This document shows, one piece after another, positions 1 through 64,000 of a stretch of 64,000 bases of DNA (position 1 is its first letter; each line of letters starts with the position of its first letter). The notes beneath the pieces are model-generated. The model worked only from the letters and a program-made list of their open reading frames with translations. It was not told where the DNA came from and did not search any database. This DNA comes from Corticibacter populi (GTDB taxonomy: Bacteria; Pseudomonadota; Gammaproteobacteria; Burkholderiales; Burkholderiaceae_C): contig NZ_SGWR01000004.1 in the NCBI RefSeq assembly GCF_004217315.1, positions 268,718 to 332,717 on the forward strand. Direction: 5' to 3'. The position numbers were made by a program, and so were the translations under genes.

Positions 1-2
1 AG

Positions 3-20
3 GAAGTCAAGCTCAAGTGA
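3..20 (+). CDS. Possible 3' end of an upstream plus-strand gene
   Basis: The first bases read Glu-Val-Lys-Leu-Lys-stop (TGA at 18-20) in one plus-strand frame, and a strong hairpin terminator follows about 40 bases later. That arrangement fits the last codons of a gene entering from the left and converging on aspS. Six codons are too few to name a product, and chance is a real alternative. Confidence 0.3.
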   Translation, partial: EVKLK

Positions 21-55
21 GTCCAGTCCCGCGCCCTGCGAGGTGCGGTGAAAAC

Positions 56-86
56 AAAAAGGCCAGCCGTTGCGCTGGCCTTTTTG
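56..86. terminator. Bidirectional intrinsic terminator
   Basis: A 7-bp stem (GGCCAGC at 61-67 with GCTGGCC at 74-80) has a 6-base loop, five T after it and five A before it. It can therefore stop transcription in both directions. It probably serves the gene entering from the left edge and backs up the aspS terminator. Confidence 0.85.
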
Positions 87-177
87 CTGCCTGTTGCCGG
101 TTTGCCGGTTCGTTGGTGCGCCAATCCTGGCTGGCGCAGGCGTTCGGCCAAGACTGCCTGGCCAGCCATGAAAAATG

Positions 178-208
178 AAAAAGGCACCCGCGCAAACGAG
201 TGCCTTTT
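178..208 (-). terminator. Intrinsic terminator downstream of aspS
   Basis: An inverted repeat AAAAAGGCAC (178-187) / GTGCCTTTT (200-208) lies just beyond the aspS stop codon. Read on the minus strand it is a stem followed by a T tract. The symmetric A/T flanks make it potentially bidirectional. Confidence 0.8.
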
Positions 209-253
209 CGAGGGCGAGAAAGGAAGGGGCCTAGTCCTCTGCCGCCCCGTCGT

Positions 254-2050
254 TTACTCGGCCGGCAGCGGGTTGCGCAGGCGGATGTGCAGCTCGCGCA
301 ACTGCTTTTCGTCCACCGGCGAAGGGGCTTGCGTGAGCAGGTCCTGGGCGCGCTGGGTTTTGGGGAAGGCGATCACGTCGCGGATCGAGTCGGCACCGGT
401 CATCAGCGTGATCAGCCGGTCGAGCCCGAAGGCCAGGCCGCCATGCGGGGGGGCGCCATACTGCAGCGCGTCGAGCAGGTAGCCGAACTTGGCGCGGGCA
501 TCCTCGGGGCTGATCTTGAGCGCATCGAACACCTTGCTCTGCACGTCGGCGCGGTGGATACGCACCGAGCCGCCGCCGAGTTCCCAGCCGTTGAGCACCA
601 TGTCGTAGGCCTTGGCCAGGCAACGGCCCGGGTCGGTGACCATCAGCTCCTCGTGGCCGTCCTTGGGGGCGGTGAAGGGGTGGTGCACGGCGGCCCAGCG
701 GTCGTTTTCGTCGTCGTACTCGAACATCGGGAAGTCCACCACCCACAGCGGCGCCCAGCGGTTTTCGAACAGGCCATGGCTCTTGCCGAATTCGCTGTGC
801 CCGATCTTCAGGCGCAGCGCGCCGATGGCGTCGTTGACGATCTTTTCCTTGTCGGCGCCGAAGAAGAGCAGGTCGCCATCCTGCGCGCCGGTGCGCGTGA
901 GGATCTCGGCAATGGCCGCGTCGTGCAGGTTCTTGACGATGGGTGACTGCAGGCCATCGCGGCCCTTGGCCACTTCATTGACCTTGATCCAGGCCAGGCC
1001 CTTCGCGCCGTAGATCTTGACGAATTCGGTGTAGTGGTCGATGTCGCCACGGCTGATCGCGGCGCCGCCGGGCACGCGCAACGCCACCACGCGGCCGCCC
1101 TTGGTGGTGGCTGGGGTCGAGAAGACCTTGAAGTCCACGTCCTTCATCACCTCGGTCAGCTCGGTGAACTCGAGCTTGACGCGCAGGTCGGGCTTGTCGG
1201 AACCGAAGCGGAACGCCGCTTCCTGGTAGGTCATGGTCGGGAAGGCGCCGAGCTCGACGTCGAGCTGCGTCTTGAAGACCTGCACGATCATGTCCTCGAA
1301 GATGGCGCGGATTTCCTCCTCGTTCAGGAACGAGGTTTCGCAGTCGATCTGCGTGAACTCGGGCTGGCGGTCGGCGCGCAGGTCCTCGTCGCGGAAGCAC
1401 TTGGTGATCTGGTAGTAGCGGTCGTAGCCGGCCACCATCAGCATCTGCTTGTAGAGCTGGGGCGACTGCGGCAGCGCGTAGAACTGGCCGTCGTGCACGC
1501 GGCTGGGAACCAGATAGTCGCGCGCGCCTTCGGGCGTGCTCTTGCCCAGCATCGGCGTCTCGATGTCGACGAAGCCCTGCGAGTCGAGGTAGTTGCGCAC
1601 CTGGATGGAGACCTTGTAGCGCAGCATCAGGTTCTTCTGCATGTAGGGACGGCGCAGGTCCAGCACGCGGTTCGTGAGGCGCACGGTCTCCGACAGGTTG
1701 TCGTCGTCGAGCTGGAACGGCGGCGTCACAGACGGGTTGAGGACGACGAGCTCATGGCACAGCACCTCGATCTTGCCGCTGGTGAGACTGTCGTTGGTGG
1801 TGCCTTCGGGGCGTGCGCGCACCAGGCCCTTGATCTGCAGGCAGAACTCGTTGCGGATGGTCTCGGCCGTGGCGAACATCTCGGGGCGGTCGGGGTCGCA
1901 GACCACCTGCACATAGCCTTCGCGGTCGCGCAGGTCGATGAAGATCACGCCGCCATGGTCGCGGCGGCGGTTGACCCAGCCGCACAGGGTGACGGTCTGG
2001 CCGGTCAGGGCTTCTGTGACCAGGCCACAGTATTCGGTGCGCATTGCCAT
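254..2050 (-). CDS. aspS: Aspartyl-tRNA synthetase
   Basis: Cytoplasmic class II synthetase that charges tRNA-Asp. The 598-residue product is close to the usual bacterial length of about 590. It opens with MAMRTEYCG; the OB-fold anticodon-binding region contains [14 protein letters not shown] (about residues 18-31). Class II motif 2 is visible as [15 protein letters not shown] and motif 3 as GLAFGLDRL near the C terminus, with the bacterial GAD insertion between them. The frame stays open upstream to 2383, but that stretch lacks family similarity and runs into the fmdB-like gene's region, so I start at 2050; the ATG at 2044 (MRTEYCG, as in E. coli) is nearly as good. It lies about 100 bp downstream of the FmdB-type gene on the same strand and is probably cotranscribed with it. 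Confidence 0.97.
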
Positions 2051-2147
2051 TTGGTTGGTCCGTTTCTGGCTTTGGAGAGCCGCATTGTCTGCCGCCGGTG
2101 GCTGGCGGCGATGAAGTGAGTGGTGTGGGGCTGGGACGGTGAGTGGC

Positions 2148-2477
2148 TCAGGTTGCAGCCGCGCTGCCGGTCTTTTCGCCAGTTCCGGTGCTGCTGGCAG
2201 CCTCGCTGGCTGCAGGTGCCGCAGCGCCGCTCGATGCACCTTTGTCATCGCCACCGCCGCTGCTGCTGGCGACCGGCGCGCCGGGCTTGCTGCCGCTGTT
2301 CTTGAAGTCGGTGGCATACCAGCCCGTGCCCTTGAGCTGGAAGCTCGGGGCCGAGAGCTGTTTGGCAAAGGTGCTGGCAGCACAGGCGGGGCAAACCGTC
2401 AGCGGAGCGTCGGAGATTTTTTGCAGGACGTCCTTGCGGAAGCCGCAGTCGTTGCACAGATAAGCGTAGATGGGCAT
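2148..2477 (-). CDS. FmdB-family zinc ribbon protein
   Basis: Small 109-residue protein starting [12 protein letters not shown]. Two CxxC pairs (Cys8/Cys11 and Cys29/Cys32) form the FmdB/CxxC_CXXC_SSSS zinc ribbon, followed by a Ser/Ala/Gly-rich low-complexity tail. Members of this family are common next to aspS in Burkholderiales, and their molecular role is not settled. I start at 2477, where the family begins, rather than at an upstream in-frame ATG at 2519. Its 3' end is about 100 bp from the aspS start on the same strand, suggesting an operon. Confidence 0.88.
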
Positions 2478-2614
2478 GACGAACCTGTCACACAGAGAAA
2501 AACGCGGGAAAACTGGCAATTATAGAGTGCCGTGGCTCTGGCACCGCTCGGACCGCCCTCTGGCCGCACCGACCAGTGACCGTGTGACGGGACAGGGGCT
2601 CACAGGCGAGCTTC

Positions 2615-3445
2615 TCAACCCCGCGCCTGCTCGGCGCGTCGGCGCCGCTCGCGCGCGGCCATCATATAGCTGGCCACGGTAACGAACACCGCCACCACGA
2701 CGATCACCACGGTGGCCAGGGCGTTGACGGTGGGGTCCAGCCCCAGGCGGGCACGCGAGAAGATCATCAGCGGCATGGTGGTCGAGCCCGGCCCGGAGAG
2801 GAAGGCGGCGATCACCACGTCGTCCAGCGAGAGGGTGAAGGTCAGCAGCCAGGCGGCCATCAGCGCCTGGCCGATGTTGGGCAGCGTCACCAGAAAGAAC
2901 ACTTGCGCGGGCCGGGCGCCCAGGTCCTGCGCGGCTTCTTCCAGTTGCGGGTTGAGGTCGCGCAGGCGCGCAACGATGACCACGGTGGCATAGGCCAGGC
3001 CGATGAGCACATGGCCGATCCAGATGGTCAGCAGGCCGCGCTCGGGGTAGCCGAAGGCGCGCTGCAGCGATACCAGCAGCAGCAGCAGGGACAGGCCCAC
3101 CAGCACTTCCGGCATGACCAGCGGCGCCCGCAGCAGCGCCGAATAGAACGAACGCCCGAGGTGCCGGCGCATGTGGTGCAGCGACACGGCCGCCAGCGTG
3201 CCCAGTATCGTCGCGGCAGTGGCCGAGCAGGCGGCGAGCTGCAGCGAGCGCAGCAGGCCCCGCTGCAGGTCGGTATCGGCCCAGAGCTTCTCGTACCAGC
3301 GCAGGCTGAAGCCGGCCCAGACATTGGGCACCGGCGAATCGGTGAAGCTGAACACCACCAGCGCCACGATGGGCAGATACAGGAACGCGAACACCAGCAG
3401 CAGCCACAGCCGCCCCAGCGCCTTCTCTCCGCCTCCGGCCTGCAT
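2615..3445 (-). CDS. potI: Putrescine ABC transporter permease PotI
   Basis: Inner-membrane permease of 276 residues, the usual PotI length, with about six hydrophobic segments starting at LWLLLVFAFLYLPIVALVVF. The EAA loop that contacts the ATPase is present (EEAAQDLGARPAQVF). Its ATG shares one base with the potH stop (TGATG at 3447-3443), so the two are translationally coupled. It is the last gene of potFGHI. The in-frame reading upstream of 3445 belongs to another frame of potH and is not coding. Assignment to putrescine over spermidine rests on the PotF-type receptor in the operon. Confidence 0.93.
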   Translation of the reverse strand: MQAGGGEKALGRLWLLLVFAFLYLPIVALVVFSFTDSPVPNVWAGFSLRWYEKLWADTDLQRGLLRSLQLAACSATAATILGTLAAVSLHHMRRHLGRSFYSALLRAPLVMPEVLVGLSLLLLLVSLQRAFGYPERGLLTIWIGHVLIGLAYATVVIVARLRDLNPQLEEAAQDLGARPAQVFFLVTLPNIGQALMAAWLLTFTLSLDDVVIAAFLSGPGSTTMPLMIFSRARLGLDPTVNALATVVIVVVAVFVTVASYMMAARERRRRAEQARG

Positions 3446-4359
3446 CAGCGTCTCCCTTCCCGCAGTTCGGCCCGATCCTGGCTGTAGTTGAACAGCGCCA
3501 GCGGGATCAGGATCAGCAGCATCATGATGACGGCCACCGTGCTGGCCATGGGCCAGTCGTTGCTGGCAAAGAACTCGTCCCACAGCACGCGGCCGATCAT
3601 CAGGGTGTTGGGCCCGCCCAGCAGTTCCGGAATCACGTATTCGCCCACGCATGGAATGAACACCAGCATGGCGCCGGCCATGATGCCGCTGCGCGACATC
3701 GGCACCGTCACGCGCCAGAACGATTGCCACGGCGTGGCGCCCAGATCCTGCGCGGCTTCGAGCAGGCGCCCGTCCATCTTCGAGAGGGTGGCGTAGAGCG
3801 GCAGCACCATGAATGGCAGGTAGGTGTAGACCATGCCCAGCATCAGCGAGAAGGGGCTGTAGAGCAGCTCGGTGGGCGAATTGACCAAGCCCCACTGGGC
3901 CAGCCAGCGGCTGATGCCCGACTCCACCAGGAACTGGCCGATCCAGCCGGTCCGGGCGTCCAGCAGGCCCTTCCAGGCGTAGACGCGCAGCAGGAAGCTG
4001 GTCCAGAACGGCAGCATCACCCCCATCAGCAGCAGGGGCTGCAGGCTGCTGCGCGCGCGGGCCATGAAGTACGCGAACGGATAGCCCAGCAGCAGGCACA
4101 GCAGTGTGGTCAGCAGCGCGTACCAGGCCGAGCGCAGGTAGGAGGAGATGTACAGGTCGTCCTGCAGCAGGAGCAGGTAGGTGCTCCATTGGCCGCTCCA
4201 CTGCCACCGGCCATCGACCTGGGCGACGAGCGGCTCCAGCCGCACGCCGTCGAACTGCTGCAGGCTGATCTGCAGCACCAGCACGAAAGGCATGAGGAAA
4301 AACAGCAGCAGCCACAGCAGCGGCAGCCCGGTCACCAGGCTTCGCCCCCAGTGCTTCAT
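3445..4359 (-). CDS. potH: Putrescine ABC transporter permease PotH
   Basis: Inner-membrane permease of 304 residues that pairs with PotI to form the translocation pore. It has an N-terminal hydrophobic stretch (LPLLWLLLFFLMPFVLVLQI), a periplasmic segment, and the cytoplasmic EAA motif (LEAAQDLGATPWQSFW, about residues 186-201). It lies about 60 bp downstream of potG and overlaps potI by one base. Length and order F-G-H-I match the E. coli putrescine system. Confidence 0.94.
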   Translation of the reverse strand: MKHWGRSLVTGLPLLWLLLFFLMPFVLVLQISLQQFDGVRLEPLVAQVDGRWQWSGQWSTYLLLLQDDLYISSYLRSAWYALLTTLLCLLLGYPFAYFMARARSSLQPLLLMGVMLPFWTSFLLRVYAWKGLLDARTGWIGQFLVESGISRWLAQWGLVNSPTELLYSPFSLMLGMVYTYLPFMVLPLYATLSKMDGRLLEAAQDLGATPWQSFWRVTVPMSRSGIMAGAMLVFIPCVGEYVIPELLGGPNTLMIGRVLWDEFFASNDWPMASTVAVIMMLLILIPLALFNYSQDRAELREGRR

Positions 4360-4422
4360 CGCGTCACCTCCGTGGGCAAATCGGTGCGTGTCATGGGAAT
4401 GGCCGTGGGGCAGGGTTGACGC

Positions 4423-5517
<1,095 letters not shown>

Positions 5518-5565
5518 CGTGGCCAGCCTGCGGTCTCGGACGGTCTCTGGGACGCTCTCGGCCGC

Positions 5566-6729
5566 TCAGCGGTTGGCCTTGAAGTTGGTGAAAGTGCGGG
5601 TGATCAGGCGCAGCGTGGCCTGGTCGGGGGTGTCCGGCGCAATCATGCTCGCCAGTGCTTCGGCGTCGGGGAACACCGCCTTGTCGCCGGCCAGTGCCGG
5701 GTTGACGTAGGGCAGCGATTCCTTGTTCGGGTTGGCGTAGAACACCGCGTTGGTCAACTCGGCACTGACCTTGGGTTCGAGGATGTAGTTGATCCACTTG
5801 TGGGCGTTGTCGACATGCTTGGCATCCTTGGGGATGGCCATGGTGTCGAAGAACAGCAGGCCGCCCATCTTGGGCAGCAGCACTTCCAGGTTCTGCGGCG
5901 TCGGCGTCTCTGCGGACTTGTCCTTGGCGATCATGATGTCGCCCGACCAGCCGATCACGGCGCAGAGCTGGCCGCGCGCCATCTGGTCGATGTAGTCCGA
6001 GCCGGAGCCGGCAAAGCGGGTCACATGGGGACGCACGGCCTTGAGCATCTTGGCCACTTCGGCGTAGTCGGCCGCATCGGTGCTGCGTGGGTCCTTGCCA
6101 ATGTACTTGAGCGCGATCGGAATGATCTCGGATGCGGTATCCAGGTAGGAGATGCCGCAGTTCTTGAGCTTGGACGCATAGTCGGGGTTGAACACCAGAT
6201 CCCAGGCGTTGTCCGGCAGCGGCGTCTCGCCCAGGGCCTTTTTCACCTCATCGGTGTTGATGCCCACGGTGGTATAGCCCCACATCCAGTCCACCAGGTG
6301 TTCGTTGCCGGGATCGACCTTGGCCAGTTGCGCCTGGATGGCCGGATCGAGGTTCTTCAGGTTGGGGATCTTGGACTTGTCGAGTTTCTGCAGCAGGCCG
6401 CCCTGGATCTGCAGCTTGGCGAAGTGCGAGCCCGGCACCACGATGTCGTAGCCCGACATGCCCGCCACCAGCTTGGCGTGCAGGGCTTCGTTGCTGTCGA
6501 AATTGTCGTAGCGCACTTTGATGCCGGTTTCCTTTTCGAAATTGGCAATGGTGTCGTCGGCAATGTAGTCGCCCCAGTTGTAGATGTTGAGCACCGGCGG
6601 CTCCTGGGCGTGTGCCGCCTGCGCGCCCAGGCCGGTGGCTAGCAGCAGCACCGTGGACGCGGCATACAAACGTTGAGACAAGCGCTGAGCCAGGGGATGC
6701 GCCAAGGAATGTGCCAAACGCCATTGCAT
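5566..6729 (-). CDS. potF: Periplasmic putrescine-binding protein PotF
   Basis: Secreted receptor of 387 residues that delivers putrescine to PotGHI. An unusually long basic N-terminal region precedes the signal core (AASTVLLLATGLGAQAAHA), with cleavage expected before QEPPVLN. The mature part starts with the family hallmark NIYNWGDYIADDTI and contains YDIVVPGSHFAK and WGYTTVGINTDEV, typical of PotD/PotF proteins. It is the first gene of the operon. A start about 15-20 codons further in would give a more ordinary signal peptide. Polyamine specificity is inferred from similarity and gene order. Confidence 0.93.
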   Translation of the reverse strand: MQWRLAHSLAHPLAQRLSQRLYAASTVLLLATGLGAQAAHAQEPPVLNIYNWGDYIADDTIANFEKETGIKVRYDNFDSNEALHAKLVAGMSGYDIVVPGSHFAKLQIQGGLLQKLDKSKIPNLKNLDPAIQAQLAKVDPGNEHLVDWMWGYTTVGINTDEVKKALGETPLPDNAWDLVFNPDYASKLKNCGISYLDTASEIIPIALKYIGKDPRSTDAADYAEVAKMLKAVRPHVTRFAGSGSDYIDQMARGQLCAVIGWSGDIMIAKDKSAETPTPQNLEVLLPKMGGLLFFDTMAIPKDAKHVDNAHKWINYILEPKVSAELTNAVFYANPNKESLPYVNPALAGDKAVFPDAEALASMIAPDTPDQATLRLITRTFTNFKANR

Positions 6730-6956
6730 AAGCCGGACCTCCGATCAGTGGGGAAAAACGATGTGCGCCGATTATCCATAGCGCAAGGCCTCCAGAGGCC
6801 AATAGGGCATAGAAAATCAGGAGAAATCGCGGCTGCGCGACAGTGGCACGGCGCGGGAGGCGGTGCAGGCACCACAAGCGTGCATGTCATGGCCCATCGT
6901 GCAGGGCGTGCGGGCCACTCCGCGGCGAGAGTCGGGCGGCCCGACGCAGGCCGCTG

Positions 6957-8525
6957 TCAGCCGAAGATCCGCCAGCGCAGGTACAACTGCAGTGCGATGA
7001 CGCCCAGGACAAAGCCGATGCCCACGTAGACCAGCGCGTGGAGGATGCGGTTGGTGCGCTTTTGTTCCTCGATGATGCGCTTGAGTTCGGCGCCATGGTC
7101 CTTGCCCTGCTGCGCCAGAAACCCTTGCAACAGCCGGGGCAGGGCGGGGAAGATCTGTGCATAGCGCGGCGCCTCGTTGCGCAATTCCTCGAGGAATCGC
7201 CGCGGCCCGGTCTGCTGGTTCATCCATTTCTCGAGGAAGGGCTTGGCCGTGCTCCAGAGATCGAGGTTGGGGTCGAGCTGGCGGCCCAGGCCCTCGATGT
7301 TGAGCAGGGTCTTTTGCAGCAGCACCAGCTGTGGCTGGATCTCCACCTGGAAGCGCCGCGAGGTCTGGAACAGGCGCATCAGCACCATGCCCAGCGAGAT
7401 CTCCTTGAGCGGGCGGTCGAAGTACGGCTCGCAGACCGTGCGGATGGCCGCCTCCAGCTCGGCCACCCGGGTGTCGGCCGGCACCCAGCCGCTCTCGACG
7501 TGCAACTCGGCAATGCGCTTGTAGTCACGGCGGAAGAAGGCGGTGAAATTCTGCGCCAGGTATTCCTTGTCGAAATCGGTCAGGGAGCCGACGATGCCGA
7601 AATCCAGCGAGATGAAGCGCCCGAAGCTGCGTGGCTCCACGCTCACCTGTATGTTGCCCGGGTGCATGTCGCCGTGGAAGAAGCCGTCGCGGAACACCTG
7701 CGTGAAGAAGATCGTCACGCCGTCGCGGGCAAGCTGGCCCAGGTCCACGCCCTGCTCGCGCAGCCGCTCGATCTGGTTGATGGGGATGCCGTTCATGCGC
7801 TGCATCACCATCACCTCGGTGTGGCAGAAATCCCAGAACACCTCCGGGATCAGCACCAGGTCCAGGCCCTCCATGTTGCGGCGCAGCTGCGCGGCGTTGG
7901 CGGCCTCGCGCATCAGGTCCAGCTCGTCGTGCAGGTAGGTGTCGAATTCGCCGACCACCTCGCGCGGCTTGAGGCGCTTGCCCTCGGCCGAGGCGCGCTC
8001 GAGCCAGCCGGCCATCATGTGCATCAGCGCCAGGTCCTTCTCGATCACGCCGAGCATGCCTGGCCGCAGCACCTTGACGGCCACCTCGTGGTGCTGGCCG
8101 TGCTTGTCGACCAGCGCGGCGAAATGCACCTGCGCGATCGAGGCGCTGGCGACCGGCTCGCGGTCGAAGCGGGTGAAGACGGTGTCGATGGGGCGTCGGA
8201 AGGCCCGCTCGATGATGGCCACCGCCACGGCCGAGTCGAAAGGCGGCACCTGATCCTGCAGGCGCGCGAGCTCGTCGGCAATGTCCGGCGGCAGCAGGTC
8301 GCGCCGGGTCGAGAGCACCTGGCCGAACTTCACGAAGATCGGTCCGAGGCGCTCGAGTGCCTCGCGCAGCCGCACGCCGCGCGGCGCAGAGAGGTCGCGC
8401 CCGACCGAGAGCAGGCGCGCCAGCGCCGCCACGCCGCGATGGCGGAAGCTGGTCAGCACCAGTTCGTCGAGACCGTAGCGGAACACCACCCACAGAATGG
8501 CGATGCCGCGCAGAATGTTCTTCAT
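6957..8525 (-). CDS. ubiB: UbiB, atypical kinase/ATPase for ubiquinone biosynthesis
   Basis: Membrane-anchored ADCK-family protein of 522 residues required for coenzyme Q synthesis. The family features are present: the KxGQ motif ([17 protein letters not shown]), the alanine-rich loop region ([11 protein letters not shown]), HGDMHPGNI, and the metal-binding DFG triad (SLDFGIVG). The last about 40 residues form the C-terminal membrane helices ([18 protein letters not shown]). It starts 24 bp after the ubiJ stop, so the two form an operon, while ubiE is about 1.2 kb upstream on the same strand. No obvious terminator with a T tract follows; GTCGGG/CCCGAC (about 6932-6947) is a weak hairpin candidate. 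Confidence 0.96.
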
Positions 8526-8549
8526 GGCAGACGGGGCTCGGCTCGCACC

Positions 8550-9197
8550 TCAGGGTGCATCGTGCGGATGGTTCGGGCGCGGCGGCTCGGAGGAAGCTGC
8601 CGGCGCAGCAGCAGGGCCACCGCCCTGGGAATCGCTGCCGGGCTGGTCCGGCTTGCGGGCCAGCCCGGAGGCGGCGCTGGTTGCCGACTGCACGAAGCGG
8701 CGCAGTTCGTTGGCCACCTTGCGGGCCACCTGCGCCACCTTGTGCGCAGGCACGTCACCGATCAGGCGCGCGAGGTCTTCCTCCAGATCCCAGCGCACGT
8801 TGTCGATGACCCAGTTGAGCTCGCTGGCCAGATGCACGTCGCCTGCGATGCGGATGGGAGGTTTCTCGCCCTGCATGGCGGTCTTGGCCAGTTGCGTCAC
8901 CGATTTCTCGGCGATCTCCAGCAGCAGGTCATTGGCGCCATGGTTCTCGTCCAGATCCAACAGACCAGCGGGCGTCAGGCGCACCTGCAGGTGGAACTGG
9001 CGCCAGCTCACGTAGACCGACTTGCCCTGCTGCGTGGCCAGACGGCGCATGGCCTCCGGCTCCTGCTGCAGCACGTGGTTGACCAGCAGCACCATGCGGT
9101 GCTGGACTTCATGCACCAGCCATTGAGGCGGCGACAGCGTCTTGCCCAGTTCGGCCAGGGCGTTGCGCAGAAAGGAAAAAGGGGACTGTGTTGCCAT
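8550..9197 (-). CDS. ubiJ: UbiJ-like SCP2-domain accessory factor of ubiquinone synthesis
   Basis: Soluble 215-residue protein just upstream of ubiB. The N-terminal half has the SCP2-like lipid-binding character (VYVSWRQFHLQVRLTPAG; IRIAGDVHLASELNW), and the middle is helical (NVRWDLEEDLARLIGDVPA), as in UbiJ, which binds ubiquinone intermediates in the Ubi complex. The C-terminal tail is Pro/Ala/Gly rich and probably disordered. An in-frame ATG three codons earlier (9206) is possible. The ubiJ-ubiB order is conserved in proteobacteria. Confidence 0.87.
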   Translation of the reverse strand: MATQSPFSFLRNALAELGKTLSPPQWLVHEVQHRMVLLVNHVLQQEPEAMRRLATQQGKSVYVSWRQFHLQVRLTPAGLLDLDENHGANDLLLEIAEKSVTQLAKTAMQGEKPPIRIAGDVHLASELNWVIDNVRWDLEEDLARLIGDVPAHKVAQVARKVANELRRFVQSATSAASGLARKPDQPGSDSQGGGPAAAPAASSEPPRPNHPHDAP

Positions 9198-9306
9198 AGT
9201 CCCCATTGTCCTTGAATTTTTGGCCGGGCCTGCGATTAAGGCCTTGGTGTACTGTAGGAGGTCAGCGCATTGGCTTGCCCGACCCCGCCCCAGACCGGCG
9301 CAAGCC

Positions 9307-10251
9307 TCATTGCAGGGCCTGCAGACCTGCGACCAGCCAGCCGGAGCCGCCGTTCCTGGGCTTGGTCATGTTCCAGACCTCGCGGAACGGCGCCGGGCCG
9401 GCCGCGGCATTCTCCTGGATCATGCCGGAGAACTCGACGCTGGCCATGTAGACATCGTCCAGTTCCTCGATGCCCAGCAGCTGCGCATCGAGCGTGATCA
9501 CTTCGGTGTGGTTGGGCTGGCCGCCATTGTGGGCATCGCGCTCGGCCAGTTGCTGGCGGATCTCGGCGAGCATTTCATCGGTCATCATGGCGCGCAGGGC
9601 CACCAGGTCGCCCTCGTCCCAGGCCTTCTGCAGGCTCACGAAGTTGCGCTTGGCCGCATCGAGGAACCCGTTGGTGTCGAAGCCCTGCGGTACGCCCCAG
9701 CTTTGCGAGCCGGCCAGCGCCGAGCCGATCATCGAGCCACCGGCGTGGCCGTGGTCGAAGGGGCGGGCCGATGCGTCATTGCCGACATTGCGCGGGTTGT
9801 AGGAGTTGGCCGAGCGCTGGAACTGGCTGCCTTGATTGCCCTGGCCGCTGTTGCCGCCGAAGGCGCCGGCGCCTTGTGGCGCCAGGCGTTGGCGCGAGCG
9901 CATGAAGTAGCCGATCACCGTCATGGCGATCAGGCCCAGCAGGATCACCATCAGCAGGGTGCCGAATTCCTCGCCAAAGCCCAGGGCGCTGGCCAGCCAG
10001 GCCAGGCCCAGGCCCGCGGCGAGACCGCCGAGCAGGCCCATCATCGGGCTGCGTGGGCGCGCCTGCGTGTTGGCGCCGGCGCGCTGCTGGCTGGCGGCCG
10101 GCGGCGTGGCCTGGCGCTGGGTCACATTGCTGGACTGGCGGCCGATCGAGCTGCCGCCACCCATGCGGCGGGCATCGGCGTCAACGTGCACGGACATCAG
10201 GAACATCAGGAACAGCGCCGAAAAAAACGTGCTCCACTTTTTCATCGTCAT
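9307..10251 (-). CDS. Tim44-like domain membrane protein
   Basis: Predicted 314-residue protein. An N-terminal hydrophobic segment or signal (FFSALFLMFLMSVHVDADA) is followed by a Gly/Gln/Pro-rich linker and a second hydrophobic block (about residues 80-130: GLLGGLAAGLGLAWLASALG and LMVILLGLIAMTVIGYFM). The C-terminal 150 residues are a Tim44-like domain (FLDAAKRNFVSLQKAWDEGD). Such proteins are common in betaproteobacteria and their role is unproven. The start at 10251 was chosen because GGAG lies eight bases upstream; frame-open sequence further upstream lacks signal character. It sits between ubiE and ubiJ on the same strand. Confidence 0.85.
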   Translation of the reverse strand: MTMKKWSTFFSALFLMFLMSVHVDADARRMGGGSSIGRQSSNVTQRQATPPAASQQRAGANTQARPRSPMMGLLGGLAAGLGLAWLASALGFGEEFGTLLMVILLGLIAMTVIGYFMRSRQRLAPQGAGAFGGNSGQGNQGSQFQRSANSYNPRNVGNDASARPFDHGHAGGSMIGSALAGSQSWGVPQGFDTNGFLDAAKRNFVSLQKAWDEGDLVALRAMMTDEMLAEIRQQLAERDAHNGGQPNHTEVITLDAQLLGIEELDDVYMASVEFSGMIQENAAAGPAPFREVWNMTKPRNGGSGWLVAGLQALQ

Positions 10252-10348
10252 GGTTTTATCTCCGGGTAGTTTTGCAGGATGGGGCCATTGTGCAAAAAGC
10301 CAAAAAACCACTTGCCATTGCCGAGTTTGCAAACATGACGCGGCCAGC

Positions 10349-10371
10349 AAAAAGGCACCGCGGGGGTGCCT
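10349..10371 (-). terminator. Intrinsic terminator of ubiE
   Basis: A 7-bp perfect stem (AGGCACC 10353-10359 / GGTGCCT 10365-10371) with a 5-base loop is followed on the minus strand by five T. It lies about 57 bp past the ubiE stop codon and separates ubiE from the Tim44-like gene. Confidence 0.85.
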
Positions 10372-10427
10372 GGTGAGAGCGCGCCGGCAGGGTTCTCAGC
10401 GTTGCCGGGACGGGGCGGGAGCTGTCA

Positions 10428-11159
10428 TCAGCACTTGATGCCGACGTGCAGCGCGGCAATGCCGGCGGTTAGGTTGTGGTAATCGACATGCCCGAAGCCG
10501 GCTTGGTGCATCAGCGCCTTGAGTTCCTGCTGGCCGGGGTGCATGCGGATCGACTCGGCCAGATAGCGGTAGCTGTCGGCGTCGCCGGCAATGGCCTGAC
10601 CGAGGCGCGGCAGCACGCTGAAGGAGTACCAGTCGTAGGCCTTCTCCAGCGGCTTGGCGACCTTGGAGAACTCCAGCACCAGCAGCTTCCCGCCGGGTTT
10701 GAGGACGCGCCGCATCTCGGCGAGCGCACGTTCCTTGTGCGTCATGTTGCGCAGGCCGAAGGCCACGCTGACGACATCGAAGTAGTTGTCCGCAAAAGGC
10801 AGGGCCTCGGCGTCGCATACCGTGGTCGGGAGGATGACGCCCTTGTCGAGCAGGCGGTCACGCCCGGTGCGCAGCATGGCTTCGTTGATGTCGGTGTGCA
10901 CCACCGTACCGGCGGAGCCAACTTTCTTGGCAAAGGCCAGCGCCAGGTCGCCGGTGCCGCCGGCGATGTCCAGCGCCTTCTGCCCTTCGCGCAGGTTGGC
11001 CACCAGCACGGTATAGGCCTTCCAGGCGCGGTGCAGCCCGGCCGACATCAGGTCGTTCATCAGGTCGTATTTGGGTGCGACGGAATCGAAGACCTGGCGC
11101 ACGCGGCCGGCCTTTTGCTGCTCGTCAACGGTTTCGTAGCCGAAGTGTGTGGTGCTCAT
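10428..11159 (-). CDS. ubiE: Ubiquinone/menaquinone C-methyltransferase UbiE
   Basis: SAM-dependent C-methyltransferase of 243 residues acting in coenzyme Q synthesis. It shows the UbiE opening [20 protein letters not shown] and [23 protein letters not shown] motif I ([14 protein letters not shown]), and the C-terminal [20 protein letters not shown]. The length matches the family (243-251). An open frame extends upstream to 11705, but the family start is clearly the ATG at 11159. It is monocistronic between the MBL-fold gene (about 86 bp upstream) and a terminator at 10349-10371. Confidence 0.96.
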
Positions 11160-11245
11160 GGGGCCAATGGTAAGGGATTTGTCCGTGCCTTGTCCGTGTC
11201 CGGACCTGACTGGCAGGCGTGCGGCGGTGTGGTTGTGGTGTAGCG

Positions 11246-12184
11246 TCACTGGTTGAAGATCCAGCCGCCGTCCTCGCGCCGCGCCGCGCCGCTTCGCACG
11301 AGGTCGGCCAGCAGGTCGTCGAGCCAGCCATCGGGGTCGGTGGCGGCCCCACCGGCCGCGGCAGCAGCATTTCCGCCCATCAACAGCCGCAGTCGCCCGA
11401 AGTAGGGCAATTGCGCCACCCATTGGCCAAGCGCGTCGCGGTGGATGCGCTGCCACTCCAGCAGCTTGAACTTGAGCAGGGCCTTGGCGGCGTAGTGGGC
11501 GTGGCGGGCCGGGTTTTGCGCGAAGGCGTCCAGGCGGCGATGCGCGGTGGCGAGTGCGGCCGCGACCTCGGTGAAAGGCGCGCCATGGCCGGGGATGATG
11601 TGCAGCGGCTGCAGGCGCTCGATGGCGTCCAGCGTGGCCGCCATGACGTCGAAGGCCTGCACGCCGTCGAGCTCGGGGAAGATCACGCCAAAGCCGTGCT
11701 GCCACAGCGCATCGGCGGAGATGAGCGTGCGCGAGGCGGGCTCGAACAGCACCACCATGTCCGGGTCGTGGCCCGGTGCGGCATGCACCTGCCAGTGGGC
11801 ATCGCCCAGCGGCAGTTCATCGCCGCCCTGCAGCGTGGCGGTGAAGCCAAAGCGCGGGCATTGCTGACCGGTGGCGGCAAAACTCAGCGCGGTCTCGTCC
11901 CAGTCGGCGACAGCCGCTGCGCTGGCGGCCGGAATCCGTGTGGCGCAACCCGGCCAATGCTGTTGCAGCGCCAGATTGCCGCCGCAGTGGTCGCTGTGCA
12001 GGTGGGTGTTGACGATGGCGTGCAGGGGCGCTTCCTGCAGGGCTTGCTGCACCAGCGCCAAGGTTTGCGCCGCGTGGCTGGCGTAGCCGGTATCGATCAG
12101 CGCGTTGCCGTGGCGGCCGCGCAGCAGGATGTTGTTGGACGAGAGCCAGCCGCGCTCGAAGACGATGGGCGGATGGGCTGGCAT
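11246..12184 (-). CDS. MBL-fold metallo-hydrolase
   Basis: Predicted 312-residue metallo-beta-lactamase-fold hydrolase. The metal-binding HxHxDH motif is explicit ([11 protein letters not shown]), with further ligands in [18 protein letters not shown] and [10 protein letters not shown]. This resembles glyoxalase II-like/LACTB2-like hydrolases; the substrate cannot be told. It starts 28 bp after the trpG stop on the same strand, so it is probably the distal gene of the trpE cluster and occupies the place where trpD would be expected. The start at 12184 was chosen over an open frame reaching 12451 because that region codes for trpG in another frame. Confidence 0.88.
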
Positions 12185-12212
12185 GGGGGCAGGCGCTTGG
12201 AGACGGCGGCCT

Positions 12213-12797
12213 TCAGGCGGGTTGCGCCACCGGGGCTTCCAGAAAGTTCTTGAGCATGGCGTGGCCATGCTCGGTGAGGATGCTCTCCGGATGGAACTGC
12301 ACGCCCTCGATGGGCAGGTGCCGGTGGCGCACCCCCATGATCTCGCCATCGTCGGTCCAGGCGGTGATCTCCAGCGCTTCGGGCAGGCTGGCGCGTTCGA
12401 TCGACAGCGAATGGTAGCGATTGACGGTGAACTGGCGCGGCAGATTGGCAAACACGCCCTGCTGGATGGTGGTGATGCGGCTGGTCTTGCCGTGCATCAG
12501 CTCCTGCGCACGGATGATGGTGCCGCCGAAGGCCGCACCGATGCTCTGGTGGCCCAGGCACACGCCGAGGATCGGCAGGCGGCCGGCGAAGTGGCGGATC
12601 GCCGCGATGGAGATGCCCGCCTCGGCCGGCGAGCAGGGGCCGGGCGAGATGACCAGGCGATCGGGGGCGAGCGTCTCGATCTGTTCGAGCGTGATCTCGT
12701 CGTTGCGATGGACCTCGACATCGGCACCGAGCTCGCCGAAGTACTGCACGATGTTATAGGTGAAGCTGTCGTAGTTGTCGATCATCAGGACCCGCAT
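12213..12797 (-). CDS. trpG: Anthranilate synthase glutaminase subunit TrpG
   Basis: Class I glutamine amidotransferase of 194 residues that supplies ammonia to TrpE. The catalytic nucleophile is Cys80 in [11 protein letters not shown], and the His/Glu pair is in GVQFHPESI. The N terminus ([18 protein letters not shown]-like) is typical, and AGGAG lies about eight bases before the ATG. It is fourth in trpE-aroQ-lipoprotein-trpG. Unusually, it is followed by an MBL-fold hydrolase rather than trpD and trpC. A PabA role in folate synthesis cannot be excluded, since TrpG/PabA are often shared. Confidence 0.95.
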
Positions 12798-12856
12798 GGG
12801 CGCTCTCCTGGTTGGGCGATGGATGGCGATGCCGTGGCGGCGGCTTTGGGCCGGGG

Positions 12857-13435
12857 TCAGCGCGGCTGGCTGCTGGTGTTGGTGATCAGCGTGCGGATGT
12901 CGGTGGGCCAGGCGAAATCGGCCTGCGGCTCCTCGAACACCTGTTGCTGGCCCTGGTGCAGCAGCCAGACGCGGATGCTGTCCGATTCGGGCTCCAGGGC
13001 GATGGCCACGGCCTCCTCGCCGCCCATGTGGGCGCGGTTGCCGGTGACAAACAGTACGCCGTGCTCGGCCTGCAGCGGCGCGGCCACCTGCAGGTTCAGC
13101 AGGGCCACCGGGTAGGCGGTGCCCAGCAGTTGCTGCAGGCGTGCGCGCAGGCCTGCCTCCTGCAGGTAGGGCACGTCGTGCGGGTAGGCGCCGACATGGC
13201 TTTGCAGCGCGACCCAGTCGATGGCAGGGCTGTGCACGGCGTTTCGCGGTGCCTGCTGCGTCTGTTGCCCGGAAGCTGGACCGGCTGCCGTGGTGGCACC
13301 GGTGCCGGTATCCGGCTCGGCCGGACCCGAGCCGCTCTGGCAGCCGGCGAGCGCGGCAGTCAGGACCAACACCAGGGCCGCTGTGCGGCCCGTGGGGCGA
13401 TGGGCGCGATGGAGGGGGAGGGAATACGGGTGCAT
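12857..13435 (-). CDS. Hypothetical lipoprotein within the trp cluster
   Basis: Predicted 192-residue lipoprotein. The signal core [14 protein letters not shown] ends in a lipobox (LAGC), then a Gly/Thr/Ala-rich linker. The folded part ([20 protein letters not shown] onward) does not match a family I can name. AGGAG sits about seven bases before the ATG at 13435. It is inserted between the chorismate mutase gene (29 bp upstream) and trpG (59 bp downstream), and so is probably cotranscribed. Its link to tryptophan synthesis is positional only. Confidence 0.75.
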
Positions 13436-13464
13436 GGCGTGCTCCTGGGTGGGATCGGGGAGGC

Positions 13465-13806
13465 TCATGTCTGGGTTGCTCCGGCGCGCAGGCGGGCGAA
13501 TTCCTCATGCTCGAAGGCAATGTAGGCTTCCATCATGCTGCGGTAGATGGCCTCGATGACATCGGGGTTGCCGCCTTCGGCGGCTGCGCGTTCGCGCACG
13601 CGTGCGACGATGAATTCGATGCGTTTCTCGTCGCGCACCTGGTTCTCGCTGGCCTTGATGCGGGCGGCCTGCGTCATGTAGCCGCCGCGCTCGACCAGCA
13701 GCGGCACCAGGATGTCGTCGAGCGCGTCCACGCGCGCGCGCACCTCCTGCATGCTGCTGCAATGGGCGGTCTTCTCGATGGCCTTGGTGGTCTTGCTGCT
13801 GCTCAT
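13465..13806 (-). CDS. Chorismate mutase, AroQ class
   Basis: All-helical 113-residue chorismate mutase converting chorismate to prephenate. Recognisable positions are [19 protein letters not shown] (first helix with the substrate arginine), YMTQAARIK (Arg and Lys ligands) and [21 protein letters not shown]. Its ATG overlaps the trpE stop in ATGA, so it is translationally coupled to trpE. Placing the Phe/Tyr branch enzyme inside a tryptophan operon is a known Burkholderiales arrangement. The ATG at 13806 is preferred over the longer frame to 13878, which is within trpE. Confidence 0.9.
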
Positions 13807-15326
13807 GATTCGAATCCTTCCTCGACGAGTTCGGCCGCGCGCAGCAGCGCGCGGGCCTTGTGCTCGGTCTCGCGCCATTCCATCTCGGGCACCGAGTCGG
13901 CCACCACGCCGGCGGCGGCCTGCACGTACAGGGTCTGGCCCTTGATGACGCCGGTGCGGATGGCGATGGCCACGTCCATGTCGCCGGCATAGCTGATGTA
14001 GCCGCAGGCGCCGCCATAGAGGCCGCGCTTGACGGGTTCGAGCTGGTCGATCAGTTCCATGGCATGCACCTTGGGGGCGCCGGTGAGCGTGCCGGCCGGG
14101 AAGGTGGCGCGCAGCACGTCCATGCTGTCCATGCCGGGCTGCAGGATGCCCTCGACATTGCTGACGATGTGCATCACGTGGCTGTAGCGCTCGACCACGA
14201 AGGCCTCGGTGACCTTGACCGAGCCGACCTCGGCGATGCGGCCGATGTCGTTGCGTGCCAGGTCGATCAGCATGACGTGCTCGGCGCGCTCCTTCGGGTC
14301 ATGGATCAGCTCTTCCTCGGCGGCCTTGTCGGCCTCGGGCGTGGCGCCGCGCGGGCGCGTGCCGGCCAGTGGCCGGATGGTGACCTTCTCGCCGGCCGGG
14401 GTGTGTTCCTGCCGTACCAGGATCTCGGGGCTGGAGCCGACCACGTGGAAGTCGCTGCCGGCCTCGTCCGCACCGCTGAAGTTGTAGAAGTACATGTACG
14501 GGCTCGGGTTGAGCGTGCGCAGCGAGCGGTACAGCGACAGCGGGCTTTGCGTGAAAGGCCGCTCGATGCGCTGGCCGACCTGTACCTGCATGAAATCGCC
14601 GGCGAAGATCAGCTCCTTGGCGCGCTCGACCGACTGCAGGTAGTCGGCCTTGGCGAAGTGCCGCACCGGAGCATGGCTGGCGCTGGGATGGATGGCGGGC
14701 GCGACGACCGGCTGGCGCAGCCGCTCGCGCAGTTCGTCCAGGCGTTCGCAGGCGCGTGCATGGGCGTTCGGCGCGGCCGGGTCGGCATAGACCAGCAGGT
14801 ACAGGCGACCCGAGAGGTTGTCGATCACCGCCACTTCGTCGGTGTGCAGCAGCAGGATGTCGGGCAGGTGCAGGTCGTCGGGCGGGCAGCTGTGTTCGAG
14901 CTTCTTCTCGATGTGCCGCACCGTGTCGTAGCCGAAATAGCCGGCCAGGCCGCCGGCAAAGCGCGGCATGCCTGGGCGCAGCGCGACCTTGAAACGCCGC
15001 TGGTAGGCGGCGATGACCTCCAGCGGATTGCCCGCATGGGTCTCGGCCACCTCGCCATCGGTGACGATTTCGGTGCGGGCGGCGGCGCCGAAGCCACTGG
15101 CGCGCAGCCATGTGCGCGCGGGCAGGCCGATGAAGCTGTAGCGGCCGAAGCGCTCGCCGCCCACCACCGATTCGAGCAGGAAGCTGTTCCTGCCGCCATC
15201 CTGTGCATGGGCCAGCTTGAGGTAGAGCGAGAGCGGGGTTTCGAGGTCGGCGAAGGCCTGGGCCATCACGGGGATGCGGTTGTAGCCTTCACGCGCGAGG
15301 CGTTGGAATTCGGGTTCGGTGATCAC
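13803..15326 (-). CDS. trpE: Anthranilate synthase component I TrpE
   Basis: Chorismate-utilising enzyme of 507 residues, first step of tryptophan synthesis with TrpG. The feedback-inhibition motif (FLLESVVGGERFGRYSF), IRPLAGTRPRG, FPAGTLTGAPKVHAMELID and GLYGGACGYISYAGDMD are all visible. I use a GTG start at 15326: similarity begins at ITEPEFQRLA, and AGGA lies about nine bases upstream, whereas ATG codons further upstream give Arg/Pro-rich nonsense. A perfect 20-bp palindrome lies just upstream of the ribosome binding site. It heads trpE-aroQ-lipoprotein-trpG. Confidence 0.95.
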   Translation of the reverse strand: MITEPEFQRLAREGYNRIPVMAQAFADLETPLSLYLKLAHAQDGGRNSFLLESVVGGERFGRYSFIGLPARTWLRASGFGAAARTEIVTDGEVAETHAGNPLEVIAAYQRRFKVALRPGMPRFAGGLAGYFGYDTVRHIEKKLEHSCPPDDLHLPDILLLHTDEVAVIDNLSGRLYLLVYADPAAPNAHARACERLDELRERLRQPVVAPAIHPSASHAPVRHFAKADYLQSVERAKELIFAGDFMQVQVGQRIERPFTQSPLSLYRSLRTLNPSPYMYFYNFSGADEAGSDFHVVGSSPEILVRQEHTPAGEKVTIRPLAGTRPRGATPEADKAAEEELIHDPKERAEHVMLIDLARNDIGRIAEVGSVKVTEAFVVERYSHVMHIVSNVEGILQPGMDSMDVLRATFPAGTLTGAPKVHAMELIDQLEPVKRGLYGGACGYISYAGDMDVAIAIRTGVIKGQTLYVQAAAGVVADSVPEMEWRETEHKARALLRAAELVEEGFES

Positions 15327-15345
15327 GAGGGGCTTTCCTGAGGCC

Positions 15346-15365
15346 CGGGGCCGGCGCCGGCCCCG
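15346..15365. promoter_or_regulatory. 20-bp GC palindrome upstream of trpE
   Basis: The core GGGGCCGGCGCCGGCCCC (15347-15364), plus one flanking C/G pair, is a perfect palindrome 20 bases before the trpE GTG and immediately before its ribosome binding site. There is no T tract, so it is not a simple terminator. It could be an RNA hairpin controlling translation or a protein site; in a GC-rich genome it may also be incidental. No tryptophan-rich leader ORF was found in 15327-15574. Confidence 0.45.
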
Positions 15366-15574
15366 CAGGTTTATCCGGGGGTGAGCCATTCGCAGCCGCG
15401 GCGGGCGGGCTCTCGAAGGGCAAGCGGGTGCGCGCATGGGTTGGGGCGCGCGGGAGGGCGGTCAGCGTGGCGGCTTGCGCCAGGGCCAAGCCTCCTGGCA
15501 TGCGCTGCCTGCGTGCGGGACGCTCGATTCGCTGGGGATAAACATGCGCGCTAGTGTAGCAAATGGCTGGCCTG

Positions 15575-16195
15575 TCAAGGCGCTACCAGCGGCACTTCGG
15601 GCTCGCCGGGATTGAGCGCCTCGGTCAGCGGCGGGCCGGGGGGCACGGCGGCTGAGGCAGGGCTGTCGGCCAGGTAGCTCTCCAGCAGCGAGAAGAAGCG
15701 TTTGTAGAGGCTGGGTTTGGTGAGGGTGACGCTGCCGACCTTGATCAGCGAGTCATCCTCGGACTTGATGGGCACCGACAGCGAGCCGAGCACGCTCACG
15801 CCCAGCGACGCGGAGGAGTTGGTCTTGCGCAGCGCATAGAGCTGCTGCACGGCGCTGACGAACACCGAGCTGGTCTGGTCCGGGTTGGACACGCAGGTGA
15901 CGTTGAATTCCACCTCGTAGTGGTGGTCGCGGGTTTGCTGGAAGTGCTTGCGTGCGGCCACCGTGGTGGGCGTGGCGGCCGTGATCAGGTAGGCCTGGCT
16001 GAGCAGGGCGCGCCGAGCCGCTTCGCAGGCCGCTTCGGGGCCGCTTTCATAACTGCGCGAGAAAGTACTCGAATCGGCGAAGGCGGTTTCGGCGACGTTG
16101 AACGAACCGGGCTCGCCCGGTTGCGTGGCGCAGCCGCCCGCCAGCAGGGCGCTGGCTGCCACCATGGGGTAAAGCGCAAGCCTCAGGGAACGCAT
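15575..16195 (-). CDS. DUF2242-family lipoprotein
   Basis: Predicted 206-residue lipoprotein starting MRSLRLALYPMVAASALLAG with the lipobox LAGGC. The body matches what I know of DUF2242 proteins of Burkholderiales: CEAARRALLSQAYLIT, YEVEFNVTC, NSSASLGVSVLGSLSVP and a C-terminal FFSLLESYL. Function is unknown. The start at 16195 is chosen because the signal peptide begins there; the frame is open further upstream to 16492 without recognisable character. It is followed by the trpE upstream region on the same strand. Confidence 0.82.
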   Translation of the reverse strand: MRSLRLALYPMVAASALLAGGCATQPGEPGSFNVAETAFADSSTFSRSYESGPEAACEAARRALLSQAYLITAATPTTVAARKHFQQTRDHHYEVEFNVTCVSNPDQTSSVFVSAVQQLYALRKTNSSASLGVSVLGSLSVPIKSEDDSLIKVGSVTLTKPSLYKRFFSLLESYLADSPASAAVPPGPPLTEALNPGEPEVPLVAP

Positions 16196-16679
16196 GGTAT
16201 GCACGACAAACTTCACATGGGCGGGGCCTGGCGCTTGCCGGGCCCCTTGGTTGATTCGGGTTGATGGAGGGAGGTCGTCCGGTGGTTTCTGGTTCGGATG
16301 CGGACGCCGGGGGGCGTTGCTGCTTCGGACTGCCTCTTTCGAAACCGGTTCCATCATAGAGGTTTCCCGCATGAGCGGTTGTGAGAAAAAGTCCAATGCG
16401 GTGTGCTGGCAGGGCCTCTGCGCGTGCCGTGGGCCAGACGCATTTTGATTCTTGTGTGCAGCGGGCCCGATACTCCGCTTCCTGCGTGCCAACGGTGGAA
16501 AGGCAGGTCAGGCAGGTCAGGCAGGTCGCCCGCAGGTTCTGACGACGCGCCGGTGTTCTGGAACAATACCCTGCCTCGCAGCGCGGCGCTGTGATCGCGG
16601 CATTGACCATCTGCCGTTCTCGCTGTCTTCGCCGTGCCCACCGCTCCCTGTAAACAGGTTTTGAGAGTTCTCGACGTCC
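16196..16679. other. Intergenic region between DUF2242 lipoprotein and MFS gene
   Basis: This 484-bp stretch separates divergent genes. It contains a 9-bp tandem repeat at 16501-16527. Open frames here lack codon bias or family similarity. I see no tRNA, no clear hairpin terminator and no confident promoter; both genes presumably start transcription inside it. Confidence 0.5.
16501..16527. repeat. 9-bp tandem repeat, three copies
   Basis: AGGCAGGTC occurs three times head to tail without mismatch, about 150 bp before the MFS start codon. It is one of several short tandem repeats upstream of plus-strand genes in this window. Confidence 0.85.
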
Positions 16680-17915
16680 ATGTCCGCTTCCACACTGACC
16701 GAAAGCGCCCCATTGCGCAGTGATGCCCGGGTCATCAGCCTGGTCGGGCTGGTGCATGCCAGCAGCCATTTCAGCCAGCTGGTGCTGCCGCCGCTGCTGC
16801 CTTGGCTGCACGGGGAATTCGGCATCGGGTATGCCGCGCTGGGCTCGGTGCTGACGGTGTTCTTCGTGGTCTCCTGCGTGGTGCAGGCGCTCTCGGGCTT
16901 CGTGGTCGACCGTCATGGCGCCCGTCCGGTGCTGTATGGCGGCATGGCGCTGATGGCGCTGGGCATCGTGGGTTTTGCCCTGGCACAATCGTTCTGGATG
17001 CTGGTGGCGGCCGCCATCGTCACCGGCATGGGCAATGGCGTCTTCCACCCGGCCGATTTCACGCTGCTCAATCGCAAGGTCAGCCCGGCCCGGCTCGGCC
17101 ATGCCTACAGCGTGCATGGCATCACCGGCAGCCTGGGCTGGGCGGCGGCACCGGCGCTGGTGGTGCCGCTGGCGCAACTCTGGGGCTGGCGCCTGGCCTT
17201 GCTGGCGGCCGCCGGGGTGGTGGTGGCCATCCTGCTGGTGGCGTGCAGGGGCCGTGGGGTGTTGGCTGATGAGTTGGCCGAGGCCCCGGCGCGTGCGCCG
17301 GCCGCGTCTGCTCTGGCTGCGGCCGAGGCGCCACTGGCGTTCCTGCGCCTGCCGGCGGTGTGGGTCTGCATGGGGTTCTTTTTTCTCTACGCGGTGGTGC
17401 TCAGCGTCGTGCAGACTTTTGCGGCGCCGGCGGCGGAGCGGCTGCACGCCATGCCGCAGACTTGGCTGGGCCTGTGCGTGACGCTCTACATGGTGGCGCT
17501 GGCGGTGGGGATGGTGGCGGGCGGCTTCCTGGTGCAGCGCGACTGGCCGGCCGAGCGCATCGTCGGCACGGGCTTCGGGGTGGCCGCCATGTTTGCGGTG
17601 GCCATGGCGCTGGCGCCGCTGCCGGCGGCCAGCGTGCCGTTGGTCTTCGTGCTGATGGGTCTGGTCAGCGGGCTGGCCGGGCCCTCGCGCGACATGCTGG
17701 TCAAGCAATCGACGCCGCTGCATGCCAGCGGCCGCGTCTATGGCGTGGTGTATGCGGGGCTGGACATCGGCCAGGCGCTGGCACCGCTGGTGTTCGGCTG
17801 GGTGATGGATCATGGGCACCATCAGGTCATCTGGCTGGGTCTGGCGGCCGTGCAACTGAGCCTGATCGGCAGCGCCGCGGCGGTGGCGGGCCTGCGGCGA
17901 GTGCCACAGGCCTGA
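16680..17915 (+). CDS. MFS transporter, fosmidomycin-resistance (Fsr)-like
   Basis: Inner-membrane major facilitator protein of 411 residues with about 12 hydrophobic segments. The opening (LVGLVHASSHFSQLVLPPLL) and GIGYAALGSVLTVFFVVSC resemble Fsr/YajR-type drug exporters, and the motif A region reads FVVDRHGARPVL. VFHPADFTLLNRKV and HAYSVHGITGSLGWA are also typical of the Fsr group. Substrate is unknown. No strong ribosome binding site is visible before 16680. It ends 117 bp before the YejB-like gene. Confidence 0.85.
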   Translation: MSASTLTESAPLRSDARVISLVGLVHASSHFSQLVLPPLLPWLHGEFGIGYAALGSVLTVFFVVSCVVQALSGFVVDRHGARPVLYGGMALMALGIVGFALAQSFWMLVAAAIVTGMGNGVFHPADFTLLNRKVSPARLGHAYSVHGITGSLGWAAAPALVVPLAQLWGWRLALLAAAGVVVAILLVACRGRGVLADELAEAPARAPAASALAAAEAPLAFLRLPAVWVCMGFFFLYAVVLSVVQTFAAPAAERLHAMPQTWLGLCVTLYMVALAVGMVAGGFLVQRDWPAERIVGTGFGVAAMFAVAMALAPLPAASVPLVFVLMGLVSGLAGPSRDMLVKQSTPLHASGRVYGVVYAGLDIGQALAPLVFGWVMDHGHHQVIWLGLAAVQLSLIGSAAAVAGLRRVPQA

Positions 17916-17956
17916 ATGCGGAGACGCCGCACGCCGCTGCATATGATGTTAGTCTT

Positions 17957-17998
17957 GCTGACGCTGACGCTGACGCTGACGCTGACGCTGCCGCTGCC
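17957..17998. repeat. Hexanucleotide tandem repeat upstream of the YejB-like gene
   Basis: Five perfect copies of GCTGAC (17957-17986) followed by two GCTGCC (17987-17998). The array lies 34 bp before the ATG at 18033. A TATGAT -10-like hexamer is just upstream (17942-17947), so the repeat would lie in the transcribed leader. Confidence 0.92.
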
Positions 17999-18032
17999 GC
18001 CGGGCGCGGCCTGAACAACATCTGGAGTCGCC

Positions 18033-19061
18033 ATGCTGGGCTACATCCTCAAACGCCTTCTGCTGATGATTCCCACGCTGCTGGGGGTGCTGCTGTTCAC
18101 CTTCGTGATCGTGCAGTTCGTGCCGGGCGGGCCGGTCGAACAGTATCTGGCCGAGTCGCGCGCGGGCCCGGGCGGCGCCGAGACGGGCGGCTTCAGCTAC
18201 CGCGGCGGCGAGGGAGTGGATGCGCGGCGGCTCGAGGAAATCAAGGCGCTCTATGGCTTCGACAAGCCCGCGCACGAGCGCTTCCTGCAGATGCTCGGGC
18301 AGTTCGCGCGCTTCGATCTGGGCCGCAGCTTCATGCACAACAAGGACGTCTGGCAGCTCATCAAGGAAAAGCTGCCGGTCTCCATCAGCCTGGGCCTCTG
18401 GACCTTCTTCATCAGTTACCTGATCGCGGTGCCGCTGGGGGTGGCCAAGGCGGTGCGCGCCGGCAGCCGCTTCGATTTCGTCACCACGTTGCTGGTGCTG
18501 GTCGGCTATGCAGTGCCGGGATTCGTGCTGGGGGTGATCCTGCTGGTGGTCTTCGGCGGCCAGCTCGAATGGTTCCCGCTGCGCGGCCTGACTTCGCCCG
18601 GTTGGGAAGAGATGGGCTGGGGCCAGCGTGTCGCCGACTACCTCTGGCACATTGCGCTGCCGGTGACGGCGATGGTCGCCGGCAGCTTTGCCGTGACCAC
18701 ACTGCTGACCAAGAACGCGGTGCTCGAGGAAATCCGCAAGCAGTACGTGCTGACTGCCTACGCCAAAGGGCTGGACCAGCGCCAGGTACTGTGGGGACAT
18801 GTGTTCCGCAACGCGCTGATCCCGATTGTCACGGGCTTTCCGGCCGCCTTCATCGGCGCCTTCTTCGCCGGTTCACTGCTGATCGAGACGCTCTTCACGC
18901 TCGATGGCCTGGGCCTGCTGGGCTATGAGAGCATCATCCGCCGCGACTATCCCGTCGTACTTGGAACGCTCCACCTTTTCACGCTGATAGGCCTTCTCAC
19001 CAAGCTGGTCAGCGATCTCTGCTACGTGTGGGTGGACCCGCGCGTGAAATTCGATGGATGA
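18033..19061 (+). CDS. yejB: YejB-like peptide/microcin C ABC transporter permease
   Basis: Inner-membrane permease of 342 residues. The DppB/OppB-type N terminus (MLGYILKRLLLMIPTLLGVL) and FTFVIVQFVPGGPVEQ are followed by the long periplasmic segment typical of YejB. The EAA-type loop is in KGLDQRQVLWGHVFRNALIP and the end is LCYVWVDPRVKFDG. GGAG lies about seven bases upstream of the ATG. YejB normally works with receptor YejA, second permease YejE and ATPase YejF; none is next to it here, the next gene being a glutathione transferase. It is intact by length, so either its partners are elsewhere or it is a relic. Confidence 0.9.
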   Translation: MLGYILKRLLLMIPTLLGVLLFTFVIVQFVPGGPVEQYLAESRAGPGGAETGGFSYRGGEGVDARRLEEIKALYGFDKPAHERFLQMLGQFARFDLGRSFMHNKDVWQLIKEKLPVSISLGLWTFFISYLIAVPLGVAKAVRAGSRFDFVTTLLVLVGYAVPGFVLGVILLVVFGGQLEWFPLRGLTSPGWEEMGWGQRVADYLWHIALPVTAMVAGSFAVTTLLTKNAVLEEIRKQYVLTAYAKGLDQRQVLWGHVFRNALIPIVTGFPAAFIGAFFAGSLLIETLFTLDGLGLLGYESIIRRDYPVVLGTLHLFTLIGLLTKLVSDLCYVWVDPRVKFDG

Positions 19062-19065
19062 AACC

Positions 19066-19785
19066 ATGATGAGTGCACTCCCCCCGCTGGACGCTTTTCC
19101 GATCACCCGCAAATGGCCGGCGCGGCATCCGGATCACATCCAGCTCTATTCGCTGGCCACGCCCAATGGCGTCAAGGTCTCGATCGCGCTGGAGGAGCTG
19201 GGCCTGCCTTATGAGGCGCACAAGGTCGATTTCGCCACCAACGACCAGCTCAGCCCCGAGTTCCTGTCGCTGAACCCGAACAACAAGATCCCGGCCATCA
19301 TCGACCCCGCCGGCCCTGGTGGGCGGCCGCTGGGCCTGTTCGAGACCGGCGCCATCCTGATCTATCTGGCCGACAAGACGGGCCGACTGCTGCCGGCCGA
19401 TGTGGCGCTGCGCTACCAGGGCATCCAGTGGCTCATGTGGCAGATGGGGGGTGTCGGGCCGATGTTCGGCCAGCTCGGCTTCTTCCACCGGTTCGCCGGC
19501 AAGGACTGGGAAGACAAGCGTCCGCTGAGTCGCTACGTGGCCGAGAGCCGCCGCCTGCTGGGCGTGCTCGACGGTCACCTGCAGGGGCGCGACTGGATGC
19601 TGGGCCAGGGTGAGGACGCCTACTCGATCGCCGACATCGCCATCTTCCCGTGGGTGCGCAACCTGGTGGGCTTCTATGGTGCCGGTGACCTGGTGGGTTT
19701 TGGCGATTTCGCCAACGTGCAGCACGTGCTCGATGCCTTCGTCGTCCGTCCGGCCGTGCAGCGCGGCCTCGCCGTGCCACGTTGA
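19066..19785 (+). CDS. Glutathione transferase, YghU/Nu-class type
   Basis: Cytosolic 239-residue glutathione S-transferase-like protein. The thioredoxin-fold half contains LYSLATPNGVKVSIALEELG and the cis-proline region NNKIPAIIDP, then LFETGAILIYLADKTGRLLP; the helical half contains WLMWQMGGVGPMFGQLGFFH. These are marks of YghU/Ure2p-like disulfide-bond oxidoreductases. GGATG seven bases upstream favours the ATG at 19066; one at 19054 overlaps the yejB stop and one at 19069 is also possible. It is probably cotranscribed with yejB. Confidence 0.9.
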   Translation: MMSALPPLDAFPITRKWPARHPDHIQLYSLATPNGVKVSIALEELGLPYEAHKVDFATNDQLSPEFLSLNPNNKIPAIIDPAGPGGRPLGLFETGAILIYLADKTGRLLPADVALRYQGIQWLMWQMGGVGPMFGQLGFFHRFAGKDWEDKRPLSRYVAESRRLLGVLDGHLQGRDWMLGQGEDAYSIADIAIFPWVRNLVGFYGAGDLVGFGDFANVQHVLDAFVVRPAVQRGLAVPR

Positions 19786-19856
19786 TTGGTGCGGTGCATC
19801 ATGCGGTCGCGCAGCCCATACAATGTGCCGCATACCAACTTCGGGCGGGAGCAGGC

Positions 19857-20543
19857 ATGAGTGGCATTCATTTCATTGGCGGTGAAAAGGGCGGCGTGGG
19901 CAAGTCGGTGGTTGCGCGCATTCTGGCGCAGTACCTGATCGATCATCAGTTGCCGTTCGCCGCATTCGATTCGGACCGTTCGCACGGCGCCTTGCTGCGC
20001 TATTACGGCGACTATGCCGAATCGGTGGTCATCGACCGCTACGAAAGCCTTGATGGTGTGATCGAGGCCGCCGCGGCGGGCCCCGCGCAGCGCGTGCTGG
20101 TCGATCTGGCGGCGCAGACCTATGGGCAGTTCTGGCAATGGTTTTCCGATTCCGGGGTGGCCGAACTGACGGAGGAGCTGGGCATTGCGCTGAACTACTG
20201 GCACGTGATGGACGCCAGCAGCGATTCGCTGCGTCTGCTCGGGCAATTGCTCGACGAGCGCGACGAGCGCCTGCAACTGGTGGTGGTGCTCAACGAGATC
20301 CGTGGCGACAAGTTCGAGCTGCTGGCGCACAGCGGCCTGCGCGAGCGGGCCGAGGCCGCCGGTGCGCGCTTCATGCGCCTGCACCGCCTGCCCGATGCCA
20401 CCATGCAGAAGATCGACGGTGGCGGCTACAGTTTCTGGGCCGCGGCCAATGCCAGCGGCAAGGGCTTGGGACTGCTCGAGCGCCAGCGCCTCAAGGTCTG
20501 GTTGCAGCGGGCCTATGCGGAGATCGATCAACTGGGCGTCTGA
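19857..20543 (+). CDS. Solitary ParA/MinD-type P-loop ATPase
   Basis: Predicted 228-residue SIMIBI ATPase. The deviant Walker A with its signature lysine is near the N terminus (GGEKGGVGKS, Lys11 and Lys16), followed by FAAFDSDRSHGALLRYYGDY and a hydrophobic Walker B-like strand (QRVLVDLAAQTYGQF). No ParB-like gene or recognisable parS cluster is adjacent, so a chromosome-partitioning role is unlikely; mobilisation-type or cargo-positioning ATPases are alternatives. GGGAG is about seven bases before the ATG. Its TGA stop is the first base set of a long palindromic repeat. Confidence 0.75.
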   Translation: MSGIHFIGGEKGGVGKSVVARILAQYLIDHQLPFAAFDSDRSHGALLRYYGDYAESVVIDRYESLDGVIEAAAAGPAQRVLVDLAAQTYGQFWQWFSDSGVAELTEELGIALNYWHVMDASSDSLRLLGQLLDERDERLQLVVVLNEIRGDKFELLAHSGLRERAEAAGARFMRLHRLPDATMQKIDGGGYSFWAAANASGKGLGLLERQRLKVWLQRAYAEIDQLGV

Positions 20544-20707
20544 GAGTCTGTTTTCGATCGTTCCGCGCGCCACGTTGCCCCGGCAGGCGCACGCTGCGGT
20601 TTCTGCATTGCCTCGTCGGGCCCGGCGGGCCGACGGCGGTTTGCCCCTTGCATCGTATCGTCTGGCGGGGCAACGTGACCCATGAAAAGATCATGAACAG
20701 GTTCTGA
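20541..20707. repeat. Palindromic pair of the interspersed ~105-bp repeat
   Basis: The region begins at the stop codon of the ParA-like gene (TGAGAGTCTG) and contains two inverted half-copies of the same repeat. CACGTTGCCCC at 20571-20581 pairs with GGGGCAACGTG at 20667-20677. The centre (about 20615-20634) is a GC-rich near-palindrome. The right end, reversed, reads TCAGAACCTGTTCATGATC, matching the copies at 60449 and 29725. It may fold into a long hairpin in RNA. Confidence 0.85.
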
Positions 20708-20728
20708 TACGGCTCCCGCGCCGCTTTG

Positions 20729-21304
20729 CTACGGGTTCAGCGGGTTCGCTTGCAGCAGCGGCAGCGGATCGTAGGCACCGCCGCTGCCATAGATGCCGTA
20801 ATGCAGGTGGGGTGGCGTGCCGCGGGCATTGCCGCTGTCGCCCACCGTGCCCAGCGGTTGGCCGGTGTGGACCACCGTGCCGGCCGTGATGCCTTCGGCC
20901 CAGTCCTGTAGGTGGGCGTAGTAGTGCCGTTGCCGGGCCGGGCCCAGCACCCAGACCTGGCGCCCGCCCAGGCCGCTCTCCCGCACCGAAACCACGATGC
21001 CCGGCGTGGCGCTGACGACCGGCGTCCCGCGCGGTGCGAAGATGTCCACGCCCTCATGTTTTCGGCCGCCACTGCGCGGTGCGCCATAGGTGTCCGCGAT
21101 GCGGCCTGCGGCGACGCCTTGTACCGGCACAGGCAGGTGACTCGGTGGCGGCAGCCGGCCAAGCGTCCAGAACATGCGGGGCGCAGCCATGAACGGTTGC
21201 TGCCAGGCCCAGGCGGCCAGCAGTGCGATGCCGAGCAAGGCAGCCAGCCAGCCGGCGAGGCGCCGAAGCAGGGCTGGCAGTGATACGGTGGGGAGGGTCA
21301 TCAT
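20729..21304 (-). CDS. M23-family peptidoglycan endopeptidase, membrane anchored
   Basis: Predicted 191-residue LytM-type protein. One N-terminal membrane segment (AGWLAALLGIALLAAWAW) precedes a periplasmic M23 domain. Visible zinc-site motifs are GGRKHEGVDIFAP (HxxxD) and HLHYGIYG (HxH), with YAHLQDW between them, so it is likely catalytically active rather than a degenerate EnvC-type activator. It lies 48 bp downstream of the carboxynorspermidine synthase gene on the same strand and may be cotranscribed. Confidence 0.9.
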   Translation of the reverse strand: MMTLPTVSLPALLRRLAGWLAALLGIALLAAWAWQQPFMAAPRMFWTLGRLPPPSHLPVPVQGVAAGRIADTYGAPRSGGRKHEGVDIFAPRGTPVVSATPGIVVSVRESGLGGRQVWVLGPARQRHYYAHLQDWAEGITAGTVVHTGQPLGTVGDSGNARGTPPHLHYGIYGSGGAYDPLPLLQANPLNP

Positions 21305-21352
21305 CTCCTGTGCGAGTCGCCGGCCCCGTGCAGGTTCCTGCCGCCGGCCGGA

Positions 21353-22627
21353 TCAGGCCTGGGCGGCTTCGGTCTCCGGCTCGTCCCAGCCCAGCAGCAT
21401 GTCCTCGCGACCAGCCTCGCGGATGTGGGTGGGCAGGCCCATGCGGTTCATCAGGTTGATGAAGGGCTGGCAGGGCAGTTCCTCGACATTGACCATCCTG
21501 CGCACATCCCAGGTGCCCTGGGCGATCAGCAGCGCCGCGGCGGCGGCCGGCACGCCGGCGGTGTAGGAGATGCCCTGGCTGCCCACTTCGGCAAAGGCCT
21601 CGACGTGATCGGCGACGTTGTAGATGAAGATCTCGCGCGGCTGGCCGTTTTGGCTGCCCTTGACGAGGTTGCCGATGCAGGTCTTGCCCACGTAGCCCGG
21701 CGCCAGCGAGGCGGGGTCGGGCAGCACTGCCTTGACGAGCTGCAGCGGCACGACTTCCTGGCCGTTGTCCAGGCGCACCGGTTTCTCCGAGAGCAGGCCG
21801 ATGTTGCGCAGCACGTTGAAGACGTTGATGTAGTGCTCGCCAAAGCCCATCCAGAAGCGGATGTTGGGCACGTCGAGGTGCTGCGAGAGCGAGTGCAGCT
21901 CGTCGTGGCCGGTCAGGTAGGCGGTCTGCGTGCCGACCACCGGCAGCTCGTCGGTGCGCTGGACCTCGAACATCCTGTTGGATTTCCACTGGCCATCCTG
22001 CCAGGACCAGACCTGGCCGGTGAACTCGCGGAAGTTGATCTCCGGGTTGAAATTGGTGGCGAAGTAGCGCCCGTGGCTGCCGGCGTTGATGTCGATGATG
22101 TCGATGGAGTCGACCTTGTCGAAGTACTCCTGCACGGCCAGCGCGGCATAAGCGTTGACGACGCCGGGGTCGAAGCCGCAGCCGAGGATGGCGGTCACGC
22201 CCTGTTCGGCGCAGCGGCCCTTGCGCTTCCACTCGTGGTTGGCGTACCAGGGGGGCGCCTCGCAGATCTTGTCCGCATCTTCGTGGATGGCGGTGTCGAT
22301 GTAGGCGGCGCCGGTGGCGATGCAGGCTTCCAGCACCGACATGTTGACGAAGGCGTGGCCGAGGTTGATGACGATCTGGCTGCCGGTCTGCTCGATCAGC
22401 CGCTGCGCCGCGGCCGTGTCCATGGCGTCGAGCTGGTGGGCCTTGAGCACACCCCTGGGGTTCTGCAGCGAGCCCTTTTCATGGATGCTGTCGATGATGG
22501 CCAGGCACTTCTTGATGTTGCGCGAGGCGATGTGGATGTCGCCCAGCAGGGCGTTGTGCTGCGCGCACTTATGTGCCGCTACCTGCCCAACCCCACCAGC
22601 CCCGATGATCAATACGTTTTTCTTCAT
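21353..22627 (-). CDS. Carboxynorspermidine/carboxyspermidine synthase (saccharopine dehydrogenase family)
   Basis: NADPH-dependent enzyme of 424 residues that condenses aspartate semialdehyde with putrescine (or diaminopropane) to give carboxyspermidine (or carboxynorspermidine). The N terminus is a Rossmann fold (VLIIGAGGVGQVAAHK), and the rest shows the Lys1-like family (ILGCGFDPGVVNAYAAL; DIIDINAGSHGRYFATNF; RFWMGFGEHYINVFNVL). The functional call over true saccharopine dehydrogenase rests on the nspC gene 69 bp upstream. I start at 22627 (MKKNVLII), with GGAGG 11 bases upstream; an in-frame ATG at 22651 is less likely. Confidence 0.92.
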   Translation of the reverse strand: MKKNVLIIGAGGVGQVAAHKCAQHNALLGDIHIASRNIKKCLAIIDSIHEKGSLQNPRGVLKAHQLDAMDTAAAQRLIEQTGSQIVINLGHAFVNMSVLEACIATGAAYIDTAIHEDADKICEAPPWYANHEWKRKGRCAEQGVTAILGCGFDPGVVNAYAALAVQEYFDKVDSIDIIDINAGSHGRYFATNFNPEINFREFTGQVWSWQDGQWKSNRMFEVQRTDELPVVGTQTAYLTGHDELHSLSQHLDVPNIRFWMGFGEHYINVFNVLRNIGLLSEKPVRLDNGQEVVPLQLVKAVLPDPASLAPGYVGKTCIGNLVKGSQNGQPREIFIYNVADHVEAFAEVGSQGISYTAGVPAAAAALLIAQGTWDVRRMVNVEELPCQPFINLMNRMGLPTHIREAGREDMLLGWDEPETEAAQA

Positions 22628-22696
22628 TTCGCACAAAACCTCCATTGACAAGATGCCGTCCGTGGACGGCGGACAATCCTGCTGCCGGGTGTGGCA

Positions 22697-23821
22697 TCAG
22701 GACAGACTGCCGACGTAGTCGTCGTAACCGAAGGCGCGCACCACTTCCTCGCGGCCATCGAGGCGCCGGACCACGATGGCGGGCATGTCGACGCCGTTGA
22801 ACCAGTTCTTCTTGACCATGGTGTAGCCGGCCGCATCCTCGATGGAGAGGCGGTCGCCCACCTGCAGCGGTCGCGTGAAGCGGAAGGTGCCGAACAGGTC
22901 TCCGGCCAGACAGGTCTTGCCGCCGACGATGGTCTCGTGCTCGCCCGTGTTGGGTTCGATGCGGGCGCTGTAGTCGTAGATCAGCAGATCCAGCATGTGC
23001 GCCTCGATGGAGCTGTCGACCACCGCCAGCGGCTTGCCGTTGAAGCCCACGTCCAGCACCGTCACTTCCAGCGTTGCCGCGCCGGCCACCGAGGCTTCGC
23101 CGGGTTCGAGGTACACCTGCACGCCGTGCCGCCCGGCAAACCTCCGCAGGCGCTCTGCCAGTTGCTCCAGCGGGTAGCCGGGTTCGCTGAAATGGATGCC
23201 GCCACCCAGGCTGATCCATTGCACCTGGGCGAGCAGATGGCCAAAGCGTTGTTCGATGTGGCCGAGCATCTCGTCGAAATGCTCGAAGCGCCTGTTCTCG
23301 CAGTTGTTGTGGAACATCAGGCCCGAGAGCTGGCCGATGACGGCGGCGATCTTGTCCGGATCGCTCTCGCCCAGGCGGCTGTTGGGGCGGGCCGGGTCGG
23401 CCAGCAGGTAGGGCGAATTGCTCACGCCCGGGTTGACGCGCAAGCCCACTGGTTTGCCGGCGGCGCGGGCCTTGTCGCCAAAGCGCTGCAGCTGCGCCAG
23501 CGAATTGAAGATGATCTTGTCACCGTGCGTCAGCACCGCGTCGATCTCATGGTCGGCCCAGGCCACGCTGTAGGCGTGGGTCTCGCCGCCGAACTTCTCC
23601 CGGCCCAGCCGCACCTCGTTCAGCGATGACGAGGTGCTGCCGTCCAGGTATTGCCGCATCAGCGGGAATACCGACCAGGTTGCAAAGCACTTGAGCGCCA
23701 GCAGTGCCTTCGCGCCCGAGAGCGTGCGCAGCCGCGCAATGCGCTGCATGTTGACCAGCAGCTTTTGCTCGTCGATCAGGTAATACGGTGTTTGCAGGGG
23801 GACGGCGGGAGAACGGTTCAA
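22697..23821 (-). CDS. nspC: Carboxynorspermidine/carboxyspermidine decarboxylase
   Basis: PLP-dependent alanine racemase-fold decarboxylase of 374 residues. It removes CO2 from carboxyspermidine to give spermidine. Features include TPYYLIDEQKLLVNMQRI at the N terminus, the PLP lysine in LLALKCFATW, GLMFHNNCENRRFEHF, WISLGGGIHF, YLEPGEASV, and the second active-site loop KTCLAGDLFGTFRF. With the downstream synthase this is the S-adenosylmethionine-independent spermidine route. It probably starts transcription about 450 bp upstream, behind a leader ORF at 24067-24174. Confidence 0.95.
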   Translation of the reverse strand: MNRSPAVPLQTPYYLIDEQKLLVNMQRIARLRTLSGAKALLALKCFATWSVFPLMRQYLDGSTSSSLNEVRLGREKFGGETHAYSVAWADHEIDAVLTHGDKIIFNSLAQLQRFGDKARAAGKPVGLRVNPGVSNSPYLLADPARPNSRLGESDPDKIAAVIGQLSGLMFHNNCENRRFEHFDEMLGHIEQRFGHLLAQVQWISLGGGIHFSEPGYPLEQLAERLRRFAGRHGVQVYLEPGEASVAGAATLEVTVLDVGFNGKPLAVVDSSIEAHMLDLLIYDYSARIEPNTGEHETIVGGKTCLAGDLFGTFRFTRPLQVGDRLSIEDAAGYTMVKKNWFNGVDMPAIVVRRLDGREEVVRAFGYDDYVGSLS

Positions 23822-24066
23822 TGCAGTGGCTCCGTGGCGATGCGGGGAGAGTGACGGTCGGGGTTGAACAAAGAACCCATGCTTCCCGGCAGTGGCTGGC
23901 TGGGCTTGCGCCGGGTGCTTGGTGGGAGAAAACCTGCGCTGCCCAGCGGGTCAGCGCATCGGAGAGGCGGGGGCGTTGGGGCCGGTCGGCTGGATCGGTG
24001 CGGCCGATGGCCGCAAATGACCGCGACGGGCCGCGCGTGCGTCGGCCGTTCGCCGGCAGACGGCGA
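23822..24066. other. Untranslated leader between small ORF and nspC
   Basis: Between the stop of the small ORF and nspC, the minus-strand RNA has a GCGGCC-ATC-GGCCGC hairpin (about 24000-24014). Two C-rich, G-poor stretches follow, such as AACGCCCCCGCCTCTCC and CTCCCACCAAGCACCC. No T-tract terminator is visible. The composition is compatible with Rho-dependent attenuation, but that is inference. Confidence 0.4.
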
Positions 24067-24174
24067 TTACCAGATGATCTGGGCCCTGCTGAAGGCCCGG
24101 CAGCCGCGAATGACGTGGTGCGCCAGCGTGTCCTGGCGCTCCCAGCGGTAGGAGGAGTTCAAGGCAAAAATCAT
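24067..24174 (-). CDS. Probable 35-residue leader peptide of the spermidine operon
   Basis: A 35-codon ORF on the same strand as nspC begins MIFALNSSYRWERQ and ends RAFSRAQIIW, with TAA at 24069-24067. Thirty-two of 35 codons end in G or C, as in the genes around it, although the peptide itself is rich in residues unusual for random GC-rich sequence (Ile, Phe, Asn, Tyr, Trp, His). A weak GAGG lies 13 bases upstream, and a -10-like TACAAT about 100 bases upstream. It ends 245 bp before nspC. The arrangement resembles in concept the ornithine-sensing leader speFL, with which I claim no homology. It may instead be a small independent protein. Confidence 0.5.
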   Translation of the reverse strand: MIFALNSSYRWERQDTLAHHVIRGCRAFSRAQIIW

Positions 24175-24270
24175 GGCGATTCACCGACCTCGTGAAGAGA
24201 AACAGGGGAGTGACCAACCAGATGCTGCACGGGCGCTATCGCTGGCAGCTTATTTTGGATTGAGGGAGCG

Positions 24271-24276
24271 ATTGTA
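24271..24276 (-). promoter_or_regulatory. -10-like element upstream of the spermidine leader ORF
   Basis: On the minus strand GCTACAAT contains a good -10 hexamer (TACAAT). No convincing -35 is visible at 16-18 bases. Transcription from here would give a leader of about 90 bases before the small ORF and about 440 before nspC. Confidence 0.4.
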
Positions 24277-24366
24277 GCAGCCCTGATTCCCGGCGCCTCT
24301 ATCGCCCGCGATCGCTCGCCTTCACCCGCGCGGCGTATGCGGTGGCGCAACTGGTGGGAGGGGATG

Positions 24367-25020
24367 TCAGCGCCACAGGCTGGCCGCCAGCAGTGCCGCC
24401 ACGACCCACATCATCAGGGCGACCAGGCCATCGAGCCACAGCCAGGCCCGGCTGCCTTGCAGGCGGCGGCCCAGCCACCAGCCGGCCAGGCCCAGCAGGC
24501 TGAACCAGACCGCCGAGCCGGCAATCGCCCCCCAGCCGAACACGCCGGCCATTTGCCCGTAGGCGAGCGAGGCCGTGCCGATCAGCGCGGCGGTGTCCAG
24601 CCAGGCGTGGGGGTTGAGCCAGGAAAACGCCAGCGCATGGCCGACGGCTTGCCTCCGCGTGTAATGTGCCGGCTGCGCAGGTGCTCCTGCTCCTCCTGCC
24701 GCGGCGACTGGCGACGTAAGGCCCGCGCGCCAATGCGATGCAAAGCGCTTGGCGGCTCGCCAGCCATAGGCCAGCAGGAACAGCGTGCCCGCGCCGATCA
24801 GCGCGCCGTGCAGCCTCTCCGGCAGTGGCCCGAGGTGGCCCAGGCCGTGCACGCCGATCAGGATCATGGCCATGTCGCCCAGCGCGCAGATCAGCACCGT
24901 CAGCAGCAGGTGCTGGCGGCCAAGGCCCATGCGCAGCACATGGGCATTCTGCGGGCCGATGGCCATGATCAGCGACAGGCTCAGCAGCATGCCGGAGAGG
25001 AAGACGGGGAGCATGTTCAT
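24367..25020 (-). CDS. LysE/ArgO-family amino acid exporter
   Basis: Inner-membrane exporter of 217 residues with about six hydrophobic segments. The family hallmark near the N terminus is GMLLSLSLIMAIGPQNAHVL, and GHALAFSWLNPHAWLDT carries the conserved NPxA-type motif. An Ala/Gly/Pro-rich loop sits in the middle. It is divergent from an ArgP-like regulator 132 bp away, the arrangement of argO-argP or lysE-lysG, so arginine or lysine export is likely. The ATG at 25020 is preferred over an upstream in-frame ATG at 25125 that lies in the promoter region. Confidence 0.93.
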   Translation of the reverse strand: MNMLPVFLSGMLLSLSLIMAIGPQNAHVLRMGLGRQHLLLTVLICALGDMAMILIGVHGLGHLGPLPERLHGALIGAGTLFLLAYGWRAAKRFASHWRAGLTSPVAAAGGAGAPAQPAHYTRRQAVGHALAFSWLNPHAWLDTAALIGTASLAYGQMAGVFGWGAIAGSAVWFSLLGLAGWWLGRRLQGSRAWLWLDGLVALMMWVVAALLAASLWR

Positions 25021-25099
25021 GGCACACACGGAGGCTGAAGGAGGCGAAAGCCGAAGCGGCAGGGCGGAACGCTGCGGATTGTCGTGACTCCCGGCGTTT

Positions 25100-25128
25100 G
25101 TTGAAGATAATTCAATAAAAATCAATTG
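25100..25128. promoter_or_regulatory. Candidate LysR-type operator between exporter and regulator
   Basis: TTGAA-N5-TTCAA (25100-25114), an inverted repeat with T-N11-A spacing, and the palindrome TCAATTGA (25121-25128) lie in the AT-rich centre of the divergent intergenic region. This is the normal position and form for an ArgP/LysG-type binding site controlling the exporter and the regulator's own gene. Confidence 0.5.
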
Positions 25129-25152
25129 ACTTGAGAAAAACCAAATACCGAC

Positions 25153-26088
25153 ATGTTCGACGCCCGCCAGACCGATGCCTTTCTTGCCGTGGCCCAGTGC
25201 GGCAGCTTCGCGCGCGCGGCCCAGGCGCTGGCGATTTCACTGCCCGCGGTGTCGCTGCGCATCCGCGGGCTGGAGACGGCGCTGGGCCGACGCCTGCTGG
25301 TGCGTGGCAAGCAGGTGGTGCCGACCCCTGCCGGGCAGGTGCTGCTGGCGCATCTCCGGCAGGTGCAGTCGATGGAGGCCGACCTGCAGCGGCATCTGCA
25401 AGGCGGGGCCGACGGCACCGGCAGCTGGCACAGCATGGCCATCGCGGTCAATGGCGATTCACTGGCGAGCTGGTTCCTGCCGGGGGTGGAGGCGGCGCTG
25501 CAACGGCATCGCATCGTGCTGGACATCACGCTGGACGATCAGGATTTCACCCATGCGGCGCTCAAATCGGGCGAGGTGACGGGCTGCATCAGCACGCTGG
25601 CACAGCCGCTGCGGGGCTGCTGCGCCGTGCCGCTGGGCGCGATGCGCTACCACTGCGTGGCGAGCCGGACGCTGCTGGAGCGCCTGCGCGATCCGGGCAC
25701 GGGGCGGGTTTCGCTGGGGCGGCTGCTGGCGGTGCCCGCCATCATCTTCAATCGCAAGGATGGCCTGCAGGATGCTTTTCTGCAGCAGCAGTTCGGGGTG
25801 GTGCAGCCGCAGTATCCGCGCCACTTCGTGCCCTCCACCGAGGCCTATGAAAGCGCCATCGCGCTGGGGCTGGGCTGGGGCATGGTGAGTCGGCAGCAGT
25901 TGCAGCGTCGCGCCGGGCACCAGCCTGCGCTGGAAGAGGTGATCGCAGAGGCCGGACTGGACGTGCTGCTCTACTGGCACCATTGGGAGCGCGAATCACT
26001 CACCGCGCAGCGGCTGACCCTCGCCATCGTGGCGGCGGCCCGCCAGCACCTGCGGCCGTTGCCATGGGAGCGCGCATCAGGGCTTTAA
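25153..26088 (+). CDS. argP: ArgP/LysG-like LysR-family regulator
   Basis: DNA-binding regulator of 311 residues. The N-terminal winged helix-turn-helix is clear ([37 protein letters not shown]). The ligand-binding domain follows the ArgP pattern ([39 protein letters not shown]). By family it activates the divergent basic amino acid exporter in response to Arg/Lys. Its last 12 bases overlap the 3' end of uppP, which converges on it. Confidence 0.9.
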
Positions 26089-26898
26089 CACACCCAGGCC
26101 CAGCAACACGAACACCAGTACGCCCAGGGCGAGGCGATACAGCACGAAGGGCAGGTAGCTGTGGTGCGAGATCCAGCGCAGGAACACCACGATCACGCCA
26201 TAGCCGCTGCCAAAGGCCACCAGCGTGGCCAGCAGCGTCGGGAAGGCGCTCACATCCGGCTGGCCCCAGCTCCTGACGAGCTGGTAGAAGCCAGAGGCCA
26301 GCACCGCCGGGATGGCCAGCAGAAAGGAGTAGCGCGCCGCCGCCTCGCGCGTGTAGCCCAGCAGCAGCCCCCCGGTGATGGTGCCGCCCGAGCGCGAGAC
26401 GCCGGGAATCAGCGCCATGGCCTGCGCCAGGCCGAACAGCAGCGCATGGCGGCCATTGAGCTGCTGCAGCGGCCGCGTCCTGGCGCCGATGCGGTCGGCG
26501 AGCGCCAGCGCCAGCGCGAAGACCACCAGCATGGTCGCCGTCAGATACAGGTTGCGCAGCGAGCCCTCGATGGCCTGTTTGAAGAGCAGGCCCAGCACCA
26601 CGATGGGGACGGTGCCGAGGATGATGTACCAGCCCATGCGCGCATCCGTCCCGGGCGCCTCGTGCCGTCGCCCCAGCGAGCCGCACCATGCCTGCGCGAT
26701 GCGCCACAGATCCTTGCGGAAGTAGATCAGCACCGCCGCCTCGGTGCCCAACTGGGTGATGGCCGTGAAGGCCGCGCCCGGGTCGCCCCCGGAGGGCAGC
26801 AGCGGGCCGATGATGCGCAGGTGCGCGCTCGAGGAAATGGGCAGGAACTCGGTCAGGCCTTGCACCAGCCCGAGGATGATGGCTTCGATCCAGCTCAT
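26077..26898 (-). CDS. uppP: Undecaprenyl-diphosphatase UppP/BacA
   Basis: Polytopic membrane phosphatase of 273 residues that recycles undecaprenyl pyrophosphate for cell-wall synthesis. The active-site motifs are evident: [18 protein letters not shown] (glutamates and Ser-rich motif 1) and PGVSRSGGT (motif 2). Length and about eight hydrophobic segments fit the family. Its stop codon overlaps the end of the convergent argP-like gene by 12 bases. Confidence 0.97.
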
Positions 26899-27203
26899 GG
26901 TGGCGGAGTATGGTGGTAGGGGGCGGAGAGACGGATGGGAGGCAGCACCGGATCGGGCGCCCTGGCGGGGCTTGCTGGCGAAGCCAGCTCTGGCGTTGTG
27001 CGCGTTCCGGCAGGACTTTAGCGCAGAAATGCCGCCGAACCGGACACCGTTCTCCCCGATGTGGCCCGCCGCCCCGATGATCGGGCAGCATGTTTTATGA
27101 TGTCAAACCCATTCGGGCGTGATGGCACTGCACCGGTGGTGCTGGCGCGACCTTTGTCCGCCTGTGGTGATCCCGGCATTCAGAACCTGTTCGCAGCCCC
27201 TCC
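26899..27203. other. Divergent intergenic region uppP/iclR
   Basis: This 305-bp stretch has a TGTCAAA half-site at 27101-27107, resembling the palindrome at 27902-27918, which suggests autoregulation of the IclR gene. TTCAGAACCTGTTCGCAG at about 27179-27196 matches the end of the interspersed repeat for roughly 15 bases. No gene or terminator is seen. Confidence 0.4.
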
Positions 27204-27923
27204 ATGGTCAACGAAAACCGCCGCATCCAGTCCGTCGAGCGGGCCCTGTCATTGCTGGAGGCGCTCGCGCAAGCCGGCGGCGCGGCGCGGCTGGCCGATC
27301 TGGCCGTGCGCCTGGAGCTCGACAAGGGCACCACGCATGGCCTGCTCAACACCATGGCGGCGATGGGCTATGTGGCGCGTCACGGCACCTTGTATGCGCT
27401 GGGGTTGCGGCTGCGCGACGTGGCGCAGCCGCTCGCCGATGCCGACGCGCGCCTGCGGGCCGCATTCGGACCGGCGCTCCGGGCCCTGGCCGAGCGCAGC
27501 GGCGAGACCTGCTATCTGGCCGTGCCCTGCGGTACGCGCGACTACCTCTACATCGATGCGCTCGAAGGCTCCGGCAGCCTGCGCGTGGCCAGCCCGCGCG
27601 GACGCCGCGAAGGCCTGACCACTTCGGCCATCGGCCGGGTCTTTCTTGCGCACGAGCCGGCACTGGTGCGCAGCCTGCGGCGCGCCGGCCTGCTGCCCGG
27701 CGGGCTGGAGACGGCGCTGGTTCAGATTGCCGGGCAGGGCTACGCGCTGGACCTGCAGGAGGCCGAGCCCGGCCTGCATTGCCTGGCGATGCCGTTGCGC
27801 CAGCAGGGGCGTGTCGTGGCGGCGCTGGGCCTGGCGGGGCCCGCGCAGCGCCTGCGCGAAGCGGCGCTGCACCGGCTGGCACGCAACGCCATGCGTGATT
27901 TTTTTGACATTGTCAAAATTTAG
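27204..27923 (+). CDS. IclR-family transcriptional regulator
   Basis: Regulator of 239 residues. The N-terminal helix-turn-helix reads RIQSVERALSLLEALAQ...LADLAVRLELDKGTTHGLLN, and the C-terminal effector domain contains GETCYLAVPCGTRDYLYID and GLTTSAIGRVFLA. Effector is unknown. A 17-bp palindrome overlaps its last codons and precedes the two downstream plus-strand genes, so it probably controls them. The 3' end codes for DFFDIVKI because of that AT-rich operator-like sequence. Confidence 0.92.
   Translation: MVNENRRIQSVERALSLLEALAQAGGAARLADLAVRLELDKGTTHGLLNTMAAMGYVARHGTLYALGLRLRDVAQPLADADARLRAAFGPALRALAERSGETCYLAVPCGTRDYLYIDALEGSGSLRVASPRGRREGLTTSAIGRVFLAHEPALVRSLRRAGLLPGGLETALVQIAGQGYALDLQEAEPGLHCLAMPLRQQGRVVAALGLAGPAQRLREAALHRLARNAMRDFFDIVKI
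27902..27918. promoter_or_regulatory. Candidate IclR operator TTTTGACA-T-TGTCAAAA
   Basis: A perfect 8-bp inverted repeat with one central base, strikingly AT-rich for this genome. It sits about 90 bp before the haem-binding protein gene, in the last codons of the IclR gene. A matching half-site TGTCAAA occurs upstream of the IclR gene at 27101. Confidence 0.6.
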
Positions 27924-28007
27924 CAGGCAATCGGCCGCTGCCCCTTCCCGTCGGCGGGCGTGGCGGGAATCATCCGGGATTCTTTCCACACCATCAGGAG
28001 TCCCCGC

Positions 28008-28418
28008 ATGTCCCGTATCTCTCCACTTTCCGATGCCGCTGTCTGGCAGATCATCGAACGCGCCCGCGCGCAGGCGCAGCAACAGGGTTTCGCCGTATGC
28101 ATCGGCGTGGTCGATGATGCCGGCCTGCTGCGCGGCTTTCTGCGCATGGATGACGCGGTGCCGGGGGCTATCGACGTGTCCATCAAGAAGGCGCGCATGG
28201 CCGCGCTGTTTCGCACCGACAGCGCCGAGATCGGTGCCGCAGCGCAGCCGGGCGGCGCCATCTACACCCTCGAGGCCACCAATGGCGGCCTGATCAGCTT
28301 TGGCGGCGGCATCGTGCTGCGCGGCGGCGATGAGCGGCCGCTTGGCGCCGTCGGCGTGGCCGGTGCCACGCTCGCGGCCGACCAGTCGCTGGCCCTGCAC
28401 GCGGCGGGCCGCGCATGA
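28008..28418 (+). CDS. GlcG/HbpS-family haem-binding-type protein
   Basis: Small 136-residue protein of the GlcG/HbpS (DUF336) family: IIERARAQAQQQGFAVCIGV, VDDAGLLRGFLRMDDA, IKKARMAALFRTDS, and GGGIVLRGGDERPLGAVGV. Members bind haem or act as redox sensors, but most are uncharacterised. AGGAG lies seven bases before the ATG. Its stop overlaps the ATG of the following MFS gene (ATGA), so both form an operon under likely IclR control. Confidence 0.88.
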   Translation: MSRISPLSDAAVWQIIERARAQAQQQGFAVCIGVVDDAGLLRGFLRMDDAVPGAIDVSIKKARMAALFRTDSAEIGAAAQPGGAIYTLEATNGGLISFGGGIVLRGGDERPLGAVGVAGATLAADQSLALHAAGRA

Positions 28419-29605
28419 GTGGCCCGCCGCCCACCCATCCCGGCGTCTGGGCGCTGGCGGTCACGGCCTTTGCCATCGGCGTGGCCGAGTTCATCGTGGT
28501 CGGCGTGCTGCCGGCCATCGCCGGGGATCTGGACGTGCCGCTGGCGCATGCCGGCTCGCTGGTGGGCCTGTATGCGCTGGCGCTGGCCCTGGGCACGCCG
28601 GTGGTCGTGCTGGCGCTGGCGCGCTGGCCTCGCAAGCCGCTGCTGCTGGGATTGGTGGCGGTCTTTCTGGCAGGCAACCTGCTCTCGGCGGTGGCCGGCA
28701 GCCATGCGATGTTGCTGGCCGGGCGCATCGTCACGGCGGTCGCGCATGGCAGTTTCTTCGCCATTGGCGCGACAGTGGCTGCCCGGCTCGCGTCCAAGGG
28801 GCAGGCCAGCGCGGCCATTGCCCTGATGTTCGCAGGCCTGACGCTGGCAATGGTGATCGGCGTGCCGCTGGGCAGCCTGATCGGCAACGCCCTGGGCTGG
28901 CGGCTGCCGTTCCATGCGGTGGCGGTGCTGGCGGCGCTGGCGCTGCTCGCCATCTGGCGGTGGGTGCCGCAACTGCCCGCGCCGGCGGCGGTGCCGGCCG
29001 GAGCGCAACTGGCGGCACTGGCCAGTGCTCCGATCCTGGCCATGATGGCCACCACCGTGCTGGGTTTTGGCGCCAGCTTTGCGGCCTTCACGTTCATCAC
29101 GCCGATCTTGACGGAGGTCACCGGTTTCAGCCCGCATGCGGCCAGTTTGCTGCTGGTGGTGTTCGGCGCAGCGACGCTGGTTGGCAACCTGGCCGGTGGC
29201 CGGCTGGCGACGGGCCTGGGCTGGGCGGCGGCGCTGCGGCACATGCTGGCGGCGTTGCTGCTGTGCCTGGTGGCGCTGGCAGTACTGATGCCCTACCGCT
29301 TGCCGATGCTGGTGCTGCTGTTCGTCTGGGGAATACTGGCCTTCGGCATGTCGCCGGGCTTTCAGGCCGGCATGCTGGAGACGGCCGGCCGCTGGACGCC
29401 GGGGGCCGTGGACTTTGCCTCGGCGCTGAACATTTCGGCCTTCAACCTGGGCATCACCCTGGGCGAGACGATGGGCAGCGCCTGGGTGGCGCGCGGCCAT
29501 CTGGCGCAGACGCCGTGGGCCGGGGTGCTGCTGGTGCTGCTGGCGCAATGGCCGCTGGCCTGGCTGGCGCGCGCCAACGCCCGCGCTGCAGGGCCGCTGC
29601 GCTAG
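28415..29605 (+). CDS. MFS transporter, DHA1/AraJ-type exporter
   Basis: Inner-membrane exporter of 396 residues with about 12 hydrophobic segments. The opening (WALAVTAFAIGVAEFIVVGV) is the DHA1 drug:H+ antiporter signature seen in AraJ/YdhP-type proteins, and GRIVTAVAHGSFFAIGATVA is the motif C region. Substrate is unknown. It is translationally coupled to the GlcG/HbpS-like gene. The stop at 29605 is followed within 15 bp by the interspersed repeat, which separates it from the convergent phhB. Confidence 0.9.
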   Translation: MSGPPPTHPGVWALAVTAFAIGVAEFIVVGVLPAIAGDLDVPLAHAGSLVGLYALALALGTPVVVLALARWPRKPLLLGLVAVFLAGNLLSAVAGSHAMLLAGRIVTAVAHGSFFAIGATVAARLASKGQASAAIALMFAGLTLAMVIGVPLGSLIGNALGWRLPFHAVAVLAALALLAIWRWVPQLPAPAAVPAGAQLAALASAPILAMMATTVLGFGASFAAFTFITPILTEVTGFSPHAASLLLVVFGAATLVGNLAGGRLATGLGWAAALRHMLAALLLCLVALAVLMPYRLPMLVLLFVWGILAFGMSPGFQAGMLETAGRWTPGAVDFASALNISAFNLGITLGETMGSAWVARGHLAQTPWAGVLLVLLAQWPLAWLARANARAAGPLR

Positions 29606-29617
29606 GCGAGCGCCGCG

Positions 29618-29725
29618 GTGTGACAAATCCTGGCCGTGCCAGCGGTCCGATGGCGGTTTGCACCTTGCATCGCATCGCCTGCCGGGACAACCGAGATCCA
29701 CGGAAGGATCGTGAACGGGTTCTCA
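29618..29725. repeat. Interspersed ~105-bp repeat, copy at the phhB 3' end
   Basis: Read on the minus strand, it begins at the phhB stop (TGAGAACCCGTTCACGATC), continues through CCCGGCAGGCGATGCGATGC and AAGGTGCAAACCGC, and ends GGATTTGTCACAC. Order and spacing are the same as in the copy at 60449-60553, with scattered mismatches. It fills the gap between the convergent MFS and phhB genes. Confidence 0.9.
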
Positions 29726-30058
29726 GGTCTGTCTTGTATGCACCTGGGCTTGTGTGCCGGTGCCCAGATGCGCGTGGATGCGGTCGATTTGCTGGGCCAG
29801 TGCGATGTCGCGCTGGCTCAGGCCGCCGGCGTCGTGCGTGGTCAGCGTGATGTCCACGCGGTTGTAGACGTTGCGCCACTCCGGGTGGTGGTCGCTCTTC
29901 TCGGCATGCAGGGCGATCTGCGTCATGAAGGCAAAGGCCTCGGTGAAGTCACGCAGCACGAAGCGGCGGTGGATCAGCCCTCCGCGCTCGGCGGCGTACT
30001 GCCACTCGGGGATGGCCGATAGCGCGGCCTCGCGTTCCAGGTCGGTCAGGCGTTTCAT
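29723..30058 (-). CDS. phhB: Pterin-4a-carbinolamine dehydratase PhhB
   Basis: Small 111-residue enzyme that recycles the pterin cofactor of phenylalanine hydroxylase. The active-site motif is clear ([19 protein letters not shown]), preceded by [19 protein letters not shown]. Length is normal. The usual partner phhA is not next to it; instead the degraded end of a 4-hydroxyphenylpyruvate dioxygenase gene lies just upstream. The gene's last codons sit in the interspersed repeat, which supplies the stop region. Confidence 0.94.
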
Positions 30059-30094
30059 GGCGGGTCCTCAGTAGGCGGGGTTGCCGTGGCCGCG

Positions 30095-30253
30095 TCATTC
30101 GGCCTCCAGTATGCCCGGGTTGATCGGGTGTCTTTCGAGCGACTCGAGCAAGGCCTTGAAGTTTCCTTTGCCAAAGTCCTTGCCGCCCTGGCGCTGGATG
30201 AATGCGAAGAATACCGGTCCGAGCCGTTGTTCCGAGAAAATCTGCAGCAGCAG
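30095..30253 (-). pseudogene. hpd: C-terminal remnant of 4-hydroxyphenylpyruvate dioxygenase
   Basis: Fifty-two codons before a TGA match the extreme C terminus of [24 protein letters not shown], then [21 protein letters not shown] and an Ile-Leu-Glu-Ala-Glu end. In HPPD the FFE glutamate in this motif is an iron ligand; here the codon is GCA (Ala), one base from GAA. The frame is open further upstream, but no other HPPD sequence is recognisable and comF begins to be read about 140 bp away. I take it as a decayed stump of a deleted tyrosine-catabolic gene. Confidence 0.82.
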
Positions 30254-30396
30254 GCGTGATGGACGCCTTGCCCAAGCCCAAGCCATGAGCGGGCAGGACT
30301 GCAGGACCTGCTTCGTGCTCGATCGCGACAAGCACACCGCGGCCGCTTTGAACGTGGCATGCTCAGGGTCCTTCTTGTTCCTGTGCTCCGTCAGCG

Positions 30397-31122
30397 CTAC
30401 GAAGGCGCCTCGGTGCGCGCGAAGACCAAGCCATCGACCCGGCTGGCGCCGGCGGCCTGCAGGCGCATCGCCAGTGCCTGCAGGGTGGCGCCGGTGGTCA
30501 TCACGTCGTCGACCAGGAGAATCCCCTGGCCGTGCAGTGGCGGCGTATCCTCGGCAAGGACAAACGCCTGTCGCAGGTTGCGCAGGCGGGCCGCCCGGCC
30601 CTGGCCAACCTGGGGCGCGGCGCCCGGCTGCCGCAGAACCAGTCGGACATCGAGCTTGTGGCGCTGGCCGCTGCGCCGCGCCAGCGCTTTGGCCAGCTCC
30701 CAGGCCTGGTTGTAGCCACGCTCCTGCAGGCGGGCGCGGGCCAGCGGCACCGGCACGATGCGATCGGCCGCGCGCACCAGGGCGCGCGCATCCGCCTGCT
30801 GCAGGCAGATGTCGGCCATGGTGCGGGCCCAAGCCGGCTGGTGCTGGAACTTGAACTGGCCGATGGCCGCCTGCCACGGATAGGCATAGTCCACCGCGGC
30901 AAAGCAATGCGCCAGAGCCGGTGGGTGGCGCAGGCAGGCGCCGCAGTGTTGTCCCGGCACCGGTGTGGGCAGTGCGCAGCGCGGGCAGCGTGGGCGGGCG
31001 CCGCCAAAGCTGTGCAGGCAATCGGCACACACGCCGCAAACGCCGGCAGGCCGGCTCCAGCTCGGCCAAGTGCGGCAGAAGGCGCACTGGAAAGGCAGCA
31101 GGCGGGTCAACGCGGACAGCAT
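30397..31122 (-). CDS. comF: ComF-family phosphoribosyltransferase-like protein
   Basis: Cytoplasmic 241-residue protein linked to DNA uptake (ComF/GntX). The N-terminal zinc-finger cysteines (CAFC, CGVCADC, CPRC, CGAC) are followed by [14 protein letters not shown]. The PRPP-binding loop is [14 protein letters not shown], preceded by the ComF signature [19 protein letters not shown]. The ATG at 31122 begins [16 protein letters not shown]. It is divergent from the BioC-like gene. Confidence 0.92.
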
Positions 31123-31363
31123 GGCGGCATGATAAGGGCGGTAGGGCTGCGCCGATTTTCCTGCCGTGTCCTGCCAGCAGGGCTTTGCCAATGTTCTTAT
31201 ACTGCGATGCCTGCGGGCGTCGAGACACGCGGGCTGCCGTCCCGGTCGCCGCCCTGCGCGCCCTGCCCAGGGCCTCAATGGGCGCCTGCCTGTTGCGTCC
31301 CAGGCGTTGCCTCTCATTTTGGTTCGCTTCCCCAGCGCCTGCGCTGCCCATTTGCCCGTCGCC

Positions 31364-32263
31364 ATGCCTGCCTCTGCCTCCCACACCGACGTTCCGCCCA
31401 GCCTCGATCCGGTGGCACTGGCGCGCTGGCAGGCCCGGCCGCTGGCGGCCAGTCCCTGGCTGCACGAGGAAGTGGGGCGGCGCATGCAGGAGCGGCTGGC
31501 GTGGATAGTCAAGCAGCCCGCAAGCTGGTGCGACTGGGAGCCCGTGCGCGGCGGCGTGCAGGCGCATGCGCTGGTGGCGGCGCACTATCCCAAGGCGCGC
31601 CAGTTCATCGTGCACGGGCAGCCCGCCAACCAGCGCCTGGCCCAGTCGCTCTGGCAGCCCTCGGTTGTCTCGCGCTGGCTGCGCAGCGTGCCGGCCGTGT
31701 CGTTCGCGACGCCCGCGCAACAATCGGTGCAGATGCTCTGGGCCAACATGCACCTGCACCAGGCTATCAGCCCGCCGCAGACCATCCAGGCCTGGGCTGG
31801 CTTGCTGGAGCCGCAGGGCTTTCTGATGTTCTCCTGCCTGGGGCCGGATACCGCCATAGAGTTGCGCCAGATCTACGCCCGGCGCGGCTGGCCGCCGCCA
31901 GCGCAGGAGTACACCGACATGCACGACCTGGGCGACATGCTGGTGCAACAGGGCTTTGCCGAGCCGGTCATGGACATGGAGCACATCCGCCTGCAATTCC
32001 CGGATGCCGTGCGCCTGCTGGCCGAACTGCGCGAACTGGGCCGCAACTTCCACCCCGGCCGCTTTGGCGGGTTGCGTGGGCGGCAGTGGCAGCGCACGCT
32101 GATGGAAGACATCGCCGGCCTGGCCGATGCGAGCGGCGCGATCACGCTGACCTTCGAGGTGATCTACGGCCATGCCATCAAGGCGCCGCCGCGCATGGCC
32201 ATGGCCGAGCAGACCCGCATCAGCCTCGACGATATGCGCGCGACCTTGCAAAAGCGGCCTTGA
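31364..32263 (+). CDS. BioC-like methyltransferase-domain protein
   Basis: Predicted 299-residue protein resembling Comamonadaceae BioC (malonyl-ACP methyltransferase) relatives. The C-terminal half is the better match ([53 protein letters not shown]). The SAM motif I expected near residue 60 is degenerate: [16 protein letters not shown] has no GxGxG. It may therefore be an inactive or divergent methyltransferase. It lies between comF and the cytochrome oxidase assembly cluster. Confidence 0.7.
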
Positions 32264-32538
32264 ATGGCAACCGCTGAATGGCGGCGCATCGAGCGGCCTC
32301 CAGACGGGCTGGCGGACCTGCCGGGAAACTGTATTCCTCCCGGGGGAATGCCGAATCCGGCAAAATGACGGGTTGACTGCGGCTTGACAAGGGTGGCGAT
32401 GGGCTTGGTCCACGCCTATCGAGCCTGGCCCGACGGCTTCGCCGCCAGCCAGGAACCAGGATCCGTCCAGACCCGCCCACCGATTTCCAGACCCTCCGAC
32501 CGTTCTTCAGGCCTTGCGTTTCTTGCGGCATTTTCCCG

Positions 32539-33246
32539 ATGCGTGATCCATCCTCCAAGGGCGAACCCCAGCACCCGCATGGTCAGGTGCTGGGCATGGC
32601 TGTGCATGCATTGCCGGCGGCTACGCCGCAGGCGCTGGATGCGCTGGCGCGCGAGCGGCAGGACCGCCATGCGCGCTGGAAGATGCTGGGCATTCTGCTG
32701 GTGTGCGCCGCGCCGGTGCTGGCCTCGTACATCACCTACTTCGTGATTCGGCCGCTCGAGCGCGGCATCCATGGCCGGCTGATCGAGCCGCCGCGCGCCA
32801 TGCCCGATGTGCTGCGGCCGCTGGCCGGCCAGTGGCTGCTGGTGAGTGTCTCGGGCGGTGCCTGCCGGGCACAGTGCCAGAACAACCTGTATTTCCAGCG
32901 CCAGTTGCATGACGCGCTGGGTGCGGAAGGCTTGCGGCTGGACTGGGCCTGGCTGATCACCGACGAGCAGCCCATCGAGGCGCGCTGGCAGGCGGCGCTG
33001 CAGGAACCAGGTGCGCAGGCGCTGCATGTGCCGGGGCAGGTGCTGACGCCATGGCTGGAGCCGGCCCCCCATCACCGCCTGCCAGACCACCTGTACCTGC
33101 TCGATCCGGATGGCAACTGGGTGATGCGCCTGCCGCCGGGCATCGACCTGGAGAATGCCGCTGACATCCGCCAGGATCTGGCGCGTCTCATCCAGGCCGA
33201 GCCGTTGGCTCGCCGCCCTGGCGCTGCCACGGACATTGCGGAGTGA
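32539..33246 (+). CDS. Cytochrome oxidase assembly-associated membrane protein
   Basis: Predicted 235-residue protein with one membrane helix (MLGILLVCAAPVLASYITYFV, about residues 50-70) and a periplasmic thioredoxin-like domain. It has a Cys pair (GGACRAQCQNN) placed like the CxxxC of SCO proteins, and a YLLDPDGNWVMRLPPG end. Such proteins sit directly before ctaA in Burkholderiales. The start is uncertain: the first about 40 residues have little character, and no clear ribosome binding site precedes the ATG. It ends seven bases before ctaA. Confidence 0.75.
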   Translation: MRDPSSKGEPQHPHGQVLGMAVHALPAATPQALDALARERQDRHARWKMLGILLVCAAPVLASYITYFVIRPLERGIHGRLIEPPRAMPDVLRPLAGQWLLVSVSGGACRAQCQNNLYFQRQLHDALGAEGLRLDWAWLITDEQPIEARWQAALQEPGAQALHVPGQVLTPWLEPAPHHRLPDHLYLLDPDGNWVMRLPPGIDLENAADIRQDLARLIQAEPLARRPGAATDIAE

Positions 33247-33253
33247 TGCACGC

Positions 33254-34531
33254 ATGAATGCCGAGGTCGCCCTCTACGACTGGTCGCCACTGCTCAACAT
33301 GTTGCTGGTGGGCGGACTGATCGCGCTTGTGCCGCTGGCCTGGGTGTGGCGGCGCAATCGCCAGCGCGGCACGCGCGGCTTGCTGCAGGCCCTGACGGTG
33401 CTGACCCTGTTCCTGACTTTCGACCTGGTGCTGTTCGGCGCCTTCACGCGCCTGACCGACTCGGGCCTGGGCTGTCCGGATTGGCCGGGCTGCTACGGCA
33501 GCGCCAGTCCGATTGGCGCGCGTGCGCACATCAGCGCGGCGCAGGAGGCCGTGCCGATGGGGCCGGTGACGCACAGCAAGGCCTGGATCGAGATGATCCA
33601 CCGTTACCTGGCCACCACGGTGGGCGCGCTGATCGTGGTGCTGACGGTGGCTGCCTGGTGGTACTGGCGCCGCCGGCGCCGCATTGCGGAGGCCTATGCC
33701 TGGCAGGTCGCACCGCCGAACGCAGGCAAGCTGATGCCCGGCGGCTGGCCGGCCACGCCCAGTCCGCTGTGGCCCACGCTGACGCTCTTTTGGGTGTGCC
33801 TGCAGGGCGCCTTCGGCGCCTGGACGGTGACGATGAAGCTGTTTCCGGCCATCGTCACGCTGCATCTGTTCGGCGGCATCGTGCTGCTGATGCTGCTGTG
33901 CCTGCAGGCGGTGCAGTGGCGCCATTGCAATGAGCGGTTGACGCCGCTGGGCGTGCCCGCCGGCCTCAAGCGCCTGATGGCAGTGGCGTGCGTGGCGCTG
34001 CTGGCGCAGATCGCGCTGGGCGGCTGGGTCAGCACCAACTACGCGGTGCTCGCCTGCAGCACCTTTCCGGACTGCAACGGCGCCTGGTGGCCCGAGATGC
34101 ATTTCGCGCAGGGTTTCGAGATCTGGCGCGCGCTGGGCTACCAGGGCAATGGCCGCCCGCTCGATTTTCCGGCTCTGGTGGCCATCCACTACACGCACCG
34201 CCTGTTCGCAGTGCTGGTGACACTGCTGCTGGGCCTGCTGATCGCGCAATTGTTCCAGCGCGGCCAGGAACTGCGCCGCGCCGCGCGCTGGCTGCTGGCG
34301 CTGCTGGCGCTGCAACTGCTGACGGGCCTCTCGAATGTGGTGCTGGGCTGGCCATTGCTGGCCGCCGTGCTGCACACCGGTGGCGCGGCCGCACTGGCGC
34401 TGGTGATGACCTGGCTGCTGGCGCGCACGCGCGGCAATACCCGGCACGCCGTCTCCACCCCCTTGTTCACCGCATCCAACTGGGCTCACCAGGTGGATAC
34501 GACTGCTGTAAGAGAACGTTCCTATGACTGA
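33254..34531 (+). CDS. ctaA: Haem A synthase CtaA (COX15-type)
   Basis: Polytopic inner-membrane oxygenase of 425 residues converting haem O to haem A. Family motifs: [36 protein letters not shown] (haem-ligand His), [19 protein letters not shown] and [20 protein letters not shown] lies about ten bases before the ATG at 33254. It overlaps ctaB by eight bases, so the two are coupled. No oxidase structural gene is next to it in this window. Confidence 0.95.
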
Positions 34532-35423
34532 CGCCACCTTGCCGGCGGCCCGGCGCTCGCGCTGGTCCCAATTCTGGGTGCTGACCAAACCCCGGGTTGT
34601 GCAACTGATCGTCTTCTGTGCCTTCATCGGCATGGTGCTGGCCATTCCCGGCCTGCCCGATGCGGCCGCCAGCGTGCGCATCCTGGTGGCCTGCTTCGGC
34701 ATCTGGCTGGTGGCCTCGGCGGCGGCGGCCTTCAACTGCCTGGTCGAGAAGAACATCGATGTGCGCATGAAGCGCACGGCCTGGCGCCCCACCGCGCGCG
34801 GCGAGCTGCCCGACTGGCAGGCACTGCTGTTCTCGGGCCTGCTGTGCGGCGCCGGCTGCCTGCTGCTGTGGCTCTACGTCAATCCGCTGACGATGTGGCT
34901 GACGCTGGCCACCTTCGTCGGCTATGCGGTGATCTACACCGTGGTGCTCAAGCCGTTGACGCCGCAGAACATCGTCATCGGCGGAGCCTCTGGCGCGATG
35001 CCGCCGGTACTGGGCTGGGCGGCCATGCGCGGTGACCTGGCGCCCGAGGCCTGGCTGCTGTTCCTGATTATCTTCGTCTGGACGCCGCCGCACTTCTGGG
35101 CGCTGGCACTCTACCGCATCGACGACTACCGGCGCTCGGGCCTGCCGATGCTGCCGGTCACGCACGGCCGCGAGTTCGCCAGCCTGCACGTGTTCCTCTA
35201 CACGCTGATCCTGCTGGCAGCTTGCCTGCTGCCGGTGGTCTATGGCATGAGTTCGTGGCTGTATTTCTTTGTCGCGCTGTTTCTCAGTGGCGGCTTCTGC
35301 TGGTATGGTTTCCGGCTCTGGCGCAATTATTCGGACGCGCTGGCGCGCCGTACCTTCCGTTGGTCGCTGTGGCATCTGAGCGGCATTTTTGCCGCGCTGC
35401 TGGTGGACCACTACCTGTTCTGA
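34524..35423 (+). CDS. ctaB: Protohaem IX farnesyltransferase (haem O synthase) CtaB
   Basis: UbiA-superfamily membrane prenyltransferase of 299 residues making haem O. The Asp/Glu-rich and basic motifs are as expected: [37 protein letters not shown] (NxxxD-type motif), [19 protein letters not shown] (second motif). It overlaps ctaA by eight bases and is followed after 13 bp by SCO1. Confidence 0.96.
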
Positions 35424-35436
35424 GGAGGCATTCGCA

Positions 35437-36057
35437 ATGGTGAAGATGGTGCAGATGGGGCGCCGGCAGCTGCTGGCGCTGACCCTCGCGGGTGCTGCCG
35501 CGCTCGGGCTGGCTGCGTGCAGGCAGGAGCCGGCCAAGCCAAGCTTCCATTCCGTCGACATCAGCGGTGCCAGCTATGCCAAGGACTGGCACATGCCCGA
35601 TGCCAACGGGCAGCCGCGCAGCCTGGCCGATTTCGCCGGCAAGGCCGTCTATGTGTTCTTCGGCTTCGCCCAGTGCCCGGACGTGTGCCCGACCACCATG
35701 CTGGAGATGGCCGAAGTCAAGCAGGCCTTGGGTGCGGATGGCGACAGGCTGCAGATCGTCTTCGTGACCGTGGACCCCGAGCGCGACACGCCGGAGATCA
35801 TGCGCGCCTACATTGGCAGCTTCGACCCCGATGCCGTGGCGCTGGTCGGCAGCCCCGAGCAGGTGGCGGCCATGGCCAAGGACTTCAAGGTGTTTTACCA
35901 GAAGGTGCCCGGCCCTTCCGAGAGCACCTACACCATCGACCATTCGGCCGGCGGCTACCTGTACGATCCGCAAGGCCAGCTGCGCCTCTATGTCAAGTAC
36001 GGCACGCCGATGGACCAGCTGACCGCCGACATCCGCACGTTGCTGCAGGGCCATTGA
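35437..36057 (+). CDS. SCO1/SenC copper chaperone
   Basis: Predicted 206-residue lipoprotein-type SCO protein that delivers copper to the CuA site of cytochrome oxidase. The signal ends in a lipobox (LAAC, Cys28). The copper-binding residues are present: Cys80 and Cys84 in FFGFAQCPDVCPTT and His169 in YTIDHSAGG. GAGGAGG lies nine bases before the ATG at 35437. Its presence implies a CuA-type oxidase or another copper target elsewhere. Confidence 0.94.
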   Translation: MVKMVQMGRRQLLALTLAGAAALGLAACRQEPAKPSFHSVDISGASYAKDWHMPDANGQPRSLADFAGKAVYVFFGFAQCPDVCPTTMLEMAEVKQALGADGDRLQIVFVTVDPERDTPEIMRAYIGSFDPDAVALVGSPEQVAAMAKDFKVFYQKVPGPSESTYTIDHSAGGYLYDPQGQLRLYVKYGTPMDQLTADIRTLLQGH

Positions 36058-36100
36058 ACGCATTGAGCACGGCTCCGCGCGCCCGGGGGCATCAGCGGGG

Positions 36101-36126
36101 CTCAGAACTTGTTCACGACCGCGGGC
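36101..36126. repeat. Fragment of the interspersed repeat
   Basis: TCAGAACTTGTTCACGACC followed by GCGGGCC resembles the first about 25 bases of the copy at 60449 (AGAACCTGCTCACGATC...GCGGGCC). The rest of the element is missing. It lies between the convergent SCO1 and Bug receptor genes, the same kind of site as the full copies. Confidence 0.6.
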
Positions 36127-36132
36127 CGATGC

Positions 36133-37152
36133 TCACGAGTCGATGCGGATGTGCTGCTCGCGGATGATGGTGCCCAGCGCCTCGGTGTCGGCGGCGATAC
36201 GGTCGCGCAGCGCTTTGGCGCTGGTGTCGCCTACCACCCAGCCCTGTTCCAGCAGCTTTTGCCGCGCCTCGGGGATGGCCAATGCTTCTGTCACGGCCTC
36301 GCGCAGGCGCGCCTGGATCTCCGGCGGCAGCGTGGCGGGGGCCGCCACCGCATTCCAGACCTCCAGGTCCAGTCCCTTCGCGCCGAGCTCCTGCAGGCTG
36401 GGCAAATTGCCGGTGAGCGCGCTGCGCGTCGCCGAGGTGATGCCGATCAGCGCCACGCGGCCGGCCTTCTGCTGGGCCAGCGCCATGGCCGGCGGCAGCA
36501 GCGACATCTGGATCTCGCCGCTGATGACCGCTTGCAGCGCCTGTGGATTGCCCTGGTAGGGTACATGCAGCGGCGCGATGCCGGTGCGGCTTTTGAGCAG
36601 TTCCATGCCCAGGTGGGCTACCGTGCCCAGCCCCGGCGAACCATAGTTCCAGCGGTCGCCCGCCTGCCGGGCCTTGTCAAGAAACTGGGCGGGCTCCAGG
36701 CCTTGCGCCAGCTGTGCGTTGGCGGTCAGCACATAGGGGGCCGAGCCGATCAGCGCGATCGGGGCCAGGTCCGTCAGCGGATCGAAACCCAGCTTTGGGT
36801 TGAGCAGCCGGGCAATCGTCATGTTGCCGTTGATCATCACGCTGATCGTGTGCTGGTCGCTGGCTCGCGCCAATGCCGCCGCGGCGATGTTGCCGCCGGC
36901 ACCGCTGCGGTTCTCCACGATGACCGGTTGCGCGCTAAGGACCGGGGCCAGGTATTCGACCAGCAGGCGTGCCGTCAGGTCCGGCGAGGAGCCGCCGGGA
37001 AAGCCCACCAGCACCTTGACGGGCTGGCTGGGCCAGGCCGCAGCGGCACCGGCAGCCTGGCCCAGCCGGGCCAGGGGCAGTGTCGCCAGGCCAGCGAGGG
37101 CCTGGCGCAGGAGCTGGCGTCGATCGGTGCGGAAGGGCGTGAAACGGGTCAT
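36133..37152 (-). CDS. Bug/TctC-family periplasmic solute receptor
   Basis: Tripartite tricarboxylate transporter-type receptor of 339 residues. The N terminus has a twin-arginine-like pattern (TDRRQLLRQALAGLATLPLARLG), suggesting Tat or Sec export. The mature part is typical: WPSQPVKVLVGFPGGSSPD, VIVENRSGAGGNIAAAALA, YGSPGLGTVAHLGMELLK. Like most Bug proteins it is an orphan with no TctAB membrane genes alongside. The start at 37152 is chosen because similarity begins there. It separates the SCO1 gene from rpoH. Confidence 0.92.
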   Translation of the reverse strand: MTRFTPFRTDRRQLLRQALAGLATLPLARLGQAAGAAAAWPSQPVKVLVGFPGGSSPDLTARLLVEYLAPVLSAQPVIVENRSGAGGNIAAAALARASDQHTISVMINGNMTIARLLNPKLGFDPLTDLAPIALIGSAPYVLTANAQLAQGLEPAQFLDKARQAGDRWNYGSPGLGTVAHLGMELLKSRTGIAPLHVPYQGNPQALQAVISGEIQMSLLPPAMALAQQKAGRVALIGITSATRSALTGNLPSLQELGAKGLDLEVWNAVAAPATLPPEIQARLREAVTEALAIPEARQKLLEQGWVVGDTSAKALRDRIAADTEALGTIIREQHIRIDS

Positions 37153-37204
37153 GGTGAGTGTGGTGGTGTCAAGCCGGCGCCAGTGTGCCAGCGCCGGCGG
37201 CAAA

Positions 37205-37227
37205 AAGAAAGGCTGCTTGCGCAGCCT
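37205..37227 (-). terminator. Intrinsic terminator of rpoH
   Basis: A perfect 7-bp stem (AGGCTGC 37210-37216 / GCAGCCT 37221-37227) with a TTGC loop is followed on the minus strand by a T-rich tract (TTCTTTTTG). It lies about 45 bp past the rpoH stop and in front of the Bug receptor gene. Confidence 0.8.
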
Positions 37228-37268
37228 GGTCGGGATATCCGGCGCCGGAGTGGCGGATACCGGGGGCA

Positions 37269-38219
<951 letters not shown>

Positions 38220-38270
38220 GTATGGGGTTCCTTTCCATGCCGTCGGCTTTGGCGCCAGCATGCATGTGTG

Positions 38271-38301
38271 ATATTAGCACTCCTGTTGGAGGGCATGCCA
38301 A
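38271..38301 (-). promoter_or_regulatory. rpoH: rpoH promoter with CIRCE-like half-site
   Basis: On the minus strand TGC-TAATAT (38276-38271) is an extended -10, with TTGGCA 19 bases upstream as a possible -35. The -10 overlaps GAGTGCTAA (38282-38274), identical to one arm of the HrcA operator CIRCE (TTAGCACTC-N9-GAGTGCTAA). The other arm is imperfect: TTGGCATGC, matching 6 of 9, at spacing 10. Confidence 0.6.
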
Positions 38302-38387
38302 GGCAAAGGTTCCCGGGTGCCGTCGCGCCCCGGCCGGTTGGCCGGGCAGCGCTGCACTGACGGCGGCAGCGCCCGCCTGGCAACGGT

Positions 38388-40203
<1,816 letters not shown>

Positions 40204-40323
40204 GGGATGCAGAATGGATTGTGTAAGAATGCACCAAACTGGCGCAACAAGCGACGAAACGCCCCTAAAAAGGGCGATGGTGCATGTAGAGCCGGGTGGC
40301 ATGCACCTTGCTTGTGTTTATTG

Positions 40324-40351
40324 GTGAAAAAAACCGGTTTTCACATATAGT
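40324..40351 (+). promoter_or_regulatory. Promoter/operator region of gltI
   Basis: GTGAAAA (40324-40330) and TTTTCAC (40338-40344) form an inverted repeat around the perfect palindrome AAACCGGTTT (40331-40340). It is followed by the -10-like TATAGT (40346-40351); TTGGTG at 40321 is a weak -35 at spacing 19. An operator overlapping a promoter is the simplest reading. Confidence 0.5.
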
Positions 40352-40408
40352 AAGGGACATCGCGTTTGTCATGTAGCAACAAAAATTGCGATCCGGTACA
40401 AATGTGAT

Positions 40409-40426
40409 CCCGGCCGTTCGGCCGGG
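40409..40426 (+). promoter_or_regulatory. GC-rich hairpin in the gltI leader
   Basis: CCCGGCCG-TT-CGGCCGGG is a perfect inverted repeat with a two-base centre, about 40 bp before the gltI ATG and after the likely transcription start. No T tract follows, so it is more likely an RNA-stability or protein site than a terminator. Confidence 0.5.
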
Positions 40427-40465
40427 TCAATACGTCCTTGTTTGCCTATCTGGTAAGGAGCTGAA

Positions 40466-41356
40466 ATGAAGAAACATCTGTTTGCGCTGACGCTGATGGC
40501 AGCGGCCACCGCGGTCTGTGCGCAATCGAACACGCTGGACAAGATCAAGAACACCGGTGAAATCACACTTGGTGTGCGCGAGTCCTCTGGGCTGGGCTAC
40601 ACCCTGGGCAATGGCAAGTATGTCGGTTTCCATACCGAAATGGCCGAGAACATCGTCAAGGACCTGGAAAAGGACGTTGGCAAGGCGATCAAGATCAACT
40701 ACCAGCCGGTGACCTCGCAGAACCGCATCCCCCTGGTGACCAATGGCACCGTGGATCTGGAGTGCGGCTCCACCACCAACAACACCGCCCGCCAGAAGGA
40801 CGTGGACTTCGCCTACACGACCTATGTGGAGGAAGTGCGCATCGCCACCAAGGCCAATTCCGGCATCAACTCGGTGGCCGATCTCAATGGCAAGACCCTG
40901 GCCGTGACGACCGGCACCACTTCGGTGCAGACGCTGCGCAAGCACCGCCGTGCCGAGGGTGTGAACTTCCGTGAAGTGATGGGCAAGGACCACGCCGACA
41001 GCTTCCTGCTGCTGGAGACCGGCCGTGCCGATGCTTTCATCATGGACGGCTCCATCCTGGCTGCCAACATCTCCAAGGCCCGCAACCCGGCCGACTACAA
41101 GATCGTCGGCGAAGTGCTGTCGGTCGAGCCGATCGCCTGCATGCTGCGCAAGAACGACGAGGCCTTCAAGGACGCCGTCAACAAGAGCATCGTGCGCCAG
41201 ATCGGTGATGGCACACTGGAAAACCTGTGGGACAAGTGGTTCCTGAAGCCGACGCCGCCGGCCAACACGGTGGTGGGTCTGCCTTTGTCCGATAGTACCC
41301 GTGCTGCCTGGGCCAACCCCAACAGCAAGCCGATGGAAGACTACACCATCGAGTAA
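40466..41356 (+). CDS. gltI: Glutamate/aspartate periplasmic binding protein
   Basis: Secreted receptor of 296 residues with a signal peptide (KKHLFALTLMAAATAVCA, cut before QSNTLDK). Family 3 binding protein features: ITLGVRESSGLGYTLGNGKY, TNGTVDLECGSTTNNTARQK, LNGKTLAVTTGTTSVQTLR and GRADAFIMDGSILAA. These fit GltI/DEBP for glutamate and aspartate. AAGGAG lies seven bases before the ATG. It heads gltIJKL, separated from gltJ by hairpins that probably lower downstream expression. Confidence 0.95.
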   Translation: MKKHLFALTLMAAATAVCAQSNTLDKIKNTGEITLGVRESSGLGYTLGNGKYVGFHTEMAENIVKDLEKDVGKAIKINYQPVTSQNRIPLVTNGTVDLECGSTTNNTARQKDVDFAYTTYVEEVRIATKANSGINSVADLNGKTLAVTTGTTSVQTLRKHRRAEGVNFREVMGKDHADSFLLLETGRADAFIMDGSILAANISKARNPADYKIVGEVLSVEPIACMLRKNDEAFKDAVNKSIVRQIGDGTLENLWDKWFLKPTPPANTVVGLPLSDSTRAAWANPNSKPMEDYTIE

Positions 41357-41366
41357 GACCGGGCTT

Positions 41367-41446
41367 GCCCCCTTGACCTGGGGGCGCCCTTCGCTGACGC
41401 TCCGCTGGAACCGGATGGTTCATCCGTACCACGGGGCGTTTTTTGA
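41367..41446 (+). terminator. Hairpin cluster/attenuator between gltI and gltJ
   Basis: GCCCCC-N7-GGGGGC (41367-41385) and CGGATG-GTT-CATCCG (41412-41426) are followed by ACGGGGCG and a run of six T. The last can also pair with the upstream GCGCCC region. This looks like a partial terminator that protects gltI mRNA and reduces read-through to the permease genes. Confidence 0.65.
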
Positions 41447-41489
41447 TACTTCCACATGACACTGGGACCGTTGCAGTGAGGAGAAAAGA

Positions 41490-42245
41490 ATGAATTGGGA
41501 TTGGCAAGTTTTCTGCCAGGACAACATCACCCAGGAAGTTGTGGCCGGCTGCTTTGGCAAGGGAGGCGATGTCACCTACCTTGACTGGATGCTTTCTGCC
41601 TGGGGTTGGACGGTCTCGGTTTCCGTGCTGGCACTGGCGTTGGCGCTGGTGGCAGGCTCCATCATCGGCGTGATCCGCACTCTGCCGGACAGTCCGTGGC
41701 TGGTGCGTTTTGGCAATGCGTGGGTGGAGCTGTTTCGCAACATCCCGCTGCTGGTACAGATTTTCCTGTGGTACCACGTGGTGCCCAGCGTGATTCCCGC
41801 GTTCCGCGGGGTTTCGGGTTTTATCCTGGTGGTGTTCGCCCTGGGCTTCTTCACTTCGGCGCGGATCGCCGAGCAGGTGCGCGCGGGCATCCAGGCGCTG
41901 CCGCGCGGCCAGCGCTACGCCGGCATGGCGCTGGGCTTCACGACCTGGCAGTACTACCGCTATGTGCTGCTGCCGATGGCCTATCGCATCATCATTCCGC
42001 CGCTGACGAGCGAGTCGATGAACATCTTCAAGAACTCGTCGGTGGCCTTTGCCGTCTCGATCGCCGAGCTGACCATGTTCGCCATGCAGGCGCAGGAGGA
42101 AACCTCGCGCGGCATCGAGATCTACCTGGCAGTCACCGGCCTCTACGTCTTCTCGGCCTTCATGATCAACCGCATCATGGCGTTCATCGAAAAGAAAACG
42201 CGCATCCCTGGCTTCATTGTCAGTGGCGCGGCGGGAGGGCATTGA
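41490..42245 (+). CDS. gltJ: Glutamate/aspartate ABC transporter permease GltJ
   Basis: Inner-membrane permease of 251 residues. The His/Gln-permease family pattern is visible (VELFRNIPLLVQIFLWYHVV), with the EAA-type loop GQRYAGMALGFTTWQYYRYVLLP... and IIPPLTSESMNIFKNSSVAF. AGGAG lies before the ATG. Its stop is one base before the gltK start, so the two are coupled. Confidence 0.95.
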   Translation: MNWDWQVFCQDNITQEVVAGCFGKGGDVTYLDWMLSAWGWTVSVSVLALALALVAGSIIGVIRTLPDSPWLVRFGNAWVELFRNIPLLVQIFLWYHVVPSVIPAFRGVSGFILVVFALGFFTSARIAEQVRAGIQALPRGQRYAGMALGFTTWQYYRYVLLPMAYRIIIPPLTSESMNIFKNSSVAFAVSIAELTMFAMQAQEETSRGIEIYLAVTGLYVFSAFMINRIMAFIEKKTRIPGFIVSGAAGGH

Positions 42246-42246
42246 C

Positions 42247-42912
42247 ATGCAGTTCGACTGGTCTTTCTTCACCTGGGACATCTTCAGCAACTATGTCCTC
42301 AAGGGTCTGTATTTCAGTGTCTACCTCACGGTGATCGCCACGCTCGGCGGCATCCTGTTCGGCACGCTGCTGGCGATGATGCGGCTGTCGGGCAGCAAGT
42401 GGCTGGAGATCCCTGCCACCATCTACGTCAACGGCATGCGCAGCATCCCGCTGGTGATGGTGATCCTCTGGTTCTTCCTGCTGGTGCCGCTGATCATCGG
42501 CCGCTCGGTGGGTACCGAGGTCTCGGCCATCATCACCTTCGTGGCCTTCGAGGCGGCCTATTTCAGCGAGATCATGCGCGCGGGCATCCAGTCCATCTCG
42601 CGCGGCCAGGTCTACGCCGGGCGGGCGCTGGGCATGACATATGGGCAGAACATGCGGCTTGTGATCCTGCCGCAGGCCTTCCGCAACATGCTGCCGGTGC
42701 TGCTGACGCAGACCATCATCCTGTTCCAGGACACCTCGCTGGTCTACGCCATCGGAGCCTACGACATGCTCAAGGGCTTCGAGACCGCCGGCAAGAACTT
42801 CGGCCGCCCGATCGAGGCCTACGTGGGCGCGGCCGTGGTCTATTTCATCATCTGTTATTCGCTGTCGTGGGTGGTCAAGCGCCTCCACCAGAAGATTGCC
42901 ATCATTCGCTAA
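42247..42912 (+). CDS. gltK: Glutamate/aspartate ABC transporter permease GltK
   Basis: Inner-membrane permease of 221 residues, partner of GltJ. Motifs: NGMRSIPLVMVILWFFLLVP, GIQSISRGQVYAGRALGM and RNMLPVLLTQTIILFQDTSL. The ATG at 42247 immediately follows the gltJ stop; an upstream in-frame ATG lies inside gltJ. It ends 15 bp before gltL. Confidence 0.95.
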   Translation: MQFDWSFFTWDIFSNYVLKGLYFSVYLTVIATLGGILFGTLLAMMRLSGSKWLEIPATIYVNGMRSIPLVMVILWFFLLVPLIIGRSVGTEVSAIITFVAFEAAYFSEIMRAGIQSISRGQVYAGRALGMTYGQNMRLVILPQAFRNMLPVLLTQTIILFQDTSLVYAIGAYDMLKGFETAGKNFGRPIEAYVGAAVVYFIICYSLSWVVKRLHQKIAIIR

Positions 42913-42927
42913 GGGAGTTGCACCATC

Positions 42928-43665
<738 letters not shown>

Positions 43666-43701
43666 TCGGGTGCACGGATGGTGGCGTGCGCCACGCCACA
43701 G

Positions 43702-43738
43702 AAAAAGCGCCCGGGGCTCAAGGCACCGGGCGCTTTTT
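43702..43738. terminator. Bidirectional terminator between gltL and hemB
   Basis: AAAAAGCGCCCGG (43702-43714) pairs perfectly with CCGGGCGCTTTTT (43726-43738). The stem carries A/T tracts on both sides and lies between two convergent genes. Confidence 0.9.
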
Positions 43739-43770
43739 CATGCCGGACGCTGCGTCCTCAGAACAGATTC

Positions 43771-44841
<1,071 letters not shown>

Positions 44842-44929
44842 CTATGCCCCATGCCCCGGTGCCACGCCGCTTCGGCACACGGGCGGTGGGGCTGATGTCG
44901 GTCAAGCAATGGTGCTTGGAGCAGCTGTA

Positions 44930-46747
44930 TCAGCGAATGGGCGGAGGGCCCTGGCCGTCCGCTTCGGCGGCGATCCAGGCGGCAGCCTTCTCTGCCATCA
45001 TCAGCACGGCCGCAGCGGTGCCGCCACCAGTGAGCACCGGCATGGCCGAGGCATCGACCACGCGCAGGCCCTGGGTGCCGCGCACGCGCAGGCGCAGATC
45101 GAGGGCGGCATCGACATCGCTGGCGGCGCCCATGCGCGCGGAGCCGACCAGGTGGCCAGCGCCGCGCGCCGTGGCGGCCAGGGTATCGGGCAGTATTCCC
45201 GCATGGGTGGCGGCATCGACGTCGGTGTTTCGGGCATCTGCGGACGACTGCCAGCACGGGCGCCAGGCCTGCAGCGCCGGCTGGCGGGCCATGCGTTGCA
45301 CCAGTTGAATGGCCGCTGCCGTCAGGCGCCGGTCCTCGGGGCTGGCCGGGCCATCGAGCGAGATCCGCGGCGCCGCGTCGTGCGCCCGGCCGGTGATGGC
45401 CACAGAGCCCCGGCTGGTGGGGTGCAGTGCATGGGCATGGAAGGTGAGGGAGGGGCGGGCTCCGTCCGGGCCGCCGGGATCGACGCTCGGTGGCGGCAGC
45501 GGACTGACCAGAAAGCCGATGTCGGCAGGCCCGGCCGATGCCGCACTGCATGCAAAGCCGCCCAGCGGCGTGGGTGCGCAGCTCCATGGACCCTGGCGCT
45601 GCAGGGCGAAGCGGGTGGCATCCTGCCAGCGCAGCCGCGCGGGCCGGTGGGTGTGGGCATCGTTGGCATGGCGTCGCGGTGCCGCTGCACCATCCGCCCC
45701 GGCGCCGCCATGGAGCTGGTAGTGCAGCGGCACCAGCCAGTGGTCCTGCAGATGGGCGCCGACGGCGGGCAGGTCCACACGCGGCGCGATCTGGTGCTGC
45801 GCCAGCAGCCGGGCCGGGCCGATGCCTGAGCGCTGCAGCAGCAGCGGGGTCTGGAGGGCGCCGGCGCAGAGGATGACTTCGCGGCTGGCGCGCACCTGCA
45901 GCATTTCCTGGCCGGTCCATACCGCGACTCCGGTGCAGCGCAAGGGCTGCATGGCATCGTCGAAGCACAGCTCGGCGGCATGGGCGCCGTTCCAGATTTC
46001 CACGTTCGGGCGGCCGTAGCAGGCCGGGCGCAGAAAGGCCCTGGCGCTGTTCCAGCGCAGGCCCCGGTGCTGGTTGAGGGCAAACAGTCCCACGCCGTGG
46101 AGGCGGCCGCGGTTGAAATCCCCGATCCTGGGCAGGCCGGCCTGCTCGGCGGCGCCGAGGACGGCCCGCAGTTGCGGCATGGCCGGAAGGGTCGCGCCAG
46201 CAGGGTCATGGGCGGCCTGCACCTTCCACTCTCCTCCGGCATGCCGATGGGCGAGGGCGGCAGCGTAGTCCAGTGCCTGCGGCTGGGGCGCTGCCCTGGT
46301 CTTGTGGCGCAGGCGCTGTGCTTCGGTCTGCCGCGCATGCCAGGCATTGGCCGGTCCGTCATGGTCCTCGTGCTGCATGAAGAAGGGCAGCACATGTTCC
46401 CAGCGCCAGCCGTCGTCGCCGGTCAGCGCGGCCCAGCGCGCATAGTCGCTGGCGTCACCGCGCAGGTACAGCATGCGGCCGATGCTGCTGCTGCCGCCCA
46501 GGCCCTTGCCGGCATGGATGGCACCCGATGAGCCGCTGGCGTAGCGCCAGTCGGTGCGCGGGTTGCCCAGGCAGTGCGGCTGGCCGCCGGGCAGATGGAT
46601 CCACAGGTAGTCGTCACGCCGGCCGGCCTCGACCAGCAGTACGCGCCGGTGCGCGTTGGCGCTCAGGCGGTTGGCCAGCAGGGCGCCGGCGGTGCCGGCG
46701 CCGACGATGACATAGTCGAATTGGGGTCCAGCGGATGTGTCGCTCAT
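44930..46747 (-). CDS. GMC-family FAD oxidoreductase
   Basis: Glucose-methanol-choline oxidoreductase of 605 residues. The N-terminal FAD site is DYVIVGAGTAGALLANRLS with VLLVEAG; GKGLGGSSSIGRMLYLRG and CAGALQTPLLLQRSGIG are GMC signatures. The catalytic His is in GHLVGSARMG, and the end reads VLTGGGTAAAVLMMAEKAAA, where the usual Asn/His partner position near TNAP-type sequence is replaced by Gly. It resembles choline dehydrogenase-like alcohol dehydrogenases; substrate unknown. An internal Ala/His-rich stretch is atypical. Monocistronic. Confidence 0.9.
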   Translation of the reverse strand: MSDTSAGPQFDYVIVGAGTAGALLANRLSANAHRRVLLVEAGRRDDYLWIHLPGGQPHCLGNPRTDWRYASGSSGAIHAGKGLGGSSSIGRMLYLRGDASDYARWAALTGDDGWRWEHVLPFFMQHEDHDGPANAWHARQTEAQRLRHKTRAAPQPQALDYAAALAHRHAGGEWKVQAAHDPAGATLPAMPQLRAVLGAAEQAGLPRIGDFNRGRLHGVGLFALNQHRGLRWNSARAFLRPACYGRPNVEIWNGAHAAELCFDDAMQPLRCTGVAVWTGQEMLQVRASREVILCAGALQTPLLLQRSGIGPARLLAQHQIAPRVDLPAVGAHLQDHWLVPLHYQLHGGAGADGAAAPRRHANDAHTHRPARLRWQDATRFALQRQGPWSCAPTPLGGFACSAASAGPADIGFLVSPLPPPSVDPGGPDGARPSLTFHAHALHPTSRGSVAITGRAHDAAPRISLDGPASPEDRRLTAAAIQLVQRMARQPALQAWRPCWQSSADARNTDVDAATHAGILPDTLAATARGAGHLVGSARMGAASDVDAALDLRLRVRGTQGLRVVDASAMPVLTGGGTAAAVLMMAEKAAAWIAAEADGQGPPPIR

Positions 46748-46941
46748 TCAAGCAGCCTGTCAAAAAGCCCGGTTGGCACGAGCCGACATGGTGCATAGGC
46801 TGGCGGCGCGGCACCAGCGGATTAACCAGTGGATGCCGGTGCCTGCGAACCCTGCCGCATGGATCGGTGGCAGCGTATCGGGGATTGCGCGGATTCTTCC
46901 CGCACACATCCCTGGCTACACTGGTCCATCGGAGACAGCAC

Positions 46942-47667
46942 ATGAAGATTCTGCTTGCGGAAGACGACACGGAGCTCGGCGATGGCGTGGCGGCCAGTCT
47001 GCGCCGCGAGCTCTATGCCGTCGACTGGGTCACCGACGGACAGGCCGCCAGCGCCGCCCTGAAGACCGCGCAGTACGACCTGGTGATTCTCGACATCGGT
47101 TTGCCCAGGCTCAGCGGCTTGCAGGTGCTGCGCGAGATGCGCAGCAGGCCGCCTTCGCACGCGCAGGCCGAGCATCTCAAGACCGTGCCGGTGATGATTG
47201 CCACCGCAATGGATGCGGTCAACGACCGTGTCGACGGGCTCGATGCCGGCGCGGACGACTACCTGGTCAAGCCATTCGCGCTGGGCGAGTTGCACGCGCG
47301 CGTACGTGCGCTGATCCGCCGCCGCCATGCGGCCAGCAGCAACCAGCTCGTGCACGGGCCGCTGTGCTTCGACCTGGCCTCGCGCCAGGCCAGTGCCCAT
47401 GGCGTGCCGCTGGAGCTGTCGGTGCGCGAGGCCTGCATCCTCGAATTGCTGCTGCTGCGCACCGGCCGCGCCGTCACCAAGGAGCAGCTGCTCGAGGCCT
47501 TGTGTGCCTGGGATGGCGACATCTCTCTCAATGCGATCGAGGTCTATGTGCACAGGCTGCGCAAGAAGCTCGAGCCTGCCGGCATCCAGGTGCGCACCTT
47601 CCGTGGGCTGGGCTACTGCATCCACAAGCTGCCCGCATCGGCCGGCCAGTTCGATGCGGCGGCATGA
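46942..47667 (+). CDS. TctD-like OmpR-family response regulator
   Basis: Two-component regulator of 241 residues. The receiver has acidic residues AEDD at 6-9 and the phosphorylation site Asp51 (VILDIGLPRLSG), then KPFALGELHARVRALIRR and a winged-helix DNA-binding domain (LNAIEVYVHRLRKKLEPAGI). It overlaps the kinase gene by ATGA. The group resembles TctD/QseB. The adjacent MHS transporter is the likely target. Confidence 0.92.
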   Translation: MKILLAEDDTELGDGVAASLRRELYAVDWVTDGQAASAALKTAQYDLVILDIGLPRLSGLQVLREMRSRPPSHAQAEHLKTVPVMIATAMDAVNDRVDGLDAGADDYLVKPFALGELHARVRALIRRRHAASSNQLVHGPLCFDLASRQASAHGVPLELSVREACILELLLLRTGRAVTKEQLLEALCAWDGDISLNAIEVYVHRLRKKLEPAGIQVRTFRGLGYCIHKLPASAGQFDAAA

Positions 47668-49142
47668 ACTTCTCGGCGCGATTGCTCGAATGGCTGTTCG
47701 CGCCATTCATCTTCCTGTGGGTGGCCGGGGTGGCGGTGGCGTTCTGGAATGCGCGGGCCACCGTCGATACCGCGCTCGATGACCGGCTCGAGGTGGCCAC
47801 GCTGATCCTCGCCGAGGAATGGCAAAGGCAGGGCGCGCTGGCGGGCGACATCGGCGAACATTTTCCATCACCGACGGCGCGCCACTGGCTGGCCGTGCAC
47901 AGCCGCCATCCGATCCAGTATGCGATCTACGCCGACGGGGGCGATCCGCAGCATGCGGCCGGCACGCCGCTGACGGGCAGCCCGGCGCTGCAGGCACTGC
48001 GCGGCAGACTTCACGAGACGCCTGTGGCCCTGGACGAACTCAGGCCCGGCCTGCAAGGTGCTGCCACCCTGAAGGGTCACAATGCGGAGCTCGATGATGG
48101 CCAGATGCGGGTGATGCAGCTGCGCATTCCGGTGGCGTCCCACGCCGAACCTGGCCGGTTCGCGCAGCACCTGCTGGTGGTGGCACAGTCGCGCGAGCGC
48201 CATGCGGGCCTGCTGCGCACCATCATGCTGCATGAGGCGCTGGCGCAGACGGCCATCCTGATCGTGGCGATCTGCCTGATGTGGTTCAGCTTCAACCATG
48301 TCGTGCGGCCCGTCGCCAGGCTCCAGGCCCATCTGGATGCGCGGCGCGCGGACGACCTCAGCCCCTTGCCGCGCGAGCACGCGCCCGAGGAAATCGCGCC
48401 GCTGGTGACGGCCGTCAATGACCTGATGCAGCGCCTGCAGGCCTCGCTGCTGGCGCAGAAGCGTTTCATCGCCAATGCCGCCCACCAGCTGCGCACGCCG
48501 ATTGCCGCCTTGCGCATGCATGGCGAGCTGCTCCAGCAACTGCCCGACGGCCCAGAGCGCACGCAGGCGCTGGGCCGCCTGGTGGCGACGGGCGAGCGTG
48601 CCAGCCGCCTGGCCATCCAGCTGCTGACGCTGGCGCGTGCCGAGAGCGCGGCCACCACGGGAGAGGCGCGCCCGGTGGACCTGAACCGCCTGTGCGAGGA
48701 GATCGCCCACGACGTGGTGGAGACCGCGCTGGCACGGGAGATCGACTTCGGCCTCGTGCTCGCACCGCAGCCGGTGTGCGTCACCGGCGACGCCACGCTG
48801 TTGGGCGAGCTGGTGCGCAATCTGGTGGACAACGCCTTCAAGTACGCGCCGGCCGGAGGCACGGTGCAGCTGACCGTGCTCGCCGGGCCGCCGCAGGTGG
48901 TCGTCGAGGATTCCGGCCCCGGCGTGCCCGAGGCCGAACGCGAGCGCGTGTTCGCGCCCTTCACCCGCGTGGCGCATGCCGATGGCGCCACCGGCCAGGG
49001 TGTTGGCGGCACCGGGCTGGGCCTGGCCATCGTGCGCGAGGTGGCCGGCGCACATGGGGCTGCGGTGCGCATCGGCACCAGCGAGTGGGGGGGCGCGAGC
49101 TTCACCGTCAGTTTCGCGCAAGCTTCAGTCAGAGCAGCGTAA
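47664..49142 (+). CDS. TctE-like sensor histidine kinase
   Basis: Membrane sensor of 492 residues. Two membrane helices (about residues 12-30, WLFAPFIFLWVAGVAVAF, and 190-210, TAILIVAICLMWFSFNHVV) flank a periplasmic domain of the TctE N-terminal type. A HAMP segment, H-box (NAAHQLRTPIAALRMHGE), N-box (NLVDNAFKYAP) and G-boxes (EDSGPGVPEAER; GGTGLGLAIVREV) follow. It is coupled to its regulator by ATGA and followed by an MHS transporter. By family it may sense a di- or tricarboxylate. Confidence 0.92.
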   Translation: MNFSARLLEWLFAPFIFLWVAGVAVAFWNARATVDTALDDRLEVATLILAEEWQRQGALAGDIGEHFPSPTARHWLAVHSRHPIQYAIYADGGDPQHAAGTPLTGSPALQALRGRLHETPVALDELRPGLQGAATLKGHNAELDDGQMRVMQLRIPVASHAEPGRFAQHLLVVAQSRERHAGLLRTIMLHEALAQTAILIVAICLMWFSFNHVVRPVARLQAHLDARRADDLSPLPREHAPEEIAPLVTAVNDLMQRLQASLLAQKRFIANAAHQLRTPIAALRMHGELLQQLPDGPERTQALGRLVATGERASRLAIQLLTLARAESAATTGEARPVDLNRLCEEIAHDVVETALAREIDFGLVLAPQPVCVTGDATLLGELVRNLVDNAFKYAPAGGTVQLTVLAGPPQVVVEDSGPGVPEAERERVFAPFTRVAHADGATGQGVGGTGLGLAIVREVAGAHGAAVRIGTSEWGGASFTVSFAQASVRAA

Positions 49143-49219
49143 GCCGGTCTCTCTATAAAAGATGTTGCGGGCCACGCCCTGGCTCCGGCAGACGACCACA
49201 TCAACAAGGAGACATCACC

Positions 49220-50902
49220 ATGGCAAACGCAATTGCGGGGGACGCCAAGCGTCCGATGACCCGCGAGGAGAAAAAGGTCATCTTCGCCTCGTCACTGGGG
49301 ACGGTGTTCGAGTGGTACGACTTCTACCTGTACGGCTCGCTGGCGGTCATCATTGCCAAGCAGTTCTTCAGCGGCCTGGACCCGACGGCCGCCTACATTT
49401 TTGCGTTGCTGGCCTTTGCCGCCGGCTTTCTGGTTCGGCCCTTCGGCGCGCTGGTGTTCGGCCGCCTGGGCGACATGATCGGCCGCAAGTACACCTTTCT
49501 GATCACCATCCTGATCATGGGCGGTGCGACCTTCATCGTCGGCCTGCTGCCCAGCTATGCATCGATCGGCATCATCGCGCCGATCCTGCTGATCATCCTG
49601 CGCATGCTGCAGGGCCTGGCGCTCGGTGGTGAATATGGCGGCGCTGCCACTTACGTGGCCGAGCATTCGCCCCATGGCCGGCGCGGCTTCTACACGAGCT
49701 GGATCCAGACCACTGCGACGCTCGGGCTGTTCCTCTCGCTGATCGTGATCCTGCTGTGCCGCGAGTTCACCGGCGAGCAGTTCGAGGTCTGGGGCTGGCG
49801 CATTCCGTTCCTGTTGTCGATTCTGCTGCTGGCCATCTCGGTGTGGATCCGCCTGTCGATGAACGAATCGCCCGCGTTCCAGAGGATGAAGGCCGAGGGC
49901 AAGGTATCCAAGGCGCCGCTGACCGAGGCCTTCGGCCAGTGGAGCAACCTGAAGATCGTGATCCTGGCACTGCTGGGGCTGACGGCCGGGCAGGCGGTGG
50001 TCTGGTACACGGGGCAGTTCTATGCGCTGTTCTTCCTCACCAGCATCGCCAAGGTCGACGCCAAGACCGCCAACATCATGATCGCGCTGGCGCTGCTCAT
50101 CGGCACGCCCTTCTTCATCTTCTTCGGCTGGCTCTCCGACAAGATCGGCCGCAAGATCATCATCATGGGCGGCTGCCTGATTGCCGCGCTGACCTACTTC
50201 ACCATCTTCCCGGCGCTGATGCACTATGCCAACCCGGCACTGGAGGCGGCGCAGCAGCGCGCGCACGTGGCCGTGAGCGCCGCGCCGGGCGACTGCTCCT
50301 TCCAGGGCAGCCCGATCGCACGCGAGATCGATTTCACGACTTCCTGCGACATTGCCAAGCGCACGCTGGCGCAGGCCTTCATCCCGTATGAGAACAGGCA
50401 GCTGGCCGCAGGCGCGGCCGCGACGGTGACGATTGGCGACAAGGTCATCACCGCCCCGGTGGGGACGCTCAATGCGCGCCGCGACGGCTTCGACGAAGCC
50501 AGCCGCGCCGCCATCGCCAGCTTCAAGGCGGAAGTTTCGGCCACCGCCAGGGAGGCGGGCCTGACCACCGGCGCCGACCTGAACCAGATGAACAAGCCGA
50601 TGGTGGTGCTGCTGCTCTTCATCCTGGTGCTGTTCGTGACCATGGTGTACGGCCCGATCGCGGCCATGCTGGTGGAGCTGTTCCCGACCCGCATCCGCTA
50701 CACCTCGATGAGCCTGCCTTACCACATCGGCAACGGCTGGTTCGGCGGCCTGTTGCCCACCACCGCATTCGCCATGATCGCGGCCAGCGGCGACATCTAC
50801 TACGGCCTGTGGTATCCGGTCGTCATCGCGCTGGGCACCTTCGTGATCGGCGTGCTGCTCGTGCGCGAGACCAAGGACGTGGACATTTACGCAAGGGACT
50901 GA
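49220..50902 (+). CDS. MHS-family (ProP/citrate-like) MFS transporter
   Basis: Inner-membrane symporter of 560 residues. The metabolite:H+ symporter signatures are VFEWYDFYLYGSLAVIIAKQ, RPFGALVFGRLGDMIGRKY and LQGLALGGEYGGAATYVAEH. Unlike the usual 430-500 residues it has an extra soluble stretch of about 120 residues (roughly 340-460, with two cysteines) between predicted helices. AAGGAG precedes the ATG at 49220. Its position beside a TctDE-like pair and a small membrane protein suggests a regulated carboxylate uptake unit; substrate is inferred. Confidence 0.92.
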   Translation: MANAIAGDAKRPMTREEKKVIFASSLGTVFEWYDFYLYGSLAVIIAKQFFSGLDPTAAYIFALLAFAAGFLVRPFGALVFGRLGDMIGRKYTFLITILIMGGATFIVGLLPSYASIGIIAPILLIILRMLQGLALGGEYGGAATYVAEHSPHGRRGFYTSWIQTTATLGLFLSLIVILLCREFTGEQFEVWGWRIPFLLSILLLAISVWIRLSMNESPAFQRMKAEGKVSKAPLTEAFGQWSNLKIVILALLGLTAGQAVVWYTGQFYALFFLTSIAKVDAKTANIMIALALLIGTPFFIFFGWLSDKIGRKIIIMGGCLIAALTYFTIFPALMHYANPALEAAQQRAHVAVSAAPGDCSFQGSPIAREIDFTTSCDIAKRTLAQAFIPYENRQLAAGAAATVTIGDKVITAPVGTLNARRDGFDEASRAAIASFKAEVSATAREAGLTTGADLNQMNKPMVVLLLFILVLFVTMVYGPIAAMLVELFPTRIRYTSMSLPYHIGNGWFGGLLPTTAFAMIAASGDIYYGLWYPVVIALGTFVIGVLLVRETKDVDIYARD

Positions 50903-50905
50903 CGC

Positions 50906-51007
50906 ATGTGGAAATACATCCTGGGATTCATCATCTTCGCCGTCATCGTCATGTACGTGCTGCTGACCCTCGATAGCGGCAGCGTCACGCCTACCGGCGG
51001 ACATTGA
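50906..51007 (+). CDS. 33-residue membrane microprotein
   Basis: A 34-codon ORF begins three bases after the MHS transporter stop (MWKYILGFIIFAVIVMYVLL then TLDSGSVTPTGGH). It is one predicted membrane helix with a short polar tail. The spacing and the clean hydrophobic pattern argue for a real gene translated with the transporter, perhaps as an accessory subunit like KdpF or AcrZ; that role is inference. It lies ahead of a strong terminator. Confidence 0.75.
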   Translation: MWKYILGFIIFAVIVMYVLLTLDSGSVTPTGGH

Positions 51008-51060
51008 GCGTGCAGGAGCAGGTGGGCGCCGGCGGGCCCACCTGCTCCGAGCGCCCAAAA

Positions 51061-51092
51061 GACAAGGGCATTGCGCTGGCAATGCCCTTGTC
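51061..51092. terminator. Bidirectional terminator, 14-bp stem
   Basis: GACAAGGGCATTGC (51061-51074) and its exact reverse complement (51079-51092) enclose a four-base loop between the convergent transporter/microprotein unit and glnS. T-rich flanks are short on both strands (TTGTCC, CTTTTGG), so efficiency relies on the stem. Confidence 0.8.
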
Positions 51093-51124
51093 TTGTCCGT
51101 CCGGTCGAACCGCGCCGGTCGCGC

Positions 51125-53008
<1,884 letters not shown>

Positions 53009-53091
53009 GGCCGGATTGTAGGTCCTGACCGGGACCGGCCATGCAATGGCATGGCGGGGCTGCAGGAGTGCCATGGCTGGTACCCATCCGT

Positions 53092-53125
53092 CGAGAACCG
53101 GTTGAAAACCGGTCGAAAAACGGGT
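53092..53125. repeat. Degenerate 11-bp tandem repeat
   Basis: Three imperfect units (CGAGAACCGGT, TGAAAACCGGT, CGAAAAACGGGT) lie about 150 bp upstream of the NarL-type regulator. A small hairpin GGGTA-GCAA-TACCC overlaps the end. Confidence 0.55.
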
Positions 53126-53160
53126 AGCAATACCCAGATTCAGGGATGGTCAGTGCCGCG

Positions 53161-53190
53161 CCGAAGCGGTAACCTTCGGAAATTTTTCCG
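53161..53190 (+). promoter_or_regulatory. Hairpin plus CGGAAA-TT-TTTCCG palindrome upstream of regulator
   Basis: CCGAAG-N7-CTTCGG (53161-53179) is followed by AAATTTTT and could be a weak terminator. The overlapping CGGAAA-TT-TTTCCG (53177-53190) is a perfect 6+2+6 inverted repeat and could be a regulator-binding site. Both lie about 85-110 bp before the response regulator start. Confidence 0.45.
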
Positions 53191-53273
53191 ATACTTTCTC
53201 CGGCGCGCGGGTGGCGCTGCCTGTTTCGGTATCCGCACGTTCTTGAGGCGCGGCCCGATGATTCCTGACCGAC

Positions 53274-53960
53274 ATGCATGCGATGAACGACCCCGCAACC
53301 TCTCTTCTGCCCGCTCCCATCCTCATCGTGGAGGACGAACCACTGATCCAGCAGCGCATGCGGGCGGTTCTGGTGCAGCTGGGCTATGGCGACGACCAAA
53401 TGGTGTTTGCCGGTTCGCTGGCGCAGGCGCAGGCCCTTACGGCCGATCAACCCTATGCGCTGGTCCTGGTGGACATCGGCCTTCCCGATGGCAGCGGGGT
53501 GGCGCTGATCCGGGCGCTGCGGGCGGAGGATCCGGGCCTCGACATCCTGGTGATCTCCGCCTGGAGCACGGAGGATGTGATCCTGGAGGCCTTGCGCGCG
53601 GGTGCGACCGGATATGTGCTCAAGGAGCGCGACGACATCGAGCTGTCGTTGTCGATCCGCAGCGTGCTGCGCGGCGGCGCGCCCATCGATCCGTTCATTG
53701 CGCGGCGCATTCTCGGCCTGATGGACATGCCCGCCCCGTCGCCTGCCGCAAGCGAGGCGCCGGCCAATCCGCTGAGCCGGCGTGAATATGAGATCCTCAG
53801 GCTGGTGGCCGACGGGCTGACCAACCAGGAAATCTCCGACAAGACCCACATCTCCCGCCATACCGTCGAATGCCACATCAAGCACATTTATCGGAAGCTC
53901 GCCGTGTCTTCCCGCACACGGGCGCTTTCCGAGGCACGCTCGCGTGGCTTGCTGTCCTGA
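53274..53960 (+). CDS. NarL/LuxR-type response regulator
   Basis: Two-component regulator of 228 residues. The receiver has Glu/Asp acidic residues in LIVEDEPLIQ and the phosphorylation site Asp67 (LVDIGLPDGSG). A LuxR helix-turn-helix follows (LSRREYEILRLVADGLTNQEISDKTHIS...VECHIKHIYRKL). Start could be 53274 or 53283 (MNDP); neither has a clear ribosome binding site. It is followed directly by its histidine kinase gene, whose signal-peptide portion overlaps its last codons. Confidence 0.92.
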   Translation: MHAMNDPATSLLPAPILIVEDEPLIQQRMRAVLVQLGYGDDQMVFAGSLAQAQALTADQPYALVLVDIGLPDGSGVALIRALRAEDPGLDILVISAWSTEDVILEALRAGATGYVLKERDDIELSLSIRSVLRGGAPIDPFIARRILGLMDMPAPSPAASEAPANPLSRREYEILRLVADGLTNQEISDKTHISRHTVECHIKHIYRKLAVSSRTRALSEARSRGLLS

Positions 53961-54044
53961 TCCTGCAGGCTGCCTGGATGCCTGCGGCCCGGGCTCAGCC
54001 CTGCGCGCCGCACATCGACGCGGTACTCCTGGCACCCGGTCACC
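53870..54044 (+). other. Out-of-frame N-terminal part of the sensor kinase
   Basis: A reading frame from ATG 53870 encodes a signal peptide (GTLAWLAVLILQAAWMPAARA) and then QPCAPHIDAVLLAPG. It then loses sense, while the kinase sensor domain (VTLPDRWRSHWSDYQG) picks up in the +1 frame at about 54036-54045. The two fit end to end as one protein, so a one-base shift lies at about CTGGCACCCGGTCAC (54029-54043). Confidence 0.6.
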
Positions 54045-55742
54045 TTGCCCGATCGCTGGCGCTCGCACTGGAGCGACTACCAGGGCCAGGCCTGGTACCG
54101 CATCGACTGGCACATGCAGTGCGAGGCGGGCCCGGCTGTCTCGGCACAGCCACTGGCGGTGGCCATCGACCACATCAACATGGCCGGTGCCGTCTTCATC
54201 AACGGGCATTTGCTCTGGCGGGACGCCAGCCTGGTCGAGCCGCTCTCGCGCAGCTGGAACATGCCGCGTCTGCTGACCTTGCCGCAGGTGGCGCTGCAGC
54301 CTGGCGGCAACACGCTGTGGATCCAGGTCGCTGGCAGCACCCGCGACGACTCGGGCCTGGGCGAGGTGCTGATTGCCACGCAGGATGCGGCACGCCAGCA
54401 CCATGAGCGGACGTTGTTGCTGCGCCGCACTTTGCCCTTCGTCAATCTGGTCGGCTCGGCCATTCTGGGCTGCTTTTTCCTTGCCTGCTGGCTGCTGCGG
54501 CGCAGCCGCAGCAGCTATGGCTGGTACGCCCTGGCCTCGTTTGCCTGGGTGCTGCTGGCCAGCAATATTGTCATCACGACGCTGCCGCCGGGTTTCAGCA
54601 CGGCGGGCTGGCTTCGGTTCAACCTGTTGGCCCTCATCCTCTTCGTCAGCGCATTCTGCATGTTTCTCTGGCGCTTCGGCGGCCAGCGCCTTCCCCGCCT
54701 CGAACGGTGCCTGCTGGGGCTGGGCCTGGCATGTTCCGCGGCGCTGCTGGTGACGCCCGCGTATGTGGCGGACGGGTTGCACTTGGCCATCTTCTGGGTC
54801 TACGCGTTGATCTTCTCGGCGGAGTGCATCCAGTTTCCGTTCCGCGCCTGGCGCACCGGAAAACTTGAGCACTGGCTGCTGGCCGTGTGCACGCTGGGTT
54901 TTCTGGTGGCGGCCGTGCACGACGCGCTGCTGGTGCAGCAGCTGGTCGACAGCAAGATCGGCTACAGCATCGTCTCTTCCCTGCTGGGGATGGTCGGCAT
55001 GGCCCTGGTGCTGGCGCTGGACTACACCCGTACCCTGCGACAGGTCGAGAACTTCAACATCGAGCTGGGCGCCAAGGTGCAGGCGGCGACCGAAGAACTG
55101 GCCGCTGCGCTCGAACGCGAACATGCCCAGGCCATCCACGGCGCACGCCTGGGCGAGCGGCTGCGCATTGCCCACGACCTGCACGATGGCCTGGGCAGCA
55201 CGCTGGTGCGCGAGATCGCCCGGCTGGAGCAGATGCGCTCGGGCATGACGGCAGAGCAGTGCGTGTCGATGCTCAAGCTGCTGCGCGATGACCTGCGCCA
55301 GGTCGTCGACAGCGGCTCCGGCAGTGCCTTGCCGCAAGAGGTAGCCCGCACCCCGCTGCAATGGCTGGCACCGGTACGGCACCGGTTCGGCCAGTTGTTC
55401 GAGGCCCGCGGGATGCGCTGCGAGTGGGAGGTCGGCGATGCCTGGCCGGTGGTCTTGACGTCGGCGCAGCTGCTGGGCCTGTGCCGTGTGCTGGAAGAGG
55501 CCCTGACCAACGTGCTCAAGCACAGCCAGGCCAGCTGCCTGCATGTTTGCGTGGCGCCCCGCGCCGGCGGCGGGCTGGAACTGATGGTGGATGACAACGG
55601 CATCGGCTTCGATACGGCGCTGGTCGACCAGTCGCTGCTGGGTATCGGGCTGCGCAGCATGTCCGCACGCATGGCGCGCATGGGCGGCCACTTTCACATC
55701 ACCTCGCAGCCCGGCCATACCCGCGTGCAGGCCTGGCTTTAG
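54045..55742 (+). CDS. 7TM-type sensor histidine kinase, apparently frameshifted at the N terminus
   Basis: Long frame of 565 residues if begun at TTG 54045. A sensor domain (about 1-120, DISM-like: HINMAGAVFINGHLLWRDAS) is followed by about seven hydrophobic segments (about 130-320), a coiled linker, the HisKA_3 motif (LRIAHDLHDGLGSTLVREIA) and an HATPase domain (EEALTNVLKHSQAS; VDDNGIGFD; GLRSMSARMARMGG). This is the NarX/DesK-type partner of the upstream regulator. The signal peptide is in another frame (53870-54044), so the intact product needs a frameshift, or the gene is a recent pseudogene, or the read has an indel. Confidence 0.8.
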   Translation: MPDRWRSHWSDYQGQAWYRIDWHMQCEAGPAVSAQPLAVAIDHINMAGAVFINGHLLWRDASLVEPLSRSWNMPRLLTLPQVALQPGGNTLWIQVAGSTRDDSGLGEVLIATQDAARQHHERTLLLRRTLPFVNLVGSAILGCFFLACWLLRRSRSSYGWYALASFAWVLLASNIVITTLPPGFSTAGWLRFNLLALILFVSAFCMFLWRFGGQRLPRLERCLLGLGLACSAALLVTPAYVADGLHLAIFWVYALIFSAECIQFPFRAWRTGKLEHWLLAVCTLGFLVAAVHDALLVQQLVDSKIGYSIVSSLLGMVGMALVLALDYTRTLRQVENFNIELGAKVQAATEELAAALEREHAQAIHGARLGERLRIAHDLHDGLGSTLVREIARLEQMRSGMTAEQCVSMLKLLRDDLRQVVDSGSGSALPQEVARTPLQWLAPVRHRFGQLFEARGMRCEWEVGDAWPVVLTSAQLLGLCRVLEEALTNVLKHSQASCLHVCVAPRAGGGLELMVDDNGIGFDTALVDQSLLGIGLRSMSARMARMGGHFHITSQPGHTRVQAWL

Positions 55743-55847
55743 GTGTGTGGACGTGTAGGCGCGGCCTCCTCTCGATGGCCTCGCTCCCGGCCATGGAGGC
55801 GGCTACCGATTGACTTGGACAGCCCCTGTGTCTACGCTGCGCGGACC

Positions 55848-56486
55848 ATGAACAAGCCGCTCAAGCCCCGCCGCAGGCCCTCCCAGTCGCGCGCCTGGAT
55901 GACCTCCGTGGCCATCCAGGATGCCTTCGTCATCAGCCTGATCGAGAACGGCTACGAAAGCGTCTCGATGCGCGACATCGCCAATCTGGCCGGAGTGGGG
56001 CTGGGTACGCTCTATCTGTACTTCCCGAACAAGGAGTCGATCGCGGCGGTGACGATCCGGCGCTGGCTGCGCCAGTTGGCGCGGGAGATCGACCGCGTCG
56101 CCGGCAGCGAGCGCCTGCCGACCCTGCGCGAGCGCGCCCATGCCCTGGTGGCGGCCGATCTCGCGGTGATCTATGCCAGGCTGCCGGCCTGGCGCGCGCT
56201 GATGGAGTTGGAGCGGCGCATCACCGAGCCCGAGCTGTATCGCCAGATGTACCGCCATTTCGTGCAGGTGGTGGCCGATTGCTTTGCCGGCGCCATCGAC
56301 TGGCCTGCCGGGCGCGATGCGCAGCCGGTGGCCTTTCTGGCCTTCTCGCTGCTGTGCTCGGCCACCCGCGATGCCCTGCTGGTGCTCGACGAGATGCCCG
56401 CGCAGGCGCAGTGGGAGCCGGCGCTGCAGGCATCCATCTGGGCCGGCATCACGCAGGCGCTGGGCAATCCAGCCCTGCCAGCGTGA
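55848..56486 (+). CDS. TetR-family transcriptional regulator
   Basis: Regulator of 212 residues. N-terminal helix-turn-helix: IQDAFVISLIENGYESVSMR, DIANLAGVGLGTLYLYFPNK. The C-terminal ligand domain is helical and unassigned. The ATG at 55848 (MNKPLKPRRR) is favoured over the open upstream frame. It stands convergent with the LivK-type gene and about 1.7 kb from the fatty-acid module, which it may regulate; a repeated 13-bp motif in that region is a candidate target. Confidence 0.9.
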   Translation: MNKPLKPRRRPSQSRAWMTSVAIQDAFVISLIENGYESVSMRDIANLAGVGLGTLYLYFPNKESIAAVTIRRWLRQLAREIDRVAGSERLPTLRERAHALVAADLAVIYARLPAWRALMELERRITEPELYRQMYRHFVQVVADCFAGAIDWPAGRDAQPVAFLAFSLLCSATRDALLVLDEMPAQAQWEPALQASIWAGITQALGNPALPA

Positions 56487-56521
56487 TGCCCGCCATCCGC
56501 TGTCCGGTATCTACCACGTCC

Positions 56522-57769
56522 TCATGATGTTGGCCGCTGCATTGCGCAGGAGGTCGGCGGGGCCACGTCGTCCCTGGCGATGACGGCGACGGTGCGCCAG
56601 CCAAAGCCCGAGCCGTCCTGGTCGAGCCGCACCGCAGTGCCATCGACCTGGCTCCAGGCATCGATGTAGATGGGCATCAGCAATTGGTGGTCTTCGGTGC
56701 GCATCACGGCGCGGCCGCCCGGGGTGTCGATGTCCATGCCCTCCATCGCGCCGGCGACGGCTCCCGGAGCGGTGGAGCCGGCAGCCTTGATGCCCTCGGC
56801 CAGCAGCCGCATGGCGCTGGCGGCCGCACCGAAGAAGAAGTCCTCGCCCATGCGGGCCTTGTACTCGCTGGCCAGCACGGTGGCGCCATGCTGGTCGTCG
56901 TTGACGTTGGTGACGCCCGAGAGCATCACCTTGCCCACCGCCTGCTCGCCGAACGAGTCCGCCATGCCCGGGCTGTTGCCAGAGAGCGTGAGGATGGCCG
57001 TGCGGTTCATGCCCAGGTCGTTGGCGGCCTTGACCATCAGCGCCAGGTCGTTGCCGAAGGAGACGGTGACCAGCGCATCGGCGCGGCTTTGCATGATCTT
57101 GGTGATGTAGGGTGCGAAATCCTTGACCTGGCCGGTTGGGTGGTAATCGTCGCCGACGATCTCGATGTCCGGCCGCAGTTCGGCGAGAAACTGGCGTGCG
57201 GCGCGGGCCGACTCCTGGCCATAGGCGTAGTTGGGGTTGAACAGGTAGACGCGCTGGATGGCCGGGTCGGCGGCGAGGTGGCGCATCATGGCCTTGATTT
57301 TCATGTCCACGTGCGCGTCGGTGCGAAAGTGCCAATAGCTGCACTTCTCGCCGGTCATGGCCGGCGCCGCCGAGGCGTAATTCAGGTAGACGAACTCGCG
57401 GCCCGGGTTGCGCGTGTTGTGCTTCTGAATGGCTTCCTGCAACGCCAGGCCGACCGAGCTGGAACTGGCTCCCTGGGCAATGAAGCGGATGTTCTGCGCA
57501 TCCACCTGCCGCAGGAGCGAGAGGGCTTCCTGCGGCGACATCTTGGTGTCGAAGGGCACGATCTCGAAGCGCACGTCACCGGCCCATTGTTCGCGGCTGG
57601 CCTTGTCGGCGAGGAACTGCCAGTGCTTGAGTGCGCTTTGCCCAAAGCCGGCGAGGCCTCCGGACGTCATGTCCATGGTGGCGATGCGCACGGTTTCGGT
57701 GGCCTGCGCGGCGGGCAGCAGCGCGCAGCACAGCATGGCGGCTGCCAGGGCCGCAGAGTGGATTCGCAT
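56522..57769 (-). CDS. LivK-type branched-chain amino acid ABC receptor
   Basis: Periplasmic binding protein of 415 residues (PBP1 fold). The signal peptide is RIHSAALAAAMLCCALLPAAQA, cut before TETVRIA. Mature features: TMDMTSGGLAGFGQSALKHW, FIAQGASSSSVGLALQEAI, RVYLFNPNYAYGQESARAAR and LMPIYIDAWSQVDG. No LivHMGF genes are alongside, so it is an orphan receptor. Such receptors in betaproteobacteria bind varied amides, aromatic or dicarboxylic compounds. It is divergent from the fatty-acid module. Confidence 0.88.
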   Translation of the reverse strand: MRIHSAALAAAMLCCALLPAAQATETVRIATMDMTSGGLAGFGQSALKHWQFLADKASREQWAGDVRFEIVPFDTKMSPQEALSLLRQVDAQNIRFIAQGASSSSVGLALQEAIQKHNTRNPGREFVYLNYASAAPAMTGEKCSYWHFRTDAHVDMKIKAMMRHLAADPAIQRVYLFNPNYAYGQESARAARQFLAELRPDIEIVGDDYHPTGQVKDFAPYITKIMQSRADALVTVSFGNDLALMVKAANDLGMNRTAILTLSGNSPGMADSFGEQAVGKVMLSGVTNVNDDQHGATVLASEYKARMGEDFFFGAAASAMRLLAEGIKAAGSTAPGAVAGAMEGMDIDTPGGRAVMRTEDHQLLMPIYIDAWSQVDGTAVRLDQDGSGFGWRTVAVIARDDVAPPTSCAMQRPTS

Positions 57770-58233
57770 GTTTGTCTCCTGGGTATTGTGTTGTGGTGCA
57801 TCAGGCCGGCCCGCCGGGCCGACCTGGAGACAGTGTAGGCAGGCCCGCTGGCGGGCATGTTCGGCTTCTGCGGCGGCGCATGCAGGGGAGCTGCCGTCGG
57901 TGTTCCAGCCCATGCCGGCAGGGGGTGTTCAGGTTTGGCATGCCTGGGTGAGGGTAGTGAACAGCTTCCAAGCACGGCAAACCTGAACACGGCGCGCCGC
58001 GCCGCCGGGCGGGGCGCTGTCATTGGCCTGCCGCTGCAGGCAGCGCGCACCGCCTTTACCCGGGTGGTGCGGGCCGTCACGGGGTACCGGCTGCCGGCCC
58101 GCGCAAACCCGAACACCCTGGCGCCCGGGTGTGTCTAGACTCGGTGGACGTGATGCGTTCCATCCCTTCCTCCAGCCGTTCGCCCTCGCCACCCGCCAGG
58201 GTTGCCGGCGCACCGACGCAGTCGATTGCCACC
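57770..58233. other. Divergent intergenic region with repeated 13-bp motif
   Basis: This 464-bp stretch holds three copies of a 13-bp motif (57925, 57978, 58104) and no recognisable gene. Open frames crossing it have no family character. Promoters for both the LivK-type gene and the thioesterase gene must lie here; I could not place them confidently. Confidence 0.5.
57925..58116. promoter_or_regulatory. Three copies of a 13-bp operator-like motif
   Basis: GTGTTCAGGTTTG at 57925-57937 is exactly inverted as CAAACCTGAACAC at 57978-57990 (centres 53 bp apart). It recurs as CAAACCCGAACAC at 58104-58116 with one mismatch. The set lies between divergent genes for a LivK-type receptor and a thioesterase. 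The CAAAC/GTTTG ends recall sites of TetR-type fatty-acid regulators such as PsrA. Confidence 0.6.
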
Positions 58234-58680
58234 ATGACATCCTCGCCCTCCCTTGATGCCGCGCGGCAAGTGCTGCAGGCCCAGACTTTCAGCCAGCTCG
58301 TTGGCGCCGAGCTGACGCGGTTCGACGCGCAGGACGGCGTCGAGCTGCAACTGCCGCTGACGCCCCGGCTGCGCCAGCAGCACGGCTTTGCGCATGGCGG
58401 CGTGCTCTCCTATGCGGCCGACAACGCGCTGACCTTCGCCGGCGGCCTGGTGCTGGGGGCGGCGGTGGTCACGGCCGAGTTCAAGATCAATTACCTGCGT
58501 CCGGCGCTGGGCACACGGCTGATTGCGCGGGCCCAGGCCGTGCATGCCGGCCGCAGCCAGGCCGTGTGCCGCTGCGATGTGCTGGTGCGCACGGACGATG
58601 GCACCGAACTGCTGTGCGCCGTGGCGCAGGGCAGCATCGCGCGCATCGGCACGCCGCCGGGCAGTGCGGCGGCGCCATGA
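58234..58680 (+). CDS. PaaI-family hotdog thioesterase
   Basis: Small acyl-CoA thioesterase of 148 residues. The hotdog signature is HGFAHGGVLSYAADNALTFA (HGG with catalytic Asp), followed by TAEFKINYLRPALGTRLIAR. The ATG at 58234 (MTSSPSLDA) is chosen; an in-frame start further upstream exists. It is first of a plus-strand module with an acyl-CoA dehydrogenase and an acyl-CoA ligase. Confidence 0.9.
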   Translation: MTSSPSLDAARQVLQAQTFSQLVGAELTRFDAQDGVELQLPLTPRLRQQHGFAHGGVLSYAADNALTFAGGLVLGAAVVTAEFKINYLRPALGTRLIARAQAVHAGRSQAVCRCDVLVRTDDGTELLCAVAQGSIARIGTPPGSAAAP

Positions 58681-58713
58681 CGGACGGTTCATTCACCACC
58701 TCGCCTGCAGCGA

Positions 58714-58758
58714 CGGATGCAACTGATGCAACGGATGTGGCGAATGTGGCGAATGTGG
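58714..58758. repeat. Degenerate 9-bp tandem repeat, five units
   Basis: Units CGGATGCAA, CTGATGCAA, CGGATGTGG, CGAATGTGG, CGAATGTGG run head to tail between the thioesterase stop and the acyl-CoA dehydrogenase start, ending 53 bp before its ATG. Confidence 0.85.
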
Positions 58759-58811
58759 CGGCAGGCAGAAGACGGTTTCAACATCCAATCCCATACAGCG
58801 AGGCAAACAGC

Positions 58812-60449
58812 ATGAGCACCGGCATCCATCCTGACAACCAGGTTCCCGAACTGGCCGATTACAACGTCTACACCAGCGACCCCGTGCTGCGCCGCGCCGT
58901 GCAGCGTGCCGGTGCTGGTTGGCGCGATGCCGAGCTGGTGCGCCAGGGCGCGGAGTATGGCTCGGCCGCTGCGCTGCGCATGGCCGAGGATGCCGAGCAC
59001 AGCCCGCCCGAACTGCAGACCCATTCGCCCAATGGCGAGCGCATTGATTTCGTCAAGTTCCACCCGGCCTGGCACGAGGCCATGGCGATGGCGCGCCGCA
59101 ACGGCATCACCCATCTGCCTTATGTGGACGATCAGCCGGGCAACTGGGCTGCCTATGGCGCTTCGCTCTACATGCACAGCCAGATCGAATCCGGCTCGAC
59201 CTGCCCGAGCACCATGACCAAGGCCAGCATCCCGGTGCTGCAGCGCAACCAGGCGCTGTTCGATGCACTCTGGCCCAAGCTGGCCGACGCCACGCACGAT
59301 GCGCGCGACATCCCGCTCGAAGGCAAGCGCTCGATGACGCTGGGCATGGGCATGACCGAGAAGCAGGGCGGCAGCGATGTGCGCACCAACCTCACGCGCG
59401 CCGAGCCGCTGGGCCAGGGCGCGTGGGGGGAGGAATACGCCATCACCGGCCACAAGTGGTTCTTCTCCGCGCCGATGTGCGACGCGCACCTGGTGCTGGC
59501 CAAGACGACCGAGCGCGGCGCCTCGTGCTTTTATGTGCCGCGCTGGCGGCCCGATGGCAGCAAGAACCCGATCCATATCCAGCGCCTCAAGGACAAGGTC
59601 GGCAACCGCTCCAACTCCAGCAGCGAGGTGGAGTTCCACGGCGCCTGGGGCGTGCTGCTGGGCGAGGAGGGGCGCGGCATCCCCACCATCATCGAGATGG
59701 CCACCTACACGCGGCTGGACAACGTACTCTCCAGCGCCGGCTTCCTGCGCCGCGCCTATGCGTTGGCGCTGCACCATGCCCGCCACCGCTGGGCCTTCGG
59801 CAAGGCGCTGGTGGAGCAGCCGGCCATGGCCGAGCTGCTGGGCGACATCGCGCTCGAATCCCAGGCGGCCACGCTGCTGGCGATGGACCTGGCCGCACGC
59901 TTTGGCTCGCAACAGCCGCTCGACCTGGCCTGGCGGCGCCTCGTGACGCCCGCGGCCAAGTTCTGGAACTGCAAGCGCGCCGTGCACGTTGCCGCCGAGG
60001 CCATGGAGGTGCATGGCGGCAATGGCTATGTGGAGACCGGTGCGATCGGGCGGCTGTTCCGCGAGGCGCCGGTCAACTCGATCTGGGAGGGCTCGGGCAA
60101 CGTCATGTGCCTGGACGTGCTGCGGGCGGTCTCGCGCAATCCGGATGATGCCCACCAGGTGCTCGATCACCTGGAGACCATCGTGGCCGATGAGGCGCCG
60201 GTGCGTGCCGCCGTGCAGCAGCTGCGCCAGTCCCTGCAGCGCCCGCCCGCCGAGCTTGAGCGCGAGGCGCGCCGCATCACCCAGCGCCTGGCGCTGTGCG
60301 TGCAGGCCGCGCTGATGCTGCAGCACGCCAGCGCCGCGGCAGCGGGCGCCTTCATCGCCAGCCGCTTCGATGCCGACTGGGGGCCGGTGGTCGGTGTCAG
60401 CGCCGGCACCGCGGATGTGGCGGCGCTGCTCGATGAAAACTGGCTGTAA
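58812..60449 (+). CDS. AidB-like acyl-CoA dehydrogenase
   Basis: FAD-dependent acyl-CoA dehydrogenase family protein of 545 residues. The AidB-type organisation is visible: SQIESGSTCPSTMTKASIPV, LGMGMTEKQGGSDVRTN, ITGHKWFFSAPMCDAHLVLA, and the C-terminal EVHGGNGYVETGAIGRLFRE with NSIWEGSGNVMCLDVLR. AidB in E. coli is an alkylation-damage response protein with isovaleryl-CoA dehydrogenase activity; here the neighbours point to acyl-CoA catabolism. The ATG at 58812 is chosen as the family start. Its TAA stop adjoins an interspersed repeat. Confidence 0.9.
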   Translation: MSTGIHPDNQVPELADYNVYTSDPVLRRAVQRAGAGWRDAELVRQGAEYGSAAALRMAEDAEHSPPELQTHSPNGERIDFVKFHPAWHEAMAMARRNGITHLPYVDDQPGNWAAYGASLYMHSQIESGSTCPSTMTKASIPVLQRNQALFDALWPKLADATHDARDIPLEGKRSMTLGMGMTEKQGGSDVRTNLTRAEPLGQGAWGEEYAITGHKWFFSAPMCDAHLVLAKTTERGASCFYVPRWRPDGSKNPIHIQRLKDKVGNRSNSSSEVEFHGAWGVLLGEEGRGIPTIIEMATYTRLDNVLSSAGFLRRAYALALHHARHRWAFGKALVEQPAMAELLGDIALESQAATLLAMDLAARFGSQQPLDLAWRRLVTPAAKFWNCKRAVHVAAEAMEVHGGNGYVETGAIGRLFREAPVNSIWEGSGNVMCLDVLRAVSRNPDDAHQVLDHLETIVADEAPVRAAVQQLRQSLQRPPAELEREARRITQRLALCVQAALMLQHASAAAAGAFIASRFDADWGPVVGVSAGTADVAALLDENWL

Positions 60450-60553
60450 GAACCTGCTCACGATCTTTTCGCGGGCCACGTTGCCCCGGCAGGCGATGCG
60501 ATGCAAGGCGCAAACTACAGTCGGACCGGTGGCCCGGGCGAGGATTTGTCACA
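60449..60553. repeat. Interspersed ~105-bp repeat, complete copy
   Basis: It starts at the acyl-CoA dehydrogenase stop (AGAACCTGCTCACGATC), continues GCGGGCCACGTTGCCCC and GGCAGGCGATGCGATGCAAG, and ends GGATTTGTCACAC. GGGCCAC (60473-60479) and GTGGCCC (60530-60536) can close a stem around it. It matches the reverse strand of 29618-29725 over its whole length and both halves of 20541-20707. Confidence 0.9.
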
Positions 60554-60567
60554 CTCCGCACCGGAAC

Positions 60568-60619
60568 GGCCGACAAGCATGGCCGACAAGAATGACCGAC
60601 AAAGACGAATGACAAGAAC
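60568..60619. repeat. Degenerate 13-bp tandem repeat, four units
   Basis: GGCCGACAAGCAT, GGCCGACAAGAAT, GACCGACAAAGAC, GAATGACAAGAAC run without gaps and end 15 bp before the acyl-CoA ligase ATG, just upstream of its AGGAG. Confidence 0.85.
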
Positions 60620-60634
60620 GACCAGGAGACAGAC

Positions 60635-62164
60635 ATGACCGATTTCGTATCCATCCTCGACCAGCACGCCCGTTGCCAGCCGCAGCAACTGGCGTTGCGC
60701 GCCGCCGGGCGCGACTGGAGCTATGCCGCACTGGCCGAGGCCAGCCGCCGCGCCGCCACTGTGCTGAGTCAGCAGGGCGTGGGCGCGGGCGACCGCGTGG
60801 CGCTGCTGTGCTACAACACGCCCGGCTTTCTGCTGGCCCTGTTCGGCGCCTGGCGCCTGGGCGCGGCGGTGGTGCCCATCAACCACAAGCTGCAGGCCCC
60901 GGAGATCGACTACATCCTCGGCCATGCCGGCACCACGCTTGGCGTGTTCGATGGCGCGCTGGCTGGCATCGTCGCCCGGGTCGCCACGCCGCAGAAGTGG
61001 CTCAGCACCGATACGCAGGCACCCGGCACGCCGTTCTTCGACGAACTGCTGGCCGCTGCCGTGCCGGCAACGACCACAACAGCCACAACGGTCAGCCCGG
61101 CCAGCGATGCGCTGGCCGAAATCCTCTACACCTCGGGAACGACCGGCAAGCCCAAGGGCTGCCTGCACAGCCACCAGAACGTCTTCATGACGGCGCTGGC
61201 GGCCGCGGCTGGCACCGGCCTCTCGCGCACCGAGCGCACGCTGATCGCCATGCCGGTGTGGCATTCTTCGCCGCTCAACAACTGGCTGCTCGGCACGCTG
61301 CTGATGGGCGGGTCCGTGGTGCTGCTGCGCGAATATGCGCCGGCCGCCTTCCTGCAGACGCTGGCTGACGAGCGCATCAGCTTCACCTTCGGCGCGCCGA
61401 TCGCCTTTCTGGCACCGCTCTCAGTGGTATCCGATGTGCAGTCCTTCGACTTGAGCGCCATGCGCCTGTGGGCCTATGGCGGCGGCCCTCTGGGCGCGGA
61501 CATGGCGCGCAAGCTCGCCGCCAGCTATGGCAGCGACCGCTTCATGCAGGTCTATGGCATGACCGAATCGGGCCCGCTGGGCAGCGTGCTGTATCCCGAG
61601 GAAGCCATTGCCAAGGCCGGCTCCATCGGCCGCAGCGGCGTGCCCGGTGTCGCCATCGAAGTGCGCGGCAGCAACGGGCAGCCGTGCCGGCCTGGCGAGG
61701 TGGGCGAAATCTTCATGCGCACACCCGGCATGATGCAGGGCTACCTCCACGACGCCGAGGCCACCGCCCGCGCCTTCGATGCCCAGGGTTGGTACGCTAC
61801 CGGCGACCTCGCGCGCATCGACGAGGACGGCTACCTCTTCATCGTCGACCGCCTCAAGGACATGATCGTCACCGGCGGCGAGAACGTTTATTCGAAGGAA
61901 GTCGAGGACGCCATCTCGTCCCACCCGCAGGTGCAGGATGCGGCCGTGGTCGGCCGCCCGCACCCCGAATGGGGCGAGACCGTCACCGCCATCCTGGTGG
62001 CCAAGCCGGGCCAGGCGCTTGAGATCGACGAACTCAAGGCCTTTCTGGAGCCCCGCCTGGCGCGCTACAAGATCCCGCGCATCTTCGAAGTCCGCGAGGC
62101 CCTGCCGCGCACTGCCACCGGCAAGCTGCTCAAGCACACGCTGCGCGCCGAGGTGGTGGCTTGA
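60635..62164 (+). CDS. Acyl-CoA ligase (AMP-forming)
   Basis: ANL-family adenylate-forming enzyme of 509 residues that activates a carboxylic or fatty acid to its CoA ester. Motifs: P-loop YTSGTTGKPKGC, MQVYGMTESGPLGSVL, GWYATGDLARIDEDGYL, VDRLKDMIVTGGENVYSKEV and the catalytic lysine in PRTATGKLLKH. AGGAG precedes the ATG. It completes the thioesterase-dehydrogenase-ligase module; chain length or aromatic preference cannot be told. Confidence 0.93.
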   Translation: MTDFVSILDQHARCQPQQLALRAAGRDWSYAALAEASRRAATVLSQQGVGAGDRVALLCYNTPGFLLALFGAWRLGAAVVPINHKLQAPEIDYILGHAGTTLGVFDGALAGIVARVATPQKWLSTDTQAPGTPFFDELLAAAVPATTTTATTVSPASDALAEILYTSGTTGKPKGCLHSHQNVFMTALAAAAGTGLSRTERTLIAMPVWHSSPLNNWLLGTLLMGGSVVLLREYAPAAFLQTLADERISFTFGAPIAFLAPLSVVSDVQSFDLSAMRLWAYGGGPLGADMARKLAASYGSDRFMQVYGMTESGPLGSVLYPEEAIAKAGSIGRSGVPGVAIEVRGSNGQPCRPGEVGEIFMRTPGMMQGYLHDAEATARAFDAQGWYATGDLARIDEDGYLFIVDRLKDMIVTGGENVYSKEVEDAISSHPQVQDAAVVGRPHPEWGETVTAILVAKPGQALEIDELKAFLEPRLARYKIPRIFEVREALPRTATGKLLKHTLRAEVVA

Positions 62165-62180
62165 ACGCAAGTACTGATCG

Positions 62181-62882
62181 TCACGCACCCATAGCGTCGC
62201 GCGTGAGGTAATCGAGCACCTGTGCCATCAGCGTGTTGATGGCCGCGTAGCGCTCAGGCGGTGCGGCGCGCAACTGCGCTTCGTCCTGCACGAACGGGCC
62301 CGGCACCAGTTCATTGCGGCAGTGGCTGATGATGGCGTCGGCGCTGTCCGGCGTGGTCTCGAGATGGAACTGCAGGCCAAGGGCGCGCGGGCCGATCTGG
62401 AAAGCCTGGTGCCGGCAGGCCGCGCTCGTCGCCAGCAGCCCGGCGCCATCAGGCAGATCGAAGGTTTCGCCATGCCAGTGGAACACCTCCAACTGCTCCG
62501 GGAAGCGGAATGTGCCCGGGCCGCCGTCGCAGGCCTGTATGGGAAACCAGCCGATCTCCCGGTGTGCGCCGGCCCGCACGCGCGCACCCAGCGCGGCCGC
62601 CATCAGCTGCGCGCCCAGGCAAATCCCGAGCACCGGCTTGCGCATCTCGATGCAGGTCCTGATCAGCTGCTGCTCGGCCAGCAGCCAGGGCAGCGAGTCC
62701 TGGTCATTGACGCTCATCGGCCCGCCCAGGGCAATCAGCGCATCGAAGCTTGCGGGCTCCGGCAGCGGTGCGGCGGCCTCGAAGAACGGCGTGGTGGTCA
62801 CACTGGCCTGGTGCGCTTTCGCCCAGGCGGCAATGCTGCCAAGCCCTTCGAAGGGCACGTGCTGCAGGACATGGATGTGCAT
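62181..62882 (-). CDS. Type 1 glutamine amidotransferase-like protein
   Basis: Class I glutaminase-like protein of 233 residues resembling GMP synthase GATase domains. The nucleophile is in PVLGICLGAQLMAAALG and the His/Glu pair in LQFHLETTPDSAD; the N terminus is MHIHVLQHVPFEGLGSI. AAGGAG lies seven bases before the ATG. It acts alone, without a synthetase domain, on an unknown substrate (gamma-glutamyl compounds are one possibility). It converges on the acyl-CoA ligase gene. Confidence 0.9.
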   Translation of the reverse strand: MHIHVLQHVPFEGLGSIAAWAKAHQASVTTTPFFEAAAPLPEPASFDALIALGGPMSVNDQDSLPWLLAEQQLIRTCIEMRKPVLGICLGAQLMAAALGARVRAGAHREIGWFPIQACDGGPGTFRFPEQLEVFHWHGETFDLPDGAGLLATSAACRHQAFQIGPRALGLQFHLETTPDSADAIISHCRNELVPGPFVQDEAQLRAAPPERYAAINTLMAQVLDYLTRDAMGA

Positions 62883-63044
62883 GGGATGCTCCTTGTATCG
62901 GATGGTGTGGAATGGTGTCGCGGTTGGCGGGTGCTGCAGGTACTTGGCGCCCCGGCATGGCATGCCATGGGCGGTGCGGGCGGGGCACGCCTGCGGAGGT
63001 GTCGAACAACTTTCGGCCGTTGCGGTGCGTGGAAGCGGGCGGCA

Positions 63045-63431
63045 TCAGGCCCAGCGCGGCAGCCACTCGATGGTCTTGATGCCCAGCCACACCGCAGCCA
63101 CGCCCAGCAGCACGCTGAGGCCGACATAGGCGGTGGCCACCAGCGGCTCGCCGCGCCGCAACAGCAACACGGTTTCGAGCCCGAAGGCCGAGAACGTCGT
63201 GAAGCCGCCGAGCAAGCCGGTGAAGAGGAACAGCTTGGCCTCCGGCGTGAACGCCGCATGGCGTTCGGCCAGCCCGGCGAGTACGCCGATCACCAGACAG
63301 CCCGTCACATTGATGACGAATGTGCCGAGCGGGAACCGGGCGTCGGCGGACAACAGCAGCCAGCTCCCCAGCTTGTAGCGGGCCACCGAGCCCAGGAAGC
63401 CACCAATTCCGACCAGAAGAATGTTTGTCAT
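63045..63431 (-). CDS. crcB: Fluoride channel CrcB/Fluc
   Basis: Small membrane fluoride exporter of 128 residues with four hydrophobic helices. Family motifs: GIGGFLGSVARYKLG, PLGTFVINVTGCLVIGV, and the central-sodium-site loop GLLGGFTTFSAFGLETV. The ATG at 63431 (MTNILLVGIG) fits the family; an in-frame ATG four codons earlier is possible. I looked for a fluoride riboswitch upstream and did not find a convincing one. Confidence 0.95.
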   Translation of the reverse strand: MTNILLVGIGGFLGSVARYKLGSWLLLSADARFPLGTFVINVTGCLVIGVLAGLAERHAAFTPEAKLFLFTGLLGGFTTFSAFGLETVLLLRRGEPLVATAYVGLSVLLGVAAVWLGIKTIEWLPRWA

Positions 63432-63700
63432 GGGCTGCCACACGAGTGAAGGCGGCGCTGAATCAGACCGATATCGGTATCAAGGGCATCAGAATGCGTG
63501 TTTACATGGCGGCGGTTGGCGTTTGCCACGGTCTGCGGAGCCCTGACAACTGCCCACGTGGCCAACGCGGCCCGCGCAGCAGCGGGCGGCCTGTTCAGCG
63601 TTTTGCAAAGCCCATATTCTGAGCCAAAGTGCGCGCCGTGAGCGCATGTGCAACGCCGCCATGCGCTCCAGACCGCGATGGCCGCACCCGGGATACGTGT

Positions 63701-64000
63701 TCAGCCTTGTCTTGCGCGCTGGCTGGCGGCTACCTGCCCCTTGATCGCATTGGCGCGTGCGCTGCAGGTGATGCGGCCGGTGCTGTCTGCCGACAGGCCG
63801 GCCTGCATCTGCGCCTTGAGGCGATCGATCTCGCCGGGGGACATGACGGCGAGCTTCGCACCCACGCTGGGCGCGCCCAGAACCGTGGCCCAATAGTCGT
63901 CAAAGTCGACAAAGGTGCGTCGCACGGTGATGCTGCGCTCCTCGACGGCTGCCAGGCCGGCTTGCGCCCAGAGCGAGCGCATCACATCCATGTTGGATGC
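63701..64000 (-). CDS. SAM-dependent methyltransferase, C-terminal part
   Basis: An open frame enters from the right edge and ends at 63701. The last about 100 residues (RSLWAQAGLAAVEERSITVR; FVDFDDYWATVLGAPSVG; MSPGEIDRLKAQMQAGLSAD) resemble the C-terminal end of class I methyltransferases (UbiE/type 11). The SAM-binding core lies outside the window, so the call is tentative. An ATG at 63991 is in frame but is probably internal. Confidence 0.7.
   Translation of the reverse strand, partial: ASNMDVMRSLWAQAGLAAVEERSITVRRTFVDFDDYWATVLGAPSVGAKLAVMSPGEIDRLKAQMQAGLSADSTGRITCSARANAIKGQVAASQRARQG

Follow-up and report, generated by a model that had tools for sequence, protein, structure and literature searches.

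A conserved short open reading frame upstream of nspC is a probable leader peptide of the carboxyspermidine operon in the Lampropedia/Vandammella group

Short leader open reading frames (ORFs) have been described ahead of several genes. In Salmonella, the 34-amino-acid leader ORF orf34, encoding SpeFL, lies near the transcript start of speF within a long leader, and its translation prevents Rho-dependent termination before speF; a hairpin downstream of its stop codon is discussed in the same source (PMC6386406). SpeFL senses L-ornithine and blocks release mediated by RF1, and in TnaC, the leader of tryptophanase, the C-terminal end of the short peptide blocks release at the stop codon (both as described in PMC8429421). 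The leader peptide MdtU of Escherichia coli mdtJI has 33 amino acids, is encoded in a long 5′ UTR and is most strongly conserved at its C-terminus, and spermidine relieves Rho-dependent premature termination in this leader (PMC7815308). A further group, the E. coli polyamine modulon (including oppA, soxR, and gshA), responds to polyamines at translation by way of a distant Shine-Dalgarno sequence or a UUG start, with the Shine-Dalgarno sequence of soxR and emrR located 10 nt from the start codon (PMC4405209).

The locus described here lies in a window of 64,000 nucleotides, the whole stretch of DNA that was analyzed. Its order on the minus strand is a -10-like TACAAT, a leader of about 90 nt, a 35-codon ORF, a 245-nt spacer, nspC, and a dehydrogenase gene, with the following features:

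24271..24276, minus strand: -10-like element TACAAT, identified by pattern match.
24214..24221, minus strand: CTGGTTGG box preceding the ORF (7/10 genomes share TGGTTGG, and 6 share CTGGTTGG).
24188..24191, minus strand: Shine-Dalgarno-like GAGG, unusually far (13 nt by spacing count) from the leader ATG.
24067..24174, minus strand: leader ORF, 35 codons plus TAA, MIFALNSSYRWERQDTLAHHVIRGCRAFSRAQIIW, with homologs in 10/10 genomes of the genus.
24159..24174, minus strand: start region ATG-[AG][CT]-TTTTGCCTTGA, from sequence comparison of 10 genomes.
24067..24084, minus strand: C-terminal codons AQIIW plus TAA ([LQ]I[IV]W-TAA in 10/10 genomes, with synonymous changes).
24050..24066, minus strand: predicted hairpin right after the stop codon, TCGCCG-TCTGC-CGGCGA, from a fold.
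23822..24066, minus strand: C-rich spacer of 245 nt, a candidate Rho-loading region by base composition.
22697..23821, minus strand: nspC, predicted carboxynorspermidine/carboxyspermidine decarboxylase with a TTG start (TIGR01047, E 9.8e-116).
21353..22651, minus strand: predicted carboxynorspermidine/carboxyspermidine dehydrogenase, the next gene of the operon (NF043000, E 3.9e-132).

An earlier note on this DNA had placed a 35-codon ORF between a -10-like element and nspC on the same strand, which is correct for 24174-24067 of the minus strand; the interval it gave, 24067-24276, comprises the ORF plus the region up to TACAAT (24276-24271). The note's count of 32 GC-ending codons was reproduced (32/35 codons have G or C last), as was its 245-base C-rich stretch after the ORF (245 nt, C 0.42 and G 0.27). 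It gave the end of the peptide as Arg-Gln-Ile-Ile-Trp, which is accurate for the IIW before TAA and misses an alanine, the peptide ending in Arg-Ala-Gln-Ile-Ile-Trp (RAQIIW). The 245 nt extend from the stop codon of the leader to the TTG at 23821, the sole ATG, GTG, or TTG in the nspC frame, and TTG is likewise the nearest start codon of this frame in 10/10 genomes of the genus. The short ORF thus lies between the -10-like box and the first structural gene on the same strand, with the promoter judged by this box alone; a consensus scan of 23750-24420 returned no full sigma-70 promoter. On the same strand 5′ of TACAAT (24367-25125) is a presumably LysE-like gene.

Both enzymes match their family models very strongly, yet below the curated cut-offs, NspC with 386 bits against TIGR01047 (cut-off 409) and the dehydrogenase with 441 bits against NF043000 (cut-off 800), and both products contain Pfam domains above threshold. 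In the genome of the window, members of the SpeE (PF01564) and SpeD (PF02675) families were not found (0/1 for each) by searches that were positive in 11 and 8 of 14 control genomes, respectively. Therefore, nspC and the adjacent dehydrogenase gene are the only spermidine route seen in this genome. Spermidine, putrescine, and 2-hydroxyputrescine have been reported for Lampropedia cohaerens (PMC5015223).

The layout resembles that of SpeFL in having a short leader ORF before a polyamine gene, a long leader and a hairpin after the stop codon, which is predicted in this case. Unlike SpeFL, which precedes an inducible ornithine decarboxylase gene, the leader precedes nspC of the carboxyspermidine pathway in 10/10 genomes, and the peptides have no sequence similarity (hhalign of 7/10 peptides: probability 0.4%, 1 aligned column). 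Nor was anti-RBS pairing with the leader ORF found, the mean pairing of the nspC ribosome-binding site being at most 0.09 in 10 single-sequence partition functions whose starts were assumed by eye. The earlier note had proposed a probable leader peptide controlling the spermidine genes and cited SpeFL as a known case; selection on the ORF and its tie to nspC support this in part, and the lack of similarity and the near absence of RBS pairing in predicted folds speak against a close analog of SpeFL. MdtU shares the short leader ORF, the long 5′ leader and a conserved C-terminus before a polyamine gene, but it too lacks sequence similarity (hhalign probability 0.2%, 1 aligned column), and mdtJI encodes an exporter whereas nspC serves biosynthesis. 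The terminal Trp is only a superficial parallel to TnaC, which has L-Trp as its ligand and UGA as its stop codon where the leader has UAA. By analogy, the GAGG 10-13 nt from the leader ATG (7/10 genomes) and the TTG start of nspC (10/10) may recall the polyamine modulon; polyamines stimulate those mRNAs, however, whereas negative feedback would be the expectation for a biosynthetic operon.

The leader ORF accompanies nspC in every genome of the genus that was compared. Ten out of ten genomes of the window's GTDB genus have nspC with the leader ORF 5′ of it, among them Lampropedia hyalina, L. aestuarii, L. puyangensis, two strains of Vandammella animalimorsus, and a Comamonadaceae MAG. The N-terminal motif of the dehydrogenase follows 3′ of nspC in each, and the longest ORFs 5′ of the leader vary by lineage while the leader stays with nspC. 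In two genomes (loci L048 and L049) the gene divergent from the leader presumably resembles trpE. A peptide query against 40 relatives gave stop-free matches in six other genomes of the genus (E 2.1e-9 to 0.0028). The central part of the peptide has diverged so far in G001, G004, and G009 that a profile search detects the leader weakly or not at all; in G004 and G009 it returned chance matches only, and their leaders came to light when the sequence ahead of nspC was read, which means that conservation is underestimated if only profile matches are counted. None of the weak matches that were read (L008-L013, L016, L017, L019, L031-L033, L036, L037, L039, and L040) lies before nspC, and leader searches of viral contigs gave none that was confirmed. 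A Pfam zf-H2C2 match of the peptide (E 0.00078, 20.2 bits against a threshold of 25) was dismissed as chance.

Across the ten genomes the leaders have 33, 34 (eight genomes), or 35 codons, differ in length by whole-codon indels only and end in TAA without exception. The N-terminal M-x-FAL and the C-terminal [LQ]-I-[IV]-W are kept in all of them, and the middle of the peptide drifts; the C-terminal codons show synonymous changes (GTC/GTT/GTG and CTG/TTA). The earlier note had suggested looking for the frame in relatives, where it is kept in 10/10 with synonymous substitutions and no frame-disrupting indels. These comparisons all come from one genus-level clade, in which the ten genomes represent 9 distinct ORFs and 8 distinct peptides.

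The pattern of substitution indicates selection on the peptide. A codon-substitution score based on amino-acid similarity was +345 for the ORF frame versus -253 to -630 for the other five frames (8 genomes), a sum over related pairs that penalizes stops and whose magnitude is not a probability. Column shuffles of the alignment, which preserve relatedness and likewise penalize stops, gave p 0.002-0.010 for the same number of genomes. Both tests used 8/10 genomes, omitting the near-identical G008 and G009, and were run after deletion of the additional codon in the window's ORF and of one gapped codon column. Reading the start in a different frame, which gives RHDFCL, was rejected (frame score -312, containing stops). 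Third codon positions vary in 17/17 of the middle codons. Mean pairwise nucleotide identity among 7 genomes was 0.64 for the ORF versus 0.35 for shuffled controls, 0.55 versus 0.37 for the 80 nt 5′ of it, and 0.39 versus 0.39 for the spacer, where gap columns were fewer (110 versus 163). Sequence is thus preserved in the ORF and immediately before it but not in the spacer. Reading frames of such a length are common in GC-rich DNA (108 of at least 25 amino acids overlap 20-30 kb of the window), as expected if an ordinary untranslated leader happened to contain one by chance, but conservation in 10/10 genomes, indels of whole codons only and the frame test contradict this explanation, which we regard as highly improbable. 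Judged by these sequence comparisons, the leader ORF is under selection and always 5′ of nspC, with its two ends as the conserved parts.

Selection on a peptide would also be expected of a small trans-acting protein, with the decarboxylase or a transporter as conceivable targets, whose gene is simply co-transcribed with nspC. Against such a role, the middle of the peptide drifts, 207-362 nt separate the stop codon from a TPYY-type motif near the NspC N-terminus in 10/10 genomes, and no further match at E < 0.01 was found in any of the ten genomes. We consider a trans-acting protein quite unlikely.

Conservation also extends to the region 5′ of the ORF. A TANAAT element occurs within 220 nt 5′ of the ORF in 10/10 genomes, at -96 to -135 in nine and at -182 in G006. 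The TGGTTGG box is absent in G005, G007, and G008. At the Vandammella-type loci L051, L052, and L054, its place is taken by a GC hairpin of 8 bp with a T-rich stretch behind it, which resembles a terminator and lies 3′ of the -10-like box and 5′ of the leader ORF (folds were made for two of the loci). The leader ATG follows the GAGG at a distance of 13 nt in five genomes and of 10 nt in two, and an intact GAGG is missing in 3. The start region ATG-[AG][CT]-TTTTGCCTTGA is invariant in 10/10 genomes outside the two codon-2 positions, third positions included (window, L048-L057). Its invariance exceeds what the peptide requires, which makes a further constraint on the RNA likely at the start codon. 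The start region could possibly pair with the GAGG region, and a start-region hairpin (GGTTGA with TTGACC, plus variants), which varies little among the genomes, seems plausible on inspection and in part of the folds.

These observations bear on whether the conserved unit is instead a structured 5′ RNA, a riboswitch or similar, around the leader start, with the ORF incidental or a mere platform. Invariant third positions at the start, the conservation of the preceding 80 nt beyond shuffles and the possible self-pairing of the 5′ region in single-sequence folds all agree with such an RNA, as does the distinct element, predicted to form a hairpin, that other Burkholderiales carry ahead of nspC. 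However, codons 6-34 give a frame-specific signal by themselves (+348 in the ORF frame versus -258 to -690 in the other frames), and the C-terminal codons are retained through synonymous changes. In addition, Rfam returned no match above threshold for 23500-24700 of the window or for the ten loci, each having one sub-threshold unrelated match, and a known riboswitch or leader RNA was rejected on the same covariance models. A structured RNA in place of a translated leader is rather unlikely in our estimate. An attenuation model nevertheless does not explain the additional RNA constraint suggested by the unvarying start region and by conservation of the 80 nt before the ORF.

Downstream of the ORF, composition and predicted folding are the relevant features. 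The spacer together with the last 30 nt of the ORF has C 0.42 and G 0.27 in the window, an excess of C over G equaled by 0.3% of 1000 random 275-mers from both strands of the window, and C exceeds G after the ORF in 10/10 genomes. A rut-like score did not stand out from dinucleotide-shuffled versions of these regions, of which a fraction of 0.06 to 0.91 scored as high. The score of the window's leader was attained by 9.7% of random pieces of the window, and G004 and G009 scored higher on the opposite strand (34 versus 28 windows). Therefore, it is base composition that points to Rho. An intrinsic terminator was not found within 23750-24420. The post-stop hairpin appears in folds of the window, of G004 and G009, and of G005, G007, and G008; in G004 and G009 a long C/U-rich tract lies 3′ of it. 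A leader that works by arrest or attenuation would fit both the conserved end of the peptide and the C-rich spacer.

Taken together, in the Lampropedia/Vandammella group the ORF probably encodes a leader peptide that is translated and acts in cis on the nspC operon. Conservation of the two ends of a short ORF, a predicted hairpin past the stop codon, a C-rich spacer, and a polyamine operon point to translation-coupled attenuation, perhaps Rho-dependent, through which the leader ORF probably controls nspC. Control of nspC by the leader is likely, and arrest, Rho, and the ligand are parts of the mechanism that we infer. Ribosomes would translate the leader ORF as the transcript emerges; on arriving at the conserved I-[IV]-W-UAA end, or on pausing there, they may cover or reorganize the RNA past the stop codon, often a hairpin followed by C-rich RNA. 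Transcription would then either end early within the spacer, most probably through Rho, or continue into nspC and the dehydrogenase gene. A polyamine or a precursor, such as putrescine or spermidine, would most likely be the signal, and it may act either on ribosomes during translation of the leader or on initiation, given the unusual position of the Shine-Dalgarno sequence. Feed-forward by putrescine and feedback by spermidine would both be sensible directions of control. A more specific proposal, which we put forward tentatively and hold to be doubtful, is a nascent-peptide polyamine sensor in which [LQ]-I-[IV]-W-UAA would pause ribosomes on putrescine or spermidine, tuned by the distant Shine-Dalgarno sequence and the UUG-started nspC. 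Such a sensor would have arisen independently of SpeFL and MdtU, in parallel with a distinct, putatively structured RNA that precedes nspC elsewhere in Burkholderiales.

Leaders of nspC differ elsewhere in Burkholderiales, where the gene is rare (11/399 sampled genomes of the family and 18/399 of the order). Of the 24 nspC loci outside the genus, 19 were read (L058-L061 and L063-L077), and none of these showed a leader of the genus type (type A); a type A leader protein query had 0 matches in 60 relatives, none of which is known to hold the leader. One type A profile match, in G433, is antisense to another, presumably hisZ-like gene and was rejected as chance. By eye, an ATG occupies the position expected for the nspC start in 15 of the 19 loci, versus TTG as the nearest start codon in 10/10 genomes of the genus. 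Four loci (L061, L069, L073, and L074) have another near-invariant element before nspC, GAGGACGCC-ATG followed by GACGCCCTSTTCCAATTGGGGAT, which spans three Burkholderiales families and contains an ORF reading M[ST]xDALFQLG... Its ATG lies 368-441 nt upstream of the nspC profile match, and its core pattern occurs in 3/399 genomes of the order, always before nspC, the fourth case coming from the family sample. The four fold alike into a TTCC-AA-TTGGG...CCCAA-AC-GGAA hairpin, with the second loop differing in one, and the ORF frame scores 30 versus 43 for one antisense frame. Rfam has no match for this element, which is a candidate structured RNA tied to nspC. At L071 and L075-L077, from one other family, a near-consensus TTGACA...TATA promoter was seen by eye before nspC, with a C-rich leader of 177-337 nt (C 0.39-0.46, G 0.24-0.29) and no common ORF by eye; L058-L060 have no such leader before nspC. 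Since different leader elements precede nspC in several families, leader-level control of this gene may be common in Burkholderiales, through differing means.

Among the matches listed in a search of openly licensed literature titles, there was no leader peptide, uORF, or RNA switch for nspC or the carboxyspermidine pathway. We know of no earlier leader peptide for the alternative spermidine route, and this one, if confirmed, would be the first. If confirmed, it would also add a further polyamine-linked leader peptide, in a genome where only the alternative spermidine route was seen, and the leader would offer a defined element with which to ask how the ribosome senses a polyamine. For these bacteria, the leader ORF is most likely a translated switch that helps to set spermidine output.
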